A stretch of 32,229 nt of DNA from a bacterium (GTDB lineage: Bacteria; UBP14; UBA6098; 4484-93), in the NCBI GenBank assembly GCA_021158465.1, contig JAGGUN010000021.1, forward strand, positions 1 to 32,229. The letters run 5' to 3'. The number at the start of each line of letters is the position of its first letter. Positions within the stretch are counted from its first letter, which is position 1. The notes under the pieces were generated by a model that ran no database searches, was not told where the DNA came from, and saw only the letters and a list, made by a program, of their open reading frames with translations. The position numbers were made by a program, and so were the translations under genes. This document shows, in pieces, positions 1 to 32,229 of this stretch.

Positions 1-112
1 AGCTAATTCCTTTGTATCCGATGGAGGCAATCGCCCCTGCGATGGTATTCCCCTCCGGGTCGAGAACGCCCTCTTTCCTCCTGACATAGACCTTAACCGT
101 AAATTCTGGCAT
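1..112 (-). CDS. purS: Phosphoribosylformylglycinamidine synthase subunit PurS (5' part only)
   Basis: The first 37 codons of a PurS protein run off the left edge. The translation begins MPEFTVKVYVRRKEGVLDP and continues with the G-x-x-I-x-x-x-I-x-S-I-G-Y-K-G-I pattern of the small PurS subunit. PurS joins PurL and PurQ to convert FGAR to FGAM in purine synthesis in the cytoplasm. The ATG at 112 has a good GGAGG ribosome binding site 6-7 nt upstream. It lies 21 nt downstream of the propeller gene's stop, on the same strand, so it may be cotranscribed with it. purQ or purL would be expected beyond the edge but cannot be seen. purB, another purine gene, is elsewhere in the window. Confidence 0.85.
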   Translation of the reverse strand, partial: MPEFTVKVYVRRKEGVLDPEGNTIAGAIASIGYKGIS

Positions 113-133
113 ATCGCTCCTCCCGACGCTCAT

Positions 134-355
134 TCATTTCAGATATACCACCCGCTTTGTTGCTGACCTGTTGCCAGTCGCTGCACGGACAATATAGACA
201 CCGCTGGCGATGGATTCCTCCGGTTTCCAGACCAGATTTGCTGGAGCTGACCGGGGGATGGTTTTGCTCCATAGGCGGTTGCCAAGTAAATCGTATATCT
301 CTATTTCCGCTCCAGCAGGCGCGGCGATGGTAATAGAGGAATTGAAGGGGTTGGG
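134..355 (-). repeat. Sorting-domain DNA repeat, copy A (3' end of the propeller gene)
   Basis: These 222 nt encode the last 73 residues plus stop. By hand alignment they match 8013..8234 on the opposite strand at about 87% (29 differences, no gaps). Runs of perfect identity reach more than 20 nt. The two copies are inverted relative to each other and bound the left 8 kb of the window. Confidence 0.85.
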
Positions 356-2062
356 TTGCACATCGAGGAAGAATGCATTCGGTTTGATAGGCTTTTCCAG
401 AACCGCATCCGTGTCGCAAGAATCAACAGCAACATAGAAATCGCATGTATCGCAGGCATCGAACGGGTCGCAAGCAGTTATCGAAAAGAAAAAGTTCCCA
501 GTATCGGAAGGAATAAATGTAAGCACTGGATATTCAAAACTTGCTCCTGAAGGTGCATCGGCAATGAAATAGAATATGGTATCACCATCGGCATCTTCTG
601 CGGCAACAAATGCCATAAAAGTATCGCCCAAGCATATCGCAGTATCATCGGGACAAACGACAAATTCAGGTGGGGTATTTGTATGTTCGACTGTTACTTG
701 AAATTCGCAGGTATCGCATCCAGAGTAACCATCGCAAGCTGTGATTATAATGTCAAAAATGCCAGTATCGGAAGTGGTAAAAGAGAATTCCGAACCTGCA
801 ATGCTGGCTCCATGTGGCGCATCTATTAGCGAGTATTCTATAACATCGCCGTCGAGGTCGATGGCGAGAAAGTTTGCAACGAGTGTTTCCGACTGAAATA
901 TCGTTGTGTCATTGGGGCAAATCGTGAACACGGGCGGTGTATTCACATCTGGAATCGAATCAATCTTAATGAGATAAATATCTTCATTGCCCGAACCAAA
1001 GGAACAAGTGTAGCCAGTAATAATGTATCCGCCATCGGCGGTTGCTGCAATCGAATACGCGCCATCATTGCCGGTGCCACCAAAAGTTGTGTCCCACATC
1101 ATATAGCCTTCCGAATTGGTCTTAACGAGATAGACATCACTTCCGCCCGCGCCAAAAGATGATGTAAAACCTGCGATTACGAATCCACCATCAGGCGCTT
1201 GAACGACGGAAAAGGCACTATCGGCGCCGCTTCCGCCAAAAGTTCGCGTCCATAGTGTGTCGCCCCATACCGCTATTTTGAGAAGATAGAAATCATAAGA
1301 ACCTGCGCCAAAAGAGTTAGTATAGCCTGCGATTATATAACAGCCGTCCGGGGTCTCTAAAACAGAATAACCCCTGTCATCGTTAGTTCCACCGTACGCT
1401 CTTGTCCAGATTGGGCTGCCTTCTGGATCGGTTTTTATTAAATAAACCTGCTCACCTGAACCGAATGATGATGTATAGCCTGCTATTATATAACCACCGT
1501 CGAGAGTCTTCTGAATTGAACGACCTTCGTCATAGGCGGTGCCACCGAAGGAGTAATGCCATATTTCATGGCCTGTTGAATTATTTCTTTTTACTAAATA
1601 TACATCGCCACCGCTCCAGTTTATATAACCTGCTAATATATATCCACCAGTTTCCTGAAGGATAGAATAAAATGCGCTATGAGTGTGAGCGGCGCCAATC
1701 GTCCAAACAACGCTTCCAGATGAATCCAACCGGATAAGTCTAAATAAGTTTCCATATACGCCTCCTATAACATATCCACTATCTGTTGTTTGAATTATAG
1801 AATAGCCAATATCATTTGAACCCCCGCCACATGTAGTTCCCCAAGAATAAATACCTAAGGAATCTGTCTTAAGAACATAAACATCGCTACTTGTTTCACC
1901 AGTTTCTATTGTCTTTCCTGCAATAGCATATCCGCCATCGTTAGTTTGCACAACGGAATAGCCAATGTCAGTATTGCTACCGCCGAATTGGCGTTGCCAG
2001 TCGGCGAAGGAAAAGCCGGCAAGCGCAAAGACAAGCAAAGCAATGAATAATGTGTTTTTCAT
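134..2062 (-). CDS. Secreted seven-repeat beta-propeller protein with two Ig/cadherin-like domains and a type IX sorting domain
   Basis: The product is about 642 aa. It has an N-terminal signal peptide (MKNTLFIALLVFALAGFSFA). Seven repeats of about 50 residues follow, each with the pattern FGG...D-x-x-x-S-x-x-x-T-x-DGGY-I-I-A-G-x-T...D-x-YL-I-K-x-D, as in delta-60-type propellers. Then come two repeats starting NTPP-x-F with C-P-x-D-T and D-x-D-G-D motifs, which are Ig/cadherin-like. The C-terminal domain holds PNPFNSS, IYDLLGN and GVYIVR, the signature of a type IX secretion sorting domain. I chose the ATG at 2062 because it starts the signal peptide and has AAAGGAG 6 nt upstream. An in-frame upstream extension to 2173 only reads a hexamer repeat and a REP palindrome. 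The substrate or partner is unknown; surface display or secretion is inferred. Confidence 0.85.
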   Translation of the reverse strand: MKNTLFIALLVFALAGFSFADWQRQFGGSNTDIGYSVVQTNDGGYAIAGKTIETGETSSDVYVLKTDSLGIYSWGTTCGGGSNDIGYSIIQTTDSGYVIGGVYGNLFRLIRLDSSGSVVWTIGAAHTHSAFYSILQETGGYILAGYINWSGGDVYLVKRNNSTGHEIWHYSFGGTAYDEGRSIQKTLDGGYIIAGYTSSFGSGEQVYLIKTDPEGSPIWTRAYGGTNDDRGYSVLETPDGCYIIAGYTNSFGAGSYDFYLLKIAVWGDTLWTRTFGGSGADSAFSVVQAPDGGFVIAGFTSSFGAGGSDVYLVKTNSEGYMMWDTTFGGTGNDGAYSIAATADGGYIITGYTCSFGSGNEDIYLIKIDSIPDVNTPPVFTICPNDTTIFQSETLVANFLAIDLDGDVIEYSLIDAPHGASIAGSEFSFTTSDTGIFDIIITACDGYSGCDTCEFQVTVEHTNTPPEFVVCPDDTAICLGDTFMAFVAAEDADGDTIFYFIADAPSGASFEYPVLTFIPSDTGNFFFSITACDPFDACDTCDFYVAVDSCDTDAVLEKPIKPNAFFLDVQPNPFNSSITIAAPAGAEIEIYDLLGNRLWSKTIPRSAPANLVWKPEESIASGVYIVRAATGNRSATKRVVYLK

Positions 2063-2093
2063 GGGATGCTCCTTTTGTTTTATTTGCGGTGTC

Positions 2094-2119
2094 GTAGGGA
2101 CAGACCTATGTGTCTGTCC
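2094..2119 (+). repeat. REP-like palindromic element 1
   Basis: The sequence is GTAGGGACAGAC, a short CTATGT loop, then GTCTGTCC. The arms GGACAGAC and GTCTGTCC pair perfectly (8 bp), and the 5' tail is GTAG. The layout of tetranucleotide head plus GC-rich hairpin is like REP elements moved by RAYT transposases. No RAYT gene is in the window. It falls 32-57 nt upstream of the propeller gene start, so it could also form a hairpin in that mRNA leader. Confidence 0.7.
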
Positions 2120-2126
2120 TTTTGTA

Positions 2127-2162
2127 TTATTCGCATTCTCATTCATATTCGCATTTGCATTC
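2127..2162 (-). repeat. Degenerate hexamer repeat (GAATGC)6 between the two REP-like elements
   Basis: On the minus strand six consecutive hexamers read GAATGC, AAATGC, GAATAT, GAATGA, GAATGC and GAATAA. The block fills almost exactly the space between the two inverted palindromes. Read as protein it would give Asn-Ala/Asn-Met/Glu repeats, which I take to be spurious. Confidence 0.7.
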
Positions 2163-2165
2163 ACA

Positions 2166-2191
2166 GGACGCACACACGGGTGCGTCCCTAC
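2166..2191 (-). repeat. REP-like palindromic element 2, inverted relative to element 1
   Basis: On the minus strand it reads GTAGGGACGCAC, a CCGTGT loop, then GTGCGTCC. The arms GGACGCAC and GTGCGTCC pair perfectly (8 bp). It shares the GTAGGGAC head and GTGT...GTCC tail with element 1, with compensating changes in the stem. Compensated stems argue that the hairpin itself is kept. Confidence 0.7.
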
Positions 2192-2259
2192 AATTAAATG
2201 TTCTCTCTATCTCTCACATTTCCAACAGGTTACATCATTCTTGCCATCCGAACTTATCA

Positions 2260-2277
2260 TTTTCCCCTTAGGGAAAA
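2260..2277. repeat. Short hairpin TTTTCCC-CTTA-GGGAAAA in the psd/propeller spacer
   Basis: A perfect 7-bp inverted repeat with a 4-nt loop lies between the stop of psd and the propeller gene. Neither strand has a following T-tract, so it is not a convincing intrinsic terminator, although its place downstream of psd would suit one. Confidence 0.35.
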
Positions 2278-2302
2278 GCCCCATCCCCTCAGTCCGCGAG
2301 CC

Positions 2303-2364
2303 GCCTCGTGCGCTATCTCTGTTTCTTTGTTCTCAATGTAATATTCCCCCTCTCCCATTGCAAG
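2303..2364 (+). repeat. 62-bp interspersed repeat, copy A
   Basis: This intergenic sequence starts GCCTCGTGCGC and ends CCCATTGCAAG. It is the reverse complement of 5186..5247 with only 3 mismatches in 62 positions. It lies in the 339-bp spacer between psd and the propeller gene. Apart from this repeat, the REP pair and the hairpin, I see no gene in that spacer. Confidence 0.85.
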
Positions 2365-2401
2365 TAGAAAAAATCACACTTGAGCAACATCTTTCATTTT
2401 G

Positions 2402-3055
2402 CTATTTGAACCGCGCAATGACAGTTTGACCACCCTTGACCGTTGCTCCCTTCCTGACAAACGGGGTGCAGTATCTCGGCAGATAGACCTCGACCATCGA
2501 GCCGAAGAATATCATCCCATATACCTCTCCAGCCCGGAGGAAATCACCTATCATCCTCCTGCAGGATAGTCTCTTGGCGAACGGACCTGCAATCTGACGG
2601 ACGATGCACTTGTCCTCAGAGGCGTTCATAAACCCAACGGATAAGGATTCGTTCTCGAAGAGGGCTTTTCTGTTCCTGAACGGGAAGAGCTCTCCTCTGT
2701 GCAGGTCGATAAACTTTATCTTGGCACTCATAGGCACCCTTATCACATGCGGAGCCAGAAGCGGGATGTATATCCTTATCACAAACGGGTCAAGCCCAAC
2801 GAAATCGTTATATAGTATCTTGTCGACGGCAACAACCTCACCATCGCATGGGGAAAGCAGTACGTTCTCAGGGATGTTCACAGGACCAGGATGTGGCTCA
2901 CGGAAAAAGACAGCAGTGAATACAAGAAGAATAAACACCAATCCACCGAAACCGACAAGGAGAAAATGAGGGTAAAAATGGTATGCCACACCTGTAGCAA
3001 TGAGAAAGAAGAAAAGAGCGATGAGCAACGGAACGCCCTCTTTAGCCATTTTCAC
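2402..3055 (-). CDS. psd: Phosphatidylserine decarboxylase, short membrane-associated type
   Basis: The 217-aa product matches the short, archaeal-like Psd family (about 200-220 aa). Psd makes phosphatidylethanolamine from phosphatidylserine at the membrane, using a pyruvoyl group formed by self-cleavage. Two N-terminal hydrophobic segments (about 9-25 and 32-52) are followed by SPCDG (Asp71), HVIRVPMS (His103) and the cleavage motif FFGSM (Gly185-Ser186). The more usual residue after GS is T or R; here it is Met. The start is taken as GTG at 3055, which overlaps the upstream stop (GTGA). An ATG at 3049 is better spaced from the GGAG and may be the true start. It is coupled to the radical SAM gene. 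No phosphatidylserine synthase gene is in view. Confidence 0.85.
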   Translation of the reverse strand: MKMAKEGVPLLIALFFFLIATGVAYHFYPHFLLVGFGGLVFILLVFTAVFFREPHPGPVNIPENVLLSPCDGEVVAVDKILYNDFVGLDPFVIRIYIPLLAPHVIRVPMSAKIKFIDLHRGELFPFRNRKALFENESLSVGFMNASEDKCIVRQIAGPFAKRLSCRRMIGDFLRAGEVYGMIFFGSMVEVYLPRYCTPFVRKGATVKGGQTVIARFK

Positions 3056-3930
3056 CAGCTCCGCTCAAGATGCGGCTGAACCCAGCCGTTTTCAAAACCG
3101 AGAGCCTCGAGCAATTCAACAACCCTGGTATACTCCTCCGCTGAAATCCTTCTTGAAAGCAGAGGGAACTCCCTCGACCGGTACGCAGGAAAATACTGAC
3201 TCATAAGGGAAATATAGACAGCGTTACCAACATTTTCAAGCAAAAAGCGCAAATTATCTTCCGTACCAGAGATCCCGTTGGGCAGGACGAGAAGCCTAAC
3301 GATGACCCCTTTCTTCGCAACGCCACCCTTATCGAGGAGAAGATCACCTACCTGTCGGTGCATCTCGAGAACCGCCTGCCTGTTCACCTCAACATAGTCC
3401 GGACAGGAGGAGTAACGCAAGGCGTTCTCATTATCGGAATAGCGCATATCGACAAGGTAAATATCAACCACCCCATCGAGCAAATGAAGCGTCTCCACCG
3501 ACTCGTAACCACTGGTATTATAGACAATCGGAATACTCAAGCCAGATTTTTTTGCAATCCCGACAGCCTCGAGTATCTGCGGCACAAAATGTGTAGGTGT
3601 GACAAGGTTGATATTATGTGCTCCACGGGACTGGAGCGACAACATCATATCAGCCAGTTCCGCTATCTCGACCTCATTTCCGACGCCAAACTGGCTTATC
3701 GGATAATTCTGACAGTATACGCATCTCATATTGCAGTTTGAGAAAAATATCGTTCCCGAGCCGCGACTCCCTGATATGGGTGGCTCCTCACCGAAATGCA
3801 GATTATAGCTCGCAACCTTCGGCAAGAAGCCCGAACGGCAGAAACCAACCTCCCCCTTCATCCTGTTTACACCACACCTCCGCGGACAGACACTGCAGTT
3901 GGATAGGAGCTTTTCTGTGTCAGGACGCAT
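3052..3930 (-). CDS. Radical SAM protein, PflX-type (pyruvate formate-lyase-activating enzyme homologue)
   Basis: The 292-aa product carries the radical SAM 4Fe-4S motif CNMRCVYC (Cys66, Cys70, Cys73). An extra N-terminal cysteine set (Cys12, Cys15, Cys19, Cys31) is typical of the COG1313 PflX group. The body has the partial TIM-barrel look of PFL-activating enzymes, but there is no glycyl-radical enzyme gene in the window, so its substrate is unknown. The ATG at 3930 has AGGAGG 10 nt upstream. Its stop overlaps the psd start by 4 nt, which suggests translational coupling, though a functional link to lipid synthesis is unproven. Confidence 0.8.
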   Translation of the reverse strand: MRPDTEKLLSNCSVCPRRCGVNRMKGEVGFCRSGFLPKVASYNLHFGEEPPISGSRGSGTIFFSNCNMRCVYCQNYPISQFGVGNEVEIAELADMMLSLQSRGAHNINLVTPTHFVPQILEAVGIAKKSGLSIPIVYNTSGYESVETLHLLDGVVDIYLVDMRYSDNENALRYSSCPDYVEVNRQAVLEMHRQVGDLLLDKGGVAKKGVIVRLLVLPNGISGTEDNLRFLLENVGNAVYISLMSQYFPAYRSREFPLLSRRISAEEYTRVVELLEALGFENGWVQPHLERSW

Positions 3931-4026
3931 ATCGACTTAGCCTCCTGATTTCTGACCTCTCCAATGGTTCTCTTATCATCAAAGGTATTCGCTTCTTACA
4001 TTGTTAGGTCAAGACTAAAGGTCTCG

Positions 4027-4330
4027 TTAATAAAAATGTGTCCACTCACCATATAATAGAAGAATTGAGGGAAGTCGCTCAGAGGATAGGTTGAATATGC
4101 TCGGAATAAGACCGCCGATATGTTCTTTCCCGTCTGAGGTAAGCAAATAGTGCTTTCCATCAGATTCGATCATTTTCAATCATTTCAAAATCCGGAACAT
4201 ACCTCAAAAACTCATTGGTATTACGATACCTTATCCGACAATTTCTCCCAATAAGCATGTTTTTGAAACCATCTTTAAGGTGCGAGCCTATGGTATTCAG
4301 GAGTGTCCACTGAGCAATGGGTTCACTCAT
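4027..4330 (-). pseudogene. Small gene split by a frameshift, possible DNA-binding protein remnant
   Basis: From ATG 4330 a 56-codon frame runs to TGA at 4160. Its end reads ...NEFLRYVPDFEMIE. The next frame then continues sensibly as SDGKHYLLTSDGKEHIGG and runs to TAA at 4027. The shift coincides with a tandem 10-bp duplication at 4166..4185. Deleting one unit gives a continuous protein of about 97 aa. The segment HYLLTSDGKEHI looks like the wing of a winged-helix regulator, but this is only a resemblance. It lies 35 nt downstream of the sirtuin stop on the same strand. Two short separate genes, or noncoding DNA, remain possible. Confidence 0.45.
4166..4185 (-). repeat. Tandem 10-bp duplication causing the frameshift
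   Basis: On the minus strand AAATGATTGA is followed directly by AAATGATCGA (one mismatch). The extra 10 bp moves the reading frame of the small gene by one base. Confidence 0.75.
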
Positions 4331-4365
4331 AATTGCCTGTCATACCTTTTGGATCCGATAGCCCT

Positions 4366-5112
4366 TCATAATCTACCCATTATTTCCTTTGCTGCTCTGA
4401 CAAGCTCAGGGAGTATCTCACCGGACTTACCGTGCAAGACGAGATTAGCATACCTGGAGAGGGGTGTATCAGTAAGATTGACCTCCACGATGTATGCTCC
4501 ACGCTCCAGTGCAACGAACGGAAGCGATGCCGCTGGATAGACGAGAGCTGATGTCCCGACACTGAAGAATATATCGGCGGAAGATGCTGCAGTGTAAGCC
4601 TTTGACCAGTCGGGTTCGTGCATAGCCTCACCGAAGAGGACCACATCCGGGCGCAGAAGTCCACCGCACTCCGGACAACGAGGAACCTCCTCATCCCTCT
4701 CATCTGGCACACGCTGACGATACCGGCAGGTCTGACAATACTCATAGAATATACTACCGTGTATCTCGAAAACCTGCTTACTGCCAGCCTTCCTATGCAG
4801 ACCGTCGATATTCTGCGTTATCACCGACACATCGGGGAAAACAGACTCCATTTCGGATATTGCATAATGACCAGGATTAGGGAGCTTATCCCTGAGAGAG
4901 AGGAACCGCTCTCTATAGAATTCAAAGAATTCCTTGGTGTTATTGTAAAGCGCGTCCAGTGAAGCTATCTCCTCGGCACGGAACTTTCTCCACAATCCGT
5001 CCTCACCGCGGAATGTCGGGATGCCACTCTCGGCAGATATCCCCGCACCGGTGAAGAAGACAACGCTCTTCGCCTCACTGCATTTCTTTTTGAAACCCTC
5101 CGGCAGTTCCAT
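4366..5112 (-). CDS. cobB: Sirtuin (NAD-dependent protein deacylase, Sir2/CobB family)
   Basis: The 248-aa product is full length for a bacterial sirtuin. It shows the NAD-binding GAGISAESGIPTFRG (about 22-36), TQNIDGLH (99-106), the catalytic His118 in EIHGS, and a zinc ribbon with Cys126, Cys129, Cys146 and Cys149. It removes acyl groups from lysines using NAD+. A Tyr66-x-x-Arg69 pair lies where SIRT5 and CobB recognise succinyl/malonyl groups, so a class III deacylase is plausible; that is inference. It is the first gene of the minus-strand group. A 62-bp repeat and a hairpin lie 70-135 nt upstream of its start. Confidence 0.9.
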   Translation of the reverse strand: MELPEGFKKKCSEAKSVVFFTGAGISAESGIPTFRGEDGLWRKFRAEEIASLDALYNNTKEFFEFYRERFLSLRDKLPNPGHYAISEMESVFPDVSVITQNIDGLHRKAGSKQVFEIHGSIFYEYCQTCRYRQRVPDERDEEVPRCPECGGLLRPDVVLFGEAMHEPDWSKAYTAASSADIFFSVGTSALVYPAASLPFVALERGAYIVEVNLTDTPLSRYANLVLHGKSGEILPELVRAAKEIMGRL

Positions 5113-5168
5113 CCTGCCCCCTTAAGATTTGCTATGATTGCAAAATATAGAAACTTAATCCTATTTTG

Positions 5169-5190
5169 GCAAGAAATATATTTTTCTTGC
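5169..5190. repeat. AT-rich hairpin GCAAGAAA-N6-TTTCTTGC upstream of the sirtuin
   Basis: A perfect 8-bp inverted repeat with a 6-nt AT loop lies 57-78 nt upstream of the sirtuin start and runs into the edge of repeat copy B. It could be an operator or part of the repeated element. Copy A has only a weak CAAGT...ACTTG counterpart at its edge. Confidence 0.4.
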
Positions 5191-5247
5191 AATGGGAGAT
5201 GGGGAATATTACATTGAGAACAAAGAAACGGAGATGGCGCACGAGGC
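5186..5247 (-). repeat. 62-bp interspersed repeat, copy B (inverted relative to copy A)
   Basis: It is the reverse complement of 2303..2364, with 59 of 62 positions identical. The two copies bracket the minus-strand group sirtuin, broken small gene, radical SAM and psd. The similarity drops quickly outside these limits. Confidence 0.85.
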
Positions 5248-5355
5248 AGGGGTGTGCGGTGCGTTATAGTAGGTATATGCAAAATTCTGATATAAACGAG
5301 TTATCTGCTCATTGCGAGCAAAATTAAAAAATGGTTTAGTAAAAGGAGGTGTAAA

Positions 5356-7173
5356 ATGTCAAGAAAAGTAGCAAAGATGCTGGTCAGGAATCGTTCGGTA
5401 GGGCATTATGTGCTCTCTGTGTATTCTCTGCTGTTTCGAGGGTATTGTGTTGATGATAAGAACGATATAATTACTCTCATTGCCCCAAGCCGCTCAATCG
5501 GCAGGACTACAGACTTAGCGAATATGTTGGCAAGAGTCTGCGCACCAGGCTTACTATGGCTCAGTCCAAAAAGGACCAAAATTAGCAATAGATTACAAAA
5601 GGGCGATGTATATCCCAAAGTATCCAACCTGATTGTCAAACTTACCAGTTTTAACCGGAAGCACCCTTCCGGTGACACTATTGACCAGAGCAAGGAAATA
5701 GAAAAAGCCTTTAATAATTATAATGATAGAAGGAAGCAAAAACATGAACCACCTATAAGTAAAGCAGAATATACCGTCATAGAAGCGATAACATCCTATC
5801 GGGAAGAGCATCCTGGTGCCTCATTGGGGGAATTTGAGGCTGCTTTGGGAGATATCCAAAATGAGTTTTTTGATAAAATAGTAAAAGCTATACCTTCCGA
5901 CCAAGCTGAAGGTGGAAAACCTGGTGAACCGCAGAAATTCAATATCTGTGAATTGGAGTTTATTCTTTCAACACTGCTCAAGAAAGGATGTGAGTTATTT
6001 ATTTCTTGTCCTGATGAAATGAATATCGAATTGAAATGGTCTGCTGATGAAAGAAAAAAGTTTGTAGAGGCAAATCCTACACTCCCACCCAACAAAATCA
6101 AGGGTAAAGATATTGAACTTGGCAAAGTATTTTTGGACAATATGAATATAAAATATAAGCCGCTTCTTAAATCTTTGCCAGTAACAGCAGAAACTTGTCA
6201 TTATGTAAAATCTTCTATTGAGGCAGCCTTGATGCGAATGGGGCTGCTTCGGTCCCCCCAATTGGACGAACTTGCCAAAGATATGTGCAGATTTGACGAC
6301 ATCCTTGTTGGACTTGACACTTCCTGCTTTTACCACGGTGTAGTAACAGGGGCGCTATTAGATTCCTTTGTTGGTGTTGCTCGCTATCCCTATTTGGATA
6401 CACCAAACTGGATTACACTCGTTGCAAGTGTAATAAGTACAGGGGAAATAGAACATAAGGCAAATACATCTAAAGATTATTTTGATGACAAAGATACGCA
6501 AGATACTCATAACAGACGGACAGCTTTCCGTGCACTTCAGGAATTTATGGAAATGAGTACCTGTGCGGATTTAGAAGGAGTCGCCACCTTGCTTACCGGA
6601 GAGATATCACCTGATATTGACTTTTCGGGGGACAACACGATTCGGGATGAGTTGATAAGAAAACAGATAAAAAACTTCCTTAGCAATATAGGTTTTCATA
6701 CAGGTACATATTTTCTCACTGGGGATAGGAAATGTGCGATGTTTGCAAGAGCAGAAGGCTTGCATGCAGTTCATCTGAAAAGGAAACCATTAGACACTAC
6801 TAAAGACATTCCTTTAACCGATTTGTCTCCCCAAAACTATGGGGATGAGCGGGATATCCACAATGTTTCAGAGCTTGTCTATGAGCTTGGGATTGAATTT
6901 CCATTGAAAATAACTTGCAAAGGTGAAAATCGTGAATTCCCTGGTTTGTCTTTTATTGTTCGAACCGATTGGCCTGGAAAATCTCTTGAAGAATGGGAGA
7001 ACTGCAATTTTATGGTTAAATTTGTAGAAGACGGTGAAAATATGTATAACCAGTTCTACGATTGCTTAGAGAAAAATGCTAAAGCCGTAGAACTGGGTCA
7101 ATTGCTCTGGGGCTGGAAGCAAGTAAATGCCAGACACCACGAAGAACCAGGCTATCCAGGCTGGGCAACATAA
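5356..7173 (+). CDS. Large PIN-domain protein of unknown family (putative RNase)
   Basis: I do not recognise the full 605-aa protein. Its second half looks like a PIN nuclease fold. It has a hydrophobic strand ending in an acidic residue (ILVGLDTSCF, Asp321), an internal acidic pair in ISTGEIEHKA (Glu364/Glu366), and a late strand YFLTGDRKCAMFARAEGLHAV (Asp457) like the T-x-D motif of PIN proteins. Residues 1-310 and 490-605 show no family I can name; 150-260 are charged and probably helical. There is no signal peptide. AGGAGG lies 6 nt before the ATG. The gene is visibly AT-richer than the genes on either side and is followed by a methyltransferase, so it looks acquired. Defence or RNA processing are possible roles, neither shown. 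Confidence 0.55.
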   Translation: MSRKVAKMLVRNRSVGHYVLSVYSLLFRGYCVDDKNDIITLIAPSRSIGRTTDLANMLARVCAPGLLWLSPKRTKISNRLQKGDVYPKVSNLIVKLTSFNRKHPSGDTIDQSKEIEKAFNNYNDRRKQKHEPPISKAEYTVIEAITSYREEHPGASLGEFEAALGDIQNEFFDKIVKAIPSDQAEGGKPGEPQKFNICELEFILSTLLKKGCELFISCPDEMNIELKWSADERKKFVEANPTLPPNKIKGKDIELGKVFLDNMNIKYKPLLKSLPVTAETCHYVKSSIEAALMRMGLLRSPQLDELAKDMCRFDDILVGLDTSCFYHGVVTGALLDSFVGVARYPYLDTPNWITLVASVISTGEIEHKANTSKDYFDDKDTQDTHNRRTAFRALQEFMEMSTCADLEGVATLLTGEISPDIDFSGDNTIRDELIRKQIKNFLSNIGFHTGTYFLTGDRKCAMFARAEGLHAVHLKRKPLDTTKDIPLTDLSPQNYGDERDIHNVSELVYELGIEFPLKITCKGENREFPGLSFIVRTDWPGKSLEEWENCNFMVKFVEDGENMYNQFYDCLEKNAKAVELGQLLWGWKQVNARHHEEPGYPGWAT

Positions 7174-7248
7174 GTTGAATTCAGTAAGGTATAGGAGTTA
7201 ATATGTTTTAGAAACAAACTGTTGAAATATGAGCAACTAGGAGGCGAT

Positions 7249-7992
7249 ATGACCGGCAAAAAAATGAATAATCCTTATATTCAGCTCTGGTATGAAATGG
7301 TAGAGCACTACTTAAAAATATATCTCCCCAAAAGCGGAAAAATATTGGATGCGGGAGGTGGCACAGGCGAATTTAGCATAAGAGTTGCCAACATAAATGA
7401 GAATCTAAAGATAATAAACTGCGATATATCGGAGGGAATGTTAAGAAGAGCGCAGGAGAAAATCGAAGAGATGAAGTTACAGGAAAGGATTGAAAATAAG
7501 ATTTGCGATATAATGGATTTGCCGTTTGAAAATTGCCAGTTCGATTATGTTATGTGTTTGGGAGATGCTTTCAGTTTTTGCAAAAATACTGAAAAAGCTT
7601 TTAGTGAACTTGTGAGGGTGACCAAGCCTTCCGGAAAGATTCACTTATCAGTTAACGCCTTTTGGGGAAATTTCTTTGAGATGATGGCAAAAGGTCCGAG
7701 CGAAAAGATTTACTTTGAAGATTTGATGAATTATTACCAAACTCGTATAATTCACCAGGACCATAAGTCGACAGGATGCAGGAGTTTCACGGCAGAGGAA
7801 TTAGAAAGAATGGGAATGCAACATAACCTTAGTGTAATTAAAAAGTTTGTCGCACCAGTTTTTGGGGTCTATAGCAAATGGTTTAATGACACAGAAAAGT
7901 TAGACACAATAAAGAAATTACAATATAGGCATTGTGAAGACAAAAACTTGATTAATTTTGGAAATCATTTGAATTTTATTTTTGAAAAATGA
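7249..7992 (+). CDS. Class I SAM-dependent methyltransferase (Methyltransf_11/UbiE-like)
   Basis: The 247-aa product has motif I ILDAGGGTGEFS (32-43), an acidic residue after strand 2 (NCDIS, Asp59), CDIMDLPF (86-93) and the post-motif LVRVTKPSGKIHLSV. The substrate is unknown. I use the ATG at 7249, which has AGGAGG 4-5 nt upstream, instead of an in-frame TTG at 7222. It follows the PIN gene after 75 nt and shares its AT-rich composition, so the two probably came together. Its stop TGA overlaps the ATG of an orphan sorting domain (ATGA). This places the junction between foreign-looking and native-looking DNA at about 7990-8013. Confidence 0.8.
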   Translation: MTGKKMNNPYIQLWYEMVEHYLKIYLPKSGKILDAGGGTGEFSIRVANINENLKIINCDISEGMLRRAQEKIEEMKLQERIENKICDIMDLPFENCQFDYVMCLGDAFSFCKNTEKAFSELVRVTKPSGKIHLSVNAFWGNFFEMMAKGPSEKIYFEDLMNYYQTRIIHQDHKSTGCRSFTAEELERMGMQHNLSVIKKFVAPVFGVYSKWFNDTEKLDTIKKLQYRHCEDKNLINFGNHLNFIFEK

Positions 7993-8234
7993 TTACTTCC
8001 GTTAGGCAAAATCCCAATCCCTTCAATTCTTCTGTCGCCATCAGTGCGCCTGCTGGAGCAGAAATAGAGATATATGATTTACTTGGCAACCGTGTATGGA
8101 GTGAAGTTGTCCCCCGGTCAGCTCAAGCAAATCTGGTCTGGAAACCGGAGGAAAACATCGCCAGCGGTGTCTATATTGTCCGTGCAACAGCTGGCAACAG
8201 GTCAGCGACAAAGCGGGTCGTGTATCTGAAATAG
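7989..8234 (+). pseudogene. Orphan type IX sorting domain (3' remnant of a secreted-protein gene)
   Basis: The 81-codon frame encodes only a C-terminal sorting domain: NPNPFNSS, EIYDLLGNRVW, SGVYIVRA, ending VVYLK. It has no signal peptide and no passenger domain, so it cannot act as a normal type IX cargo. The last 222 nt are about 87% identical to the end of the propeller gene at 134..355 on the other strand. The first 8 codons match nothing I recognise. The simplest reading is that a secreted-protein gene lost its front part when the PIN/methyltransferase DNA arrived. A made peptide coupled to the methyltransferase through ATGA is the alternative. Confidence 0.7.
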
Positions 8235-8248
8235 CCAGCAGGCTCTAA

Positions 8249-10951
8249 TCACTTCAAATAAAGCAATCTACCCGATAGCTTGGCTCTCTCTGTCGAGGCA
8301 AGGTATATCCCCGATGAGAGATTATCAGGCTTCCAGAGAATTGAATTGTTACCCCCTGCAAGCTCGAAACGGGCAACCATCTCACCTTTTATATTGTAAA
8401 TCGACAGTTCATCATCGGTAGGAACGGAAATCTCGAGCCTGCAAGCCGAATTGAACGGATTGGGACAGACAACAAGCGATACCCTCTCGGGAACATTCTC
8501 ACCCTCGACATCGAGCGGAGAGACATAATGCCACCAGGCGGCATCGAACGCTATCCAGTCCCCCTGATGACCTGTCATATCACCGAGGTAAAGTTTCTCG
8601 GAGGCGTCTCCTGTGAAAGGATAAGTCCCGAGCGAGACCCATTCATTATAATATACAGATTGGTCGACCACTACGACCGCCTCGCCGTCCCGATAACGGA
8701 TGCGATACCGAGCTCGTGCGGTCGCGTGATTATCAGGGATATAAACGAGCAGTTCATAGTTTCCCGGCGCCAGCAGGACAGGATACCACTCGACATAGCA
8801 GGTATCGGCACCCTCGGTGGAGTATGTCCACCAGAAATGGCTATTGTATCCGCCCGAGCCGTTATGCCAGAAGGAAACATCACCATACCTATGAAAACCG
8901 CTTTCGCCATCATCGACAATAGTATCGGAAACTGCTTCACCCCTCAGGCTGAACAGCATCGCATCGCAGCCGAGATAATCGCCCGTTGTCCCCGTCACAT
9001 CGCCAATATAGATGTAATCACCATCGGCAAAATTGTATGTCCCAAGCGACACCCATTCATCAGAGTATGCCGATTGGTCAACCTCGATTATCGTCTCACC
9101 GCCGGAATGGTGAATGATATAGCTTGCATTCGCCGTGGCATAGCTGCTCGGGATATAGGCAAAAACCTCATACTCCCCTTCTGCTGGAAGCTCGGGTGTC
9201 CAGATGGCATAATTGACATCATCGCCTGACGCAACGGTCCTCGTCCAGTAAATATGATGTTCATATCCACCTGCCCAGGCACGCCAGTATTCGGGCGGTC
9301 CATAATACTCAAAGCCGTCCGATAGGTCATCGACAAGCGTATCGGCGGCAGGCGGAGTGTAAGAATGCCTTGCGATGAATAACTGCCTGACATCGAGTTC
9401 AACCAGCCCATTGTCGTACCCTGGCCAATCGTAAAAGCAAGCCTCTCCGTTGTACTGCCCCCAAGGGGATGTATTCGCATCGCCGTATGGGTCATTGGAG
9501 ATGATTATATGGTTGTAAGCATACCCCCTGAAACATTGAATATGCCCGTGCCCAATGGTATTTGTGGATGCGACGACAGGGTATCCAGCATCTATCTCGC
9601 CTGTGAATGTTGTCCAGGAAACCGCCGCCTGCCAGGATGAGAGCGTATGCTGAGATAGGAAATCGACCATATAAGCCCAGACAGCTCCTCCATACTCCCG
9701 ACAGATGAAGCCGTGGGCACCGGGAACCCAGACATCCCCCGCGGCAAGACCGAGTATATCGTATGTGTAGCCGTTGAATGTGTATTCATTCGGAACATAC
9801 CAGCCAAAGTTGTGGGTATGAGAATACGGATAGGAACAGGTTATCGGATGCTCGGGCAGGATGGAATACCTCTGGACAGCCATCAGGCAGGAGGATGGAC
9901 CACAGCTCCAGCTACCGTTGAACCAATCGGGTGTATCCCATTTCTGGTGGAGGTACGGCACCCAGATGTCTGACTTCGGACTATGTGCAAATTCTGGCGG
10001 CTCGGAGTACGGGCAATCTGCACCATCGGCAACAACTGTTACATTCGATAATGAGACTTTCTCACTCCTCATTATATCAGCTCGATATACATCCCCATCA
10101 GGCAAAGAGACAAAGGATAGATAATCTCCATTTGGAGAAACCACAGGAAAAGCCTCGTGAAGATTATCTGTCGATGTAATAGAATATTTTCCTTTCCCTG
10201 GCGTCCAATACCAGATATCGGAGCTTATAATCTCATAGTTTGCCTCATCGGTCAGCTGAACAAAAACGCCATCTCCTCTCGTGTCCCAGACGGGATTTCT
10301 ACCACCGGGAAATGTAAAGATCTCTTTCGTCGCGACATCGACAACGACAACAGTATCCATTCCAGACAGTGCGATAAATCTGCCATCGGTGGAAAATTTT
10401 GGCTTAAAACCAGACTCCTGAAGGATGCGGGAGACCTCCTCTGTTCTTATATCGAATATGCAAAGATACCCATCATCATCGACGAAGGCAAAGCGGGAAC
10501 CCACCGTGTCAACAGTTACCCACTGAATAGGGATACCGATGCTGTATCGTCGGACAACCCCTCCGTTATTCAGGAGAAGAACCTCATCTCCATACGGGAC
10601 AATAATTCTACCCCCTCCAGCAGGCTGCATAATCCCGCAGCTCTCAACAGGCGGAAGAAACCTTTTTGCCTTGCCCGTAGAAAATCGATAAACATAGGGA
10701 GCTTGACCATCCGATGTTATCCTTTTGAAGAAGAGGATATCCCCGTGGATAGCCTTGTACCTCCCGCGATACTCATTCTGGCAACCGAGCGACGATACAT
10801 CGTTCTCGAGCAGGAAGAGCCCGCTACCCCGATAGTCGCTTGCAATTATCTGCCCATTATCGGTAACCAACGGATAACCGAAACCCTCCATCCCACAGGA
10901 TGGAACAACCCAAACAAAAAAGATTACCGATAAAAGAAGGAATGTTCTCAT
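8249..10951 (-). CDS. Secreted propeller / C39-like cysteine peptidase / golvesin-domain protein with sorting domain
   Basis: The 900-aa product begins with a hydrophobic signal (1-19). A WD40/TolB-like propeller spans about 30-300. A papain-like C39-type domain (about 325-530) has SCGPSSC (Cys350), GHGHIQC (His468/His470) and SNDPYG (Asp487), the spacing expected for a Cys-His-Asp triad. Two golvesin/xanthan-lyase-like beta domains follow (about 538-670 and 677-810), each starting with a VDD motif and carrying VDQS-x-Y...EWVSLGTY. A sorting domain closes it (CPNPFNSA to LLYLK). Start ATG 10951 is supported by the signal peptide and by a very good promoter just upstream. It is probably surface-bound or secreted and may cleave peptides or cell-wall material. 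It converges on the orphan sorting domain with 14 nt between. Confidence 0.75.
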   Translation of the reverse strand: MRTFLLLSVIFFVWVVPSCGMEGFGYPLVTDNGQIIASDYRGSGLFLLENDVSSLGCQNEYRGRYKAIHGDILFFKRITSDGQAPYVYRFSTGKAKRFLPPVESCGIMQPAGGGRIIVPYGDEVLLLNNGGVVRRYSIGIPIQWVTVDTVGSRFAFVDDDGYLCIFDIRTEEVSRILQESGFKPKFSTDGRFIALSGMDTVVVVDVATKEIFTFPGGRNPVWDTRGDGVFVQLTDEANYEIISSDIWYWTPGKGKYSITSTDNLHEAFPVVSPNGDYLSFVSLPDGDVYRADIMRSEKVSLSNVTVVADGADCPYSEPPEFAHSPKSDIWVPYLHQKWDTPDWFNGSWSCGPSSCLMAVQRYSILPEHPITCSYPYSHTHNFGWYVPNEYTFNGYTYDILGLAAGDVWVPGAHGFICREYGGAVWAYMVDFLSQHTLSSWQAAVSWTTFTGEIDAGYPVVASTNTIGHGHIQCFRGYAYNHIIISNDPYGDANTSPWGQYNGEACFYDWPGYDNGLVELDVRQLFIARHSYTPPAADTLVDDLSDGFEYYGPPEYWRAWAGGYEHHIYWTRTVASGDDVNYAIWTPELPAEGEYEVFAYIPSSYATANASYIIHHSGGETIIEVDQSAYSDEWVSLGTYNFADGDYIYIGDVTGTTGDYLGCDAMLFSLRGEAVSDTIVDDGESGFHRYGDVSFWHNGSGGYNSHFWWTYSTEGADTCYVEWYPVLLAPGNYELLVYIPDNHATARARYRIRYRDGEAVVVVDQSVYYNEWVSLGTYPFTGDASEKLYLGDMTGHQGDWIAFDAAWWHYVSPLDVEGENVPERVSLVVCPNPFNSACRLEISVPTDDELSIYNIKGEMVARFELAGGNNSILWKPDNLSSGIYLASTERAKLSGRLLYLK

Positions 10952-10969
10952 ACAATCTTCCCTTTTTGA

Positions 10970-10998
10970 ATTGTAGCAAAGCGGAAGCAAATAGTCAA
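10970..10998 (-). promoter_or_regulatory. Sigma-70-type promoter for the C39-like protein gene
   Basis: On the minus strand TTGACT, a 17-bp spacer and TACAAT are seen. The expected start is about 12 nt before the ATG, giving an unusually short leader with only a weak GGGAAG-type ribosome site. Confidence 0.7.
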
Positions 10999-11017
10999 GC
11001 CAAAAATCGGATTTGAC

Positions 11018-11045
11018 TTGATTTTATAGCAGTTAAATATATATT
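11018..11045 (+). promoter_or_regulatory. Likely promoter of the M14 peptidase-purB-alr operon
   Basis: TTGATT, a 16-bp spacer and TATATT lie about 38 nt before the ATG. An overlapping TTGACT at 11013 with other AT-rich -10 choices is also possible. It is back-to-back with the promoter of the divergent gene, about 20 bp between the -35 boxes. Confidence 0.5.
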
Positions 11046-11083
11046 AAAATTTCGCAATTTTTCACCTTGATCAAGAGGGAAAG

Positions 11084-13531
11084 ATGAAGAGGATAATATT
11101 GGCTTCTTTCCTTGCTCTCCTTTCTGCATCCCAAGGATTGGCACAAACACCCGTCAGGATATTCTATGAGGATAGAAGCGAGGTCGAGCCGCTCTTCTCC
11201 AATCCTGATGTTATGGTCGATAATGTGAAACCGGACACAGTGATTGCTTATGTCTTCGACAAAGGTATGCGATACCTCGATGAAAAAGGATACTACTATG
11301 AGCCGTTTGTTGTCCCCTGCTATCGAGGGCAGAAGCTATCAACCTCAACTCTATATTACCCAGAATACAGCGAGATAAGAGATACCCTCCATTCCTTTGC
11401 AGAAAGCTATCCCGAGCTGTGTCGTCTGGATTCCATCGGACCAACGCAGGAAGGCAGATGGATGTATATTATGCGGATTACCGACAATCCCGATATCCAG
11501 GAGGATGAGCCGGAGTTCAGATACTCATCGACGATGCACGGCGATGAGCCTGTCAGCGTGCCATTCTGCATAGAATTCATAAAAATGCTTCTCACAGGGT
11601 ATGGAACAGACCCCGACATAACAGAGTTTGTCAACGAGATAGACCTATGGGTGATGCCACTTTACAATCCCGATGGGTATGAGCATACACCGAGCTGGCA
11701 GAGAACGCTTTCAAACGGCATCGATCCGAACAGGAACTTTCCGGTGCCCGACGGAAGCATGGGCGAAGACGGAACATACACAGTATATCAGGAGACACAA
11801 GCGTTTATGGATTTCTGCAACGAGAGATACTTCGTTGCCTCGGCGAACTTCCACACAGGGGCTTTGATCGTTAACAGACTATGGGACCATACATCAACCA
11901 TACCCGACGAAGAACCGCTGCTATTCCATATGGCTATACACTACTCCCGATACAACAGCCCAATGTATACAAATCCTAACCCTGATTCTGCCTTCGGTAC
12001 AACAAACGGCTACAGGTGGTATGAGGTCGACGGCAGCCTGCAGGACTGGGTCTATTGGCAACGCTCGGATATCGACTTTACCATAGAACTATCGAATACC
12101 AAGGCTCCTCCCGTCTCATCACTCGATGGCTTATGGGAGGATAACCGTGAAGCAATGTTCCAGTTTGCCTTATGTTCACTTTGGGGAATAAGAGGGATAG
12201 TTACAGACAGCATAACCGGCGAGCCACTTCCCGCAACAGTGTCGGTAGAGGGGCTTGACAGAGATGTTCACTGCGACCCGGCAGTTGGAGATTATCATAG
12301 AATACTCCTCAACGGGTTCTATAACCTGACATTCTCCTGCCCCGGCTACCGGACAAAGACCGTAACAGGTGTCTACGCCGACACAACCGAAGCCACCCGC
12401 CTCGATGTCCAGCTTGCACCACTCGGAACATCACGCATCCACGGTATCGCACTCCTGCCGGATGCAACCGAACACTCAGGGATACGGGTTCAGGCAACAT
12501 CCGGAGATTTTACAAGAACAGATACAACCGACTCCGACGGAAACTACGAACTCCTCTCCCTCATCCCAGGAGATTATACTATAACAGCATCTAAGGAAGG
12601 ATACGGCGACACAGCGGTAAGTGTCACAGTCGGCGATTACGATGACCTTGTGATAAACTTCACACTGTATCAGATAGACACAGTTTATCTCGTGAACACT
12701 GACTTTGAGATGAGTGCAGTCCTCACAGAAACATCCGGCACAGAATGGGAATGGGGTATACCAACATCCGGACCAGACACAGCCCATTCAGGGGTCAACT
12801 GCTGGGCAACAAACCTTAGTGGAAACTACTCCGATGGTGCGGAGGCAATGCTTGAGACAGACGAATACGAACTCCCAGCAAATGCAACGGATGCAAAACT
12901 TACATTCTGGCACTGGTATGAGTTCGAGCAAGGTGGCTGGCCATCTTACAGAAGATATGACGGTGGCAATGTGAAGATACAGGTCGATGGCGGAGAATGG
13001 ACAGTCATAACTCCAGAGGGAGGATACGACGGGACAATAACATCAAGCAACCCATACATTGGCGGCGAGGAAGGGTTCAACGGAGAGACAAACGGCAACC
13101 ACTGGCACACCGAGGAATTCGACCTGTCGGCTTACTTAGGGCATACGGTCAAGGTTCGGTTCCACTTCGGTAGCGACGCCGGCGTAAACTATGCTGGATG
13201 GTATATCGATGACCTGAAGCTATACTACATAGTAGAATCGCTGAACATCATAGAAGAAAGAACTCAACCTCACAGACTACATTTATCCTGCTACCCGAAC
13301 CCGTTCAACGAAAGTATAAACATAAGATTCTGTCTGCCAGAAGAGGAGAATATAACCCTCTCTGCCTACAATATCAAAGGAGAAACAGTCAGAACAATCT
13401 TTTCTGGTAAGGCAGAACCGGGAGAACACATACTCAGCTGGAACGCTTGCGACCTACCATCTGGGATGTACTTTGTCAGAATAAACGGGAAAAGATATTC
13501 TGCATCCAAAAAGATAATCCTTTTAAGGTAG
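11084..13531 (+). CDS. Secreted M14 zinc carboxypeptidase with regulatory-like, MAM-like and sorting domains
   Basis: The 815-aa product has a signal peptide (1-20, cut near GLA-Q). The M14 domain (about 90-370) has MHGDEP (His152, Glu155), NFHTGA (His257) as zinc ligands, DPNRNFP (Arg217) for the substrate carboxylate, and DFTIELS (Glu335) as the catalytic base. Two carboxypeptidase-regulatory-like beta domains follow (about 370-445 and 452-526), then an immune-inhibitor-A/MAM-like jelly roll (about 530-720). The C-terminal sorting domain contains YPNPFNES, YNIKGE and SGMYFVR. It should trim C-terminal residues from peptides outside the cell. It is first in a packed operon; purB starts 11 nt after its stop, and purB's ribosome site overlaps this stop codon. 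Confidence 0.88.
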   Translation: MKRIILASFLALLSASQGLAQTPVRIFYEDRSEVEPLFSNPDVMVDNVKPDTVIAYVFDKGMRYLDEKGYYYEPFVVPCYRGQKLSTSTLYYPEYSEIRDTLHSFAESYPELCRLDSIGPTQEGRWMYIMRITDNPDIQEDEPEFRYSSTMHGDEPVSVPFCIEFIKMLLTGYGTDPDITEFVNEIDLWVMPLYNPDGYEHTPSWQRTLSNGIDPNRNFPVPDGSMGEDGTYTVYQETQAFMDFCNERYFVASANFHTGALIVNRLWDHTSTIPDEEPLLFHMAIHYSRYNSPMYTNPNPDSAFGTTNGYRWYEVDGSLQDWVYWQRSDIDFTIELSNTKAPPVSSLDGLWEDNREAMFQFALCSLWGIRGIVTDSITGEPLPATVSVEGLDRDVHCDPAVGDYHRILLNGFYNLTFSCPGYRTKTVTGVYADTTEATRLDVQLAPLGTSRIHGIALLPDATEHSGIRVQATSGDFTRTDTTDSDGNYELLSLIPGDYTITASKEGYGDTAVSVTVGDYDDLVINFTLYQIDTVYLVNTDFEMSAVLTETSGTEWEWGIPTSGPDTAHSGVNCWATNLSGNYSDGAEAMLETDEYELPANATDAKLTFWHWYEFEQGGWPSYRRYDGGNVKIQVDGGEWTVITPEGGYDGTITSSNPYIGGEEGFNGETNGNHWHTEEFDLSAYLGHTVKVRFHFGSDAGVNYAGWYIDDLKLYYIVESLNIIEERTQPHRLHLSCYPNPFNESINIRFCLPEEENITLSAYNIKGETVRTIFSGKAEPGEHILSWNACDLPSGMYFVRINGKRYSASKKIILLR

Positions 13532-13542
13532 GAGGAATAAGT

Positions 13543-14847
13543 ATGATAGAGAGGTACTCACGGGAGGAGATAGCCCATTTCTGGACGGAGGAGTACAAGA
13601 TTCAAAAGTGGCTCGAGATTGAGCTCGCTGTTCTGGAGAAACAAGAAGATCTCGGGTTGCTCCCGAAGAAGATATTCAAGAACATAAAGGAAACCGCAGA
13701 GGCAGACATAAAAAAGATCGTCCAACGGGAGAAAATAACCCACCACGATGTCGCAGCATTCGTCGATGTGCTTCAGGCATCGGTCGGTGAGAACGGTAAG
13801 TTCATCCACATGGGGCTAACATCATCCGACATAGTCGATACCGCAAACGCCATTATCATACAGGAGGTAACTGATGTCCTGAGAGAGGACATAGAAAAAC
13901 TGCAGAAGATACTCTATGGACTTGCAGACAAGTACAAATATGTGCCTACCATCGGTAGGACACACGGTATCCATGCAGAGCCAACAACCCTCGGACTGAA
14001 GTTCGCGGGGTTCTACTCGGAGTTCAACCGAGACCTCAAACGGCTTGAAGACGCTGCTGAAAATATGCGATACGGAAAGATCTCAGGACCTGTGGGAAAC
14101 TACTCCCTCATCGACTTTGAGGTGGAGAAATATGTATGCGAAAGGTTCGGACTGAAGCCAGAACCCGTCTCAACCCAGATTGTGCCAAGGGATAGATACG
14201 CCGAATACATAGTAGCGCTTGCCTTCATCGGGGCAGCAGTAGAGAGGGTCGCAACAGAGATAAGAAGCCTACAGCAAACAGAGATACGGGAATTTGAGGA
14301 AAAGTTCGCCTCCGGGCAGAAAGGGTCATCCGCTATGCCACACAAGAAGAACCCCATTCAGTCGGAGCAGCTCTGCGGACTCGCAAGAATGCTACGCTCA
14401 TACATAACCCCCGCATTCGAGAACATAAACCTCTGGCACGAACGGGACATCTCACACTCATCGGTCGAAAGGATTATCCTGCCCGATGCAACAATCCTCA
14501 CAGATTATATGCTCGTCAAACTCGCAGATACCCTCCAAAACCTCACCATAAACACCGAGAGGATGAAGGAAAATATCTGGCTAACTAAGGGACTCGTCTT
14601 CTCGCAAAGGTTCCTCATCGCGCTTATGAAGGCAGGACTCCCGAGAGATAAGGCATATTCGATGATTCAGGGAAAGGCTCTCAAATGCTGGAACGAGGGG
14701 CTCGATTTCAAAGCACTCATCGTTGAGGACGGAGAGATACGAAGATATCTAACCCTGGAAGAGATAGAAGCTGTATTTGACCTCGACATATATATGAGGA
14801 ATGTCGACAAAATCTATATGAGAGTCTTCGGAAACAGAACAGAATGA
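13543..14847 (+). CDS. purB: Adenylosuccinate lyase
   Basis: The 434-aa product is full length. PurB cleaves SAICAR to AICAR and adenylosuccinate to AMP. The fumarase/aspartase superfamily signature GSSAMPHKKNP spans 261-271, including the catalytic serine. TSSDIVDTA (about 92-100) and RTHGIHAEPT are also present. Start ATG 13543 follows GGAGG by 7 nt; an upstream in-frame ATG lies inside the peptidase gene and is rejected. The stop overlaps the next gene start (ATGA), so expression is probably coupled. Finding a housekeeping purine gene behind a secreted peptidase and before envelope genes is an unusual grouping. Confidence 0.95.
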   Translation: MIERYSREEIAHFWTEEYKIQKWLEIELAVLEKQEDLGLLPKKIFKNIKETAEADIKKIVQREKITHHDVAAFVDVLQASVGENGKFIHMGLTSSDIVDTANAIIIQEVTDVLREDIEKLQKILYGLADKYKYVPTIGRTHGIHAEPTTLGLKFAGFYSEFNRDLKRLEDAAENMRYGKISGPVGNYSLIDFEVEKYVCERFGLKPEPVSTQIVPRDRYAEYIVALAFIGAAVERVATEIRSLQQTEIREFEEKFASGQKGSSAMPHKKNPIQSEQLCGLARMLRSYITPAFENINLWHERDISHSSVERIILPDATILTDYMLVKLADTLQNLTINTERMKENIWLTKGLVFSQRFLIALMKAGLPRDKAYSMIQGKALKCWNEGLDFKALIVEDGEIRRYLTLEEIEAVFDLDIYMRNVDKIYMRVFGNRTE

Positions 14848-16901
14848 GAATGCCAAAGTCAATCCTGTTCGCTGCCCTAATCGCTATAACCGCCAGCTCA
14901 GGATGTGTCTATTATAACACATTCTTCCTCGCAAAGAAGAACTACAACCGAGCTGAAAAGAAAAGAAAAGAAGCCCTAAAGAAGGGAGAAACCACACTTC
15001 CATCGGACGCAAAGAGTTTATACGACACCTCCATCAAGAAATCATCAAAGGTGCTGACATACTACCCAGAAAGTGAATATGCAGACGACGCACTCTTCCT
15101 CATCGGGATGTGCTACTTCCACGAGGGGGAATACAGCAAGGCTATCCAGAAGTTCGATGAGCTGGCTCTCTCCTTCCCAGAAAGTCCACTTAACCAGCAA
15201 GCAGAATACTACTACTACCTCGCCAAATACAAAACCGGAGACTATATAAACGCCAAACGTGAGCTGGAGAGAATAGCACAAGAAAAGAAACTTAAGGAAG
15301 CAGAAGAGGCAGCGTTTATGCTCGCTGAGTTCGCATACGAAAACGAGAATTACAAGGAGGCTCTCCAAAGATATATCAAATTCCTGAAGGAGTTCCCTAA
15401 TTCGGATAAGAAGAACAAAGTCCTCATCAGGATAGGAAGCATCTACTTCAAGGAGAAAAACTACCAGGAAGCCATATCCTACCTCGAAAATGTAGAATAC
15501 AAAAATATCTCCAAAGACGACTACTTCGGTGCCAGGATGATGATAGCAGATGTGTATATAGAAGAAAAGAAGTTCGATAAGGCATACAAGATATACATCT
15601 CACTCCTCGAGAATAACATATTCTCAGCATACGAGGGGAAGCTATACATCAGGCTCGGCAAGTTCTACGAGGCACAATACGACACGGCGAACGCAATCTC
15701 ATCCTACCGAAAAGCGATAGACAGATTCCCAAGAACAGAGGACGCAGCATACGGCTACTTCTATCTCGGGGAGATGCAACAGTTCCTATTCGGAAACCTC
15801 AAGGAAGCAAAGGCAATGTATGACTCCGTGAGTATTATGGCGCCGTCATCGGAGATCGCAAAGGAGGCTCTGGCAAGAAGCGCAAACATCGGGAAGCTGA
15901 CATCGTATCAGACGGAAATCGACTCCCTCGGCAAGGAGGCATCGGTCGAAACACAGCTCAAATTAGCAGAAATGTATCTCTTCGGTGTCGGACAAACGGA
16001 TAGCGCTATAAACGAGTACAAATATATCGTCGAAAACTACCCAGAGGATAAACTCGCTCCAAAGGCACTATATGCACTCGGCTGGATATATCTATTCAAG
16101 AAAAACGACCCAGATAAGGCAACCGAATATTTCTCGAGAATACTTACAGACTACCCAAACTCCGACTATACCGTCGGGGCGGTCGCATTCTTCAAACAAA
16201 AGGGAGTAGCAGTCGATTCCATCGGAGCAAAAACCGTCGGGTTCCTGTTCGCAAAAGGAGAAGATTTCTACCTCGTCTATAACAGACTCGATTCCGCTCT
16301 CTACTACTATTCTATGGTAGCAACAGAGTTCCCAGAAAGCAAATTCCGACCGAAGGCGCTACTCGCCATGGCAGATATCGTCGGGGAAAGGTTCGGTGAC
16401 CAAGATTCAGCAAGGAAAGTGTACTCACTTGTGAGGGAGGAATATGAAGAAACGGAATACTCACAGTTCGCCAAGGCAAAACTGGGAGAAGGAAGACTTG
16501 AGGTGGCAAAGGCAAAAATACCCAAAGAAGAAAGAGGGCCCAAACCCGACACAGTAGCATACGCACAGGAGGCACAGGTAAAGGATACAACAACAGAGGT
16601 CACCTGGGAAGACCTTCCAAAAGCCCCTAACCCAAAGAAAAGAGGTGTGCTTTCCTACCCTGAACAAGAATATAGAAGCGACCTGGAAGGGAAAAGGGTA
16701 AAATTGAGGATCCGCATAGACCCGTTTGGAAAGGTGACGGAGGTGGAAATACTCCAGCCCACAGGAAGTCCCGCAATAGACGAAGCAATAAAAAAAGCAG
16801 CAAAAGAGACAGAATTCGACCCCCTCGAAATAGACATATCTAACTACAACAAGTGGTTCCGATACGAGATCTACATAACCAAGCCAGAAAAACGGATATG
16901 A
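14844..16901 (+). CDS. TPR lipoprotein with C-terminal TonB-like domain
   Basis: The 685-aa product has a lipoprotein-like signal ending SSGC at Cys21; the -3 position is Ser, so the lipobox is imperfect. After CVYYNTFFLAKKNYNRAEK come many TPR units (about 45-590) of the YfiO/BamD/YbgF style, such as YPESEYADDALFLIG and FPESPLNQQAEYYYY. The last 67 residues (619-685) read as a TonB C-terminal domain: VKLRIRIDPFGKVTEVEI, then GSPAIDEAIKKAA. Such a protein probably works at the periplasmic face of an outer or inner membrane in envelope assembly or energy coupling. The gene overlaps purB and alr by 4 nt each, so it belongs to the same operon. A second ATG at 14850 is possible. Confidence 0.78.
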   Translation: MRMPKSILFAALIAITASSGCVYYNTFFLAKKNYNRAEKKRKEALKKGETTLPSDAKSLYDTSIKKSSKVLTYYPESEYADDALFLIGMCYFHEGEYSKAIQKFDELALSFPESPLNQQAEYYYYLAKYKTGDYINAKRELERIAQEKKLKEAEEAAFMLAEFAYENENYKEALQRYIKFLKEFPNSDKKNKVLIRIGSIYFKEKNYQEAISYLENVEYKNISKDDYFGARMMIADVYIEEKKFDKAYKIYISLLENNIFSAYEGKLYIRLGKFYEAQYDTANAISSYRKAIDRFPRTEDAAYGYFYLGEMQQFLFGNLKEAKAMYDSVSIMAPSSEIAKEALARSANIGKLTSYQTEIDSLGKEASVETQLKLAEMYLFGVGQTDSAINEYKYIVENYPEDKLAPKALYALGWIYLFKKNDPDKATEYFSRILTDYPNSDYTVGAVAFFKQKGVAVDSIGAKTVGFLFAKGEDFYLVYNRLDSALYYYSMVATEFPESKFRPKALLAMADIVGERFGDQDSARKVYSLVREEYEETEYSQFAKAKLGEGRLEVAKAKIPKEERGPKPDTVAYAQEAQVKDTTTEVTWEDLPKAPNPKKRGVLSYPEQEYRSDLEGKRVKLRIRIDPFGKVTEVEILQPTGSPAIDEAIKKAAKETEFDPLEIDISNYNKWFRYEIYITKPEKRI

Positions 16902-18058
16902 AAATTGACCTGACCAACAGCTCCCGCTACGATATCTGGTCCGAGATAGACCTCAATAAGTTCAGAAATAACATAAGAAAGATGAAGCGCCTGACCGAGG
17001 GCAGAGAGATACTGCTCGCTATCAAGGCAAACGCTTACGGGCACGGCGCCGAGGTCATCTGCCAGGAAGCAGAAAGGGAAGGAATAAGGCTCTTCGGTCT
17101 CGCCACAACTGAAGAAGGGATCGCACTGAGAAAAGCCGGAATACGCTCAAGGCTCGTCATCCTGACACCTGCTGTGTTCGAACAGATAGAAGAGATAATC
17201 CGCTTCGAGCTATCCCCCAACATCATCGAAAGACGCTACGCAGAAATAATATCCCAGGAAGCAGAAAAAAGAGGAAAAACCACCATCTGCCACATCGAAG
17301 TGGAAACCGGTATGGGCAGAACAGGTATATTCTGGGAAGATGCTGTCGGAGAAATAGTATCAATCGCAAGGCTACCAAATATAAAAATCGAAGGGATATT
17401 TACACACTTCCCAATCGCCGATTCCTTCAAAAAAGAGGACATAGAGTTTACACGACTACAGATAAAAAGGTTCGCTTTCGTCCTGAAAAAGCTCGATGAA
17501 CTAGGAATAAAAATCCCCATAGTGCATATATCAAATACAGCAGGGTTTATGAACTACCCCCTGATGGGGAACTGCGTCCGACCGGGGATACTCGCCTACG
17601 GACTGTATCCATCCAAACAGGTGAAAAAGAAGATAGCCGTTGAACCGATACTCGAGCTCAAGACAAGGGTAGTCCAGGTGCAACAGTTCCCAAAGGATTG
17701 GTCTATAAGCTACGGCAGAACATACAAAACAACCTCACCAACAAGAGTAGCTATCATCCGGGCAGGATACGCAGACGGACTGAGACGCTCACTCTCCAAC
17801 AAAGGAGAGGTTCTGCTCGGCGGAAGAAGATGCAAAATAATAGGTAGAATATGTATGGACACAACAATGGTGCTTGTTCCCGAGGATATGAAGGTAAATG
17901 TCGGAGACGAGGTCGTCCTAATCGGAAAACAAGGTGAAGAGGAGATCTCAGCCGATGATATGGCTGCATTAGTCGATACAATCAACTACGAGATACTAAC
18001 AGGAATATCAGAAAGGGTACCAAGAGTCTATCTCGGCGTGAGAAACAGCAATGGTTAA
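16898..18058 (+). CDS. alr: Alanine racemase
   Basis: The 386-aa product makes D-alanine for peptidoglycan. The PLP lysine is Lys43 in AIKANAYGHG. The second catalytic base is Tyr272 in ISYGRTY, followed by AGYADGLRR and GRICMD near the C-terminus. The start is the ATG at 16898, which overlaps the TPR gene's stop (ATGA); a longer frame from 16853 lies inside the TPR gene and is not needed. The downstream channel gene overlaps by 8 nt. Its presence indicates a peptidoglycan wall. Confidence 0.95.
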   Translation: MKIDLTNSSRYDIWSEIDLNKFRNNIRKMKRLTEGREILLAIKANAYGHGAEVICQEAEREGIRLFGLATTEEGIALRKAGIRSRLVILTPAVFEQIEEIIRFELSPNIIERRYAEIISQEAEKRGKTTICHIEVETGMGRTGIFWEDAVGEIVSIARLPNIKIEGIFTHFPIADSFKKEDIEFTRLQIKRFAFVLKKLDELGIKIPIVHISNTAGFMNYPLMGNCVRPGILAYGLYPSKQVKKKIAVEPILELKTRVVQVQQFPKDWSISYGRTYKTTSPTRVAIIRAGYADGLRRSLSNKGEVLLGGRRCKIIGRICMDTTMVLVPEDMKVNVGDEVVLIGKQGEEEISADDMAALVDTINYEILTGISERVPRVYLGVRNSNG

Positions 18059-19271
18059 AAGTATCGATGCCATAGTGGCAACCATCCTCTCTCTCCTGAC
18101 CCTATTCCTTATATTCTTTACATTCACAAAGGCAAAGAGAAGCCGCTTCGATGGAAAACTACCAAGATTTCTCTTCCATACAAACCTCGGAAAAGGAATA
18201 CTCCTGCTTCTCTCACTCTGGATACTATCCTCTTCACTCATCTATATAAGTGAGCGCTGCTTCTGCCAGGGAGACGACCTCAACAACTCCTCCTTCAGAA
18301 CACTACCACGCTCACTCGTGGGGATGCTATACCCCGCTACCGTCTTCTACGGAATGGAACAAGGAACACCATCGAGCTTTGTAGGACAATTGATAGCCGC
18401 TTTGACATCCCTCGGATACCTCCTCGTGGGAACACTCTTTATCGGAGCGGCACTACTCGATAAACTCCGCCAATCCTGGAGGAAAAAGATGAAGATAAAC
18501 TGGGAAGACCACTTCGTTGTGTGCGGCTGGAACGAGAATATGGAAAAGATACTGACTCAGCTGACAAACCCTGCCCTCGGAGACGAGAAAAGACCGATCG
18601 CAGTGCTCGTCCGCGAAGAAGAGGTGGAAGATGTGCAGAATATAATCGAACGGCTCGACGCACAACAGCAAATAAAAACTGTGAGCGGTTCGCTGGTCTC
18701 AGAAAACGACCTAAAAAACGCCGGGGTCCAGAACGCCAAAGGAGTCCTCATCCTACCACCAGCAGGAGATAATAACCCCGAACTCGCTGTCCTATTCTGC
18801 GCACTGAGCATAAAGAAGATGAAGGACGAGTCGGACAAAAAACTGCCACAGATTATAACATACATCGAAGACAATGACTTCGCCAACAAGCTCTCACATA
18901 TCGCAGACACCGTCATAACACCAACAGAAACCGATGTCCTCCTATCCGCAACCGCCCTCCTCTACCCCGATACCGTAGAGATATACAGACGACTTATGAC
19001 AATCAGCGAGGAGACAAACGAAATATACCTCGTGAAGGTCCCAACCCCATGGACGGAAAAGAAACTCTCCTTCTACGAACTGGCTGAAATAATTACAAAA
19101 AAGAACCGCACGGAATCACCCGTAACACTCATCGGACTCAAACGGAATAAGAAAATCTACATAAACCCAAAGGATGACGATATCGGATATATAAAAGAAG
19201 ACGATAAACTCATCGTCATAGCAATGAACTACCCGATGAAGAGATTGGAAAAAATGGCAACTGGCGATTAG
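18051..19271 (+). CDS. RCK/TrkA-N-domain ion channel protein with non-canonical filter
   Basis: The 406-aa product has hydrophobic segments at about 6-24 and 48-66, a pore-helix-like stretch with TVFYGM (97-102), and a third segment at about 112-136. A cytoplasmic RCK/TrkA-N domain starts at DHFVVCGWNE (about 153-162), and a second regulatory domain reaches the C-terminus. The layout is that of MthK-like two-TM channels or CASTOR/POLLUX relatives. The canonical K+ filter TVGYGD is replaced by TVFYGM, so selectivity is uncertain. Start ATG 18051 overlaps the alr stop by 8 nt. The stop at 19271 is followed by the enhancer region of hsp20. Confidence 0.75.
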   Translation: MVKSIDAIVATILSLLTLFLIFFTFTKAKRSRFDGKLPRFLFHTNLGKGILLLLSLWILSSSLIYISERCFCQGDDLNNSSFRTLPRSLVGMLYPATVFYGMEQGTPSSFVGQLIAALTSLGYLLVGTLFIGAALLDKLRQSWRKKMKINWEDHFVVCGWNENMEKILTQLTNPALGDEKRPIAVLVREEEVEDVQNIIERLDAQQQIKTVSGSLVSENDLKNAGVQNAKGVLILPPAGDNNPELAVLFCALSIKKMKDESDKKLPQIITYIEDNDFANKLSHIADTVITPTETDVLLSATALLYPDTVEIYRRLMTISEETNEIYLVKVPTPWTEKKLSFYELAEIITKKNRTESPVTLIGLKRNKKIYINPKDDDIGYIKEDDKLIVIAMNYPMKRLEKMATGD

Positions 19272-19308
19272 TGGCAATCCGGGTCAAAAATTGTGTAATT
19301 ATGCCTAT

Positions 19309-19325
19309 TGTGGCAATTTGCCACA
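19309..19325. promoter_or_regulatory. Perfect 17-bp palindrome, candidate enhancer site for a sigma-54 activator
   Basis: TGTGGCAA-T-TTGCCACA is an exact 8+1+8 inverted repeat centred about 111 bp upstream of the expected hsp20 start. Extra half-sites GTGGCAA (19271..19277) and TGCCACA (19330..19336) flank it. Position and multiplicity fit a bacterial enhancer-binding protein. No such activator gene is in the window. Confidence 0.65.
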
Positions 19326-19401
19326 TATATGCCACAAGATGTCAATAGACAGTAGCTCCAGCAATCCCCTAAAATAAACCACTTGCAGCAAGGGCGGTGT
19401 T

Positions 19402-19417
19402 TGGCACGAATATTGCT
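19402..19417 (+). promoter_or_regulatory. Sigma-54 (-24/-12) promoter of hsp20-dnaK
   Basis: TGGCACG-AATA-TTGCT matches the sigma-54 consensus TGGCACG-N4-TTGCW at every fixed position, with GG and GC 12 bp apart. The expected start is near 19428, about 33 nt before the hsp20 ATG. I see no sigma-70 or CIRCE-like element in the same spacer. rpoN itself is encoded at 25713..27107. Confidence 0.85.
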
Positions 19418-19460
19418 TAACTTCTTGCGGAGACAAAAAACAGAAAGGAGGTGAGGCAGT

Positions 19461-19904
19461 ATGGCGTTAGTAAGGTGGAGACCGATGATGAGACCTATCC
19501 TCCCGATTGAGGAAGAGGTTAACCGCATTATGAGGAACTTCCTCAGGGCTTTTGGGGAGGAGGAAAGCCTATTTGAGACCTTTCCTGCTGTGGACATTAG
19601 GGAAAGGGAAGACAGCTTCATAATCGAGGCTGAGATACCTGGGATGGACAAGAACGACATCAAGGTTAGCATTCAGGATGATGTAATCACCATCTCAGGT
19701 GAAAAAAGGCGTGAGGAAAGGGTAGAGGATTACGAAGAGATCAGGATCGAGCGTTCCTGCGGCAAGTTTTCTCGCTCGTTCAGGCTTGGTGTTCCAGTGG
19801 AGGCAGACAAGGTAAAGGCAAGATACAAAAACGGTGTGCTTACCATCACTGTCCCGAAGAGCGAGAAGGTCCGCGGGAAGGAGATCCCTATCGAGGTCAG
19901 CTAA
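19461..19904 (+). CDS. hsp20: Small heat shock protein, Hsp20/alpha-crystallin family
   Basis: The 147-aa product binds unfolding proteins and keeps them in a refoldable state. The alpha-crystallin domain spans about 42-140: PAVDIRE, FIIEAEIPGMDKNDIKV, ITISGEKR and the terminal GVLTITVPK. The C-terminal I-x-I type anchor for oligomer assembly is IPIEV (142-146). AAAGGAGGTGA lies upstream of the ATG. The gene follows an apparent sigma-54 promoter and precedes dnaK with a strong hairpin between, so the pair probably forms a stress operon. Confidence 0.95.
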   Translation: MALVRWRPMMRPILPIEEEVNRIMRNFLRAFGEEESLFETFPAVDIREREDSFIIEAEIPGMDKNDIKVSIQDDVITISGEKRREERVEDYEEIRIERSCGKFSRSFRLGVPVEADKVKARYKNGVLTITVPKSEKVRGKEIPIEVS

Positions 19905-19912
19905 CACCAAAC

Positions 19913-19933
19913 GGGGGGAGACCTTCTCCCCCC
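19913..19933 (+). other. GC-rich hairpin between hsp20 and dnaK
   Basis: GGGGGGAG-ACCTT-CTCCCCCC forms a perfect 8-bp stem with a 5-nt loop. No T-tract follows (TAACACC), so it is more likely an attenuator or mRNA-stability/processing element than a full terminator. It sits 11 nt before the dnaK ribosome binding site. Confidence 0.6.
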
Positions 19934-19954
19934 TAACACCTTTTGGAGGTAAAA

Positions 19955-21853
19955 ATGGGGAAGATTATCGGCATTGACCTTGGGACAACCAATTCCTGTG
20001 TCGCTGTTATGGAGGGTGGAAAGAGCACTGTCATTCCAAACAAGGAAGGAGCAAGGACCACCCCATCCGTCGTTGCGTTCACCGACAAGGGAGAGAGGCT
20101 TGTCGGAATAGTCGCAAAAAGACAGGCTATCACCAATCCAAAGAACACTATCTTCTCGATAAAGAGGTTTATGGGCAGGAGGTTCTCGGAGGTAAAAAAC
20201 GAGGCATCGGAGGTCCCGTATGAAGTCACAGCAGACTCCAGCGGTAATGCCCGTGTCAAGGTAGGAGGGAAACTTTATTCTCCTCCTGAGATATCGGCAA
20301 TGATTCTACGCAAGATGAAGGAAACAGCGGAAGATTATCTCGGTGAGAAGGTGACGGAGGCGGTTATCACAGTTCCAGCTTACTTCAACGACAGCCAGAG
20401 AAAAGCGACCAAGGATGCAGGAAGGATTGCCGGGTTAACTGTCAAGAGGATAATAAACGAGCCTACCGCCGCAGCCTTAGCATATGGGTTCGACAAAAAG
20501 AAGCAGGGAAAGATTGCTGTATATGACTTAGGCGGTGGGACGTTTGACATATCAATTCTCGAGATTGCGGAAGGTGTATTCGAGGTAAAATCCACCAACG
20601 GAGATACACATCTGGGTGGAGATGACTTCGACCAAAGGATAATCGACTGGGTTGTGAGTGAGTTCAAGAAGCAGGAAGGGATAGACCTATCGCGTGATCC
20701 GATGGCTTTGCAGAGGCTAAAGGAGGCTGCAGAGAAGGCAAAGTGTGAGCTTTCGACCACGCTTGAGACCGAGATAAACCTGCCGTTCATAACCGCCGAT
20801 GCCAGTGGACCGAAGCATCTCAATATGAAACTTACACGCTCGAAGCTGGAACAGCTCGTAGACGACCTGATTGAGCGGACAGCAGCTCCCTGCAAAAGGG
20901 CTTTAGCAGATGCCGGGCTTGAGCCGTCAGACATAGACGCGGTGATACTGGTCGGTGGTCAGACAAGAATGCCTGCTGTCCAGGAGAAGGTGAAACAGTT
21001 ATTCGGCAAAGAACCGCTTAAAGGGATAAACCCAGACGAGGTTGTAGCAGTGGGTGCGGCTATTCAGGGCGGAGTATTAGCTGGCGATGTAAAGGATATC
21101 CTGCTTCTGGATGTAACTCCTCTCTCTCTTGGGGTTGAGACACTCGGCGGCGTGTTCACCAGGCTCATCGAGCGGAACACAACCATCCCAACGAAGAAAA
21201 CAGAAATATTCACCACAGCTCAAGACGGACAGACATCTGTGGAGATAAATGTCCTTCAAGGAGAACGACCAATGGCTCGAGACAACAGAAGCCTTGGCAG
21301 GTTCTACCTCGAAGGAATTCCGCCTGCTCCAAGAGGTGTCCCAAAGATAGAGGTAACATTCGATATCGACGCAAACGGTATCCTGAATGTGTCTGCAAAG
21401 GATATGGCAACAGGTAAGAAACAATCGATACGGATTGAAGGCTCATCCGGACTATCAGACGAGGAAATTCAGCGGATGATCAAGGAGGCAGAAGCACACG
21501 CTGCCGAAGATAAAAAGAAACGCGAGGAGGCTGAGCTGAAGAACCAGGCGGACAACCTCGCATATACAACGGAGAAGCAGATGAAGGAGCTGGGGGACAA
21601 GATCTCCGAATCCGACAGGCAAACACTTGAAAACAGAATAAAAGAGCTCCGAGAAGCCATCAAGAAGAACGAAATCAACCAGATAAGAACAGTTATGAAG
21701 GACCTACAACAAGACTGGTTCCGTATCTCCGAGTCGATATACAAGACGCAAGCACAAACCGGATCAACTGGCTCAACTACAACCACCGATGAATCAGAAG
21801 GTAAAAAGGAGGAAGGCGGCACAGAGAACGCAGATTATGAGGTGATAAGCTAA
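19955..21853 (+). CDS. dnaK: Chaperone protein DnaK (Hsp70)
   Basis: The 632-aa product is full length. The ATPase domain shows [14 protein letters not shown] (about 5-18), the VTVPAYFND motif, [13 protein letters not shown] and [11 protein letters not shown]. The linker [13 protein letters not shown]-type motif reads [18 protein letters not shown]. The lid region is helical and charged, and the end is Glu/Gly-rich (NADYEVIS). DnaK refolds proteins with DnaJ and GrpE. The ATG at 19955 has GGAGG 5 nt upstream. grpE is not adjacent, and the only J-protein nearby lacks the zinc finger. It is probably driven from the sigma-54 promoter ahead of hsp20. Confidence 0.97.
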
Positions 21854-21860
21854 TATCACC
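21841..21860. other. Hairpin GGTGATA-N6-TATCACC over the dnaK stop
   Basis: A perfect 7-bp inverted repeat includes the end of dnaK. No T-run follows, so termination is uncertain; it may only protect the mRNA 3' end. Confidence 0.35.
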
Positions 21861-21888
21861 GTCTACACGGATGTCTCCAACGGAGCCG

Positions 21889-21902
21889 GTCAACCGGTTG
21901 AC
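21889..21902. promoter_or_regulatory. Candidate operator palindrome over the -35 box
   Basis: GTCAACCGGTTGAC is a perfect 14-bp palindrome whose right half is part of the TTGACA -35 element. A repressor bound here would block the downstream promoter. The protein that binds is unknown. Confidence 0.5.
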
Positions 21903-21925
21903 AAAGGCAGAAAAGGTTGTATATT
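21898..21925 (+). promoter_or_regulatory. Sigma-70-type promoter of the zinc protease/DnaJ-like operon
   Basis: TTGACA, a 16-bp spacer and TATATT are seen, with the expected start about 20 nt before the ATG at 21953. Confidence 0.65.
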
Positions 21926-21952
21926 CCTTTCTCAAAAGAAAGGAGAGGCAGA

Positions 21953-22630
21953 ATGTTCTTCTTCGATTGGACATTCATTCTGCTTATACCGGTTCTCATT
22001 CTCTCATTTTGGGCACAGCACAAGGTCTCATCGACATTCGCAAGATACTCGAAGATCCGCTCATCCTCCGGGCTGACGGGAAGAGAGGCTGCAGAGAGGA
22101 TAATCTCAGCCTACTCGCTCGGTAACATAAAGATAAGATCAATTGGGGGAACACTGACTGACCATTTCGATCCGAGAAGGAACGAACTTGCCCTGTCGGA
22201 GCCGGTATATAACTCCCCATCAGTTGCTGCCATCGGTGTTGCCGCACATGAGACAGGGCACGCTATCCAGTACGCAAGAGGGTACCTACCTGTGAAGATA
22301 AGGGGAGCTATCGTTCCGATTGCAGGGTTCGGTTCAAATCTTGCTATCCCGCTTTTTATATTCGGGTTTATCTTCGGGCTTCCATCTCTTGTAAAAACGG
22401 GGATAATTCTGTTCTCGTTTGCCGTCATCCTTCACCTCGTCACACTACCCGTGGAGCTCGATGCATCGAGGCGAGCACTCATCGCACTGAGGGAAACAGG
22501 TTCAGTCAGTGAAGGAGAAATTGCCGGCGTCCGCAAGGTTCTGACAGCCGCTGCAATGACATATGTTGCTGCAACACTTATGGCTGTTGCACAGCTTATA
22601 AGACTTGTTCTCATATCGAGAAGGACATAA
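21953..22630 (+). CDS. YugP-type membrane zinc metallopeptidase (Zn_peptidase_2)
   Basis: The 225-aa product begins with a membrane segment (about 3-20). It has the zinc motif HETGH (99-103, catalytic Glu100) in [17 protein letters not shown]. Hydrophobic segments follow at about 117-145 and 148-166, then a likely third ligand Glu169 in [10 protein letters not shown] and a final membrane segment (about 196-221). The family (COG2738) is common, but its substrates are unknown. The ATG at 21953 follows AGGAGAGG; a longer frame from 21917 reads promoter DNA. The next gene starts 1 nt after its stop. Its place beside dnaK and a J-protein hints at membrane-protein quality control, which is inference. 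Confidence 0.85.
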
Positions 22631-22631
22631 T

Positions 22632-23519
22632 GTGGAGTTCAAGGATTACTACAAGACCCTCGGTGTACCGGAAAACGCATCAGAAGAGGAGATAAAACGA
22701 GCCTTCCACAGACTTGCAAGAAAGTATCACCCGGATGCTAACCCCAACGACCCGCAAGCTGCCGAGAAGTTCAAAAGGATATCAGAGGCGTACGAGGTCC
22801 TAAGCGACAAAAAGAAACGCGCCCAGTACGACGAGGTGCGAAGATACACACAAGGCACAAGAATTCCACACGGAGGAACAGGCGAATTCGATTTCTCCGA
22901 TATATTCAACCACTTCAGGGGAAGAGGAATAGGGTTTGAATTCAACTTAGAGGAACTTCTCCGCTCATTCTTTACAGATACCCCGTTTGAAACGGTGTCA
23001 CGAACTGTCCCAAGAACATTTGAAGCAAGCATCACCATACCGTTCGAGCTCTCAATCAAAGGCGGGACAACAACGGTCGAACTGCCCGTGCCTGGCATAT
23101 TCCGACGAAGGAAAAGATTCAGAATCAACATTCCACCAGGGATAAGAGACGGAGAGAGACTTGTCGTCCGGGGAGACAAGGCAACCGGTAACATAACATT
23201 AACCATCCACATTGCACCCCACAGAGGCTACAGAAGGGTTGGAGACGACATACATACGAGCGTGACACTGAACCTTGCACAGTTTATCCTCGGGTCAAAG
23301 ATAGCGCTTTCCCTTCCAACAGGGAGGAAGATAGCAGTGAATATCAAACCAGGAACAAAGGTTGGAGCAAGACTGCGCATCCCAGGGGAAGGAGTAAGAA
23401 CCGCTCGAGGTACAGGAGACCTATATGTAAAACTGAACCTGGAGATACCTAAGAAGCTGACTGCGAAACAGAGGAAGAAGTTCGAGGAGTTCGCCCATTC
23501 GATGGGATGGAAATGGTAG
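22632..23519 (+). CDS. DnaJ-like co-chaperone without zinc finger (CbpA type)
   Basis: The 295-aa product opens with a J domain (about 5-68) including HPD at 33-35 ([10 protein letters not shown]), which stimulates DnaK ATPase. A short Gly/Phe region (about 82-105) and two beta-rich substrate-binding domains (about 130-290) follow. There are no CxxCxGxG repeats, so it belongs to the CbpA/type II group. The start is GTG at 22632, directly before [10 protein letters not shown], with AAGGA 7 nt upstream. It probably serves the DnaK encoded just upstream, though from a separate promoter. Its end overlaps the next gene by 13 nt. Confidence 0.9.
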
Positions 23520-24289
23520 GCATAATCGGCGTCGGAAGGCTGGGAGGAGCTATCACAAGATGGTTCCCGGGAAAAATCCTCGCATTCGACAAGGAAAAAG
23601 GAAAGGTCAAAAGGGTCGAGGAGCTTCGGCAGGAAAAACTCTTCTCATCGTTTGAGGATATTGTAAAACTTTGCGATGTAATCCTTATAGCAACAGATGA
23701 CAAGAAGATCGAGAAGGTAGCTGAGAGGATTGCCGAAAGAACAAACAAGCCGAAGATAGTTGTACACTTCTCAGGCGCTCTGCCGTCGAATGTGCTGAAG
23801 AAATCAGAAGCTCTCCACACCGCATCGCTTCATCCACTCGAAACATTCACGGAAAACTCTCTCAAGAAGAATCCGTTCGCAAGTATCTTCTGGTTCGGAG
23901 AAGGCGAGGCAACAAGACCCGCATGGGAAACCGTCGGAAAACTCGGCGGAACGCTTTTGGAAATCCCAACAGAGAAAAAGGGACTATATCACCTTGGTGC
24001 ATCCTTCAGCTCATATATCCTCATTGCAATCCTCGACATCGCAAAAAACAAACTCACCCAGGCAGGAATAGAAGAACCCCTATCGAAAAAGTGCGTAGCA
24101 AAGATTGCGAAATCTGCCATCTCAAACTTCAGAACACTAAAAATCTGTGATGCTATGACGGGTCCTGTTATCCGAGGGGATGAAGAGGTTATCCGATCTC
24201 ACATCGAGGACCTATCAGGTGTGGAAAAAGAGATATATAAAGTGCTCGTTAAGTATATCAGGCTATCTTGTTGCGCCAAGCCGAAATAG
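23507..24289 (+). CDS. Rossmann-fold protein with DUF2520 domain
   Basis: The 260-aa product has an N-terminal NAD(P)-binding fold with [10 protein letters not shown] (5-14) and LIATDD. The family motifs VVHFSGAL and ASLHPLETF follow. The C-terminal half is helical, like 6-phosphogluconate-dehydrogenase-type domains. Relatives are annotated as putative oxidoreductases; the substrate is unknown. ATG 23507 lies inside the end of the DnaJ-like gene; ATG 23513 is an alternative. The 3' end overlaps the convergent dehydrogenase gene by 27 nt. Confidence 0.8.
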
Positions 24290-25588
24290 TTTATCCGATA
24301 CTATCCCCTTCGTCGCATTGCGGGTATCAAAGATAATCTGGGAATTCTTGACGATGAAATCGTAGTCGTAATCCGAGTGAGCAACGAGAATAAGAGTTAA
24401 GTCGGACTCCTGCAGGAGCCGGACAGTCAGTGGAGTAGAGCAGATCTCTTCCCCTGTTTCCTCATCAATGTAACTCGGAACATAAGGGTCGTTATAGATA
24501 ACCTTTGCCCCCTGCTCCTTAAGCAGTTTCATAATCTCCAGAGCAGGTGATTCCCTGATGTCGGAGATATTCTCCTTATAGGAAATGCCGAGAACGAGAA
24601 CCTTTGAGCCGTTCAGGCTCTTCTTGAAGCGGTTTAGGACCTCCATACATTTAAGGACAACATAGTTTGGCATATTGGAGTTCACATCCCCTGCGATGTC
24701 GATAAAGCGTGTATGGTAGTTGAGCCCCCGCATCTTCCAAGAGAGATAATGCGGGTCAATCGGGATACAATGCCCACCAAGACCCGGTCCTGGTGTGAAT
24801 TTCATAAATCCAAAAGGCTTTGTCGCCGCCGCATCTATCACCTCCCAAACATCTATCTTGAGCTTATCGCAGATGATGGCAAACTCGTTTGTCAGCCCGA
24901 TATTTATGTTCCGGAAGGTGTTCTCATAAAGCTTCGTCATCTCCGCCACCATCGGTGACGACACCGGAACGAGGGTATCTATTACCTTGCTGTATATCGC
25001 CAGTGTGAGCTCGAGGCAAGCCTTTGTTACACCTCCAACGACCTTTGGAGTGTTCTTTGTGTTGTAATGCGGATTCCCAGGGTCGACCCTCTCCGGTGAG
25101 AAGGCGAGGAAAAAATCCTTACCTACCCTAAGACCCGTTTCCTCAAACAGTGGCAAAAGCTCATTCTGGGTTGTACCTGGGTAGGTTGTGCTCTCGAGAA
25201 TAATAAGGTGACCAGGACGGAGAAACCTTTTTACATCATTGGCTGCCCTACGGATATAGCTCATATCCGGATCTTTCGTCTTGGAGAGCGGTGTTGGAAC
25301 ACATATCGGTAGGATGTCCACCGTGGACAGAATCTCAGGCGTAGAGTATGCCCTCAACGCCCCAGTCGAAACATACTGAGCTACATCCCTCGAAGAGACA
25401 TCATCCACATCAGAGGAACCAGAATTCACAAGATCAACCTTCCGCTTGCTAATGTCATACCCTGAGACCTTATAACCCGCCTTACAGAACTCTATCGCCA
25501 GCGGAAGCCCAACATAACCAAGACCGAGTATACCTATTTCTGCCTCATACGACTCAATCTTCCTCTTCAAATCCTCATACGCTGACAT
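24263..25588 (-). CDS. Nucleotide-sugar 6-dehydrogenase (UDP-GlcNAc/ManNAc dehydrogenase type)
   Basis: The 441-aa product oxidises the C6 hydroxyl of a UDP-sugar to a carboxylate using NAD+, for surface polysaccharide. It has the NAD fold GLGYVGLP (22-29), FSPERVDPGN (163-172), the catalytic Cys274 in GGHCIPIDP, and GISYKENISDIRESPA in the C-terminal domain. DVNSNMPNYVV is closer to the WbpA/WecC group than to plain UDP-glucose dehydrogenases. Start ATG 25588 follows GGAGG by 5 nt; the longer open frame upstream overlaps rpoN and is rejected. No other sugar genes are nearby. Confidence 0.88.
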   Translation of the reverse strand: MSAYEDLKRKIESYEAEIGILGLGYVGLPLAIEFCKAGYKVSGYDISKRKVDLVNSGSSDVDDVSSRDVAQYVSTGALRAYSTPEILSTVDILPICVPTPLSKTKDPDMSYIRRAANDVKRFLRPGHLIILESTTYPGTTQNELLPLFEETGLRVGKDFFLAFSPERVDPGNPHYNTKNTPKVVGGVTKACLELTLAIYSKVIDTLVPVSSPMVAEMTKLYENTFRNINIGLTNEFAIICDKLKIDVWEVIDAAATKPFGFMKFTPGPGLGGHCIPIDPHYLSWKMRGLNYHTRFIDIAGDVNSNMPNYVVLKCMEVLNRFKKSLNGSKVLVLGISYKENISDIRESPALEIMKLLKEQGAKVIYNDPYVPSYIDEETGEEICSTPLTVRLLQESDLTLILVAHSDYDYDFIVKNSQIIFDTRNATKGIVSDKLFRLGATR

Positions 25589-25619
25589 TCTATCCTCCCG
25601 ATGCTTTAACCAAATCAAC

Positions 25620-25647
25620 AAAATATTCTCCTTACCAAGAATGTCAA
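25620..25647 (-). promoter_or_regulatory. Promoter of the nucleotide-sugar dehydrogenase gene
   Basis: On the minus strand a perfect TTGACA, a 16-bp spacer and TATTTT are seen about 30 nt before the ATG. It is divergent from the rpoN promoter, with 12 bp between the -35 boxes. Confidence 0.55.
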
Positions 25648-25659
25648 CCAATTTTGAAT

Positions 25660-25687
25660 TTGATTTTTGTTCGGTTTTTATTATACT
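25660..25687 (+). promoter_or_regulatory. Promoter of the rpoN operon
   Basis: TTGATT, a 16-bp spacer and TATACT, with the expected start near 25694 and the rpoN ATG at 25713. Confidence 0.6.
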
Positions 25688-25712
25688 AAAATATGAGAGA
25701 GGTAAGGAAGAG

Positions 25713-27107
25713 ATGAAACTAAGACTTGAGCAGAAGCTCATTCTAAAGCAGATACTTACCCCCCAGCTCATCCAGACGATGAAGCTTCTGCAGATACCCC
25801 GTCTCGAGCTTGAGAAAGACCTGAAGCTGGAATTGGACACCAACCCATTCCTTGAAGTTGTTGAGGAAAAAGAGCGTAACCCCGACCAAAAGGTTGAGCA
25901 AGAACTCGACGAGTGGGATAACTTCATCGAGCAGATGAACCTATCGTTCCCTCATATACTCGAGAAGGAACCAGAAAGCGATTTCGAGCCTATAAATGTC
26001 GTCCCCGCAAAGGAGAAACTTTTTGACCATCTGATGAAACAGCTACGCCTATCCACAAACAACAAAAGAGAACTCGTAATAGGAGAGGCAATCATCGGAA
26101 ACCTTAACCGCCGGGGGTTCCTGTCCCTCCCACTTGAGACCATCATCGAGTATATCAACGAGGGGTTAAAACTTACTCCCCCAACGGACAAGGATGAGGT
26201 AGAAAAGGTGCTTTCGGTCATCCAGACATTCGACCCACCAGGAATAGCAGCAAGAAACCTCAAGGAATCGCTTCTCATCCAGCTGGAGAACCTTGGGAAA
26301 AAGGATAGCCTTGCATACAGGATCATAAAAGAGGAGTTCGAGAACCTGTTGTCGGAGAGCACATACCAGATAACAAAAAGGATGGGAGTATCCAATGAGG
26401 AGTTCGCAAAGGCTTTGTCAATCTTGAGAACACTATCATTTGCCCCTGCATCAGAGTTTGATACTACCAATCACCCAATCGAGCCTGACCTCGTTGTGGA
26501 GAAGGTGAACGGGAAATGGGAGGTGAGATACAATAACTCATCCATCCCAACCCTCAGGGTCAACCGCCGGTATATGGATATGCTCAAGAATCGGAGGAAA
26601 CTCTCCAAGGAAGAAAGGAAGGACCTGCTCAACAAACTCAACTCAGCAAGATGGTGGGTTAGTTCACTTCAACACCGCGAAAGCATACTTGTCGCCACAA
26701 TGAAGGAGTTGATTGCCCACCAGCTGGAGTTCTTCGAGAAAGGACCAGGGAACCTACACCCTCTAAAGATGGAAGAGATCGCAAACGAGCTCGGAGTACA
26801 TACTGCCACCATCTCGAGGGTGGTCAGTGATAAGTATGTGCAGACACCTTACGGAACATACCCGATGAAATACTTCTTCACACAGGGGCTAAAGAACCTG
26901 AGCGGAGAAGCCACATCCGCCGAGAAGGTCCAAAAACGGATCGAAGAGATCGTGAAACAGGAGGATCCATCACTCCCTTTGAGCGATCAGGCTATATCCG
27001 ATATGCTGCGCAAAGAAGGGATCATATGCGCAAGGAGAACAGTCGCAAAATATCGCCAGAAACTCAATATCCCGCCGGCAAGATTCCGCAAAAGACAAAG
27101 GGAATAA
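25713..27107 (+). CDS. rpoN: RNA polymerase sigma-54 factor
   Basis: The 464-aa product directs RNA polymerase to -24/-12 promoters and needs an ATP-driven activator to open DNA. Region I is the Gln/Leu-rich start (LEQKLILKQILTPQLIQTMKLLQIP). The core-binding domain follows, then the HTH (MEEIANELGVHTATISRVV) and, at 440-449, the RpoN box ARRTVAKYRQ that reads the -24 element. Start ATG 25713 has AGGAAGAG upstream. lipA begins on the last base of its stop. The near-consensus sigma-54 promoter at 19402..19417 is a likely target. Confidence 0.97.
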   Translation: MKLRLEQKLILKQILTPQLIQTMKLLQIPRLELEKDLKLELDTNPFLEVVEEKERNPDQKVEQELDEWDNFIEQMNLSFPHILEKEPESDFEPINVVPAKEKLFDHLMKQLRLSTNNKRELVIGEAIIGNLNRRGFLSLPLETIIEYINEGLKLTPPTDKDEVEKVLSVIQTFDPPGIAARNLKESLLIQLENLGKKDSLAYRIIKEEFENLLSESTYQITKRMGVSNEEFAKALSILRTLSFAPASEFDTTNHPIEPDLVVEKVNGKWEVRYNNSSIPTLRVNRRYMDMLKNRRKLSKEERKDLLNKLNSARWWVSSLQHRESILVATMKELIAHQLEFFEKGPGNLHPLKMEEIANELGVHTATISRVVSDKYVQTPYGTYPMKYFFTQGLKNLSGEATSAEKVQKRIEEIVKQEDPSLPLSDQAISDMLRKEGIICARRTVAKYRQKLNIPPARFRKRQRE

Positions 27108-27979
27108 TGAAACCCGACTGGCTCAAGCAGAAATTTGTCTCAACAGAAAAAAGCAGAAGGGTTCGTGAGCTCATTCGAAAATTCCGGCTTCACACCGTAT
27201 GTGAGGAAGCAGCCTGCCCAAACAGAAGCCGTTGCTACTCCCTCGGAAGAGCAACCTTCTTGATACTCGGAGATGTCTGCACAAGAAAATGCAGGTTCTG
27301 TGCGATAAAAAAGGGCAAACCCCTCCCACCAGATCCCAACGAGCCAGCGAACATCGCAAAGACAATCGAGCTACTTGGCATAAAACATGCCGTTATAACA
27401 TCCGTCACCAGGGATGACCTCCGCGACTACGGAGCCGGACAGTTCATCAAGACAATACGGGAGATAAAAAAACTACCCCAAGCTGTGTCTGTGGAGCTTC
27501 TAACCCCTGATTTTATGGGAAACAAGGGTATTCTTGAACCGCTACTTGCCGAAGGCTTTGATGTCTTTAACCATAATCTAGAGACGGTTCCAAGGTTGTA
27601 TAAAACCGTTCGCCCAGGGGCTGATTACAGCCGTTCGCTTGAGATCCTCTCGTTCGCAGCAAAAAACTTCCCCAAGATCATCACAAAGTCAGGGATTATG
27701 GTGGGACTTGGTGAAACAAAAAAGGAGGTCAAGGATGTGATCTGTGACCTGGCAACCTCCGGCGTCAAGATACTTACTATAGGTCAATACCTAAGACCGT
27801 CAGAGAAACACCTTCCCGTGGTAGAATACATTCACCCCGATGTATTCGAGGAGTACAGAGAGTTCGGAGAATCAGCGGGGATTACCTATGTCTACTCTGC
27901 CCCACTTGTCAGAAGTTCTTTTTCTGCCGAGGAGGTCTTCCTCGAGACAAAACAAAAACACAGCAGAAAGGAGCATTAA
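27107..27979 (+). CDS. lipA: Lipoyl synthase
   Basis: The 290-aa radical SAM enzyme inserts two sulfurs into octanoyl groups on lipoyl domains. The auxiliary cluster cysteines are Cys32, Cys37 and Cys43 (CEEAACPNRSRC). The radical SAM cluster is Cys58, Cys62 and Cys65 (CTRKCRFC). The C-terminal RSS motif (LVRSSFSAEE) supplies the serine ligand. The start ATG overlaps the rpoN stop by one base (TAATG). lipB is not adjacent. Its place inside an rpoN-hpf-hprK series is unusual. Confidence 0.96.
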   Translation: MKPDWLKQKFVSTEKSRRVRELIRKFRLHTVCEEAACPNRSRCYSLGRATFLILGDVCTRKCRFCAIKKGKPLPPDPNEPANIAKTIELLGIKHAVITSVTRDDLRDYGAGQFIKTIREIKKLPQAVSVELLTPDFMGNKGILEPLLAEGFDVFNHNLETVPRLYKTVRPGADYSRSLEILSFAAKNFPKIITKSGIMVGLGETKKEVKDVICDLATSGVKILTIGQYLRPSEKHLPVVEYIHPDVFEEYREFGESAGITYVYSAPLVRSSFSAEEVFLETKQKHSRKEH

Positions 27980-28273
27980 ATGGAGATGAGAATCTCGGCA
28001 AGGCATTTCGAGCTGGACGAGGCTATCACAAGCTATGCCCAAAAACGGCTCGGTGACATCGACAAATACTTCCACAGAATAACAGACGCCGAACTCATCC
28101 TAACCAAGGAGAATTACAGATATACCGCTGAGCTTATACTCTCAGTCCCCCAGCGCAAACTGACAGCAAAGGCAACCGACGATGAGCTCACTGTGGCGTT
28201 AGATATGCTCAGCACGAAGATGGAAGCTCAACTATCAAAGTTCAAGGAGAAGCTAAAAGACCATAGATCCTGA
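27980..28273 (+). CDS. hpf: Ribosome hibernation promoting factor, short form
   Basis: The 97-aa product matches the short HPF/YhbH form (about 95-115 aa) that sits in the decoding channel and helps form inactive ribosomes. The N-terminus MRISARHFELDEAITSYAQKRL and the acidic/hydrophobic DAELILTKEN are typical. There is no long-form C-terminal dimerisation domain. The ATG directly follows the lipA stop, with AAAGGAG 7 nt upstream. In many bacteria hpf is next to rpoN; here lipA lies between. Confidence 0.92.
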   Translation: MEMRISARHFELDEAITSYAQKRLGDIDKYFHRITDAELILTKENYRYTAELILSVPQRKLTAKATDDELTVALDMLSTKMEAQLSKFKEKLKDHRS

Positions 28274-28279
28274 GCATAT

Positions 28280-29227
28280 ATGCAGACAACAACCGTCAGG
28301 AATTTCTTCGAGGATAACAAAGAAATCTTCAACCTGCGATTGCTTGCAGGAGAACAAGGACTTGATAACCCGATAACCGTCCCGGAAGTTCAGAGAGCCT
28401 CACTTGCCCTCGCCGGATTCTTCAAGGACTTCGCCTACAAGAGGATACAGGTCCTCGGATACTGCGAGATAGAGTACGCTAAAAGCATCCAACCAGATAC
28501 CCTTCAGAAAAACATAACCGCTCTACTAAAAACGGGGATTCCCTGCCTTGTGATTACAAAAAATCTCTCACCACCAGAGGTTTTACCGCCACTGTGCGAC
28601 AGCTCCAGCGTCCCGCTCCTCGTGACCAACTTCCCTACCGTAGAATTTATATCCTGTGCAACGGATTATCTTGCTTCACTGTTTGCACCGACAATAGAGT
28701 TACACGGAAGTATGGTGGATGTTTACGGTGTCGGGATACTACTCCGCGGAAAGGCGGGCATCGGCAAGAGCGAATGTGCCTTGGCGCTCGTTAAAAAGGG
28801 GCATAGGCTCATAGCGGATGACACGGTCAGAATAACTCGGCATAAGCCCAATACCCTCATCGCAACCCCAGGCAAGCTCGGTGGAAACTTTATGGAGATA
28901 CGCGGAGTGGGGATAATTGATATCGAAAAACTATTCGGTATAAGGGCAATAATACCCCAAAAGGAGATTGAGCTGGTTGTTACCCTCACCCCTTGGAAGG
29001 AAATAGGAGAGAAACTGGAGCGAATTGGAGAGAAGTATCAGTATACAGAACTGCTCGGAGTGCCTGTCCCGGAGATAATACTGCCCCTATCGCCAGGGAA
29101 GAGTATCTCAACACTCACCGAGGTAATCGCTATGAACCATATGCTCAAGACCCACGGTGAAAACAGTGCAAAGGAGTTTGTAAAGAGGGTCAGACAGTCG
29201 CTTAAAACCGAGAGCGAACAGGAATAA
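28280..29227 (+). CDS. hprK: HPr kinase/phosphorylase
   Basis: The 315-aa bifunctional enzyme phosphorylates and dephosphorylates Ser46 of HPr. It has a conserved LHG with His142, a Walker A GKAGIGKSE (157-165), LIADD (177-181) and the family signature MEIRGVGIIDI (205-215). The start ATG at 28280 follows hpf by 6 nt and has only a weak ribosome site, so translation is probably coupled. No HPr or other PTS genes are in the window, so its role here may be regulatory only. Confidence 0.95.
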   Translation: MQTTTVRNFFEDNKEIFNLRLLAGEQGLDNPITVPEVQRASLALAGFFKDFAYKRIQVLGYCEIEYAKSIQPDTLQKNITALLKTGIPCLVITKNLSPPEVLPPLCDSSSVPLLVTNFPTVEFISCATDYLASLFAPTIELHGSMVDVYGVGILLRGKAGIGKSECALALVKKGHRLIADDTVRITRHKPNTLIATPGKLGGNFMEIRGVGIIDIEKLFGIRAIIPQKEIELVVTLTPWKEIGEKLERIGEKYQYTELLGVPVPEIILPLSPGKSISTLTEVIAMNHMLKTHGENSAKEFVKRVRQSLKTESEQE

Positions 29228-29229
29228 AA

Positions 29230-29979
29230 TTGAGCATCTTTCTCAATCTTTTCCTCTCCATTTTCGTCGGTGTCCTGTGGATGCTATTCGTCTACCGGAG
29301 GGACAAGTACGAACCGGAACCTATCAAGAAAATCATATTTGTCTTCCTGCTGGGAGGGCTCGCTGTTGTGCCTGCTGCAATGCTCGAGGCAAAGCTGAAG
29401 GCACCCTTAGAAATAATCTTTACCATATACTCCGTCTCCTATATGCTCTCCCTGCACCTCCTTGTCGTTGGACCTGTCGAGGAGCTTGTCAAATTCTTCG
29501 TCGTTCACATTACAATCTTCCGTAAGAAGGAGTTTAACGAGCCAATCGATGGGATTATCTACTCTTCTGCCTCATCGCTCGGTTTCGCTACAGCAGAAAA
29601 CTTTATATATCTCAATAGGTTCGGCTCATCACTGATACTTCTCAGGGGACCTCTGACCACACTCGCTCATATACTCTTTTCCATGCTCTGGGGATATGCC
29701 CTTGGAGAGGGAAAATTCCATCCAAAAGAGAGCTTCTTCGCAAGACCCGTAAACGGGTTAATCCTTGCTGCAGTTGCACATGGAGCATATAACTTCTTCC
29801 TGTTCCCAAAGGATCTGTTCGGATGGCCAAAAGGGGTGCAATATGCTTCAGGAGTGATGGTTCTCGTTCTCGTAGTCATACTCTGGTTTATCCTTATGAA
29901 GCACATAAGGAAGATGAACCTCGAATCTCCTTTTAGCCAGAAAAGCGGAAACATTACTTCTTATTCGCGACAATCCTGA
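29230..29979 (+). CDS. prsW: PrsW-family intramembrane metalloprotease
   Basis: The 249-aa multi-pass membrane protein belongs to the PrsW/CPBP-like group, which cuts membrane anti-sigma factors in Bacillus. The motifs are PVEELVKF (Glu84, Glu85), EPIDGIIYSSASSLGFATAENFIY (split over about 104-127), HILFSMLWGYALG (His147) and AVAHGAYNF (His184). The start is a TTG at 29230, 2 nt after the hprK stop, because it supplies the first membrane segment before YRRDKYEPEP. The next in-frame ATG (29281) would cut into it. Its end overlaps the convergent OmpA-like gene by 26 nt. Confidence 0.85.
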   Translation: MSIFLNLFLSIFVGVLWMLFVYRRDKYEPEPIKKIIFVFLLGGLAVVPAAMLEAKLKAPLEIIFTIYSVSYMLSLHLLVVGPVEELVKFFVVHITIFRKKEFNEPIDGIIYSSASSLGFATAENFIYLNRFGSSLILLRGPLTTLAHILFSMLWGYALGEGKFHPKESFFARPVNGLILAAVAHGAYNFFLFPKDLFGWPKGVQYASGVMVLVLVVILWFILMKHIRKMNLESPFSQKSGNITSYSRQS

Positions 29980-31429
29980 ACTCCGTTTTTCGCTGGAGGG
30001 CGAGAGGTTCTCCTGTGGCAGGAGGTCGCTCCCCCATCCCTTTTGCAACAAGGCGGGAAGCATCTATACCATGCTCAACAAGATAGTTCTTCACCGCTTC
30101 TGCTCGTCTATGGGAGAGCTCAAGATTGTAAGCCTCTGTGCCGATGGAATCGGCATAGCCGAGTATCTCCACTCCGACATCGGGATAATCGTTTAGAAGC
30201 TTTACTGCTCTTAGAAGCTCACTCTCGGACTCCGGCAGAATACTGTCACTGTTAAAGTTGAAGAATATATTATTTATCTGAAGCACCTCTCCCACCTCTA
30301 CCGGTTTGAGCAAAACAGGGATATTAAACTCCTTGTACCCCTCGTCAACCGAAGGCTCGAAGTGCATCGAGAAGAAGGCGTAGCCTGGCGACTCGACCGT
30401 TATACCATAAAGCTTGCCAGCTGGAAGGACAACATAATACCCACCCGTCGACGGATTGGTACGAAAGGAACCGACAAAAACAGCATCAGTCAGGTTCTCT
30501 ATCCTGATGGATGCTGATACCGGCTCTTTCGTCCGGCTATCCATTACCTTACCGGAGACCGTAGCAACAACCCTCGGCTTGAGAGCCTCCTCAAGCAACA
30601 TAAAGTATATATCGGAATCGCCAAAACCACCCTTTCTGGCAGAGGAGAAATATATGTAGTCACCCGAGGCTGGAATGGAGAAGAAGTAATCATTGCTCTG
30701 CGTGTTCACAGGTGGTCCAAGGTTCTCCGGCGGAGAAAAACGACCATCCTCCCCCTTCACCGTGCGATAGATGTCCAAAAGCCCAAGCCCACGGTGCCCA
30801 GCGGAGGAAAAATATAGCGTCTGACCATCAGTATGAATAAACGGAGACAGTTCATCCCTGGCAGTGTTCACCGGATAACCGACATTCCGAGCCTTACTCC
30901 ACGAACCATCCGGCAGACGATCGGAACAGTATATGTCGAATCCACCATACCCACCGAGCCTGTTTGAGGCAAAATACAGCGTCTTACCATCAGCAGAAAT
31001 GGAAGGATGCCCCTCCCAAGCAAATGTGTTCACGGAAGGACCAAGATTCTCCGGCTCGCTCCAGCCATCCTTCGTCATCCGCGAGAAATACAGGTCACAA
31101 CCACCGTGAGAATCCGGACGACCACAGGAGGAGAATATTATCATCGAGCCGTCCGGGGTAATACAGAGCGACCCCTCATTGTACTCAGAGTTCACAGGTG
31201 GACCAATATTCTCCGGAGCCTCCCACTCATTACCTACCCTCCGAGAACAGTAGAAATCCTCGTTTCCACCACGGGAGGAAGCAAAATAAAGAAAGCGCCC
31301 ATCAGCTGTTATGTAAGGCGCAAAATCAGCCCATCCAGAATTCACGGACGATATATTGATGGGCTGAATACCAATCTCCTCCTGAGCAAAAAGCGGAGTC
31401 AAAAAGAGGAACAGGATAAAAAACCTCAT
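29954..31429 (-). CDS. PD40-repeat/OmpA-domain outer-membrane-associated protein
   Basis: The 491-aa product has a signal peptide (1-15, LFA-Q). About five PD40 repeats (about 30-280) share A-D-G-x-x-L-YFAS-x-R-GG...D-I-Y and ENLG-x-PVNT. A carboxypeptidase-regulatory-like beta domain follows (about 288-375). The C-terminal OmpA domain (about 383-491) binds peptidoglycan; the usual key residues are Asp427 (GYADSIG) and Arg in SHRRAEAVKNYL. It probably ties an envelope complex to the wall; relatives occur in type IX secretion and gliding systems. Start ATG 31429 follows GGAGG and begins the signal peptide. Confidence 0.88.
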   Translation of the reverse strand: MRFFILFLFLTPLFAQEEIGIQPINISSVNSGWADFAPYITADGRFLYFASSRGGNEDFYCSRRVGNEWEAPENIGPPVNSEYNEGSLCITPDGSMIIFSSCGRPDSHGGCDLYFSRMTKDGWSEPENLGPSVNTFAWEGHPSISADGKTLYFASNRLGGYGGFDIYCSDRLPDGSWSKARNVGYPVNTARDELSPFIHTDGQTLYFSSAGHRGLGLLDIYRTVKGEDGRFSPPENLGPPVNTQSNDYFFSIPASGDYIYFSSARKGGFGDSDIYFMLLEEALKPRVVATVSGKVMDSRTKEPVSASIRIENLTDAVFVGSFRTNPSTGGYYVVLPAGKLYGITVESPGYAFFSMHFEPSVDEGYKEFNIPVLLKPVEVGEVLQINNIFFNFNSDSILPESESELLRAVKLLNDYPDVGVEILGYADSIGTEAYNLELSHRRAEAVKNYLVEHGIDASRLVAKGMGERPPATGEPLALQRKTEFRIVANKK

Positions 31430-31459
31430 ATAACCTCCACCATCCTGGGCTATTTCTCC

Positions 31460-31487
31460 AATATACAAAAAATGTGATCTTTCACAA
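31460..31487 (-). promoter_or_regulatory. Promoter of the PD40/OmpA gene with an internal inverted repeat
   Basis: On the minus strand TTGTGA, a 16-bp spacer and TATATT are seen. TGTGA-TCTT-TCACA at 31473..31486 overlaps the -35 box and could be an operator. Its 4-nt gap does not fit the usual CRP spacing of 6. Confidence 0.5.
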
Positions 31488-31495
31488 TTTTTTTC

Positions 31496-31523
31496 TTGAC
31501 TATTTTTATCTTATGAATATTTT
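31496..31523 (+). promoter_or_regulatory. Promoter of the tRNA-Thr transcript
   Basis: TTGACT, a 16-bp spacer and TATTTT lie just before the tRNA, with a start expected around 31530. No terminator follows the tRNA, so the zinc-ribbon gene and tuf may be read from here. Confidence 0.5.
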
Positions 31524-31536
31524 GAAAATTTGAATT

Positions 31537-31609
31537 GCCCACGTAGCTCAGATGGTGGAGCACGTCCTTGGTAAGGACGAGGTCATCGGTTCAAGTCCGA
31601 TCGTGGGCT
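31537..31609 (+). tRNA. tRNA-Thr (anticodon GGU)
   Basis: The cloverleaf is complete. Acceptor GCCCACG pairs with CGTGGGC. The D stem is GCTC/GAGC. The anticodon stem CGTCC/GGACG encloses TTGGTAA, giving anticodon GGT. The variable loop is 5 nt and the T stem is ATCGG/CCGAT with TTCAAGT. Discriminator is T and CCA is not encoded. tRNA-Thr close to tuf is a common bacterial arrangement. Confidence 0.97.
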
Positions 31610-31622
31610 AAGAAAAGAGATA

Positions 31623-32099
31623 ATGCCAGAACTCAAATGTCCAAGATGCGGGGGAGGTTTTGCCTTCGAAAAGCATGATGGAAAGACTATCCTCCGATGT
31701 AATAACTGCCGAGGCATCTGGATAGATTCTTCCACACTGTCGCAGATAGTTGAGGAAAGGGAACTGGATTTCCCTGATGAGGAGGTTACCGAAAGCAGTG
31801 TCGAGAAGGGGGAGATCTGCTGCCCTGTCTGTGGCAAGGCAATGCAAAGGGTGAACTATTCTTATTCAACAGGTATCATTATCGACAGATGCCCGGACGG
31901 GCACGGCGTGTGGCTTGATGCTGGAGAGCTGAAAAAGATTGTTAAGATTATGAGCGAATGGGATAAAAAAAAGTATAAGGTCCTGGAAACCATTGACATT
32001 GAGGACTACGAGAGCAAAACGACGGATAACCTCTTATGGACGGGCAGGGGGATTATTGCAGGCGCCCTTATGCGCTTCCTGACGAGATTTATCCGTTAG
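31623..32099 (+). CDS. Protein with two zf-TFIIB-type zinc ribbons
   Basis: The 158-aa product has two similar metal-binding units. The first is CPRC...CNNC (Cys6, Cys9, Cys26, Cys29) followed by GIWID. The second is CPVC...CPDGH (Cys67, Cys70, Cys90, His94) followed by GVWLDAGEL. Both match the small zf-TFIIB family, whose function is unknown. A helical tail (about 103-158) ends in a basic, weakly amphipathic segment. It lies between tRNA-Thr and tuf, 17 nt before the tuf start, and so is probably cotranscribed with translation genes. Confidence 0.85.
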
Positions 32100-32116
32100 C
32101 AAAAGGAGGAGCTATA

Positions 32117-32229
32117 ATGGCGAAGGAGAAGTTTGACAGAAGTAAGCCACATCTGAACATCGGAACCATCGGGCATATCGACCATGGCAAAACTACCCTC
32201 ACTGCCGCTATGACTATGGTCCTGGCAAG
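32117..32229 (+). CDS. tuf: Elongation factor Tu (5' part only)
   Basis: The first 37 codons are visible before the right edge. They read [19 protein letters not shown] followed by [13 protein letters not shown], which holds the G1/P-loop GHIDHGKT of EF-Tu. The usual residue in bacteria is GHVDHGKT, so Ile for Val is a mild variant. AGGAGG lies before the ATG. EF-Tu delivers aminoacyl-tRNA to the ribosome. Confidence 0.95.

Follow-up and report, generated by a model that had tools for sequence, protein, structure and literature searches.

Genes and features of the locus

The window analyzed here is the entire contig C49 (32,229 bases), one of the 54 contigs that make up a 2.04-Mb genome, and it belongs to a phylum of which 17 genomes were examined. 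It carries two consecutive genes, encoding a 605-aa protein (P0001, the product of the putative PIN gene) and a class I methyltransferase, between two stretches of DNA that match parts of the T9SS gene g134 (Table 1). The P0001 reading frame opens with an ATG at 5356, ahead of which lies a strong Shine-Dalgarno sequence, AAAGGAGGTG. For the methyltransferase, the in-frame ATG at 7249 is preceded by GGAGG at 7240 to 7244 and is a better start than the TTG at 7222, so that the protein is probably 247 aa long. Both open reading frames named in the initial annotation are thereby confirmed. The two genes also have a base composition unlike that of their neighbors, as had been noted: G+C is 0.406 in the PIN gene (GC3, 0.361) and 0.357 in the methyltransferase gene (GC3, 0.397), versus 0.45 to 0.51 in the 20 other window genes tested, with the orphan tail ORF (0.488) counted separately. 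Third-position G+C lies between 0.48 and 0.58 in 19 of these 20 genes, the exception being g134 (0.393). The codon-usage scores of the PIN gene and the methyltransferase gene (-0.068 and -0.078) are the lowest among the 23 window ORFs, and that of g134 (-0.062) is close to both.

Table 1. Features of the locus and of the related neighbor g134, in positions of the window
Feature	Positions	Strand	Remarks
g134, DUF5122-type protein with T9SS tail	134-2173	-	Intact neighbor; matches both relics (136-355; 2303-2374)
Relic of DNA upstream of a g134-like T9SS gene	5176-5247	+	72 nt; 90% inverted copy of 2303-2374; breaks off at 5247
Leader module, left end of cassette	5249-5305	+	57 bp here, 58 bp in G010; 90% identical to L056:3491-3548
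605-aa orphan protein P0001 (putative PIN gene)	5356-7173	+	PIN-like core, about residues 311-480; no known family for 1-310 and 485-605
Codons D321 to D457	6316-6726	+	Putative PIN active site D321, E364/E366, D431, D457, from sequence reading
Class I SAM methyltransferase, UbiE-like	7222-7992	+	ORF of 256 aa; probable start ATG 7249
Orphan T9SS C-terminal sorting domain	7989-8234	+	PF18962, E = 3e-8; homology to other tails from about 8011-8013

The boundaries of the AT-rich DNA could be placed with the help of the two relics. The DNA matching the left relic lies 130 to 200 nt upstream of g134, and positions 8013 to 8232 are an 88% inverted copy of the g134 T9SS tail. On the plus strand, the relic of the upstream region comes first and that of the tail second, 2,765 nt apart versus 1,947 nt in g134, an order and orientation suggesting that the site probably once held a g134-like gene whose body the cassette replaced. 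The left end of the cassette, at 5248/5249, is fixed twice, since the break in the relic agrees with the point at which homology to a second genome (G010) begins; the right junction falls at 7993 to 8012, and both ends adjoin relics of one native paralogue. The broken native gene suspected 3′ of the methyltransferase turned out to be an orphan T9SS sorting domain. Among the tails read, it is the only bodyless ORF within a contig, those of L014 and L018 running off contig ends and those of L015, L020, and L021 being cut by contig or stretch edges. Thus, the composition, the boundaries, and the leader and methyltransferase common to G010 support the prediction that positions 5249 to about 8012 are a horizontally acquired, AT-rich cassette, and the earlier impression of mobile cargo beside a broken gene is upheld by the composition and by the placement of both ends next to relics.

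Several further observations were made on the T9SS genes. When the tails at 136 to 355 and 8013 to 8232 and in loci L013 to L022 were compared, the DNA of the C-terminal tails (up to about 220 bp) was found as 70 to 89% identical repeats in many genes of genomes G000 and G001, often at contig ends, a pattern that points to gene conversion at the tails and to assemblies breaking there. The methyltransferase stop codon overlaps the ATG of the orphan tail ORF (ATGA, 7989 to 7992), so that the relic could be translated by coupling. Downstream, positions 8249 to 10990 encode a secreted protein with a C39-like peptidase domain, Golvesin C-terminal domains in two stretches, and a T9SS tail.

P0001 and the PIN assignment

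Relatives of P0001 were sought at several phylogenetic distances. At an E value of 0.001, only P0001 itself was found in its own genome, 41 genomes, 17 genomes of the class, 17 of the phylum, and 386 relatives, and no match was found in 195 genomes of another phylum (that of G043). Relaxing the E value to 1 in the class genomes added three places, all of which were rejected: G000:C24 (E = 0.05) is antisense to a T9SS-type ORF, and G001:C37 (E = 0.064) and G000:C13 (E = 0.11) are 78-codon matches at chance level. Searches of 72,556 plasmids and 50,697 phages with tblastn returned nothing for the whole protein at E = 1 or for residues 301 to 605 at E = 10; for the N-terminal part at E = 10, there were two matches only (E = 3 to 7). 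Peptide-pattern scans (six of IMG/VR and two of genome contigs), whose reach is limited to close relatives, yielded stretches that fitted the patterns in all but one scan, and none was confirmed as a relative. Profile searches of several libraries likewise bear out the earlier statement that no known family accounts for residues 1 to 310 or the tail: Pfam, NCBIfam, PHROGs, PADLOC, and PDB sequences gave nothing beyond an E value of about 0.08. Within the reach of these searches, P0001 is a real, unrecognized orphan protein with no detected relative.

The proposal that the protein contains a PIN domain is weakly supported. The acidic residues on which it was based, D321, E364/E366, and D457, are present in order, and a further one, D431, located 26 residues before D457, had been overlooked; the profile matches remained under their cut-offs. 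The sole Pfam match of whole P0001 at E = 1 is PIN_4 (E = 0.1, 13.3 bits), and residues 301 to 490 alone have PIN_4 (PF13638) as their top match (E = 0.02, 15.6 bits), both below the gathering cut-off of 21.9 bits. PIN_4 covers PhoH-type and TRAM-type PIN domains. In NCBIfam, the sole match of the whole protein is PRK13764 (NF010335, “ATPase”; E = 0.077), which is also the top match of residues 301 to 490 (E = 0.0083; residues 359 to 480 versus model positions 21 to 136), at 14.7 bits versus a curated cut-off of 340. We take the N terminus of PRK13764 to be a PIN domain.

Additional comparisons gave a mixed picture. A PIN-like motif pattern, composed after the sequence was seen, fits P0001 as the only one of the 23 window ORFs; it also fits 21 of 28 PIN_4 domains and 1 of 2000 shuffles. 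A PIN_4 model of our own, made from 28 of the 30 loci fetched (L043 and L051 [partial] were excluded), gave residues 301 to 490 a score of 3.5 bits, which about a dozen of 2,500 shuffles exceeded, and whole P0001 only 1.0 bit, which put it at about line 100 of the score table. Profile-profile comparisons (hhalign) with three PIN alignments were not significant, the real score being attained by 10, 39, and 7 of 150 shuffles. The PIN fold is an alpha/beta/alpha arrangement with a central parallel sheet; AlphaFold models made without homologues reached a pLDDT of 37.4 for whole P0001 and 32.8 for residues 301 to 490, too low for a fold search. Because of the subthreshold scores, the shuffle results, and the low pLDDT, we term P0001 PIN-like, a description that is plausible and not proven, and do not assign it to PIN_4. 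Residues 301 to 490 quite probably adopt a PIN fold, and the assignment of P0001 as a nuclease is made with moderate confidence.

The methyltransferase and its leader

The second gene was correctly recognized as a class I methyltransferase (Methyltransf_25, PF13649; E = 9e-20) and appears to be a generic, UbiE-like one. DNA and RNA amino-methyltransferases are marked by motif IV, [NDS]PP[YFW], which is not present in this protein, since it lacks any PP dipeptide. At E = 1e-20, the methyltransferase was found in 2 of 386 genomes, its own and G010, which belongs to the same class and another family. The two copies share 94% DNA identity over 542 nt and 166 of 175 residues; because this identity spans different families, it points to horizontal transfer. 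The dN/dS ratio between them, 0.073 over 175 codons, denotes purifying selection and thus argues for a functional gene. No methyltransferase match was found in IMG/VR. Relative to G010, the methyltransferase N terminus is remodeled at 7222 to 7275, with ATG changed to TTG, small indels, and an extra A in an A run; the remodeled N terminus has a Shine-Dalgarno sequence and the ATG at 7249.

The neighborhood of the methyltransferase in G010 differs from that in the window. Upstream of the G010 copy is a divergent gene read as a GH57-type enzyme, no PIN gene adjoins, and genome searches at E = 0.001 did not find P0001 in G010. The G010 contig (C194, L056) is just 4,136 bases long and stops inside the methyltransferase, so that the right side lies beyond the contig. 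Possible explanations for the shared methyltransferase and leader (L056:3491-4136) are transfer inside the phylum or a mis-binned 4.1-kb contig.

The leader sits directly 5′ of the methyltransferase in G010, and in the window it is 5′ of the PIN gene and 1.9 kb ahead of the methyltransferase. The homology between the two leaders ends sharply at both sides. Across 98 genomes, copies of the leader beyond chance were confined to the window (with 2303 to 2364, the partner of the adjoining relic) and G010, and an exact search of IMG/VR for the leader core returned 0 matches. A 22-nt match in G001 was discarded as a leader copy, as it is within a long coding frame.

Known types of element were also considered for the leader. 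Integron attC sites carry a core pair, RYYYAAC and GTTRRRY, in a folding strand; the window contains 0 core pairs at a spacing of 45 to 140 nt, and the folding of the leader and spacer is ordinary. Xer/dif modules carry dif-like XerC/XerD arms at their end, and the top score of the leader with E. coli dif arms was tied with three other window places, and its rank against an own consensus was 26th. Both types were therefore rejected for the leader. An RNA element was also rejected, with a chance match to mir-384 only (E = 0.18; 26 bits versus a gathering score of 72). A second copy of the leader in the spacer between the PIN and methyltransferase genes was not supported, since 1584 of 2000 shuffles matched equally well.

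Origin and function of the cassette

We favor, with a probability of about 0.55, the reading that the locus is an acquired cassette with a gene for a PIN-type endoribonuclease and an independent methyltransferase. The AT-rich DNA would have been acquired horizontally and would have replaced the body of a gene for a T9SS-exported surface protein, a g134 paralogue. The first gene most likely encodes a divalent-metal-dependent endoribonuclease, whose fold, activity, and RNA substrate we infer: D321, E364/E366, D431, and D457 would hold Mg2+ or Mn2+ and cut single-stranded RNA, and selection or gating of the substrate would fall to the N-terminal 310 and the C-terminal 115 residues. The second gene would be a functional UbiE-like methyltransferase that moves together with its 58-bp leader and is not dependent on the nuclease. 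On the simplest reading, the leader and methyltransferase are the older unit, and the PIN gene was either inserted between them or lost from the G010 lineage.

Alternatives to this reading concern either the nature of P0001 or the origin of the locus. P0001 may be no PIN protein at all, but an orphan of unknown fold with acidic residues that imitate the PIN arrangement; the profile scores under cut-off, the nonsignificant hhalign comparisons, and the unusable AlphaFold models are what this account would lead one to expect, yet the best matches of two libraries are PIN-containing models that coincide in position and lie in the expected register, and the motif pattern is rare among shuffles, so that we consider it improbable, though the most serious competitor. 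We regard it as unlikely that P0001 is a toxin or abortive-infection effector, in which the PIN domain would be a growth-stopping RNase and the N-terminal 310 residues a sensor or inhibitor, carried by a selfish or defense gene. The PIN-like core, accessory location, foreign composition, and autonomous gene with its strong Shine-Dalgarno sequence would suit such an effector, as would the size of P0001, which is unusual among the PIN proteins known to us. However, no convincing small upstream frame for a VapB-like antitoxin was found next to the PIN gene (the other plus-strand frames of at least 20 aa overlapping 5113 to 5360, of 34, 27, 53, and 25 aa, look like chance), the downstream gene being the methyltransferase. 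Nor was a relative found on the plasmids and phages or in the IMG/VR peptide scans, and P0001 has no PADLOC match. The defense role that had been suggested also lost ground in that the other window genes with Pfam matches are housekeeping or secreted-protein genes, with no defense gene among them. The methyltransferase obtained only methyltransferase-domain matches in PADLOC, to mad2 (E = 4e-19, model positions 258 to 430 of 492) and MTase_II (E = 0.003), and we read the former as the generic SAM-binding part.

The functional pairing of nuclease and modifier raised as a possibility in the initial annotation is very unlikely, whether conceived as a restriction-modification-like system or as RNA cutting with self-protection by methylation. 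The two AT-rich genes lie on the same strand with a gap of 48 to 75 nt and no terminator-like site between them; nevertheless, the sole independent occurrence of the methyltransferase, the 94% copy that follows the leader in G010, lacks the PIN gene, so the pair is not supported as a unit, and the enzyme is without [NDS]PP[YFW], is nearest in the PDB to a UbiE-related protein, and differs from its neighbor in G+C (0.406 versus 0.357). We give similarly little weight to a non-integron capture system, in which the 58-bp leader would be a fixed recombination end behind which unrelated AT-rich genes are inserted ahead of an older resident gene, combined with P0001 as founder of a new multi-domain RNase family with a built-in N-terminal regulatory domain. 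Least probable is an assembly artifact that joined the cassette to the locus at repeats. T9SS-tail repeats do occur at contig ends, and 68 nt of the orphan tail recur without mismatch at the end of C12 (L014), but these 68 nt are within the tail, downstream of the cassette junction, and exact identity in the two flanking inverted repeats extends over 29 to 31 nt at most. Moreover, the two relics are arranged and oriented as parts of one g134 paralogue would be, and the leader and methyltransferase occur together in a second genome.

Orphan accessory genes that bear a weak nuclease signature are often encountered, and P0001 is a curious orphan gene beside an ordinary methyltransferase, not a demonstrated two-part system. 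If residues 311 to 480 are a PIN nuclease, P0001 would represent a large multi-domain PIN architecture without a detected relative, with flanking parts that might be novel domains for RNA targeting or gating. The cassette would also be a clear-cut example of horizontal gene replacement within a gene for a T9SS surface protein.

Compared with known systems, P0001 most resembles PIN_4 domains in the order of its acidic residues; its “LDTS,” “GEIEHK,” and “LTGDRK..FARAEGL” resemble D-T, E-L-d, and T-x-D...A...G in an alignment of 28 PIN_4 sequences. It differs from PIN_4 in a D321-E366 spacing longer than in this alignment, in its score under the gathering cut-off, and in its unmatched 310-residue N-terminal and 115-residue C-terminal parts. 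PRK13764 is the best NCBIfam match, although the rest of that model is unmatched. VapC toxins are roughly 130 aa long, in contrast to the 605 aa of P0001, which has neither an antitoxin gene nor a family match. The putative active-site residues of P0001 resemble the widely spaced acidic set D, E, D, D/N described for PIN/VapC proteins (PMC7180214). The methyltransferase differs from UbiE/MenG-like class I enzymes in falling under all NCBIfam cut-offs shown, and its residues 17 to 256 align with UbiE-related PDB entry 2avn, the nearest in the PDB, with an E value of 1.7e-17.

Follow-up and report, generated by a model that had tools for sequence, protein, structure and literature searches.

The hsp20–dnaK locus

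The window, by which we mean the whole 32,229-nt stretch of DNA that was analysed, carries hsp20, which encodes a small heat-shock protein, and downstream of it dnaK; a spacer of 189 nt separates hsp20 from the TrkA/RCK-domain gene that precedes it. The features referred to below are as follows.

18051–19271, + strand: TrkA/RCK-domain gene, upstream neighbour of hsp20
19255–19276, unstranded: two outlying TGGCA copies (19255 and 19272), overlapping the 3' end of the TrkA/RCK-domain gene
19311–19344, unstranded: proposed enhancer, from comparison of class-mates (TGGCA 19311, TGCCA 19319, TGCCA 19330, TGTCA 19340)
19346–19375, + strand: weak sigma-70-like box TAGACA-N18-TAAAAT, 10/12, not conserved and probably a chance match
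19402–19417, + strand: sigma-54 promoter, −24 TGGCAC and −12 TTGCT, GG-N10-GC, 11/11 match, conserved in 13/13 class-mates with the hsp20 orthologue
19427–19460, + strand: 5' leader with Shine-Dalgarno sequence AAAGGAGG, predicted from the sequence
19461–19904, + strand: hsp20, small heat-shock protein of 147 aa (PF00011, E 5.8e-25)
19955–21853, + strand: dnaK, ATG at 19955 (PF00012, E 5.2e-274)
21917–22630, + strand: zinc peptidase gene (PF04298), downstream of dnaK on the same strand
22605–23519, + strand: DnaJ-type gene, downstream of dnaK on the same strand
25713–27107, + strand: rpoN, encoding sigma-54 (PF00309, PF04963, PF04552)

The Pfam domains confirm the identities that a sequence-only reading of the window had assigned to hsp20, dnaK and rpoN. 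The last of these lies about 6 kb downstream of hsp20–dnaK and encodes a full-length RpoN in which the activator-interacting (AID), core-binding (CBD) and DNA-binding (DBD) domains are all recognised, confirming that the sigma-54 factor exists in this genome as that reading had held. A scan of the genome found this dnaK to be the sole Hsp70 gene, the other match (C9) being weak and partial (34.9 bits). The gap between hsp20 and dnaK contains a perfect 9-bp inverted repeat, GGGGGGAGA-CCT-TCTCCCCCC (19913–19933), which could lead to unequal output of the two genes; the fold of the whole region around it is not significant (z −1.3). One tRNA gene is found at 31537–31609 (Rfam).

A conserved sigma-54 promoter before hsp20

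The sequence TGGCACGAATATTGCT (19402–19417; TGGCACG-AATA-TTGCT) matches the sigma-54 −24/−12 elements at 11 of 11 positions with the correct GG-N10-GC spacing, bearing out the earlier description of a consensus promoter at 19402, and is positioned 59 nt 5' of the hsp20 ATG (19461). It is the single match in the window to TGGCACN5TTGCW with 0 mismatches. Placing the start about 12 nt beyond the −12 C gives a predicted +1 at 19427/19428, 33 nt ahead of the ATG, in agreement with the start near 19428 proposed earlier. An RNA thermometer was considered, as the sequence ACUUCUU (19420–19426) can pair with the Shine-Dalgarno sequence, but was rejected because this stretch precedes the predicted start and would not form part of the transcript.

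Throughout the 2.04 Mb genome there are 11 exact matches to TGGCACN5TTGC, and four of these are intergenic and lie 42–79 nt before a same-strand ATG: two before pilin genes, one before a secreted-protein gene adjoining an activator gene, and the one before hsp20. Pilin genes are a usual target of sigma-54, and these two sites (79 nt before the gene in L002 on C4 and 42 nt in L008 on C36) make good positive controls. At the secreted-protein locus (L009/L033 on C39) the secreted-protein gene, behind its exact site, comes after one encoding a TPR-GAF-AAA+ sigma-54 activator. When one mismatch is allowed, the genome yields 129 matches as against 123 for a reversed-pattern control, that is, no enrichment. 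The genome scan for the motif before chaperone genes that had been proposed thus returned an exact intergenic site at hsp20, but near-matches overall stood at control level, and because near-matches are as frequent in the reversed control a lone exact match is weak evidence.

The sequence-only reading had set conservation in relatives as a test, and the −24/−12 elements are kept in every class-mate (genome of the same class) that has an hsp20 orthologue: a site of this kind lies 57–78 nt before hsp20 in 13/13, and seven of these sites are exact. Twelve class-mates have the full hsp20 upstream region; the thirteenth, G012, was scored apart and its hsp20 promoter is also exact. The best sites within 200 nt before hsp20 in the twelve score 11, 11, 11, 8, 11, 10, 11, 9, 11, 9, 10 and 9 of 11, and the six exact sites among them compare with a mean of 0.004 in shuffled sequences. 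In the alignment of the twelve, TGGCA and TG are invariant (12/12) and the middle and spacer are variable; in G008 and in families f2 and f4 the −12 GC often gives way to GT, a weaker match. Three further loci, from named relatives, have no sigma-54 site before hsp20. Since the promoter is conserved at hsp20 across the class-mates, we regard it as more than a chance match.

A phased TGNCA array upstream of the promoter

The four pentamers at 19311–19344 form an array at about −84 to −117 relative to the predicted start. Counting from 10 to 160 nt upstream of the promoter, we found 64 TGNCA pentamers in the 12 class-mates against 11.2 ± 3.2 expected from dinucleotide shuffles (no more than 21 in any of 500), and 36 of the 52 successive intervals measure 8–11 bp, or one helical turn. 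In 603 kb of (partly redundant) loci, clusters of at least four TGNCA within 45 bp are confined to the region before hsp20, and 25 of the 28 intergenic triples in 935 kb of loci likewise precede hsp20. The spacing of half-sites in the array is mixed, from N3 to N6, and defines no single dimer site. The outlying copies at 19255 and 19272 are possibly due to chance. The genome's other hsp20 (C7) precedes a lon-like gene and lacks both an array and a good sigma-54 site. We also looked for a wider regulon with a TGTCA array pattern; every match other than those at hsp20 fell inside a gene and the idea was dropped. The array looks like a putative enhancer for a sigma-54 activator, and as a sigma-54 promoter needs an enhancer it would fill a predicted need.

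Candidate activators

Nine sigma-54 activators are encoded in the genome, and comparison among class-mates leaves groups C, D and A as candidates for the protein that may bind the array, with A and D compatible by profile only. The group C protein (L031) has receiver, AAA+ and HTH_8 domains and an adjoining histidine kinase gene. In G008 its orthologue is divergent from hsp20, with the TGNCA array between the two genes; group C is missing, however, from f2, although f2 has both promoter and array, so the adjacency in G008 may be coincidental. Group D (L038), whose N-terminus has no Pfam receiver match, is present in all four families, and group A (L036) is in nearly all class-mates sampled. 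Group B, which we take to be a pilin regulator, is a poor candidate. A GAF domain was found in only one of the nine (L033), and similarity of the HTH to that of E. coli NorR singled out no clear activator. A search for TGNCA clusters before the activator loci, as a sign of autoregulation, found none at the loci covered except in the shared spacer of G008.

Taken together, the conservation among class-mates, the TGNCA array and the nine activators support the proposal of the sequence-only reading that dnaK is under an activator-dependent sigma factor, and we put at roughly 0.8 the probability that hsp20–dnaK forms a sigma-54 transcription unit served by an enhancer of its own. In the mechanism that we envisage, RNA polymerase with RpoN would bind the −24/−12 site as a closed complex, and an activator with an AAA+ domain, a GAFTGA loop and a Fis-type HTH would bind the phased array about 85–117 bp upstream of the start. 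The array-bound activator would then loop to the sigma-54 polymerase at 19402 and, once triggered by its signal, hydrolyse ATP and so open the promoter. Chaperone output would in this way track the sensed signal through the activator, not through sigma-32 or the release of HrcA from CIRCE. The promoter, the array, the conservation of both, rpoN, the activator genes and the lack of CIRCE are read from the sequence; we infer that the array binds the activator, that the 19402 site drives transcription of hsp20–dnaK and that the activator responds to stress.

Other heat-shock controls and alternative explanations

HrcA is encoded in the genome, and hrcA-grpE, preceded by what reads as a sigma-70-like promoter (TTGACA-N17-TATTTT), is at a locus separate from hsp20–dnaK. 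No CIRCE element (TTAGCACTC-N9-GAGTGCTAA) was found in the hsp20 spacer or in the whole genome at up to three mismatches. Among the class-mates, CIRCE at groES is kept in f3 and mostly in f4. Matches to the sigma-54 pattern at groES in f4 are themselves CIRCE (TTGGCACTC...GAGTGCTAA) and were excluded from the sigma-54 sites. Upstream of groES in G013 (L099), an 11/11 sigma-54-like site stands together with a CIRCE half, GAGTGCTAA.

The spacer had been described as free of both CIRCE and sigma-70 elements; the first part held, and the second did not, given the weak box at 19346–19375. This box might give transcription in unstressed cells, with a 5' end near 19382. Tandem promoters have a precedent (PMC8762339), and a dnaK without a basal promoter would seem to put the cell at risk. 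Against this, a 10/12 box anywhere in the region is found in just 2 of the 12 class-mates, at other positions, which is what shuffled sequences give (mean 0.99), and we consider a functional sigma-70 promoter here unlikely. Less likely again is that the array serves a repressor or other regulator unrelated to sigma-54, the real promoter being activated from elsewhere. Its variably spaced half-sites match no known activator site exactly and no protein is tied to it, but its position at about −85 to −117, its helical phasing and its strict association with the sigma-54 promoter suit an enhancer, and in E. coli norV, a target of NorR and sigma-54, half-sites of a like kind (GTCAATTTGAC and GTCATTTTGAC) precede the sigma-54 site. 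That the sigma-54 match is a chance look-alike before an ordinary sigma-70 or HrcA-controlled hsp20–dnaK is very improbable: near-matches do equal the reversed control genome-wide and CIRCE can mimic the motif (TTGGCACTC, at groES of G004, G007 and G009), but the site is conserved at a fixed distance in 13/13 class-mates and CIRCE is found at hsp20 in none of the 13.

Distribution beyond the class

The order hsp20 then dnaK is seen in most class-mates where the contig permits, and also in G073. Outside the class, sigma-54-like sites precede hsp20 in G073, G022, G094, G017 and G054, which belong to other phyla, and in others, several of the sites with TGNCA pairs, and similar sites precede dnaK in G054 (11/11), G022 and G017 (both 10/11) and G094 (9/11). 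In G022 one 11/11 site stands ahead of hsp20, a short gene of FmdB-like type, groES and groEL (L092). It is a tentative suggestion, to which we give somewhat less than even odds, that a regulon of sigma-54 and TGNCA enhancers is an independent heat-shock control of the dnaK/hsp20 arm that replaces sigma-32 or HrcA in several phyla, with HrcA/CIRCE retained, in some lineages, for groESL alone.

Discussion

To call sigma-54 control of chaperones unheard-of would be too strong, since precedents are given in PMC4316790 and PMC12316311. A sigma-54-dependent promoter is reported for E. coli ibpB (PMC4316790, citing Kuczynska-Wisnik et al. 2001), likewise a small heat-shock gene; as described there it is an addition inside a sigma-32 operon, whereas here the hsp20 promoter is conserved, with dnaK behind it and a phased array before it. 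Our own scan of the 250 nt before E. coli ibpB gave a best site of 9/11 at most. The Chlamydia trachomatis hrcA-grpE-dnaK operon, with tandem sigma-66 and sigma-54 promoters (PMC8762339, citing Soules et al. 2020), is likewise a dnaK operon with a sigma-54 promoter; by that account it combines HrcA/CIRCE with sigma-66, whereas here dnaK is split from hrcA-grpE and has neither CIRCE nor a conserved sigma-70 box. Sigma-54 sites have also been predicted before chaperone genes, including those for IbpA and DnaK, in Planctomycetota and Bacteroidota, which are other phyla, and the available text names no TGNCA enhancer or activator (PMC12316311). In Salmonella rpoH is listed among the predicted sigma-54 operons (PMC3844500). 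In form the array resembles that of E. coli NorR/norVW, where GTCA-N3-TGAC half-sites, as we read them in the E. coli sequence, lie upstream of the sigma-54 promoter. The target genes differ, and NorR has a GAF domain, whereas the candidates here have a receiver or an unrecognised N-terminus and the spacing runs from N3 to N6. Measured against the open-access literature, what is new here is the arrangement at a sole dnaK, the class-wide conservation and the TGNCA array, with an earlier description of such an array elsewhere being possible.

Judged from the sequence, Hsp20 and DnaK in this uncultured bacterium and across its class are probably switched on by a dedicated activator, in place of the normal heat-shock controls. 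Without an ATP-driven activator a sigma-54 promoter stays silent, and the supply of the sole Hsp70 found, basal as well as under stress, would therefore hinge on a signalling protein. Should the TGNCA array prove to be a chaperone enhancer of general use, it would provide a sequence signature by which such control could be found in uncultured phyla and its activator and signal identified.
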